From positions 310,001-374,000 of the forward strand of contig NZ_FTNV01000003.1 of assembly GCF_900156535.1 (NCBI RefSeq): a stretch of 64,000 nt of DNA. The letters run 5' to 3'. This document shows positions 1 to 64,000 of this stretch, piece by piece. Below the pieces are notes generated by a model. It was not told where the DNA came from, ran no database searches, and saw only the letters and a list, made by a program, of their open reading frames with translations. The translations under genes were made by a program, and so were the position numbers. Source of the stretch: Roseovarius nanhaiticus (lineage in GTDB: Bacteria > Pseudomonadota > Alphaproteobacteria > Rhodobacterales > Rhodobacteraceae). Position 1 is the first letter of the stretch, and each line of letters begins with the position of its first letter.

Positions 1-2
1 CG

Positions 3-311
3 CAAGGTCTCGTTGTGCTGGCCGTGCCGTCGGATGATTTCAGCCAGGAGCTGGACAGCAACGAGGCCGTCAAGGAATTTTGCGAGCTGCAATACGGGAT
101 CGACATGCCCATGACGCAAATCACGCATGTCCGGGGGCAGGGCGCGCACCCGTTCTATGCCTCTCTGCGCAGCAAGACCGGGTTTGAGCCGCGCTGGAAT
201 TTTAACAAGGTGTTGATCGGGCCGGATGGCGCGGTGGTCGGTACGTATCCTTCGGGCGTCGATCCGCTGTCTGGCGAGATCACTGGCGCGGTCGAGGCGC
301 TGCTGCAATGA
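3..311 (+). CDS. Glutathione peroxidase family protein, C-terminal part (5' end outside window)
   Basis: The reading frame is open from base 3, so the N-terminal half with the catalytic Cys lies outside the window. What remains is the C-terminal half of a thioredoxin-fold glutathione peroxidase of the BtuE/GPx type. It shows the family signatures F-x-L-x-Y-G-I, the HPFY segment, and WNFNK, which carries the conserved active-site Trp, followed by a final beta strand (IGPDGAVVGTYPSG). The expected role is thiol-dependent reduction of hydrogen or lipid peroxides, probably using thioredoxin. Its stop overlaps the next start by 4 nt (ATGA), so the two genes are translationally coupled, which fits a small redox operon. 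Confidence 0.85.
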   Translation, partial: QGLVVLAVPSDDFSQELDSNEAVKEFCELQYGIDMPMTQITHVRGQGAHPFYASLRSKTGFEPRWNFNKVLIGPDGAVVGTYPSGVDPLSGEITGAVEALLQ

Positions 312-715
312 AAGATCACGCGCTCGTTGCGTGCGAGAACCGCGAGAATGCCGCGATCACGGTCTATTATGACGGGGCATGCCCGCTTTGCCGGGCGGAG
401 CTGTCGCATTACGCGCGCCGCGACCGCGAGGGGCGGCTGGGCCTCGTCGATGTCTCGCAAGAGGGCGCAAACCTGCCCGAGGGGCTGGGGCCCGAGGAGG
501 CCAAGGCCCGTTTTCACGTGCTTACGCCGGATGCGCAACTGACCTCGGGGGCCGCGGCCTTTGCCGAGGTGTGGCGCCAGGTGCCGGGCTGGAAATGGGC
601 GGCGCGAATTGCGCGCGTGCCCGGCGTGCTTCCGGTTTTGGAACTGGCCTATCGCGGCTTCCTCAAGATACGTCCCCAGATGGTCGGAGCGTTCAAACGC
701 CTGTCACGGTCGTAG
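308..715 (+). CDS. DCC-family thiol-disulfide oxidoreductase (DUF393)
   Basis: A 135-aa protein with the DCC signature YYDGACPLC near residues 20-28. The CPLC pair at about 25-28 is the expected redox-active dithiol. No signal peptide or membrane segment is evident, so it is probably cytoplasmic. The physiological substrate of this family is not established. Coupling by a 4-nt overlap to the upstream peroxidase suggests a role in thiol or peroxide handling, which is inference. Size is normal for the family. Confidence 0.8.
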   Translation: MKDHALVACENRENAAITVYYDGACPLCRAELSHYARRDREGRLGLVDVSQEGANLPEGLGPEEAKARFHVLTPDAQLTSGAAAFAEVWRQVPGWKWAARIARVPGVLPVLELAYRGFLKIRPQMVGAFKRLSRS

Positions 716-980
716 GCGCTGCGCCCTGAAATAGGCAAGCGGCGCGACCACGCGTTTTGCGCTGCTATCGAGGCGAATGGGGCAGACAGTGGCGCATCGG
801 CGGCAATGCGACCTCCCCAAACCCGCGATGCTCATCACCCTTGGTTTTCAGGGCTGGTGCGCGATCTGATGGTGCTGGCCAAGGCCGCAGCCTAGGTTGC
901 ACTGTATCTCATGCTCTTTGATCATGGCCGCAGCCGGGCGTCAGAGCGGTGCGGTCTGTCCAATGCGGATCCCCAAAAGG
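716..980. other. Intergenic region without a recognisable gene
   Basis: About 265 bases between the DCC gene and the terminator of the Wza-like gene. No open frame with a plausible start, Shine-Dalgarno site or family resemblance was found. A short open stretch ending in a TAG near 893 could be a relic, but nothing in it is recognisable. Confidence 0.5.
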
Positions 981-1014
981 AGAGCAGCCGGACCTCGACG
1001 GGCCCGGCTGCTCT
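981..1014 (-). terminator. Intrinsic terminator of the Wza-like gene
   Basis: An inverted repeat with an 11-bp arm (AGAGCAGCCGG paired with CCGGCTGCTCT) and a 12-nt loop begins 21 nt after the stop of the minus-strand gene. Read on the minus strand it is followed by CCTTTTGG. T-rich sequence also follows on the plus side, so it may work in both directions. Confidence 0.75.
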
Positions 1015-1034
1015 GTTGTTTTCGCTGAAGGGCT

Positions 1035-2387
1035 TTACTGCGACAGCGCCGCGCCGCTGGTGATGAGCGACGGCACGAATTGCTGCAGCGCACGGTTCCA
1101 GCGCGTGATCGGCTGCTCGGCGATGAAGACCACGTCATTGGGGCGCAGCTGCATGCGTGTGGCCAGGATCATGTTGCTGGCATTCGATGCATCGAGGTGC
1201 CAGGCTGTCACCAGATCTGGCCGGCCCGGCTCGGGCGAGCCGCGCAGCACGTAAAGCTGATTGGGATTGGCCTTTTCAGTCGTGTACCCGCCGGTCTCGA
1301 ACATCGCATCGGCCAGGGACGCCTCGCGCCCGAAGGGCAGGGCAAAGCGGCTGGGCGTGCGGAATTCGCCCGTCATGTAGACATAGTCGCGGTCGACGGC
1401 GTCCATCTCCATCTGGGCGCGGAAGTTGTCCCGGCTCTCGTCCAGCGCGTTGCGGCGCAGCGTCACCTCGGAGTTGAGCGCGTTCAGCGCCTGCACCCGT
1501 GCGCCTTGGCGGAATTCGGCAAGGCGGATCTGCTCTTCGAAATAGGCCTGCGCGCGGGCCAGCTCGTACTCGGTATCGACAAAGACGCTATCGCCATCGA
1601 CGAGGCGACTTTTCTGCACATTGGGCCGGCTGAGATACTCGTTCAGCGGGATCTGGTAGAGCGTGCCGTCGCGGTAAATGCGGATTGACGCATAGTCGAG
1701 GTCGGACGTCGCGATGCCGCCCGCCGCGGCCAGTGCGGCGTCCAGCGTGAGGGGCGTCAGGCCCACAGGCACGACGGTCGGATTGCCCACGGCGCCGCCC
1801 AGGGACACGCGCTTGGAGTTGAATTCGGCGATCTCGAGGCTGAAAGTCGGATCGATCTGGTTCTCGACAAGGCGCTGGAACAGCATCGCCTCGGCTTCTT
1901 CCAAAGTAAGACCGGCGAGGCGGACACGGCCCACATCGGGGATCGCGATGGCGCCGTCATCCTGCACCGTATACCCTTGGCGTGCGTTCTGCGCCGCCAG
2001 AAGACCGCTCAGCTCTTCGACGGTGTTGTTCCCGGCCGTCTTGGTCGCCAGGAGCAAAACATCGCCGACGCCGATCTCGTAGGGACCGGGGTTCACTTCG
2101 GGCAGCAGGCGGATTTCCATGTTGGCGGGCCGGTTCTGACGGTCGATCGACGGAGCGGGGCCGCCGCCGCCGGCGCTCATGCCGCCGCCGCTGCCGGCAT
2201 TGGCAAAAAAGACGGCGGGCAATTCCTTGGGGCGGTAGGGCGCGCCGTTTGCGACACGCACAGAATCGGCTGTCAGCTTGAGAACGCGCACATCGTCGCC
2301 GGCATCGCTGACTTTGGGCGAGATATAGGCAACGCCGCAGCCTGTCAGGGCAGTCAGGCTGATCGCCAGGGCCAATCGTTTGAGCAT
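1035..2387 (-). CDS. Polysaccharide export lipoprotein, Wza/KpsD-like (SLBB domains)
   Basis: A 450-aa precursor with a lipoprotein signal peptide: a KR-containing start, a hydrophobic core and a lipobox LTGC with Cys at residue 17. The Poly_export core around residues 100-190 contains GPYEIGVGDVLLL and a YTVQDDGAIAIPDVGRVRLAG-type segment. Two SLBB-like repeats follow (PLTLDAALAAAGG and SLADAMFETGGY). Such proteins form the outer-membrane channel for capsule or exopolysaccharide export. No Wzc kinase, glycosyltransferase or Wzx/Wzy gene lies nearby, so the polysaccharide is unknown and the gene looks like an orphan. Confidence 0.85.
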   Translation of the reverse strand: MLKRLALAISLTALTGCGVAYISPKVSDAGDDVRVLKLTADSVRVANGAPYRPKELPAVFFANAGSGGGMSAGGGGPAPSIDRQNRPANMEIRLLPEVNPGPYEIGVGDVLLLATKTAGNNTVEELSGLLAAQNARQGYTVQDDGAIAIPDVGRVRLAGLTLEEAEAMLFQRLVENQIDPTFSLEIAEFNSKRVSLGGAVGNPTVVPVGLTPLTLDAALAAAGGIATSDLDYASIRIYRDGTLYQIPLNEYLSRPNVQKSRLVDGDSVFVDTEYELARAQAYFEEQIRLAEFRQGARVQALNALNSEVTLRRNALDESRDNFRAQMEMDAVDRDYVYMTGEFRTPSRFALPFGREASLADAMFETGGYTTEKANPNQLYVLRGSPEPGRPDLVTAWHLDASNASNMILATRMQLRPNDVVFIAEQPITRWNRALQQFVPSLITSGAALSQ

Positions 2388-2659
2388 GATGTCTCCGCCA
2401 AGTTGTGCTGGTGTCCCCCTTTGCCCTCAAACTGGGGCTTGTTGCAAGCCCGCTATGGCCCAAACGGATGCCGCTGCGCCCCGCTTGTTGCCCTCAAGCC
2501 GCAGGCTTTCGCGGCCCCGTGCATGAGGTGGCGACGCGGCATTCGCCTGGGAAGCGCTTGGGTGGCGGCCTTGTTGCGGGGGGCGGAACGCCTTATGTTT
2601 AGCGGCGCCGACGTGACGTCTGGCAGCGTTTTTTTTGGATTGCAGGGCTCGTATCTAAC

Positions 2660-3493
2660 ATGCGCAACTTGATCACGCGGGCGTTTGGCCGAAAAAAAGG
2701 CGCTGAGAGCGCCTCCGGCGCCGAAGCGGGCCGCACGGACAGGAGCGGGACCAACGACATCGATACGGCCCTGATCGCGCCCGCGCGCCCGCTTTACGCC
2801 ATTGGCGATGTGCACGGGCGCGATGACCTGATCGAGCCGATGATCGAACGGATTGACGCGGATGCGGCGGCGCGCGGGTTCGATGCAGCAGATCTGATTT
2901 TTCTGGGCGATTACGTCGATCGCGGCCCACGCTCGGCCGAGGTTCTGGCGCGCCTGCGCGGTATGGCCGAGACGATGCCCGACATGGTCACCTGCCTTGG
3001 TGGCAACCACGAACGCATGATGCTGGATTTCCTCGATGATCCCGCCGGACGCGGCGCGCGCTGGCTGATCAATGGCGGGATCGAGACGCTGGCCAGTTAT
3101 GGCGTGGACGGTCTGGATGCCAAGTCGCCGGGCAAGGCTCCGGTCGAGGACATGATGGAGGCCAGCGATGCGCTGGCCCGTGCGATGCCCGACGGGATGG
3201 CCGATTGGCTGCGCGCGTTACCGCTCTGGTGGCAGAGCGGGAACATGGTTTGCGTGCACGCGGCGATGAACCCGGCGCGCGCGCCCGAGGATCAAAAAGA
3301 TCGCGCGCTGATCTGGGGTCACCAGGATTTCGGCGCCAAGCCGCGGCAGGACGGGCTATGGGTTGTCCATGGCCACACCATCGTCAAGGAGCCGTTGTTG
3401 GAGCCGGGCCGCATCTGCGTCGACACCGGCGCCTACGCCACAGGGCGGCTGACTGCGGCGGCGCTGACAGCAGGCGCATGCCGCTTTCTGTAG
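2660..3493 (+). CDS. Metallophosphoesterase, PPP-type serine/threonine protein phosphatase
   Basis: A 277-aa protein with the full calcineurin-like metal-binding signature in order: GDVHGRD (about 49-55), GDYVDRG (about 83-89), GNHE, and later VVHGHT. These residues bind the two metal ions that hydrolyse phosphomonoesters. A Ser/Gly/charged N-terminal tail of about 40 residues precedes the domain. Close relatives are annotated as bacterial PPP-family phosphatases or diadenosine tetraphosphatases (ApaH-like), and the sequence alone does not fix the substrate. It is a single gene with a 270-nt upstream region in which no promoter was clearly recognised. Confidence 0.8.
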   Translation: MRNLITRAFGRKKGAESASGAEAGRTDRSGTNDIDTALIAPARPLYAIGDVHGRDDLIEPMIERIDADAAARGFDAADLIFLGDYVDRGPRSAEVLARLRGMAETMPDMVTCLGGNHERMMLDFLDDPAGRGARWLINGGIETLASYGVDGLDAKSPGKAPVEDMMEASDALARAMPDGMADWLRALPLWWQSGNMVCVHAAMNPARAPEDQKDRALIWGHQDFGAKPRQDGLWVVHGHTIVKEPLLEPGRICVDTGAYATGRLTAAALTAGACRFL

Positions 3494-3651
3494 ATCGCGC
3501 CACGTCTGGGACAGCCCATCCGCAACAGCGCCCGTACTTTTGATACCGCAGTCTGCGGCGACACGTGCAATCGTGCCGAACTTGGACCTATGCTACGCTT
3601 CAACACCCGGCGCCCGGCCTGATCCGCGCGCGAAGCATGAAGGGCGCGCGC

Positions 3652-4872
3652 ATGGCGAACTGGTCATTTCATACCGACCGCGAATCGGTCATCGCCGAGC
3701 CGCATGCCCGACCGCCGATGCCCGCTTCACCCGGCGACACCCTTTTGCATCTGGGGCTTGGCTGCACCAGTGAGGCGCGGCTGGCGCTGTTTGGCCTCTT
3801 AGGGATCGACCCCGAACTGAAAAACGATCGCCATTGGAAGAAAGATTACGGTCGCTTCGGGCTGAAGCTGGAACAGCATACCGAATTCATGTCCATCACG
3901 CTGTTGGCTGCGAACGACGGAAAGAGCGCCGAGCTGACAGACCTGCTTAACCGTATCGCAGCGGTCGAGGGCGCCGAGGCGATCACGCTGACCCGCGTCG
4001 AGATGGCACCCGAAGGGACCAAGCCGATGCCACCGGCCCGCGCCTTCGGCGGCACCATGCGCGGCGGTATGGCGGTCCTTTCGACCCTGACGCCCGATCC
4101 TGCGGGTTTCATCGTTTATCATGTTCACGCACGGCCCGGATCGCCCGACGAGACGGGCCGCCGCGTGCAGCGCCTGATCGAGATGGAGACCTACCGCACG
4201 CTTTGCTTGCTGGGTCTGCCTCTGGCGCGGCGTACGGGCGAGAGCCTGGCGGGCGACGAGCGGCGATTGATCGAGGTGGTGGGCGCCATGGGCTCCGAGA
4301 GCATCGAGGGCGACGGCACGCTTTTCGAGCATCTGTCGCAGCTTTTGCAGAAAAGTAATGCGATGCGCGCCTCTACGCGTTTCCGCTTTTCGGCCAGCCT
4401 TGCCTATTACAATCTCGTCCAACAGCGCCTGACCTCGCTGGAGGAGGAGAAGCTGGACGATCTTCAAACCATCAGCGGTTTCGTCCGCTCGCGGTTGGAG
4501 CCGAGCATGGCGACGATCGACAGCACCGCCGCACGTCAGCGCACGCTGATCGACGATCTGTCACAGGCGCTGTCGCTGTTGCGCACGCGCATTGACCTGG
4601 CGCTGAACCGTGACAACCAGACGGTTTTGAAATCGCTGGATGCGCGCAACCGCAAGCAGGTGCTAATCGCGCAGACGGTCGAAGGGCTGTCGGCTGTCGC
4701 GATCTCTTATTACGCGGTTGGCCTTCTGTCCTACGTGCTGAAGGCGGCGGCACCCCATATCTGGCCGGGTATGCCGCAGACAACGCTGATCGCGATATCG
4801 GTCCCCATCGTGGTCGCAGCGGTCTGGATCACGCTCCACCGTCTGCGCGGGCGTTGGGAAAAGGGCGCATGA
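3652..4872 (+). CDS. DUF3422 family membrane protein
   Basis: A 406-aa protein of the DUF3422 family, function unknown. The N-terminal part carries EPHARPP, close to the 'EVHARPP' signature of the family. The central part is a long charged helical region (about 230-350), probably coiled coil. The C-terminus has two hydrophobic segments separated by a short loop, followed by a basic end, so it is probably anchored in the inner membrane by a C-terminal hairpin. The start at 3652 is preferred because AAGGG lies 7 nt upstream; 3637 is an in-frame alternative. The gene converges on bchO and marks the left edge of the photosynthesis cluster. Confidence 0.75.
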   Translation: MANWSFHTDRESVIAEPHARPPMPASPGDTLLHLGLGCTSEARLALFGLLGIDPELKNDRHWKKDYGRFGLKLEQHTEFMSITLLAANDGKSAELTDLLNRIAAVEGAEAITLTRVEMAPEGTKPMPPARAFGGTMRGGMAVLSTLTPDPAGFIVYHVHARPGSPDETGRRVQRLIEMETYRTLCLLGLPLARRTGESLAGDERRLIEVVGAMGSESIEGDGTLFEHLSQLLQKSNAMRASTRFRFSASLAYYNLVQQRLTSLEEEKLDDLQTISGFVRSRLEPSMATIDSTAARQRTLIDDLSQALSLLRTRIDLALNRDNQTVLKSLDARNRKQVLIAQTVEGLSAVAISYYAVGLLSYVLKAAAPHIWPGMPQTTLIAISVPIVVAAVWITLHRLRGRWEKGA

Positions 4873-4878
4873 GCGCCC
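4863..4878 (-). terminator. Terminator-like hairpin between DUF3422 gene and bchO
   Basis: A perfect 6-bp stem GGGCGC / GCGCCC with an ATGA loop overlaps the DUF3422 stop codon. Read on the minus strand (downstream of bchO) it is followed by TTTTCCC, giving an intrinsic terminator for the crtA-bchI-bchD-bchO operon. Confidence 0.6.
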
Positions 4879-4884
4879 GCCGCA

Positions 4885-5742
4885 TCACTCCGCCAAAAAC
4901 GCCGTAATAACTTCTGCCACGTCCTCGGGCGCTTCTTCGTGCATGAGATGTCCCAGACCGGGCATCTTGCGCACCTGCGCATGGGGCATGCGGGCGGCGG
5001 CACGCTCGGACACCTCGGGCGGCACAGCGCGGTCGCGTGCGCCGGTCAGCATGAGCGTCCGGTTCTCGATCCGTCCCAGCTGTGCAAGCAGATCCTCCAG
5101 CGACCATTGCGACATCATGGCCAGCGTCGCGTCCACATGCGCGCGGTCTGAAACCAGCCGCTGATACAGCGCGATGCCCTCGGGCGGCAGCTTTGACCCC
5201 GTTCCCTCAATGAGGCGCGTGACACTCGCCGTCGACGAGGCCGTTGCGGCGAAAAGATCGGCAGTGAAGGGCGTCATGGCCAAGAGCTTGGCCAGCCGCG
5301 GGAACAGCCATCCGGCCACGCCCGAGAAATTCGACAGCGCCGCGTTCAGCGTCACGATGCGCATGTCCGGCCGCGCGATACGCAGCGCCAGATCCAGCGC
5401 GATGGCGCCGCCCGCCGAATGGCCGATCAGGGCGGCGGGAAGCCAGCCTTCCGCCGCGATCAGCTCGGCGATATCGGCGCTCATGCCCTCCAGCCCGCTG
5501 CGCTGGCGCGCGCCGGATTGAGTAAACCCCTGGCCGGGCAAATCGAGCGCGATGACGTGGAAGGAGTGCGCGAGGATGGGCATCAAGCCGCGCCAGCTAT
5601 GGGTGGCGCCGCCCGCGCCGTGCAGCAGGATCAGCGTCGGCCCATCGCCCATCTCCTGCACATGCCAGCGATGCGGGCGGTGCAGGATCATCCGCGACTG
5701 CGCCGTGATGGGCCAGCCTTCACTATCCTGGGGCCAGCGCAT
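4885..5742 (-). CDS. bchO: BchO, alpha/beta hydrolase accessory to magnesium chelatase
   Basis: A 285-aa alpha/beta-hydrolase. The oxyanion-hole motif HGAGG is at about 41-45 and the nucleophile elbow GHSAG at about 107-111. The C-terminal His is in GLGHLMHEEAP. BchO is encoded beside bchI and bchD in purple bacteria and is thought to assist Mg insertion into protoporphyrin IX; its exact chemistry is unproven. The ATG at 5742 gives the usual N-terminus (MRWP...HRPHRWHVQEMG). It lies 2 nt after the bchD stop as last gene of the crtA-bchIDO operon. Confidence 0.93.
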   Translation of the reverse strand: MRWPQDSEGWPITAQSRMILHRPHRWHVQEMGDGPTLILLHGAGGATHSWRGLMPILAHSFHVIALDLPGQGFTQSGARQRSGLEGMSADIAELIAAEGWLPAALIGHSAGGAIALDLALRIARPDMRIVTLNAALSNFSGVAGWLFPRLAKLLAMTPFTADLFAATASSTASVTRLIEGTGSKLPPEGIALYQRLVSDRAHVDATLAMMSQWSLEDLLAQLGRIENRTLMLTGARDRAVPPEVSERAAARMPHAQVRKMPGLGHLMHEEAPEDVAEVITAFLAE

Positions 5743-5744
5743 GT

Positions 5745-7439
5745 TCAGCCGTCCATGACCGAGCGAACGGCCTCGGAAATGCGCCGCGCGTCGGCGCGCG
5801 GCAGCACGAAATAGGGGGCGTGCATCGCGCTTGCGAGCGTCTCCAGCGCCGTCTCGGGGCGTGCGCCCATATCGACGACCAGCGCGCTTGCGCCGCTGGC
5901 GGCGATGGCGCGGCCCATCTCGGCGGCATCCTCGCCGGCGCGCGCGCGGTCCGGGCTGCCATCCAGCGCGATATTGGCGCGCCCGTCGGTCAACAGGGCC
6001 AGTGTCGGCGTCATGCCCTTGGCCCGCGCGGCGCGGGCCAGCTCCATCGCGGCGCGCAGGCCATGAGCCAGGGGCGTGGCGCCGCCGCCGGGCAGGGCGG
6101 CCAGCTCCCGCTTGGTCCGCACGAGCGAGCGTGTGGGGGGCAGCAGCACCTCGGCCTCGGTGCCGCGAAAGCCGATCAGCGCCACGTGATCGCGCCGCGC
6201 ATAGGCGGCGGCCAGCATCAGCTCGACCGCGCCTTTGGCCTCGGCGAGGCGGGTCATGGCCGCCGATCCCGACGCATCGACGACAAAGATCAAAAGGCGG
6301 TCCGCGCGTTCCTCGTAGCGGCGCAGGTGGATGTCGGACGGGCGTATATGCAGGCCGGCGTGGTCCGGGCGCTGCGCCGCGCGCGCCTTTTGCCATGGGG
6401 CGGCGGCGCGCAACGTGGCCACCAGATCGAGCCGGGCGGCGCCGCCGAGGCGCCCCTTGCGCGGTGTCAGGGGGCGGCCCCGCCGCTTGCCGGTCGTCTT
6501 GTCGCCGCTGCCCGATCCCTTGGCCTGCCGGGCCTTGCCTCTTGCGATGCGGGCCAGCATATCTTCGGGCAGGCGCGCCAGGATGGCCTCGATCAGAATG
6601 TCGTCCGGAAGTTGATCCGGCAGCTGATCGGGCAGGGCCTCCGGCTCGGTTTCGCTCTCGGGCGGGGTCTCGGGCGGCTCCGGCACCTCCGGGGGCGCCT
6701 CCTCCTCCATCTCGGGCAGGCAGGTGGCGCGGGGCGCCAGCACCAGCGTCGCCGCGATCTCGATATCCGCATCGCTCACGTCGGCGCGGCCCTCCAGCGC
6801 CGCGTGGGCGGACGCGGCGCGCATCGCGAGGCAGGCGGCGCGCGGGCTGGGCACGCCAAGGGCCTCGGCCAGCATGGCGATCCGGTGGATGTGATCTTCG
6901 CCAAGGCGGGGCAGGCGCAGGGGTCCGGGCAGGGTAGAGCGCAGGGGCGCGATATCCGCCAGGCTCAGCCCTTCCAGATCCAGCGCAAAGGCCAGCCGGT
7001 CGGTCAGCGCGGAGGGCGCGCCCTCATCTTCGCTGGCCGCCTCGTCGAGCGCAATCAGCGGATGCGCGTGAGTGCCGCTATCCATCATTGCGGCCAGCCG
7101 CGCGGCCAGTTCGGGGCGCGCCCGCTCGGCCATGGGCAGGATCAGAGGGCCATCATGCGCGGCCAGTCCGGCTTGCCGGACCATCCGGCCTGCGGCCAGC
7201 GTCGCGTTGAGGTCCAGCCCACCGAAAAGCGCGGCATCGTCGATATCGGGGCCAAGGCGCCGGGCGGGGCGGGGATAGCCTTTCAGCGCCGCAAGAAACG
7301 CATCACGCGCCGGGCCGCTGCGCGCGCGCAAGGTGATCCCGCCCAGACCGACGGGGTCCACCGCCAAAAGGCGCAGCGCCAGCATGGCGCGCGTCCAGCT
7401 GGGATGCTCATGGCGAACGGGGGCAGGCGCGGTGGGCAT
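5745..7439 (-). CDS. bchD: Magnesium chelatase subunit D
   Basis: A 564-aa protein that forms the double AAA+ ring with BchI and contacts BchH during Mg insertion into protoporphyrin IX. Three parts are visible. The N-terminal AAA-like domain has a degenerate P-loop. An acidic Pro/Glu-rich linker runs roughly from 245 to 285. The C-terminal von Willebrand A domain begins at FVVDASGSAA, a DxSxS MIDAS site. A basic stretch rich in Lys/Arg/Gly joins the linker to the VWA domain. The ATG overlaps the bchI stop by one base (TGATG), so translation is coupled. Confidence 0.95.
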   Translation of the reverse strand: MPTAPAPVRHEHPSWTRAMLALRLLAVDPVGLGGITLRARSGPARDAFLAALKGYPRPARRLGPDIDDAALFGGLDLNATLAAGRMVRQAGLAAHDGPLILPMAERARPELAARLAAMMDSGTHAHPLIALDEAASEDEGAPSALTDRLAFALDLEGLSLADIAPLRSTLPGPLRLPRLGEDHIHRIAMLAEALGVPSPRAACLAMRAASAHAALEGRADVSDADIEIAATLVLAPRATCLPEMEEEAPPEVPEPPETPPESETEPEALPDQLPDQLPDDILIEAILARLPEDMLARIARGKARQAKGSGSGDKTTGKRRGRPLTPRKGRLGGAARLDLVATLRAAAPWQKARAAQRPDHAGLHIRPSDIHLRRYEERADRLLIFVVDASGSAAMTRLAEAKGAVELMLAAAYARRDHVALIGFRGTEAEVLLPPTRSLVRTKRELAALPGGGATPLAHGLRAAMELARAARAKGMTPTLALLTDGRANIALDGSPDRARAGEDAAEMGRAIAASGASALVVDMGARPETALETLASAMHAPYFVLPRADARRISEAVRSVMDG

Positions 7440-8443
7440 CAGCCCAGCACGGTCTCGATGACGCGGCCGACGCGCGCGCCAGATCCCGCATCATCCAGCG
7501 GATCGCGCCGCAGCCGGTGGCGCAGGGCCAGCGGCGCAACGGCGCGGATATGGCTGCGCGTGATGGCGGTGTCGTCGCGCCAGGCGGCATGGGCGCGCGC
7601 GGCCTTGAGGAGGGCCAGCTCGCCGCGCACGCCGTCCGATCCCAGTGCGATGCACAGCTCGGCCACGTCATGGAGGCACGCTTCGTCGGGCTTCAGCTCG
7701 CGCAGGGCGACACGCGCGCGCAGGATCTGATCGCGGATGGTGGCATCCTCGGCCTGCCAGCGCAGCATGAAGGCCGCCTTGTCATGATCGAACGCATCAC
7801 GGCGGCGCAGCACCTCGACGCGGCTAGCAATATCCGTGGGCGATGTCACATCGACCGATAGGCCGAACCGATCCAGCAGCTGGGGGCGCAACTCCCCTTC
7901 CTCGGGATTGCCCGAGCCGACGAGGACGAAGCGCGCCGCATGGCGGATCGACAGCCCCTCACGCTCGACCACGTTCTCGCCCGATTGGGCCACGTCCAGC
8001 AGAAGATCGACGATGTGATCCTCCAGCAGGTTCACCTCGTCGATATAGAGGTATCCGCGATTGGCCTGCGCCAAGAGGCCCGGCTGAAACACCTTGGTGC
8101 CATCGACCAGCGCCCGCTCGATATCGAGCGCGCCGGTCACGCGGTCCTCGCTGGCGCCCAGCGGCAGATCGACGACGGGCGTCGGGATGCTGTGCGTGCG
8201 GGGCGAGGTGATATTGGCCCATGCGGGGCAATCGGAGGGCTTGGCCGCGTTGACCGGGCAGCCCTCGACCGCCGTGATCGGCGGCAGCAGCGCGGCGAGG
8301 GCGCGCACGGCGGTGGATTTGCCGGTGCCTCGATCGCCAAAGACCAGAACGCCGCCGATGGAGGGGTCCACGGCGGTCAGGATCATCGCCAGTTTCATCT
8401 CGTCCTGTCCGACGATGGCGGAAAAGGGGAATGGCTGGGTCAT
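7439..8443 (-). CDS. bchI: Magnesium chelatase ATPase subunit I
   Basis: A 334-aa AAA+ ATPase that powers Mg2+ insertion into protoporphyrin IX by the BchHID complex. Walker A GDRGTGKST lies at about 36-44 and Walker B is LYIDEVNLL; a sensor segment VLVGSGNPEEGELRPQ and an arginine-finger region LLDRFGL follow. The start MTQPFPFSAIVGQ is standard for the family. The ATG overlaps the stop of crtA (ATGA), tying chelatase synthesis to the carotenoid ketolase transcript. Confidence 0.96.
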   Translation of the reverse strand: MTQPFPFSAIVGQDEMKLAMILTAVDPSIGGVLVFGDRGTGKSTAVRALAALLPPITAVEGCPVNAAKPSDCPAWANITSPRTHSIPTPVVDLPLGASEDRVTGALDIERALVDGTKVFQPGLLAQANRGYLYIDEVNLLEDHIVDLLLDVAQSGENVVEREGLSIRHAARFVLVGSGNPEEGELRPQLLDRFGLSVDVTSPTDIASRVEVLRRRDAFDHDKAAFMLRWQAEDATIRDQILRARVALRELKPDEACLHDVAELCIALGSDGVRGELALLKAARAHAAWRDDTAITRSHIRAVAPLALRHRLRRDPLDDAGSGARVGRVIETVLG

Positions 8444-9195
8444 AGAGGCTCCGATGCGAGGCAGGAAGGATTGGGCGCCAGCGGCGAGACGCAGTTCCAG
8501 CTGCCCATGTCGGAATGGATGGCGAAGCGGGCGTACAGCTCTTCGCTGAACCAGTTTTCGGCGCGCACGGCGCGGATCGCCTCGGCATGGGGGCCGGTGC
8601 GGGCAAAGGCGGCCATGCTGGCGGTGTCGGGCCAGATCGAGAAGGTGACCTGATGCAGCCACGGCACTTCGCCGATGCCGATCTTGAACATGGTGCTGGT
8701 ATTGCTGCCGATCACGCCCGAAATATCCGGCACGCGCCCCCAGAACCGGGCAAGCACCGAAGGGCGGATGGTGGCGCGTGTGAGGGCGGCAAGGGCGGTG
8801 CCTTCGCCTGCATCCGCTTGCGGTTGGAACGGCGCCTTGCCCGACCACGCGCCGCGCGATGAAAGAGGGCGCAAGAGGACGGTCCACGACTCGCTCGCCA
8901 TGCTGCGGTAGCGGCCGAGGATGCCGCCCCCGGTCAGCGCAGCGCGCGCCGTGTCGGCATCGGGCCAGGTCGCGAGGATGGCGTAGACGCCCAGATTGGG
9001 GCGCGGGGTAAATCCTACGCCGGTGCCGGAGCCGCACAGTTTCCAAAAACCGATGCCGGGCACGCGCGCCATGGCGGGGCGCGCAAGCCCCATCATCGCA
9101 AAAGCCCACAGCCGCGCGCGCAGCCCATCGAAGCGATGGAAGGTGAGTGTCACGATTTGTCCCGTGTCAGGTATGTCCCGGTCAGGCGTATCCAT
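8440..9195 (-). CDS. crtA: Spheroidene monooxygenase
   Basis: A 251-aa CrtA, which adds a keto group at C-2 of spheroidene in the presence of oxygen to make spheroidenone. The recognisable parts are the N-terminal FHRFDGLRARLWAFAMMGLARP region, GIGFWKLCGSGTGVGFTP, and a C-terminal LNQ/WFSEELYARFAIH-type end; conserved His and Trp residues are spread through the protein. It is first gene of crtA-bchI-bchD-bchO and divergent from crtI. A degenerate PpsR operator lies 33-50 nt upstream of its ATG, so it is probably repressed in oxygen or strong light. Confidence 0.94.
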   Translation of the reverse strand: MDTPDRDIPDTGQIVTLTFHRFDGLRARLWAFAMMGLARPAMARVPGIGFWKLCGSGTGVGFTPRPNLGVYAILATWPDADTARAALTGGGILGRYRSMASESWTVLLRPLSSRGAWSGKAPFQPQADAGEGTALAALTRATIRPSVLARFWGRVPDISGVIGSNTSTMFKIGIGEVPWLHQVTFSIWPDTASMAAFARTGPHAEAIRAVRAENWFSEELYARFAIHSDMGSWNCVSPLAPNPSCLASEPL

Positions 9196-9227
9196 GTCAG
9201 GCCAGATTCCCTGCGGCCTCCTTGTGG

Positions 9228-9245
9228 CGTAAACCTACCTTGACA
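9228..9245. promoter_or_regulatory. Degenerate PpsR/CrtJ operator upstream of crtA
   Basis: The sequence is CGT-N12-ACA, one base off the TGT-N12-ACA palindrome bound by PpsR/CrtJ; the inner part AAACCTACCTTG resembles the other operators in the window. It is paired with a perfect box 111 bp away (centre to centre) in the divergent crtA/crtI region. Confidence 0.6.
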
Positions 9246-9338
9246 CATTGGACCTCTCATGGAAAGCGCGGAGTGTTTCGGATTCCCGTTTGTTTTCATG
9301 GTGCGGCTCGCGCTATCCGTCCGCACGAACAGGGTCAT

Positions 9339-9356
9339 TGTAAATTAAACTGGACA
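9339..9356. promoter_or_regulatory. PpsR/CrtJ operator upstream of crtI
   Basis: Perfect TGT-N12-ACA (TGTAAATTAAACTGGACA), ending 42 nt before the crtI start. With the degenerate box at 9228-9245 it forms the widely spaced pair known from crtA-crtI regions in Rhodobacter, where repression is thought to involve looping. Confidence 0.85.
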
Positions 9357-9398
9357 TATGTAGGCTGGGCGGGAATGACGCAACGCTCAGGTGATCCA

Positions 9399-10922
9399 AT
9401 GTCCGCAGCCGGAAATATCGCGATCGTGGTCGGCGGCGGGCTTGGCGGTCTGGCGTCGGCCATGCGGCTGGGGGCCAAGGGCTATCATGTCACCGTTCTC
9501 GACCGGCTGGACCGGGCGGGCGGGCGCGGCAGCTCGATCACTGAAAGCGGCCACCGCTTCGATCTGGGGCCCACCATCGTGACCGTGCCGCAACTCTTCG
9601 AGGAGCTGTGGGCCGCGTGCGGCGAAGATTTCCGCAAGGATGTCGATCTGCGCCCGCTCGATCCCTTCTACGAGATCCGCTGGCCCGATGGCTCGACCCT
9701 CAAGGCGACGGGCGACACCGAGGCCATGGTGGCCGAGATCGCGCGGCTCAGCCCGCGGGACGTCAAGGGCTACCGCCGGTTTCTTGCCGATAGCGAGGCG
9801 CGCTACAGCTTCGGCTTCGAGGATCTGGGCCGCCGCCCGATGAACAAGCTGATGGATATCATCAAGGTGTTGCCCACCTTCGTACGGCTGCGCGCCGACC
9901 GGTCGGTGCATGCCCATGTCGCGGCCCGCGTCAGGGATCCGCGCCTGCGCATGGCGCTGTCGTTCCACCCGCTTTTCATCGGGGGTGATCCGTTTCACGT
10001 CACGTCGATTTATGCGCTGGTGTGCCATCTGGAAAAGGAATTCGGCGTCCATTACGCCGTGGGCGGCGTGCAGGCCATTGCCGATGCCATGGTGCGCGTG
10101 ATCCGCAGGCAGGGCGGCATGGTGCGGCAGGGCGCCGAGGTGGACGAGATCCTGGTCGAGGAGGGCGCCGCCACCGGCGTGCGCCTGACCGATGGCACGG
10201 TGATGGGGGCCGATATCGTCGTCAGCAACGCCGATGCGGGCCATACCTATGACCGCCTGTTGCGCAACATGCCCAAACGCCGCTGGTCCCCGGCCAAGCT
10301 GAAGCGTCAGCGGTGGTCGATGGGCCTTTACGTCTGGTATTTCGGCACCAGGGGCACGGCGGATCAATGGCGTGATGTGGGCCATCACACGATCCTCAAC
10401 GGCCCGCGCTACAAGGGGCTGGTCAATGACATCTTCATGACGGGCAAGCTGGCGGATGACATGAGCATCTATCTGCACCGCCCTACCGTCACCGACAAAG
10501 GCGCCGCGCCTGAGGGGGATGACACGTTCTACGCCCTCTCGCCCGTGCCGCATCTGGGCGGCAAGATCCCGGTGGACTGGGCCAGGGAGGCGCCGCGCTA
10601 CCAGCGCAAGATGACCGCCGAGCTGGAGAAGGTCATTCCCGGTTTCGAGGACAAGCTCTCGGCCTCCATGGCCTTCACGCCCGAGCATTTTCGCGACCGC
10701 TACCTGTCGCCCTACGGCTCGGGATTCTCGATCGAGCCGCGTATTTTTCAAAGTGCGTGGTTCCGGCCCCACAACGTCAGCGAGGAGGCACGCGGCCTCT
10801 ATCTGGTGGGCGCGGGCACGCATCCCGGCGCGGGCCTTCCGGGCGTGATCTCCAGCGCCGAAGTGCTGGCCAAGCTGGTGCCGGACGCGCCGCAGGTCGT
10901 GCAAAGGCTGGCGGCGGAATGA
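9399..10922 (+). CDS. crtI: Phytoene desaturase (neurosporene-forming)
   Basis: A 507-aa CrtI that desaturates phytoene in three or four FAD-dependent steps, feeding the spheroidene branch. The N-terminal dinucleotide-binding motif VVGGGLGGLASA is at about 10-21, followed by the GGRGSS and FDLGPTIV signatures; the C-terminal bacterial-type desaturase motif is GAGTHPGAGLPGVI. The ATG at 9399 is chosen because AGGTG sits 5 nt upstream and the motif then begins near residue 11; an ATG at 9375 is in frame. crtB overlaps its stop by 4 nt. Confidence 0.95.
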   Translation: MSAAGNIAIVVGGGLGGLASAMRLGAKGYHVTVLDRLDRAGGRGSSITESGHRFDLGPTIVTVPQLFEELWAACGEDFRKDVDLRPLDPFYEIRWPDGSTLKATGDTEAMVAEIARLSPRDVKGYRRFLADSEARYSFGFEDLGRRPMNKLMDIIKVLPTFVRLRADRSVHAHVAARVRDPRLRMALSFHPLFIGGDPFHVTSIYALVCHLEKEFGVHYAVGGVQAIADAMVRVIRRQGGMVRQGAEVDEILVEEGAATGVRLTDGTVMGADIVVSNADAGHTYDRLLRNMPKRRWSPAKLKRQRWSMGLYVWYFGTRGTADQWRDVGHHTILNGPRYKGLVNDIFMTGKLADDMSIYLHRPTVTDKGAAPEGDDTFYALSPVPHLGGKIPVDWAREAPRYQRKMTAELEKVIPGFEDKLSASMAFTPEHFRDRYLSPYGSGFSIEPRIFQSAWFRPHNVSEEARGLYLVGAGTHPGAGLPGVISSAEVLAKLVPDAPQVVQRLAAE

Positions 10923-11992
10923 GCGCGCTGGGCTTATATCGTGCCAGGGGCCACGGCATCGCGCCGGGCGATCTGGCGCATTGCCGCGCAGTCATTCGCA
11001 CCGGATCGCTGTCCTTTCATACCGCGTCCAGGGTGCTGCCCGCCGCCGTGCGCGACCCGGCGCTGGCGCTTTATGCGTTTTGCCGGCTGTCGGATGACGA
11101 GGTGGACGAGGGCGGAAACAAGGCGCAAGCGGTGCTGGGCCTTGGCCGGCGGCTGGACGCCGTCTATGCCGGCGCGCCCGGAGATACGCCCGAGGACCGC
11201 GCTTTTGCCGCTATTGTGGCGCGCTACAAGATGCCCCGCGCGCTGCCCGAGGCGCTGCTGGAGGGGCTGGCCTGGGATGCCGAGGAACGGCGGTATGAGA
11301 GCCTTGCCGATCTGAATGCATATTCGGCCCGCGTGGCCAGTGCCGTGGGCGCCATGATGTGCGTGCTGATGGGCGTGCGCGATGCGCATGCGCTGGCGCG
11401 GGCCTGCGATCTGGGCGTTGCGATGCAGCTGACCAATATCGCCCGCGACGTGGGCGAGGATGCGCGCGCCGGGCGGATCTATCTGCCCTTGCAGTGGTTA
11501 CGCGAGGCCGGAATTGACCCCGAGGCGTTCATGGCCGATCCCACGCCCCATCCCGAGATCCGCGCCATGGTCGCCCGCCTGCTGGGCGAGGCGCGCAAGC
11601 TCTATCTCCGCTCGGAGGCGGGCGTGCCGCGCCTGCCGCGCCGCGCGCGCACCGGCATCTATGCCGCACGCTTCATCTATGCCGGGATCGGCGCCGAGCT
11701 GCGCAGGCAAGGCCACGATTCGATCACGCTGCGCGCCCGCACCGGAAAATTACAAAAGCTGGGCTGGCTGGGCAAATCGGCGGCCTATGCAGCGGGGTCG
11801 GCGCTGATGCCGCAGCCCGCGACGCTCTTTGCGCCGCCCTTGCCCGAAACGGCGTTTCTGGTTGATGCCGTGGCCGAGCGGGACGGCAGGGCGCCCGGAT
11901 GGGGCATCGGGCGGACCGGCGCGCTGCTCCAGACGCTGGCCGATCTCAAGGCGCAGGACGCGATGGGGGGGCAGCAGGGACGGCGCGCTTGA
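10919..11992 (+). CDS. crtB: Phytoene synthase
   Basis: A 357-aa squalene/phytoene-synthase-family enzyme condensing two geranylgeranyl diphosphates to phytoene. Two Asp-rich Mg-diphosphate sites are visible: LSDDEVDEG (near residue 58) and ARDVGEDARAGRIYLP (near 175). The N-terminal FHTASRVLPAAVR segment is characteristic. The C-terminus extends past the catalytic core, as in Rhodobacter CrtB. Its ATG overlaps the crtI stop (ATGA), giving the usual crtIB pair. Confidence 0.95.
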   Translation: MSALGLYRARGHGIAPGDLAHCRAVIRTGSLSFHTASRVLPAAVRDPALALYAFCRLSDDEVDEGGNKAQAVLGLGRRLDAVYAGAPGDTPEDRAFAAIVARYKMPRALPEALLEGLAWDAEERRYESLADLNAYSARVASAVGAMMCVLMGVRDAHALARACDLGVAMQLTNIARDVGEDARAGRIYLPLQWLREAGIDPEAFMADPTPHPEIRAMVARLLGEARKLYLRSEAGVPRLPRRARTGIYAARFIYAGIGAELRRQGHDSITLRARTGKLQKLGWLGKSAAYAAGSALMPQPATLFAPPLPETAFLVDAVAERDGRAPGWGIGRTGALLQTLADLKAQDAMGGQQGRRA

Positions 11993-12023
11993 TCTTTCCG
12001 CGCCGATCCGAAAGGGTGCGTTT

Positions 12024-12509
12024 ATGGATATCTCGCTCTTTGCCATTTTCCTTGCAGCCTGTTTTGGCGCCGGCGCCACGGGTGCTATGTTTCCCACGGG
12101 GCCATGGTATGAGCGCCTGTCGAAACCCTTATGGACCCCGCCAAACTGGGCCTTTCCCGTCATGTGGACGTCGATCTATCTGCTAATCGCGTTTGCGGGC
12201 GCGCGGGTGGCGCCGCTGGAGGGGAATGGATACGCGATGGCGTTCTGGGCGATGCAGATCGCGTTCAACACGCTCTGGACGCCGATTTTCTTCGGGCTGC
12301 GCCGCCTCAAGGGCGCGCTGCCTGTGATGGCCTGCCTTTGGGTGGCCGTGCTGGGCGCGACGATCACGCATTTTCAGCTGGATCTTTGGGCGGGCCTTGC
12401 CTTCGTGCCGTATTTCATCTGGGTCAGCATCGCGGGCGCGCTGAATTTCACCGTCTGGCGCCTCAACCCCAATGAAAAGCCCCTGCGCCCCGCCGAAATC
12501 GGCACCTAG
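12024..12509 (+). CDS. tspO: Tryptophan-rich sensory protein TspO/CrtK
   Basis: A 161-aa, five-helix membrane protein of the TspO/MBR family. The family signature GPWYERLSKPLWTPPNW is followed by Trp-rich helices including NTLWTPIFFGLRR. In Rhodobacter TspO is an outer-membrane protein that binds tetrapyrroles and dampens photosynthesis gene expression in oxygen. It lies 31 nt after crtB, as in other purple bacteria, and converges on crtC with only 3 nt between the stops. Confidence 0.92.
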   Translation: MDISLFAIFLAACFGAGATGAMFPTGPWYERLSKPLWTPPNWAFPVMWTSIYLLIAFAGARVAPLEGNGYAMAFWAMQIAFNTLWTPIFFGLRRLKGALPVMACLWVAVLGATITHFQLDLWAGLAFVPYFIWVSIAGALNFTVWRLNPNEKPLRPAEIGT

Positions 12510-12512
12510 CCG

Positions 12513-13467
12513 TCAGTCGAATCGCCAACGTGCCCGGCGCGGCACGCGAAAGGCCAGCATCGGCTTGACGAGGCGCGAGGCGAAGCGGTCGAGGTCGAGC
12601 GCTTCATGCACGCCTGTCACCTCCTCGCCGTTCAGCTGCGTTGTCACCGCCGAGCGCGAGTAGAAGGGCGCGTCCAGCATGGGTAGGACTTGCGTCGGCA
12701 CCGTTCCCGGATCGGCGCGCGTCTCGCGCCGGATCTGCCAGAGCGTGCGCTTGAACGCGGTGCGCGGCGGCGCGTCGGTGACGCTGGCGCTGCCATCCGG
12801 CGCGATATGCACGGCGCAGTCCAGGCTGCTGCCATCGCGCAGCGCGGCATCATAGATGCAGGTCGTGCCCACGGATGTCGGATAGCGGCCCCACGTCCAG
12901 AAGCTGAAATCCTGTTCCAGCGCCCGCGTGCCGAAATTTGCGTCGAAATAGCCGTGCCCGGACCATGTGCCGCCGGGCGCATCCATCTCGACCTCGATCT
13001 GGCAGGACGGTGCGAAAGGGCGCCAGACATGGCTGCCATCCGGTGTCAGCGGCAGCTCGACGGATGTGACCGCCTCGGGCGTCAGCGTGACGCGCCCGCG
13101 CATGCGCGAGACGATGGGCGGGCCTGACACCTCGTCGATCTCGATGATCAGGCGCCCGCCGTCCCAGCGCATAGACGACGGGCCGATGGTCAGTTGATCG
13201 CGGCTCTGGCGCAGCGCGCTGCGGCCCCGGTCCGTCATAGCAAAGCGTCCGCCCGGCCCATAGGTGGCGACGTTGAGGCAGACGTGATTTTCGGGATCGC
13301 GCCGGCCCGACCACGCATACCAGGGCGAAAAGACCGATCCTATGAATCCGATGACCGAGATGGCGCGGGCGCCATCGTCGCTGATGCCGTCGACATACCA
13401 CCAGGCATAACCATTGGGCGGGACGGCGAGGTTGAAGTTCGGTCCGTCAAGATCGCCTCGGCCGCAT
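12513..13467 (-). CDS. crtC: Carotenoid 1,2-hydratase (hydroxyneurosporene synthase), start disrupted
   Basis: CrtC adds water across the C-1,2 double bond of neurosporene or lycopene. Conserved segments are PPNGYAWWYVDGISDDG, FIGSVFSPWYAWSGRRDPENH and NVATYGPGGRFAMTDRG. The reading frame of the conserved domain has no ATG, GTG or TTG near its expected beginning; the nearest in-frame start is the ATG at 13730, about 95 residues upstream inside crtD. If one A of the AA at 13449-13450 is an extra base, the frame joins an ATG at 13465-13467 and gives MRPRRSDGPNFNLAV..., a normal N-terminus. The coordinates given assume that correction. Product identity is secure; the start is not. Confidence 0.8.
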
Positions 13468-14914
13468 GCCGCCCGGAGAGGGTGGCCATCGGCAGGCCCG
13501 CCCCCGGATGCGCCCCGCCCCCCGCCAGGTAGAGCCCCGGTAGGCGCGTGCGCGCCGTCGGCCGCGCGAAGGCCGCCATCATCCCGTGCGGGGATCGCCC
13601 GTAGAGGGAGCCGTGGCTCTGCGGAAAGAGATGATTGAACATTTGCGGCGTGGTCAGCGCGTCCGCGCCCGGCGCGGGTGTCAGCCTGAGGCCGTGACGG
13701 GAAAGCGTGTCGCGTATGATCGTCAGGCATGTTGTCTGGTCCATTTGTGAGGAGGAGGGCGCGTCCGCCGGGCAGGGCGCCGCGTTCATGATGATCTCGA
13801 AGCGCTGAGAGCCTTCAGGCGGCGCGCTGATCCCGTGATCCTGCGCACAGATATAAAGCGTGGGATCGGGGTAGGTCTCGCCGCGCGCGAGGGCGCGAAA
13901 TTCGGCCTCGGGATCGCTGTTGAAGAATACCGTGTGATGGGCCAGCGCCGGCCCTTCGGGTTTGGCCGCGAAGGCCAGCACATTGGCCGACAGGCTGCGC
14001 GGCAGGGTGGCGCGGACGGGCACCGCATGGCGCGCTTCTTGCCCGAGGGTGCCAGTGCGCAGAGCGTTCGGATCGCCGTTGAACAGAACGCTGGTCGCCT
14101 GATGGGTCTGCGTCGCGGTACGCACCGTGCAGGCCCGTCCGCTGGCGACCTCGATCCCCGTGACATCCGCGCCATAGTGAAACTCGGCGCCGCGCGCCTC
14201 GGCCAGCCGGGCAATCGTGGCGGCCAGCCGGTGCATGCCGCCCTCGATGCGCCAGACGCCTTGGGCTTCGGCGTGCCAGATCAGGCCCAGGATCGCGGGC
14301 GACGCATAGGGCGAGCCGCCGACATAAGTGGCGTAGCGCCCAAAGAGCTGCGCGAGGCGCGGCTCGGCGAATTCCTGGCGCAGCATCCCCGCAAGGCTGC
14401 GCATCGGCGCCATGGCGCGCGCGAGGCCCGGATCGCGCAGAACGCGGCCCGCCACCTGCATCGAACTAGGCTGCGCGGCCTGCATCATGGGCGCGTCGAA
14501 CCCGTCATAGAGCCGCTGCGCGCGGCGGGAAAAACGCAGGAAATCGTCCCGCGCGCGGGTGCCGAAGGCCGCCTCGACATTCGCGGCGCTCTGCGCGGAG
14601 TCTGCATCGAGGTCCAGCATCGTGCCATCCGGCCAGTAATGCCGCGCGAGGATGCGCTGCGGCGTCAGCGTCAGATGATCGCTCAGCGATTCGCCCACAT
14701 CGGCGAACAGCGCCTCGAAGACGGGCCGCATGGTCAGAACCGTCGGTCCCGCATCGACCGGGCCAAAAGCGGAGGGCAGCGTGCGCAGCTTGCCGCCGGG
14801 CGCGCCGTGCCGCTCCAGCACGGTCACCTTTCGCCCCGCATGCGCAAGGCGCAGTGCGGCAGACAGCCCGCCGATGCCTGCGCCAATGATGATGTCGGAT
14901 GCCTGTGCGCCCAT
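13340..14914 (-). CDS. crtD: Methoxyneurosporene (1-hydroxycarotenoid 3,4-) desaturase
   Basis: A FAD-dependent desaturase related to CrtI that introduces the C-3,4 double bond of the spheroidene pathway. The dinucleotide-binding motif IIGAGIGGLSAALRL is near residues 9-23, followed by PGGKLRTL and DAGPTVLTM; the C-terminal motif is AGGGAHPGAGLPMATLSGRHAAEAI. As written, the frame runs about 100 nt past this conserved end and deep into crtC, giving an odd Pro/Ser-rich tail (PSRPMVMPGGMST). Removing one base at 13449/13450 would end it at TGA directly after AEAI. ATG 14914 is preferred; GTG 14923 is possible. Divergent from crtE across two PpsR boxes. Confidence 0.93.
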   Translation of the reverse strand: MGAQASDIIIGAGIGGLSAALRLAHAGRKVTVLERHGAPGGKLRTLPSAFGPVDAGPTVLTMRPVFEALFADVGESLSDHLTLTPQRILARHYWPDGTMLDLDADSAQSAANVEAAFGTRARDDFLRFSRRAQRLYDGFDAPMMQAAQPSSMQVAGRVLRDPGLARAMAPMRSLAGMLRQEFAEPRLAQLFGRYATYVGGSPYASPAILGLIWHAEAQGVWRIEGGMHRLAATIARLAEARGAEFHYGADVTGIEVASGRACTVRTATQTHQATSVLFNGDPNALRTGTLGQEARHAVPVRATLPRSLSANVLAFAAKPEGPALAHHTVFFNSDPEAEFRALARGETYPDPTLYICAQDHGISAPPEGSQRFEIIMNAAPCPADAPSSSQMDQTTCLTIIRDTLSRHGLRLTPAPGADALTTPQMFNHLFPQSHGSLYGRSPHGMMAAFARPTARTRLPGLYLAGGGAHPGAGLPMATLSGRHAAEAILTDRTSTSPSRPMVMPGGMSTASATMAPAPSRSSDS

Positions 14915-14964
14915 GTCTCTCACGTCCCATGTCTCGTTTCGATTATTGACAGATGAGCTGAAAC

Positions 14965-14982
14965 TGTCCAGTTTAGTTTACA
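14965..14982. promoter_or_regulatory. PpsR/CrtJ operator 1 in crtD-crtE region
   Basis: Perfect TGT-N12-ACA with inner sequence CCAGTTTAGTTT, 51 nt upstream of the crtD ATG. It is separated by only 8 nt from the next box, the spacing associated with cooperative binding of two PpsR/CrtJ dimers. Confidence 0.88.
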
Positions 14983-14990
14983 GATTGATA

Positions 14991-15008
14991 TGTCGCGTAA
15001 AGCTGACA
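14991..15008. promoter_or_regulatory. PpsR/CrtJ operator 2 in crtD-crtE region
   Basis: Perfect TGT-N12-ACA with inner sequence CGCGTAAAGCTG, 33 nt upstream of crtE. Together with the box at 14965 it should repress crtE-crtF and crtD from both sides. Confidence 0.88.
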
Positions 15009-15041
15009 GGTCGCAATCATGCACAGATAAGGGTGGGGCAT

Positions 15042-15941
15042 ATGATGGCATTCTCGGACCGGATCGAGGCGGCGCTGGGCCTTGCCATCGCCAGATGCCG
15101 CACCCCCGCCGCGCCGCGCCGGCTGGCTTCGGCGCTGGATTACGCCGTCTTGCCCGGCGGCGCGCGCATCCGTCCCACGATCCTTCTGGGTGTCGCCGCC
15201 GCCTGCGGCGAGGACCGGCTCGAGATCGGCGATGCAGCGGCCACGGCGCTGGAATTCATCCATTGCGGCTCGCTCGTCCATGACGATCTGCCCTGCTTCG
15301 ACGACGCGGACACGCGCCGCGGCAAACCGTCGGTGCATGTGGCCTACTCGCAGCCTCTGGCCGTGCTGACCGGCGACAGCCTGATCATCCTGGCGTTCGA
15401 GCAGCTGGCCCGCGTGGCCGAGATCGACCCCGTGCGCAGCGCGCGGCTGGTCATGACGCTGGCGCAGCATACCGGCATGCCGGGCGGCATCTGCGCCGGG
15501 CAGGGATGGGAAAGCGAGGCCGAGATTGACCTCGACGCCTATCACAACGCCAAGACGGCCGCGCTCTTTGTGGCGGCGACCCAGATGGGCGCCATCGCGG
15601 GCGGGCAGGAGCCGGGGCCATGGGCCGAGCTGGGCGCGCGGATCGGCGCCGCCTTTCAGATTGCCGATGATCTGCGCGACACGCTTTATGACGCCGAGAC
15701 GCTGGGCAAGCCTGTAGGGCAGGACGATCTGAATGGCCGCCCCAATGCCGTGGCCTCCTTGGGCGTTGCGGGCGCGGTGTCCAAGCTGAAGGACAGCCTG
15801 AGCGGGGCGATCGCGTCGATCCCGTCCTGTCCGGGCGAGGCGATGCTGGCCCAGATGGTGCAGCGCTACGCCGAGAAGCTGGCGCCCGTGACACCTGCTG
15901 CGGCTCCCGCGCCTGCCCGGCGCACAGTTCCCGGAGAATAG
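15042..15941 (+). CDS. crtE: Geranylgeranyl diphosphate synthase
   Basis: A 299-aa trans-prenyltransferase supplying GGPP for phytoene and for the phytyl tail of bacteriochlorophyll. The first Asp-rich motif is HDDLPCFDDADTRRGKP (near 84-100) and the second is QIADDLRD (near 206-213); PGGARIRP is the usual N-terminal signature. ATGATG at 15042/15045 follows AGGGTGGGG; the first ATG was taken. It starts a transcript crtE-crtF and is controlled by the tandem PpsR operators just upstream. Confidence 0.95.
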   Translation: MMAFSDRIEAALGLAIARCRTPAAPRRLASALDYAVLPGGARIRPTILLGVAAACGEDRLEIGDAAATALEFIHCGSLVHDDLPCFDDADTRRGKPSVHVAYSQPLAVLTGDSLIILAFEQLARVAEIDPVRSARLVMTLAQHTGMPGGICAGQGWESEAEIDLDAYHNAKTAALFVAATQMGAIAGGQEPGPWAELGARIGAAFQIADDLRDTLYDAETLGKPVGQDDLNGRPNAVASLGVAGAVSKLKDSLSGAIASIPSCPGEAMLAQMVQRYAEKLAPVTPAAAPAPARRTVPGE

Positions 15942-15945
15942 GCGC

Positions 15946-17106
15946 GTGACCGAACTGCCCATCGCGCAGCATCCGGTCCGCCCTCCGCAGCGCCGCATCG
16001 TGGCGCGGCTCAATCACCTTCTGGCCTCGCCGCGTTTTCAGGCGCTGGCCGCAGGTCTGCCCGGCCTCCGCCGCCTCGTGCGCCGCGATGGCGAGGCGCT
16101 CTTTGGTCTCGTCGCGGGGTTTTGCAGCTCTCAGGCGTTGATGGCGCTGGTGCAGCTGCGCATCCCGGAGATGCTGCTGGACGCGCCGCTGAGCGCGCAG
16201 GCGCTGGGCCGCCGCTGCGCCATGCCGCCGGAGCGGATGGATGTCCTTTTGCGGGCCAATGTGGCGGGCGGCCTGCTGAAGATGACGCGCAAGGGTGATT
16301 TCGCCCTGACGCGCAAGGGCGCGGCGCTGGCTGGCGTGCCGGGCCTGCGCGAGATGATCCTGCATCACGATGTGCTTTACCGCGACCTCGCCGATCCCGT
16401 GGCGTTTTTCCGGGGCGAGACCGAGACCGAATTGGCGGGCTTCTGGCCCTATGTGCTGGGTGCGGGCGCAGGCGGCGATCCGGAACTTGCGGCGCGGTAC
16501 TCGGACCTTATGACCCAAAGCCAGCGGATGGTTGCGGCCGATACGCTTGCAGCGGTCGATCTGACGGGCATTCGCCTGCTCATGGATATCGGCGGCGGCT
16601 CGGGCGCCTTTCTGCGCGCGGCCTGCGACGCTGCGCCGGACCTGCGCGGTCTGGTTTTCGATCTGCCCGAGGTGGTGGGCGCCGCGGGCGCCGATCCGGG
16701 GCCGCGCATTCGCGCCGCTGCGGGCTCGTTCACCTCTGATCCGCTGCCCGAGGGCGCGGATGCGATCAGCCTCATCCGCGTTCTTTACGACCATTCGGAC
16801 CAGACGGTGGCGCAGTTGCTGGCCAAGGTTCATGCCGCGCTGCCTCCCGGCGGGCGGCTGATCATATCCGAGCCGATGACCGGCGGCGCGCGGCCCAGCG
16901 TGGCAGGGGATGTCTATTTCGCACTTTACACCATGGCCATGCGCACCGGGCGCGCCCGATCCGCCGACCGCATTGAGGCGCTGTGCAAGACCGCCGGATT
17001 TGCGCGCACGCAACGCCGGGTGGCGCGCCGACCCTTTGTGACCAGCGTCATCATCGCCGAAAAGTGTCAATCCAAGTTGACAGATAATAATGTCAGGTTA
17101 AACTGA
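15946..17106 (+). CDS. crtF: Hydroxyneurosporene O-methyltransferase
   Basis: A 386-aa SAM-dependent methyltransferase that methylates the C-1 hydroxyl made by CrtC. An N-terminal winged-helix dimerisation region (about 60-130) precedes the SAM site LMDIGGGSGAFLRA (near 206-219) and a DLPEVV segment. It begins with GTG, 4 nt after the crtE stop, with GGAGAA just upstream. Unusually, the last ten to fifteen codons overlap both PpsR operators of bchC, so the C-terminus (CQSKLTDNNVRLN) is partly dictated by regulatory sequence. Confidence 0.94.
   Translation: MTELPIAQHPVRPPQRRIVARLNHLLASPRFQALAAGLPGLRRLVRRDGEALFGLVAGFCSSQALMALVQLRIPEMLLDAPLSAQALGRRCAMPPERMDVLLRANVAGGLLKMTRKGDFALTRKGAALAGVPGLREMILHHDVLYRDLADPVAFFRGETETELAGFWPYVLGAGAGGDPELAARYSDLMTQSQRMVAADTLAAVDLTGIRLLMDIGGGSGAFLRAACDAAPDLRGLVFDLPEVVGAAGADPGPRIRAAAGSFTSDPLPEGADAISLIRVLYDHSDQTVAQLLAKVHAALPPGGRLIISEPMTGGARPSVAGDVYFALYTMAMRTGRARSADRIEALCKTAGFARTQRRVARRPFVTSVIIAEKCQSKLTDNNVRLN
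17065..17082. promoter_or_regulatory. PpsR/CrtJ operator 1 upstream of bchC (inside crtF)
   Basis: Perfect TGT-N12-ACA with inner sequence CAATCCAAGTTG, lying wholly in the crtF coding sequence. It contains a TTGACA hexamer that could serve as a -35 element. It is paired with the box at 17091 across 8 nt. Confidence 0.88.
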
Positions 17107-17108
17107 CA
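17091..17108. promoter_or_regulatory. PpsR/CrtJ operator 2 upstream of bchC
   Basis: Perfect TGT-N12-ACA with inner sequence CAGGTTAAACTG, spanning the crtF stop codon and ending 58 nt before bchC. The 8-nt spacer is the same as in the crtD/crtE pair. Confidence 0.88.
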
Positions 17109-17166
17109 TAACGCGGTGGGAGGATGATTCCACGATCCCACCCGCTACCAGGGAGAGGAACGGCAG

Positions 17167-18108
17167 TTGCAAACTCAAGCGGTACTTCTGACAGGACCAA
17201 AGGCGCTGGAGGTCCGCAACGTGGGCCTCACCGCACCCGGCCCCCAGGATATCGTGGTCGAGATTGCACATTCGGGCATTTCTACAGGCACCGAGAAGCT
17301 TTTCTGGTCCGGTGACATGCCGCCCTTTCCGGGAATGGGCTATCCGCTGGTTCCCGGCTACGAGGCGATGGGCGAGGTCGTCGAGGCGGGCGCCGATACA
17401 GGCTACCGCGTGGGCGAGACGGTGTTCGTCCCCGGCTCCAACTGTTTTGACGGCGCGTTCGGCCTCTTTGGCGGCGCCGCGCGGCGCTTGGTGGCACAGC
17501 CCGGCCGCGTGACCCGCATAGATCGCGGTTTCGGCGCCGAGGGCGCGCTGCTGGCTCTGGCCGCGACGGCGCGGCACGCCATGGCGGGGCAGGGCAAGGC
17601 CGTGCCGGATCTCATCATCGGCCACGGCACGCTGGGCCGCCTTCTGGCGCGGCTGACCATCGCGGCAGGCGCCCCGGCGCCCACCGTCTGGGAGCTGTCC
17701 CCGTCCCGCATGACCGGCGCCAATGGTTACGAGGTGATGCATCCCGATGCCGACCCGCGCCGCGACTACGCCTCGATCTATGACGCCTCCGGCGCTCCCG
17801 ACATGCTGAACACCCTCGTCGGGCGCCTTGCGCGCGGCGGCGAGATCGTTCTGGCCGGTTTTTACACCGTGCCGCTCAGCTTTGCCTTTCCGCCCGCGTT
17901 CATGAAGGAGGCGCGGCTGCGTGTCACCGCCGAATGGACATCGGGCGATCTGACCGCCACCCGCGCCCTGGTCGAAAGTGGCGCCCTCTCGCTTGCGGGG
18001 CTGATCACGCACAAGGCCGATAGCACTGATGCGACCCGCGCCTATGAGACGGCATTCACCGATCCCGATTGCCTCAAAATGATACTGAACTGGAAGGACG
18101 CGTCGTGA
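17167..18108 (+). CDS. bchC: Bacteriochlorophyllide a dehydrogenase (C-3 hydroxyethyl oxidation)
   Basis: A 313-aa zinc-less member of the medium-chain dehydrogenase family. It oxidises the 3-hydroxyethyl group of the bacteriochlorophyllide precursor to acetyl, the last ring step before esterification. Signature segments are [33 protein letters not shown], cut here as [11 protein letters not shown] and [13 protein letters not shown], and [12 protein letters not shown] for the NAD site. The start is TTG at 17167, with GGGAGAGGAA placed correctly upstream; no ATG or GTG fits. First gene of bchCXYZ-puf, under the two PpsR boxes. Confidence 0.94.
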
Positions 18109-19109
18109 AAGATGAAGTTCCAAATCTGAAAGATTTCGACAAGCGCCTCCGCGACGAAGCCGCCGAAGAGCCCAATCTGGAAGTGCGGCAGGACGCGCCC
18201 ACATCCAAGACGCAGATCATCGCGATCTACGGCAAGGGCGGCATCGGCAAATCCTTCACGCTCGCCAATCTCAGCCACATGATGGCCGAGCAGGGCAAGC
18301 GCGTGCTGCTGATTGGCTGCGATCCGAAATCCGACACGACCTCGCTGCTCTTTGGCGGCAAGGCGTGCCCCACGATCATCGAGACCTCCGGCAAAAAGAA
18401 GCTGGCGGGCGAAGAGGTCAAGATCGGGGATGTCTGCTTCAAGCGGGGCGGCGTCTTTGCCATGGAGCTGGGCGGGCCAGAGGTTGGCCGTGGCTGCGGC
18501 GGGCGCGGCATCATCCATGGCTTCGAGTTCTTGGAAAAGCTGGGCTTTCACGATTGGGATTTCGATTATGTCCTGCTGGACTTTCTCGGCGACGTGGTCT
18601 GCGGCGGCTTTGGCCTGCCCATCGCGCGGGACATGGCGCAGAAGGTGATCCTGGTCGCGTCCAACGACCTGCAATCGCTTTATGTGGCCAACAATGTCTG
18701 CTCGGCGGTGGATTACTTCCGCAAGCTGGGCGGCAATGTGGGCGTCGCGGGGCTGGTCATCAACAAGGATGACGGCTCGGGCGAGGCGCAGGCCTTTGCC
18801 AGCGCGGTCGACATCCCCGTTCTGGCCGCCATTCCGCAGGATGACGATCTGCGCAAGAAATCGGCGAATTACCAGATCGTCGGCACGGACAAGTCCCAAT
18901 GGGGAGGTCTCTTTGCCGCGCTTGGCGATGCCGTCGCGCTGGCTCCGCCCGTGCGTCCGACGCCGCTGGATCAGGACGGCCTGCTGGCGCTTTTCGACGC
19001 CAAGGATACAGGCGGCGATTACCAATTGGTGCCCGCCACCGATGCCGACATGCGCGGCAAGAACGCCGTCATCCGCGAAACCCTCGAGGTTATCTACGAT
19101 GAGGCGTGA
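18105..19109 (+). CDS. bchX: Chlorophyllide a reductase iron protein subunit X
   Basis: A 334-aa NifH-like ATPase that passes electrons from its 4Fe-4S cluster to BchYZ, which reduces ring B of (8-vinyl) chlorophyllide. The P-loop [11 protein letters not shown] is near residues 43-53; the cluster Cys residues lie in RGCGGRG and [10 protein letters not shown]. An extra acidic N-terminal stretch ([15 protein letters not shown]) separates it from BchL. Translation probably begins at the GTG at 18105, overlapping the bchC TGA by 4 nt and preceded by GGAAGGA. Confidence 0.95.
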
Positions 19110-19138
19110 TCCTCATATCATAGGCTCGGAGGCCCGTC

Positions 19139-20800
19139 ATGGATGATGCCGGACGCCAGGGCTATGAGGTCAGCTATGACGCGGACGGGGCGGTCTCCGT
19201 CACCGAAGCGCCCGCCGGCGCGCCCGAGATGATGTCGGTTGCGGCGCTGAAATCGCCCGCCGAGTTCCGCATTCCCGAGCTGCCCGCAGCCGACGTGCCC
19301 GCCGCTGAAGTTCAAGCCACGGCGCTCGAGGGGGGATGCTCGGCCGGGGCCGAGACGATGCGCGAAGCGGCCCGCAAGGCGGGCGCGTCTGATGTGCTCG
19401 ATCAATATGCCAAGGACTATCCCACCGGCCCCCATGACAAGCCGCAATCCATGTGCCCCGCCTTCGGCAGCTTGCGCGTGGGCCTGCGGATGAAGCGGGT
19501 CGCGACGATCCTGTCGGGCTCGGCCTGCTGCGTCTATGGCCTCTCGTTCGTGTCGCATTTCTACGGTGCGCGCCGCTCGGTCGGCTATGTGCCGTTCAAT
19601 TCCGAAACGCTCGTGACCGGCAAGCTCTTCGAGGATATCCGCGAGGCGGTGCATGACATGGCCGATCCGGCCAAGCTGGATGCGATCATCGTCACCAACC
19701 TCTGTGTGCCCACTGCGTCGGGCGTGCCGCTGCGCCTGCTGCCGCCGCAAATCGACGGCGTGCGCGTGGTCGGCATCGACGTGCCGGGCTTCGGCATCCC
19801 CACCCATGCCGAGGCCAAGGACGTTCTGGCCGGCGCGATGCTGAAATACGCCCGCGAAGAGATCAAGGCAGGCCCGGTGCAGCGCCCCGCGTCGGGCAAG
19901 TCCGACCGCCCGACCGTGGCCCTCCTGGGCGAGATGTTTCCGGCGGACCCGATGATGATCGGCGCGATGCTGGCCCCGATGGGCCTGGCCGCTGGCCCCG
20001 TGGTGCCAACCCGCGAGTGGCGCGAGCTTTACGCCGCGCTCGATTGCGGCGCGGTCGCCGCTATCCATCCCTTCTACACCGCCTCGATCCGCGAGTTCGA
20101 GGCCGCCGGGCGCCCCATCGTTGGATCGGCCCCTGTGGGCCATGACGGCACCGCCGAGTGGCTGGCGAATATCGGCGCAGCCTTCGGCATCGGCGCGGGC
20201 CAGATTGCCGCCGCGCAAAACGCTTTCCTGCCCGCCATCAAGGGCGCGCTGGCCGCAGCGCCCATCAAGGGCACCGTCACGCTTTCGGGCTACGAGGGCT
20301 CGGAGCTTCTGGTCGCGCGCCTTCTGATCGAGAGCGGCGCAGATGTGCCCTATGTCGGCACGGCCTGCCCGAAAACGCCCTGGTCTGCGGCGGATGTCGA
20401 CTGGCTGCGCAGCAAGGGCGTGACGGTGAAATACCGCGCCTCGCTGGAGGATGATTGCGCCGCGATGGAGGGGATCAAGCCGGATCTGGCCATCGGCACG
20501 ACGCCCGTCGTGCAAAAGGCCAAGGAGTTGGGCATCCCGGGCCTCTACTTCACCAACCTGATTTCCGCGCGGCCCCTGATGGGCCACGCCGGTGCCGGAT
20601 CGCTGGCCGAGGTCATCAATGCGGCCATCAGCAACAAGGACCGGATGAAGGATATGAAAGCCTTTTTCGAGGGTGTGGGCCATGGCGACACCGCCGGCGT
20701 CTGGGAGGGTTCTCCCAACCTGCACCCGCGCTTTCGCGAGCTGAACGCCAAGAAGCTGGAAAAAGCCGCCCGTGCCCGCGCCGCAGAGGAGATGATCTGA
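19139..20800 (+). CDS. bchY: Chlorophyllide a reductase subunit Y
   Basis: A 553-aa NifD-like subunit of the chlorophyllide oxidoreductase heterotetramer. Cluster-ligand Cys residues appear in SMCPAFGSL and SGSACCVYG; the ALEGGCSAG segment near residue 60 is also typical. A 60-residue Ala/Pro/Glu-rich N-terminal extension precedes the core. CGGAGG lies 9 nt before the ATG. Its stop TGA overlaps an ATG that begins with the same codons as bchZ, the relic of an older bchY-bchZ junction now split by an insertion. Confidence 0.95.
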
Positions 20801-20813
20801 TGCTGGTTCAGGA
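20797..20813 (+). repeat. 17-bp direct repeat, left copy (end of bchY)
   Basis: CTGATGCTGGTTCAGGA occurs here and again at 20925-20941. The left copy holds the bchY stop and a second 'bchZ-like' start codon. The two copies bracket 111 bp of extra sequence between bchY and bchZ. Confidence 0.9.
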
Positions 20814-20928
20814 CTTGAGCATGACTGTGTCGCAGCGGGCGCCAACCCCCACACGCTGCTATACGTGGGGGCCAGCCCCCACACCCCCGGGATATTTTTC
20901 GCAAGAAGAAATGGGGGGGCAGGGCTGA
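20800..20928 (+). CDS. Possible 42-aa leader peptide between bchY and bchZ
   Basis: The ATG in the bchY stop (TGATG) opens a 43-codon frame beginning [14 protein letters not shown] and ending SQEEMGGQG. Its TGA again overlaps the bchZ ATG. The first five residues equal those of BchZ because the frame starts on the duplicated 17 bp. It resembles no protein family; half of it is made from an intergenic repeat. It may keep ribosomes coupled between bchY and bchZ, or it may be an accident of the insertion. Confidence 0.35.
20814..20924. mobile_element. Short insertion between bchY and bchZ (repeat-element type)
   Basis: These 111 bp lie between the two copies of the 17-bp direct repeat. They contain a C/G-rich hairpin (20846-20871), a CCCCCACACCCCCGGG stretch, and a GGGATATTT-N3-GCAAGAAGAA core that recurs at 63422-63443. 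No transposase is encoded, so it is best described as a small non-autonomous or REP-like element flanked by a duplication of its target. Confidence 0.6.
20846..20871. repeat. Inverted repeat / hairpin in the bchY-bchZ insertion
   Basis: CCCCCACACG pairs with CGTGGGGG (one A bulged) around a short loop; a competing stem forms from GGGGGCCAGCCCCC immediately downstream. Neither is followed by a T-run, so this is unlikely to be a terminator. Confidence 0.55.
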
Positions 20929-20941
20929 TGCTGGTTCAGGA
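20925..20941 (+). repeat. 17-bp direct repeat, right copy (start of bchZ)
   Basis: Identical to 20797-20813. It carries the functional bchZ start codon at 20928. Confidence 0.9.
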
Positions 20942-22388
20942 TCACGATCGCGCAGGCGGCTATTGGGGGGCGGTCTATGCCTTCTGCGCCACCAAGGGAT
21001 TGCAGGTGGTGATCGACGGCCCCGTGGGCTGCGAGAACCTGCCGGTGACGTCCGTTCTGCACTATACCGACGCGCTGCCGCCCCATGAGTTGCCCATCGT
21101 GGTGACCGGGCTGGCCGAGGAAGAGATGGGGTCGGGCACCGAAGAGGCGATGAAACGCGCCTGGAAGGTTCTGGACCCCGCGCTGCCTGCGGTCGTGGTC
21201 ACAGGCTCGATCGCCGAGATGATCGGCGGGGGCGTGACGCCCATGGGAACGAATATCCAGCGCTTCCTGCCGCGCACCATCGACGAGGACCAGTGGGAAA
21301 GCGCCGACCGCGCGATGACCTGGATGTTCACCGAATTCGGCATGACAAAGGGACGCATGCCCAAGGAGACGAAACGCGAGGAGGGCGCGGCGCCGCGCGT
21401 CAATATCCTGGGGCCGATGTATGGCACGTTCAACATGCCCTCGGATCTGGCCGAGATCCGCCGCCTCGTCGAAGGAATCGGCGCCGAGGTCAACATGGTC
21501 ATGCCCCTGGGAGCGCATGTGGCCGAGATGCGGGGCCTTGTGAATGCGGACGTCAATATCTGCATGTATCGCGAGTTTGGCCGGGGCCTCTGCGAAGTGC
21601 TGGACAAGCCCTATCTTCAGGCGCCCATCGGCATCGACAGCACTACGAAATTTTTGCGCAAGCTGGGCGAAATGCTGGAGCTCGATCCCGAGCCTTTCAT
21701 CGAGCGCGAGAAGCATTCGACCATCAAGCCCGTCTGGGATCTTTGGCGCTCGGTCACGCAGGATTTCTTTGCGACCGCATCCTTTGCCGTGGTCGCGAAC
21801 GAGACCTACACGCGCGGCATCCGCAAATACCTGGAGGACGATCTGGGCTTTCCCTGCGCGTTCGCCACGTCCCGTCTGCGCGGCAAGAAGACGGACAATG
21901 ACGAGGTGCGCGCGCAGCTTCATGCCAAGCGGCCGCTCGTCGTGCTCGGCTCGATCAACGAGAAGATGTACCTGGCCGAGATGAAATCGGGCCATGGTCC
22001 TGCGCCCAGCTTCATTCCTGCCAGCTTCCCCGGCGCCGCCATTCGGCGCGCCACCGGCACGCCCTTTATGGGCTATGCGGGCGCCACCTATCTTTTGCAG
22101 GAAGTGTGCAACAGCCTCTTCGACGCGCTTTTCCACATCCTGCCGCTGGGCACCGAGATGGACGCCGCCGAGGCGACGCCGACGACCCTGCGGCGCGATT
22201 TTCCCTGGGATGCGGACGCGCAGCGCCGCCTCGACGAGATCGTGGCCTCGCACCCCATACTGACCCGTATTTCCGCGGCCAAATCCCTGCGCGACGCCGC
22301 AGAGAAGGCCGCACTGGCGGGCGGCGCCGAACGCGTCGTTCTGGAAACCGTCAACCGTCTGCAACCCAGCACTGGAGGTGTAAAATGA
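20928..22388 (+). CDS. bchZ: Chlorophyllide a reductase subunit Z
   Basis: A 486-aa NifK-like subunit that with BchY forms the catalytic component of chlorophyllide a reductase; in bacteriochlorophyll a producers the enzyme can also reduce the 8-vinyl group. Recognised by the N-terminus [37 protein letters not shown] (Cys ligand) and the C-terminal light-independent-reductase tail ([14 protein letters not shown]...[10 protein letters not shown]). The ATG at 20928 gives the normal N-terminus. Its 3' end overlaps the pufQ ATG (ATGA). Confidence 0.95.
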
Positions 22389-22615
22389 GTGATTTCACAA
22401 GCGACATGAAGGGCATGCGCACGCAATCGCGCGAGGCGGCCAACCGGCGCGAATTCATCGCGTATTTCGCGGTCATTTTCGTCGTCTCGCTGCCGGTGGC
22501 CTGCATCACATGGGCGCTGACCGCCGCGCGCCACATGCGCCTGCCGCAAAAGTCACCGCTCCGCACCGCGTGGAGCGAGGCCAGCGTGATCACTTCGATG
22601 ATCCTGTCGGCCTGA
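22385..22615 (+). CDS. pufQ: PufQ, bacteriochlorophyll biosynthesis / photosystem cofactor protein
   Basis: A 76-aa protein with one membrane helix (about 26-47, [20 protein letters not shown]) flanked by a charged N-terminus rich in Arg. PufQ is required for normal bacteriochlorophyll production and RC-LH assembly in Rhodobacter, perhaps as a carrier for tetrapyrroles. The ATG overlaps the bchZ stop by 4 nt and has a strong GGAGGTG site upstream. First gene of pufQBALMX. Confidence 0.92.
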
Positions 22616-22635
22616 CCCGAGGGGTCCAAGGTTTT

Positions 22636-22656
22636 GCGCCTCCCCCAAAGGGGCGC
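22636..22656 (+). other. Hairpin 1 in the pufQ-pufB intercistronic region
   Basis: GCGCC / GGCGC closes a loop that can also form C-G pairs inside. It lies in the 122-nt space between pufQ and pufB, where stem-loops are thought to protect the 5' end of the abundant pufBA mRNA in related bacteria. Confidence 0.5.
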
Positions 22657-22666
22657 GAATGAAGGG

Positions 22667-22683
22667 CAGGGGGTTGGCCCCTG
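22667..22683 (+). other. Hairpin 2 in the pufQ-pufB intercistronic region
   Basis: CAGGGG-GTTGG-CCCCTG, a 6-bp stem with a 5-nt loop, 55 nt upstream of pufB. A likely RNA-processing or stability structure rather than a terminator, as no U-run follows. Confidence 0.5.
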
Positions 22684-22737
22684 TCACCCCGCCGTGGGGG
22701 CGCTACGGCATCAGTTCACTTCTCCGGAGGAAATACC

Positions 22738-22893
22738 ATGGCTGATAAAACCGACCTGTCCTTTACGGGTCTCACTGACGAGCAAGCCCAGGAGCTGCAC
22801 TCGGTGTATATGAGCGGGTTCGCGATCTTCACTGCGATCGCTGTCGTCGCTCATATCCTGACGTACATCAAGCTTCCTTGGTTTGCTTGGTAG
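22738..22893 (+). CDS. pufB: Light-harvesting 1 beta polypeptide
   Basis: A 51-aa single-helix antenna protein. It starts [20 protein letters not shown], has one membrane span, and places the bacteriochlorophyll-ligating His in the VVAHILTY segment, followed by the aromatic end KLPWFAW that hydrogen-bonds the pigment. A near-perfect CCGGAGGAAA ribosome site precedes the ATG, in line with very high expression. pufA follows after 11 nt. Confidence 0.95.
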
Positions 22894-22904
22894 GAGAGAA
22901 CCCC

Positions 22905-23072
22905 ATGGCACAGTTTTACAAGATCTGGCTGATCTTCGACCCGCGCCGCGTTTTCGTGGCTCAGGGTGTCTTTTTGTTCCTGCTGGCGGTGATGATTCAC
23001 CTCGTCCTGCTCAGCAACCCGCAGACCAATTGGTTCGAGCGGGCTTTCGGCACGGAAATGTCGGCTGAATAA
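22905..23072 (+). CDS. pufA: Light-harvesting 1 alpha polypeptide
   Basis: A 55-aa antenna protein with the classic [21 protein letters not shown]-terminus, a single membrane helix and the pigment ligand His in [10 protein letters not shown]. The C-terminal tail [14 protein letters not shown] contains the usual Trp. With PufB it forms the LH1 ring around the reaction centre. GGAGAGAA upstream is a good ribosome site. A stable stem-loop follows in the gap to pufL. Confidence 0.95.
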
Positions 23073-23102
23073 GCCCGGCGATCGCAACAACATCAGCTGC
23101 GG

Positions 23103-23122
23103 GCGGGGACATTCCCGCCCCG
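23103..23122 (+). other. Stem-loop between pufA and pufL
   Basis: GGGCGGG / CCCGCCC, a perfect 7-bp GC stem with a 6-nt loop, 30 nt after the pufA stop and without a U-run. In Rhodobacter an intercistronic hairpin at this place blocks 3'-5' decay and raises pufBA mRNA over pufLM; the same job is inferred here. Confidence 0.75.
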
Positions 23123-23203
23123 GCAAACCAGACACGCAATAACGACGCATCGATCCCGTCCTGCCGCGCCATGGTGCCGCGGGGCGCAATTTGGAGACGC
23201 AAG

Positions 23204-24034
23204 ATGGCACTGCTCAGCTTCGAAAGAAAATACCGCGTCCGGGGTGGGACGCTCGTCGGCGGTGATCTATTCGATTTCTGGGTAGGTCCCTTCTATGTCG
23301 GATTCTTCGGGGTCACGACGATCTTTTTCTCGGCCCTCGGCACGCTTTTGATCTTTATCGGCGCGGCCCAGGGGGACACCTGGAACCCGTGGTTGATCTC
23401 GATTGAACCGCCGGCATTGGAGGTGGGTCTCGGCATGGCGCCGCTGGCCGAAGGCGGCTTGTGGCAGATCATCACGATCTGCGCGACGGGCGCCTTCATC
23501 AGTTGGATGATGCGCGAGGTCGAGATCTGCCGAAAACTCGGGATGGGGTATCACGTGCCCTTCGCCTTCGGCGTCGCGATCCTGGCCTATGTCACATTGG
23601 TGATCATTCGCCCGATCCTGATGGGCGCCTGGGGACATGGATTTCCCTATGGCATCTTCAGCCATCTCGATTGGGTGAATAACGTCGGCTACGCCTATGG
23701 CAACTTCCACTACAACCCGGCCCATATGGTCGCGATCAGCTTCTTCTGGATCACGGCCGTCGCCTTGGCGCTGCACGGATCGCTGGTCCTGTCCGCGGTC
23801 AATCCCGGCAAGGGCCGCCAGATCGCATCGCCCGACCACGAGGACACCTATTTCCGCGATTTGATCGGCTATTCGATCGGGCCGCTCGGCATCCACCGCC
23901 TGGGCCTTTTCCTGGCGCTGATGGCAGGCTTCTGGAGCGCGGTCTGCATCGTGATCTCGGGCACCATCTGGTTCGACCAGTGGATCGTCTGGTGGGACTG
24001 GTACTACGAGCTGCCCTGGTGGGTGGACCTTTAA
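23204..24034 (+). CDS. pufL: Photosynthetic reaction centre L subunit
   Basis: A 276-aa membrane protein with five helices. It starts [25 protein letters not shown] and contains the pigment and iron ligands in FSHLDWVNN and [11 protein letters not shown] (His of the bacteriochlorophyll sites) and [11 protein letters not shown] (His to the non-haem iron). The C-terminal [21 protein letters not shown] end is typical. GGAG lies 8 nt before the ATG. pufM follows after 14 nt. Confidence 0.97.
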
Positions 24035-24048
24035 GGAGGATATGAGCA

Positions 24049-24978
24049 ATGGCTGAATATCAGAATATCTTTACTCAGGTCCAGGTGCAGGGACCGCCCG
24101 AAATGGGCATGAGCATGGCAGACGGCGCCCCCATGCGGGGGCGCACCAAGAAGGCCCGCTTCAACCGGCTCTATGGCCTTTTCGGCAATGCGCAGGTCGG
24201 CCCGGTTCACCTGGGCACCTTCGGTCTGATCGGTGTCATCGGCTTCGGCATGTGGTTTTTCATCATCGGTCTGAACTTCTGGGATCAAGCCGGCTATTCG
24301 CCCGGTGTATTCCTGCGCGATCTCTTCTGGATGTCGCTCGAGCCGCCGGGGCCGGAATACGGGCTGGGCATGGCGCCGCTGCAAGAGGGCGGATGGTGGC
24401 TGATCTCCAGCTTCTTCTTTCTGGTCGGCGCCGTGGCCTGGTGGGTGCGCACATATCGCCGCGCCGAAGAACTGGGCATGGGCAAGCATGTGGCCTGGGC
24501 GTTCCTGTCGCTTCTGTGGCTGATCTTCGTGCTCAACCTCTTCCGCCCGATCCTGATGGGATCGTGGTCGGTGGCGGTACCCTACGGTGTGTTCTCGCAT
24601 CTCGACTGGACGAACCTTTTCTCGCTGACATGGGGCAATCTTTTCTACAACCCGTTCCATGCGCTCTCGATCGTGTTCCTCTATGGCTCGGCGCTGCTCT
24701 TTGCGATGCATGGCGCCACGATCCTCGCGGTCAGCCGGTTCGGCGGCGAGCGCGAGATCGAGCAGATCGTGGACCGGGGCACAGCGTCCGAGCGTGCCGC
24801 GCTTTTCTGGCGCTGGACCATGGGCTTCAACGCCACGATGGAAGGTATCCATCGCTGGGCCTGGTGGTTCGCCGTGCTGACGCCGCTGACGGGCGGAATC
24901 GGCATCCTGCTGACGGGCACGGTCGTTGAAAACTGGTTTGTCTGGGCGCAGATCCATGGCTACGCGCCGCTGAACTGA
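24049..24978 (+). CDS. pufM: Photosynthetic reaction centre M subunit
   Basis: A 309-aa five-helix partner of PufL. Key segments are [24 protein letters not shown] and [27 protein letters not shown], cut here as [10 protein letters not shown] and AMHGATILA, which carry His ligands of the special pair and non-haem iron; the Glu iron ligand is in the GGEREIEQI loop. The end is normal ([11 protein letters not shown]). AAGGAGG precedes the ATG. It is followed directly by pufX rather than a tetrahaem pufC gene. Confidence 0.97.
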
Positions 24979-24989
24979 GGAGTAGGATC

Positions 24990-25226
24990 ATGACGGAACA
25001 AGACGACTATCTGCGCACCGGCAATCGCAATTTCCGCCTGACTGCCGATGTCACCGCCCTGATGCTGAAAGGGGCGGGCTACGCTGCCCTCTTCTGCTTC
25101 GCGATCTTTTTGATCGGATGGGTCTTTGTCTTTGTCGCGGGCCTTCTTCCCGAGGATAGCAAGCTGGCACCGGACCCGACGCCGACCTCGTCGCTGGTCT
25201 CGCCGGAGGCGCGCGGCCTGGCCTGA
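24990..25226 (+). CDS. pufX: PufX, RC-LH1 core complex protein
   Basis: A 78-aa protein with one membrane helix (about 34-54). It shows features of Rhodobacter PufX: a polar N-terminus, the segment MLKGAGYA just before the helix, and LLPEDSKLAPDPTP after it. PufX opens the LH1 ring for quinone exchange and influences core dimers. Position directly after pufM and size support the call; overall identity to Rhodobacter PufX looks modest. GAGGAG precedes the ATG. Confidence 0.85.
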   Translation: MTEQDDYLRTGNRNFRLTADVTALMLKGAGYAALFCFAIFLIGWVFVFVAGLLPEDSKLAPDPTPTSSLVSPEARGLA

Positions 25227-25242
25227 CGCTGATGATTTGACG

Positions 25243-25263
25243 GGCGCCGCGTGATGCGGCGCC
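25243..25263 (+). terminator. Stem-loop downstream of pufX
   Basis: GGCGCCGC-GTGAT-GCGGCGCC, a perfect 8-bp GC stem 16 nt after the pufX stop. No U-run follows, so it may be a factor-assisted terminator or a 3'-end stabiliser of the puf mRNA. Confidence 0.55.
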
Positions 25264-25271
25264 GGTCTCCG

Positions 25272-25452
25272 CCGGATCGGGCGTCTTCCCGGACGTCCGG
25301 TATCCTGGGGGGCGCGGGCCGGCCCGCATATCCCCGGTTCCCTTCCTGTTGGCGACAGGAGCCCGGCGCCGCGATGCGCGCAAGCCCTCTCGCGGCGCCG
25401 GATATCAGCCACCCTCCCGGATGCGTGTCCCCTCTTCCCGGACGCATCCGGG
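25272..25452. repeat. Cluster of five inverted repeats between pufX and dxs
   Basis: The 283-nt gap between pufX and dxs has no gene but a chain of palindromes. They are 25272-25276/25296-25300 (CCGGA/TCCGG, with an inner CGGG/CCCG), 25314-25327 (GCGGGCCGGCCCGC), 25344-25349/25355-25360 (TCCTGT/ACAGGA), 25363-25374/25390-25401 (12-bp stem CCGGCGCCGCGA) and 25416-25426/25442-25452 (11-bp stem CCCGGATGCGT). Function unknown; RNA structure is likely. Confidence 0.7.
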
Positions 25453-25509
25453 CAGGAGGCGGGCGCGGACGGCCATGGCGCCGGTCCAGCCAGTCTGAGG
25501 AGACGCATC

Positions 25510-27420
25510 ATGACTGCCTCGCACAGCCCCATACTCGACCGGATCGCAGGCCCGTCGGACCTCAAATCGCTAAGTGACGGCGATCTTGGCGCCTTGGCGA
25601 CTGAGCTGCGCCGCGAGGTGATCGAGGCGGTTGCCGTCACGGGCGGGCATCTGGGATCGTCGCTGGGCGTGGTCGAAATGACGGTGGCGCTTCATGCGGT
25701 CTTCGACACCCCGCGCGACAAGCTGATCTGGGACGTGGGCCATCAATGCTATCCACACAAGATCCTGACCGGGCGCCGGGACCGTATCCGCACCCTGCGT
25801 CAGGAGGGCGGGCTCAGCGGCTTTACCAAGCGCAGCGAGAGCGTATTCGACCCGTTCGGCGCTGCCCATTCCAGCACCTCGATTTCCGCCGCGCTCGGCT
25901 TTGCCGTGGGGCGCGACATGGGGATGGAAACGGGCGACTCCATTGCCGTCATTGGCGACGGCTCGATCAGCGCGGGCATGGCCTATGAGGCGATGAACAA
26001 CGCCGGCGCCGAAGGGCGGCGCCTGTTTGTCATCCTCAACGATAACGAGATGTCGATTGCGCCCCCGGTCGGCGCCATGTCCAGCTACATGTCGCGCCTG
26101 TCGGACGGCCCCCTGGGCAAGCTGGGCAAGCTGGGCGAGGGGCTGGAGGCGCGTCTGCCCGGCCCATTGCGTGATCACGCGCGCCGCGCGCGCGCGCTCG
26201 TCACCGGGCATTCGGCCAAGTCGGGAACGCTCTTCGAGGAACTCGGCTTTGACTATATGGGCCCCATTGACGGGCATGACATGGGACAGCTCCTGGCGGT
26301 ACTGCGCACGGCGCGCACCCGCGCCACTGGGCCGGTTCTCATTCATTGCTGCACGGTCAAGGGCAAGGGCTACGCCCCCGCCGAAAGCTCGGCCGACAAA
26401 TATCACGGCGTTTCTAAATTTGACGTGGCCAGCGGCGCGCAGGCCAAATCCCGGCCCAATGCGCCCAGTTATACCAAGGTTTTCGGCGCGGCATTGGCCG
26501 ATGAGGCGTCGCGCGATGCGCGCATTGTAGGCGTCACGGCGGCCATGCCTGCGGGCACGGGCCTCGACATTCTGGCGGATCGATATCCGGCGCGTGTGTT
26601 CGATGTCGGCATCGCCGAGCAGCATGGCGTGACCTTTGCCGCCGGTATGGCCGCGAGTGGCCTGAAGCCCTTTTGCGCGATTTATTCGACCTTCCTGCAG
26701 CGCGGGTACGATCAGGTGGTGCATGACGTGGCGCTGCAAAACCTGCCGGTGCGCTTTGCCATTGACCGCGCGGGCCTTGTGGGCGCGGATGGCGCGACCC
26801 ATGCGGGCGCGTTCGATATCGGATACCTGACCGCGCTGCCGAATTTCACTGTGATGGCCGCCGGCGACGAGGCCGAGCTGATGCATATGGTGGCCACCGC
26901 CGCCGCGCATGATGCAGGACCGATCGCGTTTCGCTATCCGCGGGGCGAGGGGACGGGCGCGCCCCTGCCCGAGCGCGGGCAGATCCTCGAGATCGGCAAG
27001 GGCCGCATCGTGCGCGAAGGCAGCGATGTGGCGCTGCTCAGCTTCGGCGCGCATCTGGGTGAATGTCATGCAGCCGCGGCCCGGCTGGAGGCGCAGGGCA
27101 TTTCGGCAACCATCGCCGATGCGCGCTTTGCCAAGCCGCTGGACCGCGCATTGATCCGGCAGCTCTTGCGCCATCATAAGGCGCTGATCACCGTCGAGCA
27201 GGGCGCGCGGGGCGGCTTTGGGGCCATGGTGCTGCACGATCTGGCGAATGACGGCCTTCTGGACGGGCGCTGCCAGCTGCGCACCATGACGCTGCCCGAC
27301 CGCTTCATCGAGCAGGCGGCGCCTGACGCGATGTATGCGGATGCGGGCCTCAGATCGGTGGATATCGCGGCGATGGCCGCGCAGGCGATGGGCAGGGATA
27401 TTCTGGCGGCGCGGCGCTAA
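25510..27420 (+). CDS. dxs: 1-deoxy-D-xylulose-5-phosphate synthase
   Basis: A 636-aa thiamine-diphosphate enzyme that joins pyruvate and glyceraldehyde 3-phosphate, the entry step of the MEP isoprenoid pathway. The ThDP signature [18 protein letters not shown] is near residues 151-168. The transketolase-type pyrimidine domain contains [17 protein letters not shown], and [20 protein letters not shown] is the DRAG motif. Placed behind puf it supplies carotenoid and phytol precursors when the cluster is expressed. Converges on idi with 7 nt between stops. Confidence 0.96.
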
Positions 27421-27427
27421 ACACGCC

Positions 27428-27946
27428 TCACGCGGCGAAAATCGCCTCGGCGTGATCGGCCAGATAGATGCGAAGCCACGGGGTGAAACGCTGCGGCGCT
27501 GCGGCGATCTCGGCGCTAAGCTCCGCAAGGTCGATCCAGCGCGCCTCGGCCACCTCATCGGGGTTCGGCACCAGCGGCATGCTCTTGGGCGCATCGGCGG
27601 TATAGATCTCGACGCGCTCATCCTCGATCAGGCCGCCGCCCACATCCGCGCGATAGCTGACGCGGCCCCGATGGCGCAGCGATAGTCCGGTAATGCCTAA
27701 CTCCTCGCCAAGGCGGCGCCCGGCACAGTCCAACGCGGTCTCGCCCCAATTGGGATGCGTGCAGCAGGTATTCGCCCAAAGGCCCGGCGTGTGGTATTTC
27801 GACAGCGCGCGGCGCTGGATCAGCGTGCGCGTGCCGCGCATCACAAAAACCGAGATTGCCTTGTGCGGCAGGCCGCGCCGATGCACGTCCATCTTCTCGA
27901 CGGGGGTCAGCGTATCGCCGACCCAGGCGGGGATCATCACACTCAT
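27428..27946 (-). CDS. idi: Isopentenyl-diphosphate delta-isomerase, type 1
   Basis: A 172-aa Nudix-fold enzyme interconverting IPP and DMAPP. The catalytic Cys lies in ANTCCTHPNWGE and the acidic metal-binding region in the RLGEELGI Nudix-like helix; a second acidic stretch follows in EDERVEIY. Size is normal for type 1 Idi. The ATG overlaps the bchP stop by 4 nt (ATGA), so it is the last gene of bchG-orf-bchP-idi and links precursor supply to the esterification genes. Confidence 0.93.
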   Translation of the reverse strand: MSVMIPAWVGDTLTPVEKMDVHRRGLPHKAISVFVMRGTRTLIQRRALSKYHTPGLWANTCCTHPNWGETALDCAGRRLGEELGITGLSLRHRGRVSYRADVGGGLIEDERVEIYTADAPKSMPLVPNPDEVAEARWIDLAELSAEIAAAPQRFTPWLRIYLADHAEAIFAA

Positions 27947-29130
27947 GTTCGCGTCACTGCCACCAAACCGGTCAGGTGGGCAAGGTTCTTGATGCCGATC
28001 TTGAGATGGGCAAGGGGACGCGCCTTAACCAGCGCCTTGTTCATATAGGCCTCGAAGGTCAGGCGCTGTACGTCGACATCGTGGCACAGCGATACGAACC
28101 GCTCGCGCCGCTCGTCCGAGCGGTAATAGGCGCGCTGCATGGCGCCGAGAACGCGAAAAACGCCCTTATGCTCGCGCATGAAGAGCTTGCGGGCGAGTTG
28201 CAGATCACTGGCCCGGCCAGAGGTGAGGCATGCTGCCGCCGCCGTGGCGGCGACGCGGCCCCCGACCATGGCGTAATAGATGCCCTCGCCCGAGGAGGGC
28301 GCGACGACGCCTGCGGCATCGCCGGCAAGCACCACATCGTGGCCATTGTCCCATTTATCCAGGGGTTTCAGCGGAATCGGCGCGCCCTCGCGGCGGATGG
28401 TGCGGCAATGCTCCAGCCCCGAGGCGACGCGCAGCGCGGCGGTCGCCTGTTTCAGATCGACTCCCGGCACCTCGGTGCCCATGCCGACGCTGGCCTGCGC
28501 GCCATGCGGGAAAACCCAGCCGTAGAAATCGGGCGAAATGGCGCCGTCATAGATCACGTCGCAGCGCGCGGGGTCATAGCCGGGACCAGCCTCAGCCGGG
28601 GCCTCGATGATCTCGTGATAGGCGATCACATAGGGGATCTTGTCGCCGCCCGGCACTTCGTGGCGGCCCACATTCGAGCGCGCGCCATCGGCGCCGATGA
28701 TCAGTCTGGTGCTCAGTGATTTCGTCTCGCCCGAGGCCTTGCAGCGGTAATTGACATGCGTGCCGCTATCGTTGCGTTCGATGCCGGTATAGGTGCCGGT
28801 GATCCGGTCGGCGCCCGCCCCCTCGGCACGGACGCGCAGGAATTCGTCGAAATGCTCGCGGTCGACCATGCCGACATAGCCGTTCTCGATGGGAATATCG
28901 ACGCGGCGCCCGGTGGGCGAGATCATGCGCGCGGTGCTGATGCGTGCCACGATCTGTTCGTCCGGGATGTGAAAATCGCGGATCAGGCGGGGCGGCACGG
29001 CGCCGCCGCAGGGCTTGATCTTGCCCGCGCGGTCGATAAAGGCGACCTTGTGCCCCGAGCGGGCGAGGTCTTCGGCGGCTGTGGCGCCACTGGGGCCACC
29101 CCCTACGACGATGACGTCATACATTTTCAT
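27943..29130 (-). CDS. bchP: Geranylgeranyl reductase
   Basis: A 395-aa FAD-dependent reductase that saturates the geranylgeranyl tail of bacteriochlorophyll to phytyl. The FAD motif VVGGGPSGATAAEDLARSG is at about 7-25, with IKPCGGAVPPRL just after and a C-terminal GDAAGVVAPSSGEGIYYAM. Two ATGs are possible: 29130 gives an ATGA overlap with the upstream PucC-like gene, while 29124 has GGGAGA at better spacing. Standard neighbour order bchG-orf-bchP. Confidence 0.95.
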   Translation of the reverse strand: MKMYDVIVVGGGPSGATAAEDLARSGHKVAFIDRAGKIKPCGGAVPPRLIRDFHIPDEQIVARISTARMISPTGRRVDIPIENGYVGMVDREHFDEFLRVRAEGAGADRITGTYTGIERNDSGTHVNYRCKASGETKSLSTRLIIGADGARSNVGRHEVPGGDKIPYVIAYHEIIEAPAEAGPGYDPARCDVIYDGAISPDFYGWVFPHGAQASVGMGTEVPGVDLKQATAALRVASGLEHCRTIRREGAPIPLKPLDKWDNGHDVVLAGDAAGVVAPSSGEGIYYAMVGGRVAATAAAACLTSGRASDLQLARKLFMREHKGVFRVLGAMQRAYYRSDERRERFVSLCHDVDVQRLTFEAYMNKALVKARPLAHLKIGIKNLAHLTGLVAVTRT

Positions 29131-30410
29131 TCTCCCGCAACTGCATAGGGGTGGGCCGGCGCACGCGATATGATGCGCATCGCCATGAGGGCGGCCGCGA
29201 TGAAAAGCGCCGCCTCGATCGTGAATACCGTCCCGAAGGCCTGCGCGTCGCCGATCTGCGCCAAACGCATCAGATCGACCAGCGCCGCGCCGGTCAGCCC
29301 GCCAAAGCCCGCAGCCACGGCCTGCGCCGCGCCCCAAAGGCCCATGCGCGTGCCCTCGCGCCGCGTGCGCCCTTCGCCTGCCAGCGCCATCATCGAGCCG
29401 ATGGCCGCGACCGCGAACATGCCGTTGAAGAAGCCCAGCGTAATGACCAGCGGGCTGAGCAGAGCTACAATGCCGAGCGTACCGATCAGCGAGATCAGGC
29501 AGAGCGCCGCGCAAGAGCCGAGGCACCCTGCGATGACCCATGTGCGCAGCGCGCCGCGTTTCAGCCCCGTCGCCACGATGCCGACCAGCAGCATCCCGAG
29601 GAACGTGCCGCCGTTCTGCATGCCGCTGAGGCTGGTGGTTTGGCCGGGGGTGAGGCCGAAGACGAGGCCGGCAAAGGGCTCGAGGATCAATTCCTGCATG
29701 AAATAGGCGGTCATCGAGAGGAAAACGAAGATGGTGAAGGCTCGCGCGCGCGGCTCGGCCCAGATTTCAGCCAGACCCTCGCGAAAGGGCAGCGCCTCGG
29801 GCTCGGGCTGAACGGTCACGCGCGCCTCGATGCCCCAGACGGCGAGGAGGGTTACCGCGCAGACCATCAGCGACACGGCGCCAACGATCTTCAGCAGAAG
29901 GGCAGGCGAATAGGGGTGCAAGAGGCTGCCGACGACGCCCGCCGTCATGGCGATGCCGAAGATCATCATCAGCCAAGTGATGGTGGCCGCCGCCGCGCGG
30001 CGATGCGGCGCTGTGCCGGAGGCCAGAAGCGCCAGAAGCGATGTGCCCGACGCGCCCACCCCGAGGCCGATCAGCGCATAGGCCAGGATCGACAGCGCGA
30101 GGCCCGCCCAGTAGGATGATTGCAGCAGAACGACGCCGCAGGCGGCGCCGAAACCGCCCAGTGCCAGGATGGCCATGCCGCCGATGATGAAACGGGTGCG
30201 GTTGCCCCCGGTATCCGAGCGAAAGCCCCATTGCGGGCGCGTCAGCTGGATCCCGTAATGCAGCGCCACCAGAAGGCCGGGCAGGACGGCGGGCAGGGCC
30301 AGCTCGACCACCATCAGGCGGTTGAGCGTCGAGGTGGTCAGCACCACGATGGCGCCCAAGGCGGCCTGAACCAGCCCCAGCCGCGCGATCTGGATCCAGC
30401 CGAGCGTCAT
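29127..30410 (-). CDS. BCH2/PucC-family major facilitator protein between bchG and bchP
   Basis: A 427-aa membrane protein with about twelve helices, paralogous to LhaA at 42469 and to PucC. Shared motifs are LNRLMVVELALPAVLPGLLVALHY, cut here as STLNRLMVVELALPA, and GFRSDTGGNRTRFI. The family assists assembly or pigment delivery to light-harvesting complexes. The position between bchG and bchP matches the orf428-type gene of Rhodobacter, for which bacteriochlorophyll transport has been suggested. It overlaps the bchG stop by 4 nt. Confidence 0.88.
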   Translation of the reverse strand: MTLGWIQIARLGLVQAALGAIVVLTTSTLNRLMVVELALPAVLPGLLVALHYGIQLTRPQWGFRSDTGGNRTRFIIGGMAILALGGFGAACGVVLLQSSYWAGLALSILAYALIGLGVGASGTSLLALLASGTAPHRRAAAATITWLMMIFGIAMTAGVVGSLLHPYSPALLLKIVGAVSLMVCAVTLLAVWGIEARVTVQPEPEALPFREGLAEIWAEPRARAFTIFVFLSMTAYFMQELILEPFAGLVFGLTPGQTTSLSGMQNGGTFLGMLLVGIVATGLKRGALRTWVIAGCLGSCAALCLISLIGTLGIVALLSPLVITLGFFNGMFAVAAIGSMMALAGEGRTRREGTRMGLWGAAQAVAAGFGGLTGAALVDLMRLAQIGDAQAFGTVFTIEAALFIAAALMAMRIISRAPAHPYAVAGE

Positions 30411-31315
30411 GGCGCAATCCCCAGCGTGCGGATCGCCAGCGCGGTGATCAGCATGCCCGCGACATAGAGCATGACGCCGGTTCCGTTATACCAGGGTGCG
30501 AGGCCCTTCGGGTCACGCAGAAGTTTGCGCATCGCCAGCATCTGCAGTCCCAGCACCGCCGCCACGCCGAGCGCGTGCAAGGGGCGGTCCCAGAGCATCA
30601 GAAGCGCGATCATGACCGCTTGCGGCACGGCCATGACGATGCAGGCGACGCGGGCCGCCGTCTCGGGTCCGAGAGTGGCGGGTAGCGAGCGGACACCCGT
30701 CTCAAGATCGCCTTTCAAAGCCTTGAAATCATTAAGAGTCATAATGCCATGTGCGCCGATAGAATAGAGCAGGGCGGCTGTGATCACATAAACGCTGGGC
30801 GCCCCGGCGGACATGACGGCGGCGCCGGTGAACCATGGCAGGCCCTCGTAGCAGAGCCCGACGAGGCCCGGCCCCCAGATGCCCGAGCGCTTGAGGCGCA
30901 AGGGCTGGGCCGAATAGGCCCAGGCACCCGCGACGCCGACCAAGGTGGCGCCGAAGCCCCAAGGCCCCAACTGCCAGCCGACGAGCAGCGCCAGCGCTGA
31001 CATGGCCCAGGCGATCCAGAGGCCCCAGCGTCCGGGGATCTGGCCCGAGGGGATGCCGCGATGCGGCTCGTTGATGGCATCGACATGCCGGTCGCACCAG
31101 TCATTCGCAGCCTGACTCATGCCGCATACGATGGGACCGGCCAAGATGACGCCCAGCAGTATCGTGCCCCATTGCCCTGCAGGTGACACGCCCGCCGAAA
31201 CGCAGCCGATCCCGTAGGCCAGCATGGGCGGCGCCCATGTGACCGGCTTGATCAGCCGCAGGACGGCCAGGGGGCGTGGGTAAGAGAGTGAGGGGGAGGA
31301 GGCGAGCGCGGTCAT
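30407..31315 (-). CDS. bchG: Bacteriochlorophyll synthase
   Basis: A 302-aa UbiA-family prenyltransferase with eight or nine helices that attaches geranylgeranyl diphosphate to bacteriochlorophyllide a. The first Asp-rich motif is NDWCDRHVDAINEPHRGIPSG (cut: NDWCDRHVDAINEP, about 92-105). The second is TLNDFKALKGDLETGVRSLP (cut: LNDFKALKGDLETG). The ATG at 31315 lies only 2 nt from a PpsR operator, leaving no room for a normal ribosome site, so translation may depend on read-through from ppsR. Confidence 0.95.
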   Translation of the reverse strand: MTALASSPSLSYPRPLAVLRLIKPVTWAPPMLAYGIGCVSAGVSPAGQWGTILLGVILAGPIVCGMSQAANDWCDRHVDAINEPHRGIPSGQIPGRWGLWIAWAMSALALLVGWQLGPWGFGATLVGVAGAWAYSAQPLRLKRSGIWGPGLVGLCYEGLPWFTGAAVMSAGAPSVYVITAALLYSIGAHGIMTLNDFKALKGDLETGVRSLPATLGPETAARVACIVMAVPQAVMIALLMLWDRPLHALGVAAVLGLQMLAMRKLLRDPKGLAPWYNGTGVMLYVAGMLITALAIRTLGIAP

Positions 31316-31317
31316 GC

Positions 31318-31335
31318 TGTAAACTTAGCCTGACA
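31318..31335. promoter_or_regulatory. PpsR/CrtJ operator proximal to bchG
   Basis: Perfect TGT-N12-ACA with inner sequence AAACTTAGCCTG, ending 2 nt before the bchG start codon. Nearly identical to the distal box at 31353. Confidence 0.88.
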
Positions 31336-31352
31336 TTCGCCGAGTCGGCAAG

Positions 31353-31370
31353 TGTAAACTTAGGCTGACA
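31353..31370. promoter_or_regulatory. PpsR/CrtJ operator distal to bchG
   Basis: Perfect TGT-N12-ACA with inner sequence AAACTTAGGCTG, 17 nt from the proximal box and 17 nt from the ppsR stop. Read on the minus strand it contains TTTACA as a possible -35 hexamer. Confidence 0.88.
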
Positions 31371-31387
31371 GCGGTCGCTCCGGCGGC

Positions 31388-32803
31388 TCAGCTTTCCTTG
31401 GCGAGCATGCCGTATTTGCGCAGCTTGACGTAAAGGGATTGGCGCGACAGGCCCAGCATGTCGGCGGCTGCAACGCGGTTGTTGTTGGTCAGCTGGATCG
31501 CCGTTTCAATACACATCTTTTCGACCACATCGGTGGTCTGGGACACGATTTCCTTGAGCGTGGCGCTGCCGACCAGTTCCATGATCGGGCGCGCGTCGTC
31601 ATCGGTCGTGGGCAGGCCGGCGGGCAGGGGCGTTTCGCTGACCTGTGCATCGCGAAAGACGAACGCAAAGCAGGGCGCGTGGCCGTTGGAGAGGAGCGTG
31701 GCCGAGATCGTCACCGGGCGCTGACCGCCATATTCGCCAATCAGGCGTGTCGTATAGAGGCGCATGCTGCCGACGCGGGACGCGTGGTCCATCAGCACCT
31801 TCTGGTCGACATTGCCGCGAGACAGGAAATCCGACATCTGGCGGCTGCGCAGGCTACGCCCGTCTGTCGCATCGACAAGGTTCAGGAACGCCTCATTGGC
31901 CGAGGTGATCGCGCCCGTTCCATCCGTCATGACGATCCCGTCCGAGCCGTTTTCGCACAGTGCGATCAGGTTGCGGGTGTAGTCGTCATCGCGGGCAGGC
32001 TTGCCGCTGAAGGGGGTGAGGCGGCACAGAAACATCCGCTCGCCCGCGGCCCGGAAGAGGCTGGGGCTGATCCGCAAGTGGTCGCCGCTTTGCGCGACCT
32101 CGATTTCGAAGCCATCGTTGCCGTCTGTCTGGGCCGTGGAGAAAAGTCGGTCCATCAGATCTGGGCGGCTGAGGCCCTTGAGTTCTTGGGCGAGGCTGGT
32201 GTTCTGCAGCGCGTCACGCTTCTTGCCCAAGAGACGGGCGGCGGCGCTGTTCAGCTCGGTGATGCGGCCATCCGAGGCGCTCATGAAGATGATCGCATCG
32301 GTGGTGTGGCCCAAAAGAACCTGGAACCGCGTGTCGTATTCGCGGTGGCTCTCATAGTCTTTTTCCAGCGCGATCTGCGCCTTGACCAGCTGCTGTTGCA
32401 GCTCGGCCACTGGCTGCATATCGCGGCCCAGCATCAGGATCGTGTTGTCAGGGCCGATCTTGTTGAATGTGTAGTTTATCGGAAACTGCCATTTACGCTC
32501 ATTGTCGTAATGGTTCAGCTCGACCGCGCGCGATACGGCACCAGCGTCCAGATACTCGGCCAGAGCGCGCTCGAATTTCGGAATGCTTTCTGCGCTCAGA
32601 ACCTCTCGCACGTCGCGCTTGTCCCAATTCTTGAGATCGGCATAGGCGCGGCGGGACGGATTGGGCAGGACCGACAGTATCTTGCCCGTGGCCGAGATGA
32701 CGATGGCGATATCTGCCAGCGAGCCGATGATGTCACCCAGAATATCTGGGCCAATCAACGGAATAGCGCCGCTATCCCAATATTTTGTCCCGCGAGACGT
32801 CAT
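31388..32803 (-). CDS. ppsR: PpsR/CrtJ, redox-responsive repressor of photosynthesis genes
   Basis: A 471-aa regulator. An N-terminal domain and Q-linker-like helix (ELQQQLVKAQIALEKDY, near 134-150) precede two PAS domains (starting near 158 and 279). A Fis-type helix-turn-helix ends the protein (NNNRVAAADMLGLSRQSLYVKL). Two Cys residues, near 260 and 431, fall where the redox-active pair of PpsR/CrtJ is expected; the second is just before the DNA-binding domain. PpsR binds the TGT-N12-ACA boxes marked in this annotation. It follows ppaA by 57 nt. Confidence 0.95.
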   Translation of the reverse strand: MTSRGTKYWDSGAIPLIGPDILGDIIGSLADIAIVISATGKILSVLPNPSRRAYADLKNWDKRDVREVLSAESIPKFERALAEYLDAGAVSRAVELNHYDNERKWQFPINYTFNKIGPDNTILMLGRDMQPVAELQQQLVKAQIALEKDYESHREYDTRFQVLLGHTTDAIIFMSASDGRITELNSAAARLLGKKRDALQNTSLAQELKGLSRPDLMDRLFSTAQTDGNDGFEIEVAQSGDHLRISPSLFRAAGERMFLCRLTPFSGKPARDDDYTRNLIALCENGSDGIVMTDGTGAITSANEAFLNLVDATDGRSLRSRQMSDFLSRGNVDQKVLMDHASRVGSMRLYTTRLIGEYGGQRPVTISATLLSNGHAPCFAFVFRDAQVSETPLPAGLPTTDDDARPIMELVGSATLKEIVSQTTDVVEKMCIETAIQLTNNNRVAAADMLGLSRQSLYVKLRKYGMLAKES

Positions 32804-32860
32804 GTCGACACCAATCCTCTGATCGCATTGCTGATCGGACGTTCCCGCATCCGGTTGGAA

Positions 32861-33682
32861 TTACTTTGGATGGCCGTGCAGTTTGCAAAATGAGAGAGCC
32901 TCTTCCAACTTATTAGTGATCTTGTCAACGCCCGAGACCTTGAGCGCCTTTTGCGTGCCTTCCACGATGTAGCCGCCCAGTATGACGGGAGGCGGCGGTG
33001 CGCAGGCGCTTTTTATCATTTTGACCACCTCGGTCAGGTCGGCCAGATCGTCCTCCATGCTTGCCGACACGAAGACGGCGTCGAATTGTGCATCCTTGAT
33101 CGTATTGACCAGATCGACCGCCTCTTCGCCGATTGACAACTTGACCGAGTAGCCAAGACGTCTGAGCTGTCCGGCCAGCACCATTATACCCAACGTGTGA
33201 TCGGCATCGCGCGACAACAAGAGCAGGACCGAAGTTTCCTGGCCATTCGAGTTCCAGCGCCGGTCGTCCGATTTGCCCGGGCCGATCTCGCGCAGCAGAA
33301 ACTGAAGCCGCGAAGTGCCGATGGTGACGCTGGTAAAGCTGGCTTCATCCTCGCACCAATCGTCGCCCATGCGGCGGGCCACGGCGGGGATGTAGACATC
33401 ACAGATATATTCCGCGGGCGTGCCATTCGCCACCAAGCGTTTCGCGAGTGCGCTGCATGCCAATGGGTCGTCGCCGACGGCTGCATCGAACAGCATTTCA
33501 ATGTTGCGCGCGTCAGGACTGTCCCTCACGGCTTTGGCTCGCATGGCGACCTGCCCAAGCGCGTCTGCCGCGACCTTGCTGTAAGCCGCTCCCTGGCTCT
33601 CGGGCTTGGTCTCGGTCTTTCCGGCGTCTGTTTTGCCGGCGTCTGGTGTGCGAGCAGCTTTTCTATCGGACATTCCATTCAT
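32861..33682 (-). CDS. ppaA: PpaA/AerR, cobalamin-binding-like partner of PpsR
   Basis: About 273 aa. A Lys/Ala-rich start is followed by a helical B12-binding module (residues roughly 60-125) and a Rossmann-like B12-binding domain with the HTLG sequence (SRDADHTLGIMVLAG) and a C-terminal ILGGYIVEG. AerR/PpaA binds cobalamin and counters PpsR. ATG 33682 is chosen: GAGGGAGGGG lies just upstream, and the likely promoter in the PpsR box would begin transcription near 33755, inside the longer frame that starts at 33760. Long and short forms are known for AerR, so both starts could be used. Confidence 0.9.
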   Translation of the reverse strand: MNGMSDRKAARTPDAGKTDAGKTETKPESQGAAYSKVAADALGQVAMRAKAVRDSPDARNIEMLFDAAVGDDPLACSALAKRLVANGTPAEYICDVYIPAVARRMGDDWCEDEASFTSVTIGTSRLQFLLREIGPGKSDDRRWNSNGQETSVLLLLSRDADHTLGIMVLAGQLRRLGYSVKLSIGEEAVDLVNTIKDAQFDAVFVSASMEDDLADLTEVVKMIKSACAPPPPVILGGYIVEGTQKALKVSGVDKITNKLEEALSFCKLHGHPK

Positions 33683-33761
33683 GATCGGCATCCCCTCCCT
33701 CACTGTGGGCGTCCCTCCTGCCGGGGCCAGAATGGGCCGATGCAGCATCCGCAGCGTCATA

Positions 33762-33790
33762 AATGATCCCTCGCATCCTGAAAAATGTCA
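33762..33790 (-). promoter_or_regulatory. Candidate ppaA promoter
   Basis: On the minus strand TTGACA (33790-33785, part of the PpsR box) and GATCAT (33767-33762) are 17 nt apart. The -10 is imperfect. If used, the transcript starts near 33755 and favours translation from 33682 or nearby. Confidence 0.4.
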
Positions 33791-33802
33791 AAGTAAATTG
33801 AC
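33785..33802. promoter_or_regulatory. PpsR/CrtJ operator near ppaA
   Basis: Perfect TGT-N12-ACA with inner sequence CAAAGTAAATTG in the divergent ppaA/bchF region, 120 bp (centre to centre) from the second box at 33905. Confidence 0.88.
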
Positions 33803-33904
33803 AGTGAGACGCGCGGCGTCCTGAAGATTCTGGCAGGCCATTGTTTTGGCGAGGATATTTTGATCTGCTTGATTCCGTCTCCGGCTCTTGCCTTACACCC
33901 AACC

Positions 33905-37322
<3,418 letters not shown>

Positions 37323-37333
<11 letters not shown>

Positions 37334-40300
37334 CATGAGCCACATCTACCGCGTCGTCATCGTGACGCTGGACCGCCACGCGGCGGGCCCGGCCGCCCGT
37401 GTCGCACCGCGCCTGACGGCCGATTATCCGGGGCTGGAGCTGAGCATTCACGCCGCCGCGGAATGGGCCGAAGACCCCGCCGCGCTGCAGGACGCCAAGG
37501 ACGCGGTCGCACGGGCCGATATCCTGATCGTCAACATCCTGTTCCTCGAAGAGCATATCAACGCGATCCTGCCGGACCTTGAGGCACGCCGCCCGCATTG
37601 CGACGCCTTTGTCGGCATGGTGGCGGATGCGCAGATCGTGCGCCTGACGCGCATGGGCGATCTGGACATGGCCAAGCCCGCCTCGGCGACGATGGCCTTC
37701 CTCAAGAAGTTCAAGCCCGCGCCCAAGGCCAAGGGCGGGGCAGGCGCATCGCAGATGAAGATGCTGCGCCGCATCCCCAAGATCCTCAAGCTGATGCCGG
37801 GCAAGGCGCAGGATCTGCGCCAGTGGTTCCTGAGCATGCAGTATTGGCTGGGCGGCTCGGATGACAATGTCGAGAACATGGTGCGCAGCCTGATCTCGCG
37901 CTACGCGTCCAAGCCCGAATGGCGCGGAACGCGCGCGGCGCTGCCGGTGGAATATCCCGAGGTGGGTCTTTATCACCCGGACCTGGGCGCGCGGATCGTC
38001 ACCGACATCAAAGATCTGCCCGCATGCGATGCGGGGCGTCCGACCATCGGCCTCGTTATGCTGCGCTCCTACATCCTGTCGGGCGATACCGCGCATTACG
38101 ATGCCGTCATCCGCCGTCTTGAGGCGGATGGGATGCGCGTCATTCCTGCCTTCGCAGGCGGCCTCGATGCGCGCCCCGCGATGGATGCCTATTTTGCTGG
38201 CATCGACACGCTGGTGTCGCTGACAGGCTTCAGCCTGGTGGGCGGACCCGCTTACAATGACAGCGATGCGGCGGCGGTCACGCTGAACGGACTGGACGTG
38301 CCTTACGTCTCGGCCCAGCCGCTGGAATTTCAGACGCTGGACCAGTGGGCGCGCTCGGGCCAGGGCCTTGGCCCGGTCGAGACGACGATGCTGGTCGCGC
38401 TGCCCGAGCTGGATGGCGCCAGCAATCCCACGGTCTATGCAGGCCGCCACGGGGCAGGGGGCTGCACCGGTTGCGCGCATAAATGCGCCTCGGTCAGCCA
38501 GACCCGCGCCATGGCGCCCTGCCCCGAGCGGATCGGCGCCCTGTCGAACAAGGTGCGGCGCCTGGCAAAGCTTCGGGCCATGGGCAATGCGGACAAGAAA
38601 GTGGCCATCGTCCTCTTCGGCTTCCCGCCCAATGCGGGCGCCATCGGCACTGCCGCTTACCTGAGTGTCTTCGAGTCGCTGCAAAACACGCTTATGCGGA
38701 TGCAAGCCGAGGGCTATGACGTGACACCTCCGGCGAATGTCGACGCCCTGCGCGCCGCCGTGCTGGAGGGCAATGCCGCCACCTACGGACAGGAGGCCAA
38801 TGTCGCCGCCACGCTGAGCGCGGACCGGATCGTGTCCGAAACCCCCTGGCTGGACGAGATCGAGGCCGTCTGGGGACCCGCCCCGGGCAAGGTGCAGTCC
38901 GACGGGCTCGGCGTATTCATCCTTGGCGCCCAGTTCGGTAATGTTTTCGTCGGGGTGCAGCCCAGCTTTGGTTACGAGGGCGATCCGATGCGCCTTCTCT
39001 TCGAGCGTGGCTTTGCGCCGACCCATGCGTTTGCGGGCTTCTATCACTGGCTCAAGACCGACCTAGCCGCCGATGTGGTGCTGCATTTCGGCATGCATGG
39101 CGCGCTCGAGTTCATGCCGGGCAAGCAATCGGGCCTCTCAAGCGCCGATTGGCCCGACCGCCTGATCGGCGCGCTGCCCAATGTCTATCTTTATGCCGCG
39201 AACAACCCCAGCGAGGCGACGCTGGCCAAGCGCCGCTCGAATGCGGTGACGATCACGCATCTCACACCGCCGCTCTCCTCTGCCGGTCTCTACAAGGGGC
39301 TCGCCGCGCTCAAGGACAGCCTGATGCGCTGGCGCGAGATGCCGCAGCAGGATGGCGCGCGCGCCGAGCTTGAGACGCTGATCGCCGAGCAGGCGGAGGC
39401 GGTCGATCTCGATGGCACAGATCCCGGCGCGCTCTGGCGGACGCTGATCGAGACCGAGGCGGCGCTGATCCCCAACGGGCTGCATATCGTGGGCCGCAAG
39501 ATGAGCGCCGAGGCCCGCGCCGACATGATTGCGCTGATGGGCCACTGCACCGAGGCCGAGCGCCGCATGGCCGACGCGCATCTGCAAGAGGAAACCGAGT
39601 TGAACGGCCTGATGCGCGCCCTTGCGGGCCGTTTCATTGCGCCGGTGCCGGGCGGTGATCTGATCCGCAACCCGTCAATCCTGCCGACGGGGCGCAACAT
39701 TCACGCTTTCGATCCCTTCCGCATGCCCACCGCCTTTGCGATGCAGGACGGCGCCAAGCAGGCGCAGGCGCTGCTGGAGACGCATCCCGAGATGCCGCGC
39801 AGCATCGCGCTGGTCCTCTGGGGGTCCGACAATATCAAATCCGATGGCGGGCCTATCGCGCAGGCGCTGTCGCTGATGGGCTGCACGCCGCGTTTCGATG
39901 CCTATGGCCGCCTTTGCGGCGCGGATCTGATCCCGCTGGAGCAGTTGAGCCACCCGCGCATCGACGTGATCATGACGCTCTCGGGCATCTTCCGCGATCT
40001 TCTGCCGCTGCAAACCCGGATGCTGGCCGAGGCCGCGCTGAAATGTGCCGAGGCGGATGAGCCGCTGGACCAGAATTTCGTCCGCGCCCATGCGCTGGAC
40101 TACGCCGCACGTGTGGGCTGTGACATGGCAACCGCCGCTCTGCGCGTCTTCTCGAATGCCGAGGGCGCCTATGGCTCGAACGTCAATCAGCTGGTCGACA
40201 GCTCTGCCTTCGGGGACGAGGACGAACTGGCCGATGCCTACCAGGCGCGCAAATCCTTTGCCTATGGCACGGATGGCAAGGCGGCGCAGAACACCTCGCT

Positions 40301-40865
40301 GCTGGAAAATGCGCTGAGCCATGTGGATCTGGCCTATCAGAACCTCGAGAGTGTCGAGCTGGGCGTCACGTCGGTCGATCACTATTTCGATACGCTCGGC
40401 GGCATCGCCCGCGCCGTCAAGCGTGCGCGGGGCGGGGCGGATACGCCCGTCTATATCGGCGATCAGACGCTGGGCGGCACGCATGTGCGCACGCTGGCCG
40501 CGCAAGTCAGCCTCGAGACACGCTCGCGCAGCCTGAACCCGAAATTCTATGAGGCGCTTCTGGAGCACGGCCATGAGGGCGTGCGCCAGATCGAGGCGCA
40601 TATCACGAACACAGTGGGCTGGTCCGCGACGGCAGGTCAGGTGGAGCCTTGGGTCTACAAGCGCCTCACCGAGACTTTCGTGCTGGACACGGCGATGCGC
40701 GAAAGGCTGGCGGCGCTCAATCCGCGCGCCTCGATGCGCATGGCCAACAGGCTGATCGAGGCATCCGACCGCGCCTATTGGGCCCCGGATGCGGACACGT
40801 TGACCGAACTTCAGAACGCGGCTTACGCGCTTGAGGATCGGCTGGAAGGCATTGCGGCCGAATAG
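37323..40865 (+). CDS. bchH: Magnesium chelatase subunit H
   Basis: An 1180-aa porphyrin-binding subunit that receives Mg2+ through the BchID motor and hands Mg-protoporphyrin to BchM. Family segments include [19 protein letters not shown] near the N-terminus, [21 protein letters not shown] (cut: [15 protein letters not shown]) and [17 protein letters not shown] 37323 overlaps the bchB stop by 11 nt; ATG 37335 is an alternative two bases past the stop. Normal length. Confidence 0.96.
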
Positions 40866-41779
<914 letters not shown>

Positions 41780-41780
<1 letters not shown>

Positions 41781-42472
41781 TGGAAAGCGCCGCCACATAC
41801 GAGCGCACACGCGCCCGGGTCGAGCATTATTTCGACCGTACCGCCACCCGCACATGGGAGCGTCTGACATCCGACGCGCCCGTGTCGGGCATCCGTGCGA
41901 CCGTGCGGGCCGGGCGCGACCGGATGCGCGCCGTGATGCTGGCGCAGCTGCCGGACGACCTGAGCGGCGCGCGCATTCTCGATGCGGGCTGCGGCACGGG
42001 CGCGATGGCGGTCGAGCTGGCCGCGCGGGGCGCGGATGTCACCGCGATCGACATCTCGCCCGCGCTGATCGATATCGCCCGGCGGCGCTGCCCTGCGGAT
42101 CTGCAAAGCCGCATCACCTTCGAGGCGGGCGACATGCTCAGTCCCGATCTGGGCGCGTTCGACTACGCGCTGGGGATGGACAGCATGATCTATTACGGCG
42201 CGGACGATATCGCCTCCGCCCTCGGGCGGCTGGCCCCGCGCCTTGCCCAGAGCTTCATCTTCACCCTTGCGCCGCGCACGCCGCTCTTGATGGCGATGTG
42301 GCGCGCGGGGCAGCTCTTCCCGCGGGCTGATCGCTCGCCCACGATGGTCCCGCATAATGTGCGCGGGATCCAGCGGGCGATGCGCAAGGCAGAGGTGCCG
42401 GGCAGTCTGCGCGCCATCGAGCGGGTGAATTCGGGCTTCTACATCTCGTCGGCATTGGAGTTTCGTCCATGA
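41780..42472 (+). CDS. bchM: Mg-protoporphyrin IX methyltransferase
   Basis: A 230-aa SAM-dependent enzyme that esterifies the C-13 propionate of Mg-protoporphyrin IX, making the AcsF substrate. The SAM motif ILDAGCGTGAMAVELAARG is near residues 64-82. The N-terminal HYFDRTATRTWERLTSDAPVS (cut: HYFDRTATRTWERL) and the C-terminal RVNSGFYISSALEF are characteristic. The ATG shares a base with the bchL TGA; the preceding TTG would add one residue only. Confidence 0.95.
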
Positions 42473-43902
42473 TCCTGCCCACCAAAACCCTGAAAGGGCT
42501 GACAGCCCGCATGCTGCCCTTCGCGGATGCAGCAAGCGAGGGGCTGCCCATGGCGCAGCTTTTGCGCCTGTCGCTCTTTCAGGTGTCGGTCGGCATGGCG
42601 GCGGTGCTTTTGCTCGGCACGCTCAACCGCGTGATGATCGTCGAGCTGTCGGTGCCGGCGATGATCGTCGCGTTCTTCATCGCGATCCCGGTCCTCTCGG
42701 CGCCCTTCCGGGCGCTGCTCGGATTCCGGTCCGACAATCACCGCTCGGCCATCGGCTGGCGGCGGGTGCCGTACCTCTGGTTCGGCACGCTCTGGCAATT
42801 CGGGGGCCTCGCCATCATGCCGATGGGTCTCGTGCTCTTTACCGGGCGGCAGGCCATCGACGTGCCCTTCATCGCCGAGTTGGGGGCGGGCCTTGCCTTC
42901 CTTCTGACAGGCATCGGGATGCACATGACGCAGACCGCTGGCCTCGCGCTGGCCGCCGACCGCGCGGATGACGCAACGCGCCCGCGCGTCGTCGCACTTC
43001 TTTATGTGATGTTCCTCGTGGGCATGCTGATGTCGTCGATCATCCTCGGCACGCTTCTGCGCGATTTCAGCGAGCTGCGCCTCATTCAGGTGGTGCAGGG
43101 CGCTGCTGTCGTGACCATTGCGCTCAACATGCTGGCGCTCTGGAAGCAGGAAAAGATCAAGCCGATGACCAAGGCCGAGCGTGCCGCGCCCAAGCCCGAG
43201 TTCCGCGACGCCTGGTCCGATTTCATGGCGGGCGGCGATGCTGGGCGTCTTCTGGTGGTCGTCTTCCTGGGCACGATGGCGTTCAACATGCAGGACATCC
43301 TGCTGGAGCCCTTTGGTGGCGAGATCCTCGGCCTCAGCGTGTCTTCCACGACGCTTTTGACGGCGGTATGGGCGATCGGCGCGCTGGTGGCGTTCAGCAT
43401 GGCGGCCCGCTGGCTGGGGCAGGGGCGCGATCCTTATCGCCTCGCGGGGCGCGGCCTGCTCGTGGGTCTTGGCGGGTTCAGCGCAGTGGTCTTTGCGGCG
43501 CCGATGGGGTCCAGCGCGATCTTCTTCGCGGGCGCCGCCGGGATCGGCTTTGGCGGCGGGCTTTTCGCGGTTTCGACGCTCAATGCGGCCATGACCATGT
43601 CGGCCCAAGGCGCCGCGGACCGGGGCCTTGCGCTTGGCGCCTGGGGCGCGGCGCAGGCGACGGCGGCGGGGCTTGCCATCTTTGCGGGCGGCGCGCTGCG
43701 CGATCTCGTTGGCACGCTGGCCATGTCGGGCCGTCTGGGTGAGGCGCTGACCAGCCCGGCAACCGGGTATTCCTTTGTCTACCACTTCGAGATCGGCCTT
43801 CTCTTCATCACGCTCATCGCTCTTGGCCCGTTGGTGCGGGTCCGGGCGCAACGTCAATCGCAAACGCAGCGGCCCATCGGCCTTGCGGATTTTCCGACAT
43901 AA
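42469..43902 (+). CDS. lhaA: LhaA, light-harvesting 1 assembly protein (PucC family)
   Basis: A 477-aa major-facilitator-type protein with about twelve helices. PucC-family motifs are GTLNRVMIVELSVPA, GFRSDNHRSAIGWRRVPYLW and EPFGGEILGLSVSSTT. In Rhodobacter LhaA is needed for LH1 assembly and is encoded directly before puhA, as here. It overlaps bchM by 4 nt. It is the second PucC-family gene in the cluster. Confidence 0.93.
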   Translation: MILPTKTLKGLTARMLPFADAASEGLPMAQLLRLSLFQVSVGMAAVLLLGTLNRVMIVELSVPAMIVAFFIAIPVLSAPFRALLGFRSDNHRSAIGWRRVPYLWFGTLWQFGGLAIMPMGLVLFTGRQAIDVPFIAELGAGLAFLLTGIGMHMTQTAGLALAADRADDATRPRVVALLYVMFLVGMLMSSIILGTLLRDFSELRLIQVVQGAAVVTIALNMLALWKQEKIKPMTKAERAAPKPEFRDAWSDFMAGGDAGRLLVVVFLGTMAFNMQDILLEPFGGEILGLSVSSTTLLTAVWAIGALVAFSMAARWLGQGRDPYRLAGRGLLVGLGGFSAVVFAAPMGSSAIFFAGAAGIGFGGGLFAVSTLNAAMTMSAQGAADRGLALGAWGAAQATAAGLAIFAGGALRDLVGTLAMSGRLGEALTSPATGYSFVYHFEIGLLFITLIALGPLVRVRAQRQSQTQRPIGLADFPT

Positions 43903-43920
43903 CCCCGGAAGGACACCATC

Positions 43921-44694
43921 ATGTTCAGTCAAACATTCTTCGGCGATTTCGACCTTGCCAGTGCCGCCATCTGGGGCTTCTGGCTGTTTTTCGCCCTGCT
44001 GGTCTATTACCTGCAAACCGAGAACATGCGCGAAGGCTATCCTCTGGAGGACGAGACCGGCCATGGCGAGCCGCGCGAGGGCCTTTTCTCACTGCCCAAG
44101 GACAAGACGTTTCTGCTGCCCCATGGGCGCGGCGAAGTCAGCGTGCCTTCGGGCCAGCGCGGCGACCGCGAAAACCTGGCGCTTGAGCGGTCTTCGGACA
44201 GCGCAGGCTCGCCCTATCTGCCCGTCGGCAACCCGATGGAGGCCGGTGTCGGCCCCGCATCCTGGGCACCGCGCCGCGACATCCCTGAGCTGGATGGCCA
44301 CGGCCACGTCAAGATCAAGCCGATGAAATCCCTGCCGGAGTTCAAGGTCAGCGCCGGGCGCGACCCGCACGGCAAGCCGGTTGTTGCGGGCGATGGCGAG
44401 GTCGTTGGGCGCATCATCGACATGTGGGTCGATGTGCCCGAGGCGCTGGTGCGCTACCTCGTGGTCGACCTCAATCCCGAAGGCTCGGGCGAGACGCGCC
44501 TGATCCCGATCAACATGTGCCGCATCAAGAGCGACCGGGTGAAGGTCCGCTCGATCTACAGCACACAGTTTGCTGGCATCCCGCAGACCAAGAAGCCGGG
44601 CGAGATCACCATGCTGGAAGAGGAAAAGATCATGGCCTGGTTCGCGGGCGGCACGCTCTATGCCGATCCAAAGCGCGTCGAAGCGCAACTGTGA
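43921..44694 (+). CDS. puhA: Photosynthetic reaction centre H subunit
   Basis: A 257-aa protein with one N-terminal membrane helix (about 15-33) and a large cytoplasmic PRC-barrel domain containing GKPVVAGDGEVVGRIIDMWVD (cut: VVGRIIDMWVD). It caps the L/M subunits and guides proton transfer to the secondary quinone; the C-terminal ITMLEEEKIMAWFAGGTLYA (cut: EEKIMAWFAGGTLYA) is typical. GGAAGGA upstream is a good ribosome site. Followed by puhB after 24 nt. Confidence 0.96.
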   Translation: MFSQTFFGDFDLASAAIWGFWLFFALLVYYLQTENMREGYPLEDETGHGEPREGLFSLPKDKTFLLPHGRGEVSVPSGQRGDRENLALERSSDSAGSPYLPVGNPMEAGVGPASWAPRRDIPELDGHGHVKIKPMKSLPEFKVSAGRDPHGKPVVAGDGEVVGRIIDMWVDVPEALVRYLVVDLNPEGSGETRLIPINMCRIKSDRVKVRSIYSTQFAGIPQTKKPGEITMLEEEKIMAWFAGGTLYADPKRVEAQL

Positions 44695-44718
44695 TCCATC
44701 GTCAAAAGGAGGCCCGCC

Positions 44719-45348
44719 ATGTCACATGATGATTTCAATTTCGAGCCGATCAGGGGCCTTCCCGAGGCGTTGCCCGAGGGCGAGCACATCTTGTGGCAGG
44801 GCCGCCCCAGTGCGCGGCGCCTTGCCATGGAGGCGCTGTCGCTGCCTTGGATCGCGGGCTATTTCGCGGTGCTGGCGCTCTGGCGGGTCGGGGTTTCGTC
44901 AACGCAGCTGCCGTTGGCGCAGGCCGTTTGGCACGCGGTACCGTTTCTCGTGATCGGCGCGCTTTGCTGCGCCGTGCTGATGGGGCTGGCTTTCGTGCAA
45001 TCGCGCGCCACGGTTTACACCCTGACGAACAAGCGCGTCGCGATGCGCATCGGCGCCGCGCTGACCATGACGCTCAACCTGCCTTACACTCAGATCGGCA
45101 CGGCCAGTCTGGAGGCGCGCAAATCCGGCACCGGGACCATCGCGTTCGAGCTGATGGGCGACACGCGTCTGTCATATGTGATGACCTGGCCGCATGTGCG
45201 CCCTTGGTTCATGGCCCGCACGCAGCCGGCGCTGCGCTGCATCCCGAACGCCGCGGAGGTCGCCGAGATCTTTGCCGAGGCGGCCGAGATCCGCACGGCG
45301 GTGCCCCAGGTCACACGCGGCGCGCCTGCCGCCATAGCAGCGGAGTAA
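44719..45348 (+). CDS. puhB: PuhB, photosynthetic complex assembly protein
   Basis: A 209-aa membrane protein with an N-terminal IRGLPEALPEGEHILWQGRPS motif (cut: LPEGEHILWQGRP), two or three helices and a C-terminal domain resembling bacterial PH domains. PuhB helps reaction-centre assembly in Rhodobacter. The order puhA-puhB-puhC is conserved; puhC starts 6 nt after its stop. Confidence 0.92.
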   Translation: MSHDDFNFEPIRGLPEALPEGEHILWQGRPSARRLAMEALSLPWIAGYFAVLALWRVGVSSTQLPLAQAVWHAVPFLVIGALCCAVLMGLAFVQSRATVYTLTNKRVAMRIGAALTMTLNLPYTQIGTASLEARKSGTGTIAFELMGDTRLSYVMTWPHVRPWFMARTQPALRCIPNAAEVAEIFAEAAEIRTAVPQVTRGAPAAIAAE

Positions 45349-45354
45349 CCCCTG

Positions 45355-45837
45355 ATGTCCGCCACCGAAATTCACCATCACACGCTGGATGCACGGCGCC
45401 GCCGCGCACCTGAAAAGGAGTTGGTGCCACGCTTTCTGGTCGTTGCGATGATTGCGCTGATGGGCCTGTCGCTGAGCCTTGTGGCCTATGCGCGGCTAAC
45501 GGGCGCGCCGATGAGCGGCGCGCTTATCGAGGCGCCGGTCGCCGCCGAGCGCACCATCCGCATGGTCGGCACCCGCGAGGGCAGCGTGACCGTCCTGGGT
45601 GAGGACGGCGTTCAACTGGCGCATTCCTCAGACGACATGAAGGGCTTCATCGGGGTCGTCTGGCGCGTTCTGGCGCGCCACCGCTACGTGCAGGGCGTGC
45701 CCGACACGGCGCCCGTCACACTGATCCGCCGCGATAACGGGAATATCGCGATCCACGACACCGTAACCGATTGGTCGATCGAGCTGATCGGCTACGGTGC
45801 TGATAATGTCGCCGCCTTCGCCGGGCTGGTCGACTGA
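45355..45837 (+). CDS. puhC: PuhC, photosynthetic complex assembly protein
   Basis: A 160-aa protein with a charged, Arg-rich cytoplasmic N-terminus, one membrane helix (about 26-45) and a periplasmic domain with the conserved sequence RMVGTREGSVTVLGEDG and DMKGFIGVVWRVLARHR. PuhC is needed for efficient assembly of the RC-LH1 core. Position and length match Rhodobacter PuhC. Confidence 0.9.
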   Translation: MSATEIHHHTLDARRRRAPEKELVPRFLVVAMIALMGLSLSLVAYARLTGAPMSGALIEAPVAAERTIRMVGTREGSVTVLGEDGVQLAHSSDDMKGFIGVVWRVLARHRYVQGVPDTAPVTLIRRDNGNIAIHDTVTDWSIELIGYGADNVAAFAGLVD

Positions 45838-45865
45838 ACCACTACCATCATAGGGAGGGAACCTG

Positions 45866-46162
45866 ATGGGACTGATTACGAGAGAGAAAGAACAAGCGCC
45901 GTGCACTGTCACCGTCTCGCACCGCTTTGAGGAGCTGAGTGCGCATGTGCGCTTTGACAACGGCGCGGTCATCAACCCAGGTGACAGCGTGCTGGTCCAC
46001 GGCGCCGAGATCATGGCGCCCTATGGCGAGATCGTCGAGGAGCACCGCACCGCCACCATCACCCGCGCCAGCAAGCTGGAGCAGCTTTGGACGCGCGCGA
46101 CGGGCGATTTCGAATTCATGGAGCTCTGCGAGTTCTCCTTCTCCGAAGAGGTGATGGCATGA
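45866..46162 (+). CDS. bciE: BciE-like small subunit of the oxygen-dependent cyclase
   Basis: A 98-aa soluble, probably beta-rich protein (TVTVSHRFEELSAHVRFDNG, NPGDSVLVHGAEIMAPYGE). It lies directly upstream of acsF with a 4-nt overlap. In Rhodobacter sphaeroides a small protein from this position, BciE, is an obligatory auxiliary subunit of the AcsF cyclase. I call it BciE by position, size and general character; I cannot align it here, so the symbol is a strong inference rather than a proven match. Confidence 0.75.
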   Translation: MGLITREKEQAPCTVTVSHRFEELSAHVRFDNGAVINPGDSVLVHGAEIMAPYGEIVEEHRTATITRASKLEQLWTRATGDFEFMELCEFSFSEEVMA

Positions 46163-47289
46163 ATACGCAAAACGTACCGCACTCCTCCACCGCCGCGACC
46201 GCCGAAGAGGCGATTGCCCGCCAGGAGGCGCTGCCGCCGCCGGATAACGAGGCGGCAACCGATGTGGCCATGCAGAACACGCTGCTGACGCCGCGTTTCT
46301 ACACCACCGATTTCGAGGAAATGGACGCCATCGACGTCAGCCCCGTCCGCGAGGAATGGGACAAGATGATCGCCGGCATGAAGGCCGACCCCAACAAGGG
46401 CCATTTCAAGAAGAACGAGGACTGGGACGAGGTCGATTGGGACGGGATGGAGCCGAAGCTCAAGCGTGAGTTCATCGACTTCCTGATCTCAAGCTGCACG
46501 GCCGAGTTTTCGGGCTGCGTGCTCTATAAGGAAATGAAGCGCCGAGGCTCGAACGAGGATATCACGACCCTCTTTCAGCTGATGGCACGCGACGAGGCGC
46601 GCCATGCTGGCTTCATCAACGATGCGCTGCGCGAGGCGGGTATTGCGGTGAATCTCGGGTTTCTGACACGGCAGAAAAAATACACCTATTTCCGGCCGAA
46701 ATTCATCTATTACGCTACCTATTTGAGCGAAAAGATCGGCTATGCGCGGTATATCACCATCTATCGCCATCTCGAGGCGCATCCCGAATATCGCTTCCAT
46801 CCGATCTTCAAGTGGTTCCGCGAATGGTGCAATGACGAGTTCAGCCATGGCGAGGCCTTCGCCCTTCTGCTGCGCACCGATCCCAAGCTGACGCAAAGCT
46901 TTGCCAACAAGCTCTGGATCAAGTTCTTTCTGACTGCCGTCTATGGCACGATGTGGGTGCGCGATCATCAGCGCCCGGTGTTCCACGACGCGCTGGGGGT
47001 GGACGTGACCTGGTATGGCCAGGAGGTGTTCCGCAAGACGTCGGAAATCTCCAAGCAGGCGTTTCCCTTTACGCTGGACATCGACCATCCGCGCTGGCGG
47101 CCCAACCTGGACCGGCTGCAGGCGGCATCGGTGCAAGTGGCCAAGGGCAAGGCCAAGGGCGGCGTTACAGGCACAGCGTCGCGCGTGGCGGGGATGGCCA
47201 AGGCGGCCTTCGCCTTTGCGGCCCTCTATACCATTCCGTCCATCCCGAACGCGCTGCCGGAAACCAGCCGGCTCGAGCCGGCCTACTGA
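46159..47289 (+). CDS. acsF: Aerobic Mg-protoporphyrin IX monomethyl ester cyclase
   Basis: A 376-aa diiron oxygenase forming the isocyclic ring E with O2. Iron-ligand motifs are SCTAEFSGCVLYKE, MARDEARHAGFIND (ExxH) and NDEFSHGEAFALLL; the N-terminal LTPRFYTTDFEEMD is conserved. The C-terminus has a short Ala/Gly-rich tail. The ATG overlaps bciE (ATGA). No oxygen-independent bchE is in the window, so ring-E formation encoded here requires oxygen. Confidence 0.96.
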   Translation: MNTQNVPHSSTAATAEEAIARQEALPPPDNEAATDVAMQNTLLTPRFYTTDFEEMDAIDVSPVREEWDKMIAGMKADPNKGHFKKNEDWDEVDWDGMEPKLKREFIDFLISSCTAEFSGCVLYKEMKRRGSNEDITTLFQLMARDEARHAGFINDALREAGIAVNLGFLTRQKKYTYFRPKFIYYATYLSEKIGYARYITIYRHLEAHPEYRFHPIFKWFREWCNDEFSHGEAFALLLRTDPKLTQSFANKLWIKFFLTAVYGTMWVRDHQRPVFHDALGVDVTWYGQEVFRKTSEISKQAFPFTLDIDHPRWRPNLDRLQAASVQVAKGKAKGGVTGTASRVAGMAKAAFAFAALYTIPSIPNALPETSRLEPAY

Positions 47290-48098
47290 TGTTTGCGGAA
47301 ATCTGGATCGCGGCCTTCACGGCCCTTTTCGTCTGGTGGTTCTCCACCGGAGCGATCCTGATTGCGGTGCGCCGGGCCGACCGGGGCGGGCCGGGCGCGC
47401 ATCTGATGAACACGCTGCTGGGTCTGCCGCTTCTGGTGCTGGGCCTCGCGCTTGTTTCCACGACATCGGGCGGGGGCGGTATCGCGCCCGCCTATGCGGG
47501 ATTTCTGGGCGCGCTGGCGATCTGGGGCTGGATCGAGCTGGCGTTCCTGTCGGGCGTCATCACCGGCCCCGAGCGGCGCGGCTGCCCGCCGGGCCTGGCG
47601 CCCGGCGCGCGCTTCATGCGGGCCTGGTGGACGGTGGCCTATCACGAACTGGCCCTGCTGGCGGGCCTCGTCATTGTCGCGGTGCTCAGCTATGGGCAGA
47701 CGACGGATGTGGCGCTCTGGACCTATCTGATCCTCTTCATCGCGCGCATCTCGGCCAAGCTGAACGTCTTTTTCGGCGTGCCGCGCATCAATACCGAATT
47801 TGTGCCCAGCCCGCTGGTGCATCTGACCAGTTATTTCCGCCAGCGCCCGGTGACGCTGATGTTTCCCGTCTCGATCACCATTCTCAGCGCAGGGACCACA
47901 TGCTTCCTGCGTGTTCTCTGGGCCGCCGAGAGCGATGGGGCCATTGTGGCCGCGACGCTGCTTGTCACCCTGTCGACCCTCGCCCTTGTCGAGCATTGGC
48001 TGATGATCGTGCCCTTGCCCGACGCGAAATTGTGGCGCTGGATGCTGCCTGCGTCCTCGGGATCCACCTCAAAAGAAAGCAAGACCCATGGACTTTGA
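47289..48098 (+). CDS. puhE: PuhE, putative photosynthetic complex assembly protein 2 (DUF3623)
   Basis: A 269-aa membrane protein with seven or eight helices, DUF3623 family. Conserved parts are [49 protein letters not shown] (cut: [16 protein letters not shown]) and [18 protein letters not shown]. PuhE affects bacteriochlorophyll level and RC-LH1 formation in Rhodobacter. It starts on the last base of the acsF stop (TGATG) and overlaps hemA by 11 nt. Confidence 0.9.
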
Positions 48099-49302
48099 CA
48101 GCCTGTTCCAAGCGCAGATCGACACACTTAAGCACGAGGGCAATTACCGCGTCTTTGCCGAGCTTGAGCGCAAATGTGGCAAGTTTCCTCGCGCGGCCAG
48201 CCACGGCGCAGAGGGGGTGCAGGATGTCACGGTCTGGTGCTCGAACGATTATCTGGGCATGGGGCAAAATCCGAAAGTGATCGACGCGATGTGCGAGGCG
48301 GTCCAGCGTACCGGCACCGGGGCAGGGGGGACGCGCAACATCTCGGGCACGAACCACGATCATCTCCTCTTGGAGGCCGAGCTGGCCGATCTGCACGGCA
48401 AGGAGGCGGCGCTGCTCTTTACCTCGGGCTATGTGTCGAACTGGGCCGCGCTCTCGACCCTTGGCAGTCGGCTGAAGGATTGTGTGATCCTGTCGGATGC
48501 GGGCAACCATGCCAGCATGATCGAAGGCATCCGGCACAGCCGCGCGACCAAGATCCTGTGGAAGCACAACGACGTCGCCGATTTGGAGGCCAAGCTGCAG
48601 GTGCTGCCCGCTGATGTGCCCAAGATCATCGCCTTCGAATCTGTCTATTCCATGGATGGCGATATCTGCCCCATGCGCGAGATCGTCGAGCTGGCCGAGA
48701 AATACGGCGCGATGACCTATCTCGATGAGGTGCACGCCGTTGGCCTTTACGGCCCGCGCGGCGGCGGCATCTCCGAGCGCGAAGGGCTGGCGGACCGCAT
48801 CACCCTGATCGAGGGCACGCTGGGCAAGGCATTCGGCGTGGTCGGCGGGTACATCACCGGCTCGGCGCCCCTATGTGATTTCATCCGCTCCTTCGCCAGC
48901 GGCTTTATCTTTACCACCGCTCTGCCGCCCGCCGTGGCCACCGCAGCGCGCTGTTCGATCGCGCATCTCAAGCAATCCAGCTGGGAGCGGATGCAGCAGC
49001 GGCGGCAGGTCGCCAATCTGCGTGCGCGGCTCGACGCGGCGGGCATTCCGCATATGGCCAATGACAGTCACATCATTCCGGTGCTGATCAAGGATCCGGT
49101 CAAGACCAAGATGCTGGCCGATACGCTGATGCGGGATTGGGGCATCTATGTGCAGCCGATCAACTACCCCACGGTGCCCAAGGGGACCGAGCGTTTGCGC
49201 TTTACCCCGTCGCCACTGCACACCGACGCGGATATCGATTATCTGATGAGCGCGCTTATCATGCTGTGGAAGCAATGCGCGATTTCCCGCGCAGTTGCCT
49301 GA
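48088..49302 (+). CDS. hemA: 5-aminolevulinate synthase
   Basis: A 404-aa PLP enzyme condensing glycine and succinyl-CoA, the first committed step of tetrapyrrole synthesis in Alphaproteobacteria. Motifs are [28 protein letters not shown] and [14 protein letters not shown], whose Lys forms the Schiff base with PLP. Inclusion at the end of the superoperon ties precursor flow to photosystem genes; another ALAS gene may exist elsewhere. GCAAGACCC just before the ATG offers only a weak ribosome site, so coupling to puhE is likely. Confidence 0.96.
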
Positions 49303-49308
49303 CACCCT

Positions 49309-49330
49309 CGGCGCCTCGTGAGGGGCGCCG
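49309..49330 (+). terminator. Hairpin downstream of hemA
   Basis: CGGCGCCTC-GTGA-GGGGCGCCG, 9 bp with one G-T pair, 6 nt after the hemA stop. It lacks a U-run, so it may weaken rather than end transcription into cycA. Confidence 0.55.
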
Positions 49331-49433
49331 GGAATATATGGAACCGCAAGCCATCATCGGGGTTTACCTCGTAACCGTTTCCGCTAGCTTCTAGCCATAC
49401 TGCCAGTCTCGACACATGAACGGAGGACCATAC

Positions 49434-49877
49434 ATGTTCAGATCAGCCCTAATCACCACCGCCCTTCTGGCCGCACCGGCCTATGCGCAGGACGTGCCCA
49501 GCGGTGACGCCGCTGCAGGCGAGTCGGTCTTCAACCAGTGCCAGGCGTGCCACGTCGTCGAAAACGGCGTCGGCGAAGTTCTTGCAGGCCGCAACGGCAA
49601 GGTCGGTCCCAACCTTTATGGTATCTCCGGCCGGACACTCGGTTCGGTAGAGGACTTCCGATATTCCAAGTCGCTGGTGGCTGCAGGGGAAGAGGCAGGC
49701 CTTGAGTGGAACGAAGAAAATTTCGTTGGCTACGTCCAGGACCCGACAGGCTGGCTGAAAGAAAAACTCGACGACAACCGCGCCCGCGGCAACATGGCCT
49801 ACAAGCTGCGCTCTGAAGAAGATGCGGCCAATGTTTGGGCTTACATAGTCTCGCTGGATCCCGAAGCAGGTTCGTAA
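49434..49877 (+). CDS. cycA: Cytochrome c2
   Basis: A 147-aa precursor with a Sec signal peptide cleaved after AYA (about residue 18). The haem site CQACH is at 36-40, and the axial Met lies in RGNMAYKL near residue 123. Insertions typical of the long cytochrome c2 type are present (GRTLGSVEDFRYSKS). It would carry electrons from cytochrome bc1 to the photo-oxidised reaction centre; this fits the absence of a pufC cytochrome. A CGGAGGA site precedes the ATG and an intrinsic terminator follows. Confidence 0.92.
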   Translation: MFRSALITTALLAAPAYAQDVPSGDAAAGESVFNQCQACHVVENGVGEVLAGRNGKVGPNLYGISGRTLGSVEDFRYSKSLVAAGEEAGLEWNEENFVGYVQDPTGWLKEKLDDNRARGNMAYKLRSEEDAANVWAYIVSLDPEAGS

Positions 49878-49899
49878 GAGCTGCCAAGGTTTTACGTGG

Positions 49900-49931
49900 A
49901 AGGCCCTCGGAGTGATCCGGGGGCCTTTTTG
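49900..49931 (+). terminator. Intrinsic terminator after cycA
   Basis: AAGGCCCTCGG-AGTGAT-CCGGGGGCCTT followed by TTT: an 11-bp stem with one mismatch-like G-T and a U-run, 22 nt after the stop. It closes the right end of the photosynthesis cluster. Confidence 0.88.
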
Positions 49932-50056
49932 CATCTAGGCCTTGGGTGGTGGTGCATGTCGGCCCGGAGCCGGTTTTGGCCACCACTTTTTTTAACATTT
50001 GACATGAACTCGCGTTTTTCCAGAAGATAGGACTTAAACGCAAAGAGAGAAACTCA

Positions 50057-50851
50057 ATGGGACCCACTGGCAACGCCATCGGTATCATCGGTGGGTCCGG
50101 AATGCTCGGATCGGCGATTACGAGTGCGCTTCTCGGAAGCGAGGCGTTTGCACAGTCGCGTTTTTGGATTTCTAACAGAAGTGGTAATGCTCCTGCGGTC
50201 GAACAAAGTTCGATTGTTCACGTCACGAAGGACAATCAGGCGCTGGTGGACGCCTGCGATGTCATTATTTTGTGTGTCCCACCCGCTCGATTTCCTGACA
50301 TCGACATCTGCGCATCCAATAAGTTGATCATCTCAGTGATGGCCGGTGTGACCATTGATGAACTGAAATCAAAGACAGCGGCTGTTCGTGTCGTACGGGC
50401 CATGAGCAGTCCTGCCGCTTCCTTGTTTTTGGCGTACGCACCTTGGACAGCAAGCGCCGAGATTACGCCGGACGACCGAGATATCGTTCCAAAAATCTTT
50501 GGAGCGTGCGGGATAACGGATGAGGTTTTCGACGAGCAGCAGCTCGATCACTTCACCGCAATGACTGGCCCGGTACCCGGTTTTGTCGCCTATTTTGCCA
50601 AATGCATGGTGGACCATGCCACAAGTCAAGGTATCGCTGCTGACGTAGCTGACCGGGCCATTCGTCAACTTTTCCTCGCGGGCGGAACAATGCTAGCTGC
50701 CGATCGCGGCAGCCCTGCCGATCATGTACGTCAGATGATTGACTATGCTGGGACGACTGCCGCAGGATTAACTGCAATGGAGCGATCGACCTTGTCCAAA
50801 ACAATCAGTGACGGGCTTCTGGCGGCAGCAGACAAGGCAAGAACGATTTAG
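50057..50851 (+). CDS. Pyrroline-5-carboxylate reductase-like protein
   Basis: A 264-aa protein of the ProC fold. The N-terminal NAD(P) motif GIIGGSGMLGSAI is near residues 8-20; ILCVPPARFPD, SVMAGVTIDEL, VRAMSSPAAS and the helical C-terminus TAMTGPVPGFVAYF are as in ProC. It would reduce pyrroline-5-carboxylate to proline or act on a related imine. Base composition is clearly less GC-rich than its neighbours and codon use is more mixed, suggesting later arrival. It may be a paralogue of a housekeeping proC, so I give no symbol. Confidence 0.75.
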   Translation: MGPTGNAIGIIGGSGMLGSAITSALLGSEAFAQSRFWISNRSGNAPAVEQSSIVHVTKDNQALVDACDVIILCVPPARFPDIDICASNKLIISVMAGVTIDELKSKTAAVRVVRAMSSPAASLFLAYAPWTASAEITPDDRDIVPKIFGACGITDEVFDEQQLDHFTAMTGPVPGFVAYFAKCMVDHATSQGIAADVADRAIRQLFLAGGTMLAADRGSPADHVRQMIDYAGTTAAGLTAMERSTLSKTISDGLLAAADKARTI

Positions 50852-50969
50852 CAAAACACGGCAATTCAAATGTGTGTTTTGGGATGTGGTAGGAACCTTC
50901 AAATAGTTTCCCAACGTTTGCTTCATCCTGCTTTGCTGACAATCCCCACGCTCTCCGCTCCATGGCAAA

Positions 50970-50995
50970 AGGCCCCCGACTTCCGCCGGGGGCCT
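50970..50995 (-). terminator. Intrinsic terminator of pntAB
   Basis: AGGCCCCCG / CGGGGGCCT, a 9-bp stem with an 8-nt loop, 21 nt beyond the pntB stop; on the minus strand it continues with TTTTGCC. Confidence 0.85.
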
Positions 50996-51016
50996 CATAT
51001 TCAGCCGCTCACATTC

Positions 51017-52516
51017 TCACTCGATCTGCGGCAGCAGCCCGCTGATCGACGCCTTGGCGTCGCCATAGAACATGCGGGTGTTTTCCTTGTAGAAAAGCGG
51101 GTTTTCGATGCCGGAATATCCGGTGCCCTGGCCGCGCTTTAGGACAAAGACCTGCCGTGCCTCCCAGACGCGCAAGACCGGCATGCCGGCGATGGGCGAG
51201 TTGGGATCATCCTGCGCCGCAGGGTTCACGATATCGTTCGAGCCGATGACGATCACCACGTCGGTATCCTTCAGGTCGTCGTTGATCTCGTCCATCTCCA
51301 GAACGATGTCGTAGGGCACCTTGGCCTCGGCCAGAAGCACGTTCATATGGCCGGGCAGGCGGCCCGCGACGGGGTGAATGGCAAAGCGCACGTTCTTGCC
51401 CTTGGCGCGCAGCTTGGTCACCAGATCCGACACCGCGCCCTGCGCCTGCGCCACGGCCATGCCGTAGCCCGGCACGATGATGACGCTGGACGCCTCGTTG
51501 AGGGCCGTTGCCACGCCGCCCTCGTCGATGGCCACCTGCTCGCCCTCGACCTCCATCGCGGGGCCGGAAGCGCCGCCAAAGCCGCCGAGGATGACCGACA
51601 CGAAGGAACGGTTCATCGCCTTGCACATGATGTAACTGAGGATCGCACCCGACGAGCCGACCAGCGCGCCGACCACGATCAAAAGGTCATTGCCAAGGCT
51701 GAAGCCGATCGCCGCCGCCGCCCAGCCCGAATAGGAGTTGAGCATCGACACGACGACAGGCATGTCCGCGCCGCCGATCCCCATGATCAGGTGATAACCG
51801 ATGAAAAGCGCGGCCAGCGTCATCAGGAAGAGCGGGAAAAAGCCGCCGGTGGAGAAATACCAGAAGAGGCAGATCAGCGACAGGCCCGCGGCGGCGGCAT
51901 TGAGGGCATGACCGCCCGGCAGCTTTTTCGCGGCCGTATCAACGCGCCCCGCCAGCTTGCCGTAGGCGATGACCGAACCGGTGAAGGTGATCGCACCGAT
52001 AAAGATGCCGAGGAAGAGCTCGACCCGCAGGATATTGATCTCGACGGCGCTCTTCTTGGCGACGAGGGCGGCGAAGCCGTTGAAGCCGTCGATCAGTGCC
52101 GCACGGTCGGCGATGGTCGCCGCGGTGGCGTCCGCTGCAAGGTTCGGAAAGCTGAGACCGGCATCCGCAAAAATGCCCGCAACGCGTACCAGCTCGATAT
52201 GGGCGTTGAGGCCCACGATGATGGCGGCAAGGCCGACAAGGCTGTGCATGGCGGCCACCAGCTCGGGCATCTGCGTCATCTGCACCCGTGTGGCCAGTTG
52301 CCAGCCGATCACACCGCCAAGCGCGATGAGGATCAGCGACAGCAGCCAAAGGCCCGAGCCCGGCCCGACAAGCGTGGCAAGAACGGCCAGCGCCATGCCC
52401 GCGATGCCGTACCAGACCGCGCGCTTGGCGCTTTCCTGGCCGGACAAGCCGCCAAGGCTGAGGATGAAAAGGACGGCCGCGACGACGTAGGCGGCGATGG
52501 TGAATCCGTATTCCAT
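51017..52516 (-). CDS. pntB: Proton-translocating NAD(P) transhydrogenase subunit beta
   Basis: A 499-aa protein with about eight or nine N-terminal helices (dII) and a C-terminal NADP-binding domain (dIII, starting near residue 325). dIII shows [36 protein letters not shown] and [23 protein letters not shown] (cut: [12 protein letters not shown]). With PntA it makes NADPH from NADH at the expense of the proton gradient, useful for pigment and lipid synthesis. 15 nt after pntA; a terminator follows. Confidence 0.96.
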
Positions 52517-52531
52517 TCGGGGCGCCCTTTC

Positions 52532-54106
52532 TTAGGATTTTTGGAACATGGCAAGCATGCGCCGCGTGACAAGGAAGCCGCCGAAGATGTTGATTCCGGC
52601 CATGAATACCGCCAGTGCGGACAGGATGATCACCAGCCACGAGCCAGATCCGATCTGCATGAGCGCGCCCAGGATGATGATCGACGAAATGGCGTTGGTG
52701 ATCGCCATCAGTGGGGTATGCAGGCTATGCGCGACGCCCCAGATCACCTGGAAGCCGATGAAGACGGCCAGAACGAACACGATGAAATGCTGCAGGAAGC
52801 TGACCGGCGCGACCATGCCAACGCCCAGCATCAACAGCGCGCCGACGCCCAGAAGGATGACTTGGTTCTTGGTCTGGGCCTTGAACGCAGCCACTTCCTG
52901 CGCGCGCTTTTGCTCGGGTGTCAGCTCGGGCGCCGCGGGCTTCTTTGGCTTGGCCGCGATGGCGTTCACCTTGGGGGGCGGCGGTGGATATGTGATCTCG
53001 CCCGCATGCACCACGGTGGCGCCGCGAATGACGTCGTCGTCCATGTTGTGAATGGGCGTGCCGTCTTTCTCGGGGGTCAGGTCCGCCATCATGTGCCGGA
53101 TGTTGGTGGCGTAAAGGCTGGAGGATTGCGCGGCCATGCGGCTGGGATAATCGGTATAGCCGACGATGGTGACGCCGTTCTCGGTGACGATTTTCTCGTC
53201 CATCACCGTCAGCTTGCAGTTACCGCCCTTTTCGGCCGCAAGGTCCACGATGACCGAGCCGCGCTTCATCGACTTGACCATATCCTCGGTCCAAAGCTCG
53301 GGCGCGTCGCGGCCGGGGATGAGGGCGGTGGTGATGACGATGTCGATATCGGGCGCCAGTTCGCGGAACTTGGCCAGCTGCGCCTCGCGGAATTCGGGGC
53401 TGGAGACCGAGGCATAGCCGCCCGTTTTGGCGCCGTCCTGCTGGTCCTCCTCGAAATCGAGATAGACGAATTCGGCGCCCATGCTCTCGACCTGCTCGGC
53501 CACTTCGGGGCGCACATCGAAGGCCAGGGTGACCGCACCCAGTGAGGTGGAAGTGCCGATCGCGGCAAGGCCCGCGACGCCGGCGCCGATGACAAGAACA
53601 CGGGCAGGGGGCACCTTGCCCGCTGCGGTGATCTGTCCGGTAAAGAAGCGTCCGAAATTGCTGCTGGCTTCGATCACGGCGCGGTAGCCCGCGATGTTGG
53701 CCATGGACGACAGCGCATCCATCTTTTGCGCGCGGCTGATGCGCGGCACCATCTCCATCGCGATGACGCTGGCCCCTGAGGCGCGCGCGGCCTCCATGCC
53801 CTTGTCATTGGTTGCGGGATTGAAGAACGAGATCAGCGTGTGATCCTTGGTCAGCCGCTTGACCTCGGCCGGGCTGGGCGGGCGCACCTTGGCGATGATG
53901 TCCGCGCCCTTCCAAAGCGCCGCGGCGGTCTTGACCACCTCGACGCCGGCCTCCTTGTAGGCGGCATCGGAAAACCCGGCGAGCTTGCCCGCTCCGGTCT
54001 CGATCAGGCACTCATAGCCCAGCTTTTGCAGTTGGATCGCGCTTTCGGGGGTCATGGCGACACGGGCTTCGCCGTCGAATACTTCTTTTGGGGCACCGAT
54101 CTTCAC
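52532..54106 (-). CDS. pntA: Proton-translocating NAD(P) transhydrogenase subunit alpha
   Basis: A 524-aa protein with an alanine-dehydrogenase-like NAD domain (d[21 protein letters not shown] start, [17 protein letters not shown] Rossmann motif near 170) followed by a Pro/Lys-rich linker ([19 protein letters not shown]) and a C-terminal block of four helices. The long linker and fused membrane part make this the E. coli-like PntA rather than the split PntAA/AB form. First gene of pntAB. Confidence 0.95.
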
Positions 54107-54354
54107 GTGTCTTCACCATCCTTCTTGTCGGCGCCGCAGCAGGGCGCACGTCGCAAGGCCTGCGCGCAGGCTGCTTGCGAAAGTTTCAATGCTTTGACGT
54201 ATTACTATGCATTTGTTGCGCGTCTTAGCAACGGCTTCACCGCGCATACGACGATGCCGCCGCGCGTTGTGTAAGATAGGACGACACGCTTGGCGAGATA
54301 GGCGCCATGGCGGCCACCATACTCTTGCCAAATGATGCGTCTTTGCCTGGAAAA
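54107..54354. other. Intergenic region between pntA and tRNA-Ser
   Basis: About 250 bases. Both strands were checked for a small gene (an aa3-oxidase subunit IV gene often sits near pntA in this group), but no plausible frame with a start and ribosome site was seen. It probably holds the pntA promoter and the tRNA 3' trailer. Confidence 0.5.
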
Positions 54355-54444
54355 TGGCGGAGAGACAGGGATTCGAACCCTGGGAAGGCTTGCACCCTCA
54401 ACGGTTTTCGAGACCGCCCCGTTCGACCACTCCGGCACCTCTCC
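54355..54444 (-). tRNA. tRNA-Ser (anticodon CGA)
   Basis: A 90-nt class II tRNA with encoded CCA. The acceptor stem GGAGAGG pairs with TCTCTCC (last pair G-T). The D-arm is GCCGGAGTGGTCGAACGGGGC-like, and the anticodon stem-loop shows CTCGAAA with CGA at 54410-54408. A long variable arm typical of tRNA-Ser and the T-arm CAGGG-TTCGAAT-CCCTG follow. Confidence 0.97.
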
Positions 54445-54463
54445 GCGGGGGTCTGGTGGCCGC

Positions 54464-54492
54464 GTCCTAGAATGGATTATGAAGGCCTGCAA
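54464..54492 (-). promoter_or_regulatory. Candidate promoter of tRNA-Ser
   Basis: On the minus strand TTGCAG (54492-54487) and TAGGAC (54469-54464) are 17 nt apart, placing the start about a dozen bases before the tRNA. Confidence 0.45.
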
Positions 54493-54601
54493 GGGGGTTT
54501 GTCGATTTTCACATAAAATCGCGGCCCGCACAGTGCGAAGCCTGGGTGCGCACTGACATTCGCGGCCTCGATCCTTATAGAGAAAAGACGGCAAAACCTG
54601 C

Positions 54602-54630
54602 TTGACTTGGACGCGTCATCGCCCGATAAG
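54602..54630 (+). promoter_or_regulatory. Candidate promoter of rplU-rpmA
   Basis: TTGACT (54602-54607) and GATAAG (54625-54630) separated by 17 nt. The transcript would have a leader of about 130 nt before rplU. No ribosomal-protein leader motif was recognised in the leader. Confidence 0.55.
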
Positions 54631-54768
54631 CCCCCATCCCGGCAGGGGCGAGCCTTGCATGGGGCGATATTCTATGACGCCGAAGAGGCGCGCTGTCCAA
54701 GGTGGTCATCAGGCCGCGAACACCCGAGTAAGGGGACCGGCGGACGCGGAAAAGTGAAGGAAAGACAG

Positions 54769-55476
54769 ATGTTTGCGGTTCTCAAAACCGGGGGCAAGCA
54801 ATACCGGGTCCAGTCCGGCGATTTGCTGCGTGTCGAAAAGCTGGCGGCTGCCGCCGGCGAAAAGGTTCAATTCAACGAGATTCTGATGCTGGGTGGCGAC
54901 AGCCCCGTCGTCGGTGCGCCTTTGATCGACGGTGCCTGCGTGCAGGCCGAGGTCATTGACCAGGTCAAGGGTGACAAGGTCATCCACTTCGTCAAGCGCC
55001 GCCGCAAGCACGGCTCGCAGCGGACCAAGGGCCACCGCCAGCAGCTGACGCTGTTGCGTGTGACCGACATCATGGACAAGGGCGCCGACAAATCGGGCGT
55101 CAAGGCCGCAATCGGTGCAGGCTCGGTGTCTGGTGCGGCAGTCGTGTCCGATGGCCAGTATGCCAAGAACAAGACGCAGCAGGCCGAGATGAGCAAGCGC
55201 GTGACCAAGGGTCAGGCGGATGAGAAGTCGGCCGAGACCAAAGCCGCGCCGAAGAAGGCCGCCAAGGCGGATGCCGGCGCAGATGATCTCAAGCAGCTGT
55301 CGGGCGTCGGTCCCGCGCTGGAGAAAAAGCTGCATGAGGCAGGCGTGACCAGCTTTGCGCAGATCGCGGCATGGTCCGAGGCGGATGTTGCCGAGATGGA
55401 CGAGAAACTGTCGTTCAAGGGCCGGATCGAGCGTGAAGGCTGGGTCGAGCAGGCCAAAGAACTGACCAAAGGTTAA
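54769..55476 (+). CDS. rplU: 50S ribosomal protein L21 with C-terminal helix-hairpin-helix extension
   Basis: A 235-aa protein. Residues 1-103 are canonical L21 ([18 protein letters not shown] ... [18 protein letters not shown]). A Lys/Ala-rich linker follows, then a C-terminal domain (about 175-235) with [21 protein letters not shown], cut here as [15 protein letters not shown], a helix-hairpin-helix-like fold. Long L21 proteins of this kind are known in Alphaproteobacteria; the role of the extension is unclear. rpmA follows after 11 nt. Confidence 0.95.
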
Positions 55477-55487
55477 GGAGAGACCAA

Positions 55488-55757
55488 ATGGCACATAAAA
55501 AAGCAGGCGGTTCATCCCGTAACGGTCGCGACAGCGCGGGTCGCCGTCTTGGCGTCAAAAAGTATGGTGGCGAAGCTGTCATCCCCGGTAACATCATCAT
55601 GCGCCAGCGCGGCACCAAGATGTGGCCGGGCACGGGCGTTGGTCTTGGCAAGGACCACACGATCTTTGCCACGGTCGAGGGCCATGTGAAGTTTCACACC
55701 GGTCTGAAAGGTCGCAAGTTCATTTCCGTGACGCCCCTGCAGGACGCCGCTGAATAA
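55488..55757 (+). CDS. rpmA: 50S ribosomal protein L27
   Basis: An 89-aa L27 with the usual start [20 protein letters not shown], whose flexible end reaches the peptidyl-transferase centre, then [21 protein letters not shown] (cut: [14 protein letters not shown]). Length is normal. Conserved rplU-rpmA order, with obgE downstream as in many bacteria. GGAGAG precedes the ATG. Confidence 0.97.
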
Positions 55758-55786
55758 GCCGATCTTCCCATTCGGGTAAGCACAGA

Positions 55787-55818
55787 AGGGATCGGCGCCC
55801 AGCGCCGGTCCTTTTTTG
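55787..55818 (+). terminator. Intrinsic terminator after rpmA
   Basis: AGGGATCGGCGC-CCA-GCGCCGGTCCTT, a 12-bp stem with G-T pairs, followed by TTTT, 29 nt after the rpmA stop. Confidence 0.85.
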
Positions 55819-55977
55819 TCTTTCTTGGCGCGCCGCTCATCAGCCAGATGCCGCGCAATGGCCTTATTTCAGTGCAACTTTTCTTAGGATCCGTGCGCTA
55901 TCACGGCAAAGCCTTCAAGGCCTCCTGCCGCACGCCTATATGCATTTCACGACCGCTTCTGGAAAGGGGCTCTGCAC

Positions 55978-56532
55978 ATGATCTTTGAACGGCCCGACCT
56001 TGCGCCCCATGGTCTCGAGGGTGCGATCCCCGCAGGGGCCTATGACCTGCGGCCCGTGCGTCCTTCGGATACGGGGCTGATCGCGCTTTATACCGGCGAT
56101 CTGCGCGTGGCGCAGGCGACGTCTTCGATTCCCCATCCGCTGCCGCCCGGCACGACCGAGGCGTTCATCGCCCGCGTCATGGCGCCCGGCAGCATCGAAA
56201 AGGCATGGACCATCGATGGCACCCGCGCCGGCATGGGCGAGGTAATGGGCGTGATCAGCCTGACCGAGCTTGATATCGGACAATGCGAGATCGGCTATTG
56301 GGTGGCGCCGGTGTTTTGGAACGCGGGCGTCGCGTCCTCTGCCGTTGGCGCATTGATTGCGGCCAACCCGCTGGCGTGCCGCACTATTTTCGCCACGGTG
56401 CAGCAGGGCAATCCGGCGTCGGCGCGGGTTTTGACGAATTGCGGCTTTACCTATCTAGGGGATGCCGAATCCTATTGCCTCGCGCGGGGCGGTACCGTTC
56501 CCACCTGGACCTATAGCCGGAAACTGGATTGA
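55978..56532 (+). CDS. GNAT family N-acetyltransferase (RimJ/RimL-like)
   Basis: A 184-aa protein. It starts with a DLRPVRPSDTGLIALYTGD motif typical of the RimJ/RimL subgroup and has the acetyl-CoA-binding strand-helix IGYWVAPVFWNAGVASSAVGALI (cut: GYWVAPVFWNAGVASSA). The C-terminal GNPASARVLTNCGFTYLGDAE (cut: NPASARVLTNCGF) is conserved. The substrate is unknown, possibly a protein N-terminus or small amine. The 160-nt upstream gap probably contains its promoter. Confidence 0.85.
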   Translation: MIFERPDLAPHGLEGAIPAGAYDLRPVRPSDTGLIALYTGDLRVAQATSSIPHPLPPGTTEAFIARVMAPGSIEKAWTIDGTRAGMGEVMGVISLTELDIGQCEIGYWVAPVFWNAGVASSAVGALIAANPLACRTIFATVQQGNPASARVLTNCGFTYLGDAESYCLARGGTVPTWTYSRKLD

Positions 56533-58766
<2,234 letters not shown>

Positions 58767-58786
58767 CGCCGCAAGGAGCCCGACGC

Positions 58787-60052
58787 ATGGCACAGACCGA
58801 AGACATCCCAGCCCTGATGGCCCGCATCGGCGCCTGCGCGCGCGCCGCCGCCACGGAAATGGCCGTGACCGAGGCCGGCCGCAAGGATATGGCCCTGCGC
58901 GGCGCGGCAGATGCTGTCTGGGCGCGCCGCGCGGCGATCATCGAGGCCAACGCCAAGGACATGGCCGCCGCCCGCGACAAGGGACTGAGCGCCGCGATGA
59001 TCGACCGCCTCATGCTGGATGAGGGCCGCGTGCGTGCCATCGCGGACGGGCTGCGCGCCGTGGCGGATCAGGACGATCCGGTGGGCCGCGTCTTGGCCGA
59101 GTGGAGCCAGCCGAGCGGCATCAATATTCGGCGCGTCTCGACGCCTCTCGGCGTCGTCGGCGTCATTTACGAATCGCGCCCGAATGTCACCGCGGATGCC
59201 GGCGCGCTTTGCCTCAAGGCCGGGAATGCCTGCATCCTGCGCGGCGGATCCGAGAGCTATCACAGCTCCCGCGCCATTCATGCTTGCCTCAAGCAGGGCC
59301 TGCGCGAGGCGGGCCTGCCCGAAGAAGCGATCCAGTTGGTCCCTACGCGTGACCGGGCGGCGGTACAGGAAATGCTGACCATGACAGGCAGCATCGATGT
59401 GATCGTGCCGCGGGGCGGCAAGGCGCTCGTCGGGCTGGTGCAGCGCGAGGCGCGTGTGCCGGTTTTTGCCCATCTGGACGGCATCGTGCATATCTATGTC
59501 GACGCCACGGCGGATGCCGAAAAAGCGATGCGCGTCGTGCTGAACTCCAAGACGCGGCGCACGGGCGTTTGCGGCGCAGCCGAATGCCTGCTGATCCACC
59601 GTGATCTGGTGGGCGGTCTGGGCAATGACCTGGTGCGCGCGCTGATCGAGGCGGGCATCGAGGTGCGCGCGGACGAAGCCTTGAGCGCGATCGAGGGGAC
59701 CGTGCGCGCGAGCGAAGCGGATTGGGGCTGCGAATATCTGGACAGCATCATCGCGGCGCGTGTCGTCGGTGATCTGGGCCTCGCCATCGGCCATATCGCG
59801 GAATACGGCTCGCACCATACCGATTGCATCATCAGCGAGGATCCGGCGGCGGTGCAGAAATTCCAGGCGGAGGTCGACAGCGCCATCGTCATGCACAACG
59901 CCTCGACGCAATTCGCGGATGGCGGCGAATTTGGCATGGGCGCCGAGATCGGCATCGCCACAGGCAAGCTGCATGCGCGCGGCCCGGTGGGCGCGGCGCA
60001 GCTGACCAGCTTCAAATACCTGGTGGTCGGGGATGGCACGGTTCGGGGCTAG
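58787..60052 (+). CDS. proA: Gamma-glutamyl phosphate reductase
   Basis: A 421-aa aldehyde-dehydrogenase-fold enzyme that reduces gamma-glutamyl phosphate to the semialdehyde. The catalytic Cys is in [35 protein letters not shown] (cut: [14 protein letters not shown]) is typical of ProA. Good AAGGAG ribosome site. Completes the obgE-proB-proA group; the ProC-like gene 8 kb upstream would provide the last step. Confidence 0.96.
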
Positions 60053-60074
60053 CCCCGCCGCAACGCTCGCTTGA

Positions 60075-60674
60075 TCAGAAACTGACCGACACGCTGCCGT
60101 TCATCTGCACATCCGCGCGGCGGCCCATCTCGGCCAAGAGGCCCGGCAGCAGGGCGAATTGCACCTGCGCGGCGGGTAGATCATCCACGTCCAACGGCTC
60201 GGGCGCGGTCAGACGCGCCCAGTATTCCGGCTTTGGCTCGGCACGATCTCCGATGGCCGTGATGCGCAGTGCGTCGGCACCGCCCTCGACACGGATCGTG
60301 CCACCATAGGGGATCGCCTGCTCGGCGCATAGAATGGCAAGAAAGGCCGCCTGCGCCATCTGGCGCGGCAAGGCGCCGGGCACCTGCCAGTCGCACGCGA
60401 TCTTGGCGGTGTAGACGCCATCGACAATGCCACGCATTTCGCGCTCGGCCATGCTTTGCCCCTCGGATGTGAGGCCGAAGGCGACGCGAAAAAAGCGCAG
60501 CCGCGCGTTGGCATTCGCGGCGCTGTCCGCAACGAGCGCCATCTCGGGGCCGTCGGGAACGCCGGCCATGCCCAAAAGCTCCAGCCCGTTCGAAATGGCG
60601 CCGACGGGGCTGATCAAATCGTGGCAGATACGCGAGCCTATCAGGGCGGCCAAATTACGGTTAGGCTGGGTCAT
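60075..60674 (-). CDS. chpT: ChpT-like histidine phosphotransferase
   Basis: A 199-aa protein with the dimerisation/His-phosphotransfer signature SRICHDLISPVGAISNGLELL, cut here as SRICHDLISPVGAI, near residues 14-27; the His in CHDL is the phospho-acceptor. A degenerate ATPase-like domain follows. ChpT passes phosphate from CckA to CtrA and CpdR in Alphaproteobacteria; in Rhodobacterales CtrA controls motility, gene transfer agents and other traits. Divergent from the DUF3553 gene. Confidence 0.88.
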   Translation of the reverse strand: MTQPNRNLAALIGSRICHDLISPVGAISNGLELLGMAGVPDGPEMALVADSAANANARLRFFRVAFGLTSEGQSMAEREMRGIVDGVYTAKIACDWQVPGALPRQMAQAAFLAILCAEQAIPYGGTIRVEGGADALRITAIGDRAEPKPEYWARLTAPEPLDVDDLPAAQVQFALLPGLLAEMGRRADVQMNGSVSVSF

Positions 60675-60737
60675 GAGGATCCTTTCGGACGGGCCGCTAT
60701 TCGGCCCCGGCGGGGGGCCAAGGGCAGAGGCACACAA

Positions 60738-60923
60738 ATGAGTGATTTCGCGGCATTTCTGGAGCCGGGCATGCGGGTCGAGGCGCCCAGCCAGCCCGAA
60801 TGGGGTGTGGGGCAGGTACAATCGAATGTCGGGGGCAAGGTCACGGTCAATTTCCCCGATGCGGGCAAGGTGGTGATCGATACCAGCCGCGTCATGCTGC
60901 TGCCGGTCTTTGATCCGTCATGA
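60738..60923 (+). CDS. DUF3553 domain protein
   Basis: A 61-aa soluble protein: FLEPGMRVEAPSQPEWGVGQVQSN, cut as PGMRVEAPSQPEWGVGQV, and VTVNFPDAGKVVIDTSRVML, a small beta-barrel of the DUF3553 family (related to the CarD/UvrD C-terminal-like barrel). Function unknown. It is frequently found beside chpT in this group. No strong ribosome site is visible apart from GGCAGAGG, 9 nt before the ATG. Confidence 0.8.
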   Translation: MSDFAAFLEPGMRVEAPSQPEWGVGQVQSNVGGKVTVNFPDAGKVVIDTSRVMLLPVFDPS

Positions 60924-60926
60924 TGG

Positions 60927-60942
60927 TTACGAAATGATTAAC
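60927..60942 (+). promoter_or_regulatory. Possible CtrA-like box upstream of olsB
   Basis: TTAC-N7-TTAAC resembles the TTAA-N7-TTAAC consensus of CtrA with one mismatch. It lies in the 113-nt gap before olsB. The match is short and could be chance. Confidence 0.3.
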
Positions 60943-61036
60943 TGATCCCGATATTTGCGCAACCCACGCGTGTATTTCCTTTCGTTCCATGGCAATGTTG
61001 CCTTTGGCGCGTGCCGGCCATAGAAACGGGGGTCAA

Positions 61037-61858
61037 ATGAATTGTCGCCGAGGCGCCATGCAGAACGCCGCGTCCAGCACCGGGCCAACGCTTCGTCACG
61101 TCCCCGATTTTCAGCTGCGCCTCGCGGCGGATGTCGCCGAGGTGCGTGCGGCGCAGCGCCTGCGCTATCGCGTCTTCGTGGACGAGTTGGGCGGCGGCGG
61201 CCCGATGGTTGACCATGCGGAGGGGCTGGAGGCGGATTCCCACGATGACTGGGTCGATCATCTGCTGCTTCTGGATCGTGCCTTGCCCGGCGACGCGGCC
61301 GATCAGGTGGTCGGCGTCTATCGCCTCTTGCGAGCGGATCAGGCGACGCGTGCCGGGCGGTTCTACTCGGAATCCGAGTATGACCTCACGCCCTTGCGCC
61401 AAAGCGGACGTACCCTGCTGGAGCTGGGGCGGTCCTGCGTCGATGCGCGCTATCGTGGGGGCAAGGCACTGATGCATCTGTGGCAGGGTCTTGGCGCCTA
61501 TGTCGAGGAGCACGGGATCGACTTGCTCTTCGGGGTGGCCAGCTTTCACGGAACGGACGTGACCGCGCTGGCCGAACCGCTCTCGCTGCTGCATCACCGC
61601 CATCTGGCGCCGCCCGAGATGCGCCCGCGCTCGCTGCGTCATCAACCGATGGATTTGATCGCACCGGAGGCGCTGGACCGCCGCCGCGCGATGGTGCAGG
61701 TGCCGCCTCTGATCAAGGCGTATCTGCGGCTTGGCGGTTATGTCGGTGATGGCGCCTATATCGATGGCGATTTCAACACGGTCGACGTGTGTCTTGTGAT
61801 GGATACCGAGCGGCTGGGGGCTGGGCACCGCGCGCTTTATGCGGCGGACCGCGGATGA
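61037..61858 (+). CDS. olsB: Ornithine-acyl[acyl carrier protein] N-acyltransferase
   Basis: A 273-aa GNAT-related enzyme making lyso-ornithine lipid, the first step of phosphate-free membrane lipid synthesis. Signature parts: LRLAADVAEVRAAQRLRYRVFVDE, cut as EVRAAQRLRYRVFVDE, then DHLLLLDRALPGD, YSESEYDL and LELGRSCVDARYRGG. The start at 61037 is chosen for the GGGGG upstream; 61058 is possible. olsA overlaps its stop by 4 nt, the usual olsBA order. Confidence 0.92.
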   Translation: MNCRRGAMQNAASSTGPTLRHVPDFQLRLAADVAEVRAAQRLRYRVFVDELGGGGPMVDHAEGLEADSHDDWVDHLLLLDRALPGDAADQVVGVYRLLRADQATRAGRFYSESEYDLTPLRQSGRTLLELGRSCVDARYRGGKALMHLWQGLGAYVEEHGIDLLFGVASFHGTDVTALAEPLSLLHHRHLAPPEMRPRSLRHQPMDLIAPEALDRRRAMVQVPPLIKAYLRLGGYVGDGAYIDGDFNTVDVCLVMDTERLGAGHRALYAADRG

Positions 61859-62706
61859 CCATGTCCCAGCGCGAGGCGCCCATCCCCGACTGGCCCCGGC
61901 GTGACGGACCTGAGATGCCGCCCATGACGCTTGCGGCCAAGCTGCGTGCGGGGCTTCGCATGACAGCTTTGTTAATCGTACTGATTGTACTCTTGCCGAC
62001 GCTTTTGTTGATCCGAGCGGTGGAGCGGCCGATTTGCGGGCAGGGACGCCCCGTCTCGCCTTATATCGTGCAGGCGTTCTTTCGGGCGTGTCTGTTCATC
62101 CTGCGGATCCGCGTGACGGTCGACGGGCGGCCCATGCGGCTGCCGGGGGCGGTGGTGGGCAATCATGCCTCATGGCTTGACATCTTTGCGCTGAACGCGT
62201 GGCACCGGGTGTTCTTCATCTCGAAATCCGAGGTGGCCGGCTGGCCCGGTATCGGTTTTCTGGCCAAAGCCGCCGGAACACTCTTTATCCGGCGCGCGGC
62301 GCGCGAGGCGCAGGCGCAGACCGCCGCACTGGCCGCGCGACTGGAGGACGGCCATCAGCTGCTTTTCTTTCCCGAAGGCACCTCGACCGATGGTCTGCGG
62401 GTGCTGCCCTTCAAGGCGACGCTTTTCGAGGCGTTCTTTGCGCCGGGGCTGCGCGAGGCGGCCTATATCCAGCCGGTGACGGTGATCTACACCGCGCCGA
62501 AGGACACCGATCCGGCCTTTTACGGCTGGTTCGGGGATATGGATTTTGCACCGCATTTCGCCGCGGTTCTGGCCGCGCGCCATGGCGGCGAGGTGCGGCT
62601 GGTCTATCACGCGCCGCTCAAAGTGTCTGATTTCGCGGATCGCAAGGCCCTGTCGCGCGCCGCCGAAGCCATGGTGCGCAGCGCGATGCCGGGTGGCGGG
62701 CGCTGA
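61855..62706 (+). CDS. olsA: Lyso-ornithine lipid O-acyltransferase
   Basis: A 283-aa PlsC-family acyltransferase that adds the second fatty acid to make ornithine lipid. An N-terminal membrane helix (about 39-57) is followed by the catalytic NHASWLD (HX4D) and FPEGTSTDG motifs. ATG overlaps the olsB stop (ATGA). Ornithine lipids are common in Rhodobacterales, often rising under phosphate limitation. Confidence 0.92.
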   Translation: MTMSQREAPIPDWPRRDGPEMPPMTLAAKLRAGLRMTALLIVLIVLLPTLLLIRAVERPICGQGRPVSPYIVQAFFRACLFILRIRVTVDGRPMRLPGAVVGNHASWLDIFALNAWHRVFFISKSEVAGWPGIGFLAKAAGTLFIRRAAREAQAQTAALAARLEDGHQLLFFPEGTSTDGLRVLPFKATLFEAFFAPGLREAAYIQPVTVIYTAPKDTDPAFYGWFGDMDFAPHFAAVLAARHGGEVRLVYHAPLKVSDFADRKALSRAAEAMVRSAMPGGGR

Positions 62707-62717
62707 CTTGGGTCAGC
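62702..62717. terminator. Hairpin at the convergent ends of olsA and the ThiE-like gene
   Basis: GCTGAC-TTGG-GTCAGC, a 6-bp stem spanning both stop regions in the 6-nt gap. No U-run is present; may serve as a weak bidirectional terminator. Confidence 0.4.
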
Positions 62718-63333
62718 CCATCGCGCGGATAAGCGTGCCGAGCGCGGCGGCAGGATCGTCCTCGGCCCAGATCTCGTCACCGATGCCGAAGAAATCGGTC
62801 AGCTGCGCCAGCTCGCCGATGCGGGTGGCATCCAGCGCGCCCTCGGCTACGACCGGGATCTCGATCATCTCGGACCACCACTTAAAGAGCTCGTCCTCTG
62901 CCTGCGCGCCATCGCCAAGGCCGCTGGCCCCGGCTGGCCCGAAGGCAACGTAATCGGCGCCGGCCTCGCCCGCGCTCATCCCCTCGTGCCGGGTCTGGGC
63001 ACAATAGGCGCCCACGATGGCATCAGGCCCCAGCGCCTTGCGTGCCTTGCGGACCGAGCGGGCGCCATCCATCAGGTGAACCCCGTCGAGGCCCAGCCGC
63101 TCGGACAGAGAAATATGGCTTTGAAGCACGACAGCCACGTCGCGGGCATGCGCGATCTCGCGGCAAGCATCGGCCGCGCGCGCGATGCGGTCTTCGTCAT
63201 GGCTGGCCAGCGCGAGGCGCAGGCAGGCAACCTCGTGCGCGTCGAGTACTGCGGCCAGTTGCGTGGTAAATTGGCTCAGCTCGAAGTCTGGCGGGGTGAT
63301 CAGATAGATCTGCGGCGTCTCTTGGTCGCTCAT
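62713..63333 (-). CDS. ThiE/TenI-like TIM-barrel protein
   Basis: A 206-aa protein with the thiamine-phosphate-synthase fold: QIYLITPPDF, DVAVVLQSHISLSERLGLDGVHL (cut: SERLGLDGVHLMD), GAYCAQTRHEGMSAGEAGADYVAFGP (cut: AGADYVAFGPAG) and IPVVAEGAL. The loop after GP that normally binds phosphate and Mg (TxTK in ThiE) is replaced, and the substrate His/Lys signatures are not obvious. It may be a paralogue with another role, so no symbol is given. Confidence 0.7.
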   Translation of the reverse strand: MSDQETPQIYLITPPDFELSQFTTQLAAVLDAHEVACLRLALASHDEDRIARAADACREIAHARDVAVVLQSHISLSERLGLDGVHLMDGARSVRKARKALGPDAIVGAYCAQTRHEGMSAGEAGADYVAFGPAGASGLGDGAQAEDELFKWWSEMIEIPVVAEGALDATRIGELAQLTDFFGIGDEIWAEDDPAAALGTLIRAMG

Positions 63334-63507
63334 GGCGCGCTCCTGGGGTCTGTGCTTGGCCCCGCGTATAGCGCGACTTTTCGGTCGGCGCCACAGGTGG
63401 CGCGCGGCGATGCCTCCGGCGGGGATATTTGAAGCAAGAAGAAGGGCCGGGGGCTTTTCAAGTCGGGGGGAGGGCGGTATCACCCGCTCTGATTGCGAGG
63501 TTTGTTC
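63334..63507. other. Intergenic region with repeat element, upstream of trmJ
   Basis: 173 bases between the divergent ThiE-like gene and trmJ. Apart from the repeat at 63413-63444, no operator or small gene was seen. Confidence 0.5.
63413..63444 (+). repeat. REP-like intergenic repeat, second copy
   Basis: CCTCCGGCGGGGATATTTGAAGCAAGAAGAAG: its core GGGATATTT-N3-GCAAGAAGAA (63422-63443) matches the bchY-bchZ insertion at 20889-20910 at 19 of 22 positions. The left part CCTCCGGCGGGG can fold back. It looks like a dispersed chromosomal repeat of Rhodobacterales, a resemblance I cannot check here. Confidence 0.6.
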
Positions 63508-64000
63508 ATGCCCACCGATACGCCACAGCCCAGTTTCGTTCTGGTGCGCCCCCAGATGGGCGAAAATATCGGCGCTGCGGCGCGGGCGATGTGGAATTTC
63601 GGGCTGGACAGGATGCGCATCGTGGATCCGCGCGACGGTTGGCCCAATCCTGCGGCGACTGCGATGGCCAGCGGTGCGGGGCGGCTTCTGGACGAGGCGC
63701 AGCTGGCTCCGGACCTGCCCAGCGCGCTGAGCGATTGCCATTATGTCTATGCCACGACCGCACGGGGCCGCGAGTTGACCAAGCCAATTCTGAGCCCCGA
63801 AGAGGCGATGCAGGACGCGGCGCGCCGGATCGCCGACGGCCAGAAGGTGGCCGTGATGTTCGGCCCCGAGCGCTCGGGGCTGGAAAACGAGGATGTCGTG
63901 CGCGCAAGCGCGATCATCACCGTGCCGGTCAATCCCGATTTTCCCAGTCTCAACCTCGCGCAATGCGTTCTGCTGACCGCATACGAGTGGCGCCGCGCCA
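63508..64000 (+). CDS. trmJ: tRNA (cytidine/uridine-2'-O-)-methyltransferase TrmJ, N-terminal part (3' end outside window)
   Basis: The first 164 codons of a SPOUT-class methyltransferase that modifies the wobble-adjacent position 32 of tRNAs. The SpoU signatures are FVLVRPQMGENIGAAARAM (cut: PQMGENIGAAARAM), VAVMFGPERSGLENED and PVNPDFPSLNLAQCV, the last two forming the knot that binds SAM. The frame is open to the end of the window. The start at 63508 gives the normal N-terminus. Confidence 0.9.
   Translation, partial: MPTDTPQPSFVLVRPQMGENIGAAARAMWNFGLDRMRIVDPRDGWPNPAATAMASGAGRLLDEAQLAPDLPSALSDCHYVYATTARGRELTKPILSPEEAMQDAARRIADGQKVAVMFGPERSGLENEDVVRASAIITVPVNPDFPSLNLAQCVLLTAYEWRRA

Follow-up and report, generated by a model that had tools for sequence, protein, structure and literature searches.

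A conserved RNA element at the end of puf operons and its probable relation to the small RNA PcrX

What occupies the 283 nt that separate the puf operon of Roseovarius nanhaiticus from dxs? The window, the 64,000-nt stretch of DNA analyzed here, carries pufB, A, L, M, and X (approximately 22738 to 25226) followed by dxs (25510 to 27420), all on the + strand. An earlier, sequence-only reading had described the interval from the end of pufX at 25226 to the start of dxs at 25510 as gene-free and packed with palindromes, and had offered three candidates for it: stacked terminators between puf and dxs, a processed 3' untranslated region (UTR) that yields a small RNA (sRNA), or remnants of repeats. 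We agree that no likely gene lies in the gap. We propose, with a probability of roughly 0.75, that it forms the 3' UTR of the puf mRNA and that a PcrX-type sRNA lies within it.

Hairpins between pufX and dxs

The inverted repeats were found as described: perfect repeats of 8 bp (25243-25250/25256-25263), 12 bp (25363-25374/25390-25401), and 11 bp (25416-25426/25442-25452), the last within 19-nt arms that are 84% complementary, and a 14-bp palindrome, GCGGGCCGGCCCGC (25314-25327). Imperfect stems are also present at 25276-25301 and 25305-25337, and only the first hairpin is near a gene end, again as claimed (Table 1). In 500 dinucleotide shuffles of the gap, the mean number of perfect stems of at least 8 bp (loop of 3 to 20 nt) was 0.30, and three or more such stems arose in 0.2% of shuffles; a stem of at least 11 bp arose in 0.8% and one of at least 12 bp in none. 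The folding energy of the gap (-163.6 kcal/mol; z = -3.4 against dinucleotide shuffles) was reached by 1 of 200 shuffles, and the reverse strand also folded strongly (z = -2.9). When 160 stretches of 283 nt were sampled from the window, two were at least as stable as the gap, one starting at 25201 and overlapping it and one, GC-rich, starting at 6001. The latter (6001-6283; -163.8 kcal/mol) matches the gap in stability and is probably coding sequence. Much of the structure of the gap can be put down to its GC content of 73%, which alone favors folding; the excess over shuffles is real but moderate. We confirm that the gap is a row of hairpins exceeding chance.

Table 1. Features of the pufX-dxs interval, in window positions
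Feature	Positions	Strand	Description
pufX	24990..25226	+	Last puf gene, host transcript
Hairpin A	25239..25267	+	12 nt past the end of pufX; core stem of 8 bp, perfect; lacks a U-run
Whole PcrX-type element (putative)	25275..25412	+	Match to covariance model R1, 69.8 bits
Hairpin B	25276..25301	+	11-bp stem with UCCC loop; basis is the predicted fold
Stem C	25305..25337	+	Closes just before the core; includes the 14-bp palindrome 25314-25327; predicted fold and covariation
Core	25336..25361	+	GGTTCCCTTCCTGTTGGC-n-ACAGGAG; single-stranded UUCCC and hairpin D (CCUGU-UGGCn-ACAGG)
Stem E	25363..25401	+	Perfect 12 bp; terminator stem of relatives; followed here by GGATATCA, no U-run
Hairpin F	25408..25460	+	Long extra hairpin past the element and ahead of dxs; perfect core of 11 bp
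dxs	25510..27420	+	Downstream gene

A conserved core with covarying stems

Relatives were sought through PufX. Whole-genome searches matched PufX in 67 of 394 genomes sampled across the family and in 3 of 84 genomes of the window's genus, a number that suggests that phototrophy of this type is patchy in the genus. A scan of named genome contigs for PufX gave 80 loci, from genera of the Roseobacter group or from entries assigned only to Rhodobacteraceae or Rhodobacterales. The comparison set comprised the window and 146 loci; one of these (L001) is the window's own DNA, the two sources of loci overlap in genomes, and two of the 67 genomes, G119 and G121, whose PufX matches were weak, were left out. 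The 16-mer TTCCCTTCCTGTTGGC, allowing three substitutions, followed puf in 104 of the 146 loci, usually 80 to 110 nt past the pufX stop, and removal of sequences more than approximately 88% alike left 78 loci, aligned as A2.

In this alignment, the center of the gap (25305-25401) resolves, in this order, into a stem, a near-invariant segment, GGUUCCCUUCCUGUUGGCnACAGG, together with a short hairpin, and a GC stem. The core columns GTTCCC-TTCCTGT-TGGC and ACAGG are mostly 94 to 100% identical over the 78 loci while the neighboring stems vary, and the exact 16-mer is present in 64 of the 78 rows; this core conservation is partly selection, since rows were picked by the core (at most three substitutions), and the conservation of the stems is unaffected. 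A pointer independent of core-based picking came from plain blastn of the gap against a plasmid collection, in which the sole record was a Thalassococcus plasmid, matched over 40 nt at the core and within the gap of a pufL-pufM-pufC-dxs array. Approximately two dozen of the 42 loci that lack the core are of a Sulfitobacter type, and the rest are divergent copies, short gaps, and contig ends or other neighborhoods. Six of the divergent copies (L022, L027, L076, L087, L088, and L144) are still matched by the covariance model described below. Three Jannaschia loci (L065, L068, and L092) and L012 have pufX-dxs gaps of only 55 to 96 nt without the element, which seems either to have been lost from these lineages or never to have been present in them.

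Conserved pairing in relatives, which the sequence-only reading had named as one part of what would test it, was found in the form of stems that covary across A2. RNAalifold returned three helices, namely stem C, hairpin D (CCUGU/ACAGG), and stem E. Pairing held in 94.9% of 1,476 cells and fell to 37 to 51% when partners were slid by 1 to 3 columns. Changes on both sides were seen at 14 of 19 pairs, and 203 cells were doubly changed, compared to 55.3 in shuffles, with none of 500 shuffles as high; these counts are of cells and not of independent events, there being no tree behind them. All 11 pairs of stem E covary, and all 3 pairs of stem C (helix 1) have changes on both sides, with 92.2% of cells paired. 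Hairpin D shows almost no variation in A2, so that the alignment offers little information on whether it pairs; among divergent loci, its stem differs in sequence yet stays paired, as CCUGG/CCAGG (L027) or CCUGC/GCAGG (L144 and L168). G-T cells far outnumber A-C cells in A2 (107 compared to 16), which argues that the element acts as an RNA transcribed from the strand of puf. Outside these helices, the region of hairpin A, the first 50 nt past pufX, folds better than shuffles (mean z = -2.53; 76 of 78 A2 loci), and the stretch from hairpin A to the core does so weakly (mean z = -1.59). C-rich loops recur at the position of hairpin B in relatives, where pairing is putative, and hairpin F was not seen in the nearest gaps on inspection by eye. 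A search of Rfam release 15 gave no match in the gap at an E value of ≤5 and, in the member loci, one subthreshold match to the opposite strand of 6 loci. A known Rfam family was rejected, as no match was at or near the gathering score.

A second arrangement was seen in the alignment of 18 Sulfitobacter-like loci, A3 (L005, L006, L007, L011, L016, L035, L040, L043, L044, L047, L049-L051, L054, L060, L071, L072, and L077). Here the core has the sequence UCCUGUUGGCUACGGGAG, or one near to it, and supplies one side of a long hairpin whose other side, GCCAACAG, lies downstream. Pairing held in 95.3% of 556 cells, and 65 double changes compared to 22.7 in shuffles were located mostly in the upper stem, the part that pairs with the core being nearly invariant. 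The long hairpin and hairpin D are mutually exclusive, and on the predicted pairing the former represents the same element in a different architecture.

Distribution and association with puf operons

Covariance model R1, built from A2, was run on the 394 family genomes and gave 129 matches at an E value of ≤1e-3, compared to 166 genomes with pufM (E ≤ 1e-50). All 117 matches with an E value of ≤8e-6 fell in pufM genomes. The other 12 were weaker; 10 of them (E = 1.9e-4 to 8.6e-4) come from genomes that lack pufM and resemble noise. In every match for which the distance was measurable (106 of 106), the element lay downstream of pufM on the same strand, starting 276 to 428 nt (72 matches) or 1,154 to 1,271 nt (34 matches) after it; for 13 further matches in pufM genomes, 12 had no listed position and 1 was on another contig. 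The shorter distance fits an operon with pufX last and the longer one an operon with pufC last. The order pufM-pufC-element-dxs was read directly only in L147 (2917-3098) and L160 (1475-1731), where the operon ends in pufC, not pufX, yet the same 3' element precedes dxs. Approximately 100 nt of the L160 gap (1614-1720), between the terminator and dxs, resemble an interspersed palindromic repeat.

The confinement of firm matches to pufM genomes, at two distances, ties the element to puf and not to pufX, the proposed target of PcrX. Neither does it belong to dxs, which was not found in six loci that carry the element beside puf (L010, L017, L105, L107, L108, and L138). R1 had no match at threshold in 47 of the 166 pufM genomes, and several of the 20 examined among these showed weaker matches. 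Nothing firm was detected outside the family among 190 class-sampled genomes, whose puf carriage was uncounted and which included the window's own genome and two or more further members of the family; the search returned the window's own match and one weak match (E = 2.3e-4). In the window's genome, R1 matched once. Across the family, these comparisons establish a conserved, covarying RNA element of the puf strand that is single-copy and that closes the puf operon in every case where its position could be measured, with pufX or pufC as the last gene.

Putative function, alternatives, and relation to known small RNAs

PcrX of Rhodobacter sphaeroides (Eisenhardt et al. 2018, as cited in PMC8625941, PMC9438474, PMC8307010, and PMC10253847) is described as an Hfq-dependent sRNA, derived by RNase E from the puf 3' UTR, that lowers pufLMX. 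In the passages available from the open-licence PMC literature that names PcrX, and the 2018 description apart, we found no description of it outside R. sphaeroides or of its conservation. In one family genome (G158), PufX is 100% identical to that of R. sphaeroides (PDB 2nrg), pufL starts near 1,982,423, and the pufA-pufL interval spans 1,982,586-1,982,423, coordinates consistent with the RNase E sites that PMC6238624 gives for R. sphaeroides. This genome carries the element at 1,980,231-1,980,346, between pufX (ending at 1,980,395) and dxs, with an R1 score of 91.4 bits compared to 69.8 bits in the window; R. sphaeroides (L139) and the window were both training rows of the model. The two share an identical 18-nt core, and the window's element is likewise located in the puf 3' UTR on the puf strand. 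A 75-residue PufX-like chain in the PDB (8ygd_X) is labeled 1-deoxy-D-xylulose-5-phosphate synthase, a label probably carried over from the neighboring dxs. We read the element as homologous with PcrX, whose identity with it we infer from position in a puf 3' UTR of approximately 185 nt (<200). That the UTR from which PcrX comes holds the same covarying element lends good support to a processed 3' UTR as the probable source of an sRNA, and this was the better half of the sequence-only reading compared to stacked terminators.

If so, the puf transcript would be cut upstream of the element, by RNase E as in R. sphaeroides, and stem E would protect or set the 3' end of the released RNA. The RNA could then base-pair with an mRNA through its unpaired UUCCC and UGGC loop, damping synthesis of the photosystem. 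How the 3' end forms may differ among relatives. Past stem E, at least four T in 8 nt occur in 62 of 75 A2 rows (3 rows were too short) and TTTT in 56 of 78, and stem E in most relatives looks like an intrinsic terminator. The tail in the window, GGATATCA, has two T in 8, where a Rho-independent terminator would have a U-run, and is one of nine rows with two or fewer (the others being L004, L032, L033, L037, L038, L039, L083, and L085). Because the terminator U-run is lost, the 3' end in the window is probably made by processing: the puf transcript may run through stem E toward dxs and be trimmed back against stem E or hairpin F, the latter as a further barrier.

A purely structural 3' end, in which the hairpins protect against exonucleases and, in relatives, end transcription ahead of dxs without any trans-acting RNA, would account for stem E being the strongest feature of the region (mean z = -5.33; 76 loci) and for the T-rich tails just given, and hairpins are described as stabilizing segments of puf mRNA in Rhodobacter in part of PMC6238624. 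Yet a terminator or barrier needs no set sequence, and here the core is near-invariant while the stems vary freely; the functional sRNA reported from this UTR in R. sphaeroides also argues against it. We consider this explanation unlikely, although it is the best of the alternatives. Slightly less likely is that a protein (Hfq, RNase E, or another RNA-binding protein) docks on the core and influences puf decay in cis, any free sRNA being a by-product. Such a site would fit the joint conservation of sequence and loop, the lack of any target found for the core, and the described action of Hfq and RNase E on PcrX. PcrX is reported, however, to act on pufLMX as a separate RNA, and the present evidence identifies no protein.

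That two stacked terminators insulate dxs from the puf transcript in the window organism is improbable. Stems E and F are indeed two long perfect stems between puf and dxs, but neither has a U-run, the only terminator-like match in a scan of 24500-26000 lies inside pufX, and the same scan gave no promoter-like site for dxs; for the window, the claim of stacked terminators was therefore rejected, stem E being terminator-like only in most relatives. Remnants of interspersed repeats or of a mobile element, suggested by the palindrome-rich look and by the repeat-like stretch in the same gap of L160, can be dismissed, as the core hairpin (at most one mismatch) and the model match each occur once in the genome and the element recurs at the same position past puf in more than 100 genera.

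For the preferred reading, a PcrX-type sRNA, the target was sought with the core. Pairing with the ribosome-binding regions of pufB, A, L, M, X, and dxs was no better than for shuffled cores (z = -0.88 to +1.64), and no conserved pairing with pufX beyond that of shuffled cores was found with the core alone as opposed to the whole RNA. For pufL, 71 of 80 shuffles were equal or better. The best puf site was in pufM at the NATMEG codons (mean of -17.4 kcal/mol); as a target it was set aside, with 18 of 80 shuffled cores equaling it at the best position (every second of 77 sequences). The pairing-favorable pufM codons matched in full in 48 of 78 loci with the element, 9 of 18 of Sulfitobacter type, and 5 of 20 without a model match in the family scan, and variant cores were accompanied by no clear compensating change in pufM. 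Genome-wide, complements of the core with at most three mismatches were not in excess (28 + 30 = 58, compared to 26 + 29 = 55 when the pattern was reversed). A target in pufX only would not explain why the core is conserved, given that it is retained in operons that lack pufX.

We speculate, as a possibility that we hold to be somewhat less than even, that PcrX is an old regulator of puf operons throughout the family, including those of aerobic anoxygenic phototrophs and of the pufC type, and not a feedback RNA specific to pufX in Rhodobacter. Its near-invariant UUCCCUUCCUGUUGGC core would recognize a shared target other than pufX, for which pufM is the best but a statistically weak candidate, and the long hairpin of Sulfitobacter-like loci could inactivate the RNA or change the way it is processed. 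If the element is, as is most likely, a PcrX-type sRNA, its interest lies in this wider family and in its independence from pufX. PcrX, singly described so far, gains a family, with a covariance model, a near-invariant core, and over 100 genera to look in, and what it binds becomes testable, as the element persists where the proposed target is missing. A 2025 review of aerobic anoxygenic phototrophs describes the roles of sRNAs there as only presumed (PMC12654162), and the element is a concrete sRNA candidate for these organisms.

Like PcrX, the window's candidate RNA is located in the puf 3' UTR before dxs, on the strand transcribed with puf, and the same covarying element is present in the species where PcrX was described. 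Unlike PcrX, the window copy has no terminator U-run, a longer stem C, and the extra hairpin F before dxs, and its family also ends puf operons without pufX, the proposed target of PcrX. Other sRNAs of R. sphaeroides, SorX and CcsR1-4, are also described as cut by RNase E from the 3' ends of mRNAs (in part of PMC8625941); they would share this origin with the candidate, but their host genes and targets, as described, set them apart. The intercistronic hairpins of Rhodobacter capsulatus, reported in sections of PMC6238624 and PMC11354728 to set the stability of mRNA segments, likewise lie in puf mRNA, but between puf genes, whereas the element described here comes after the final puf gene and carries a core of conserved sequence.
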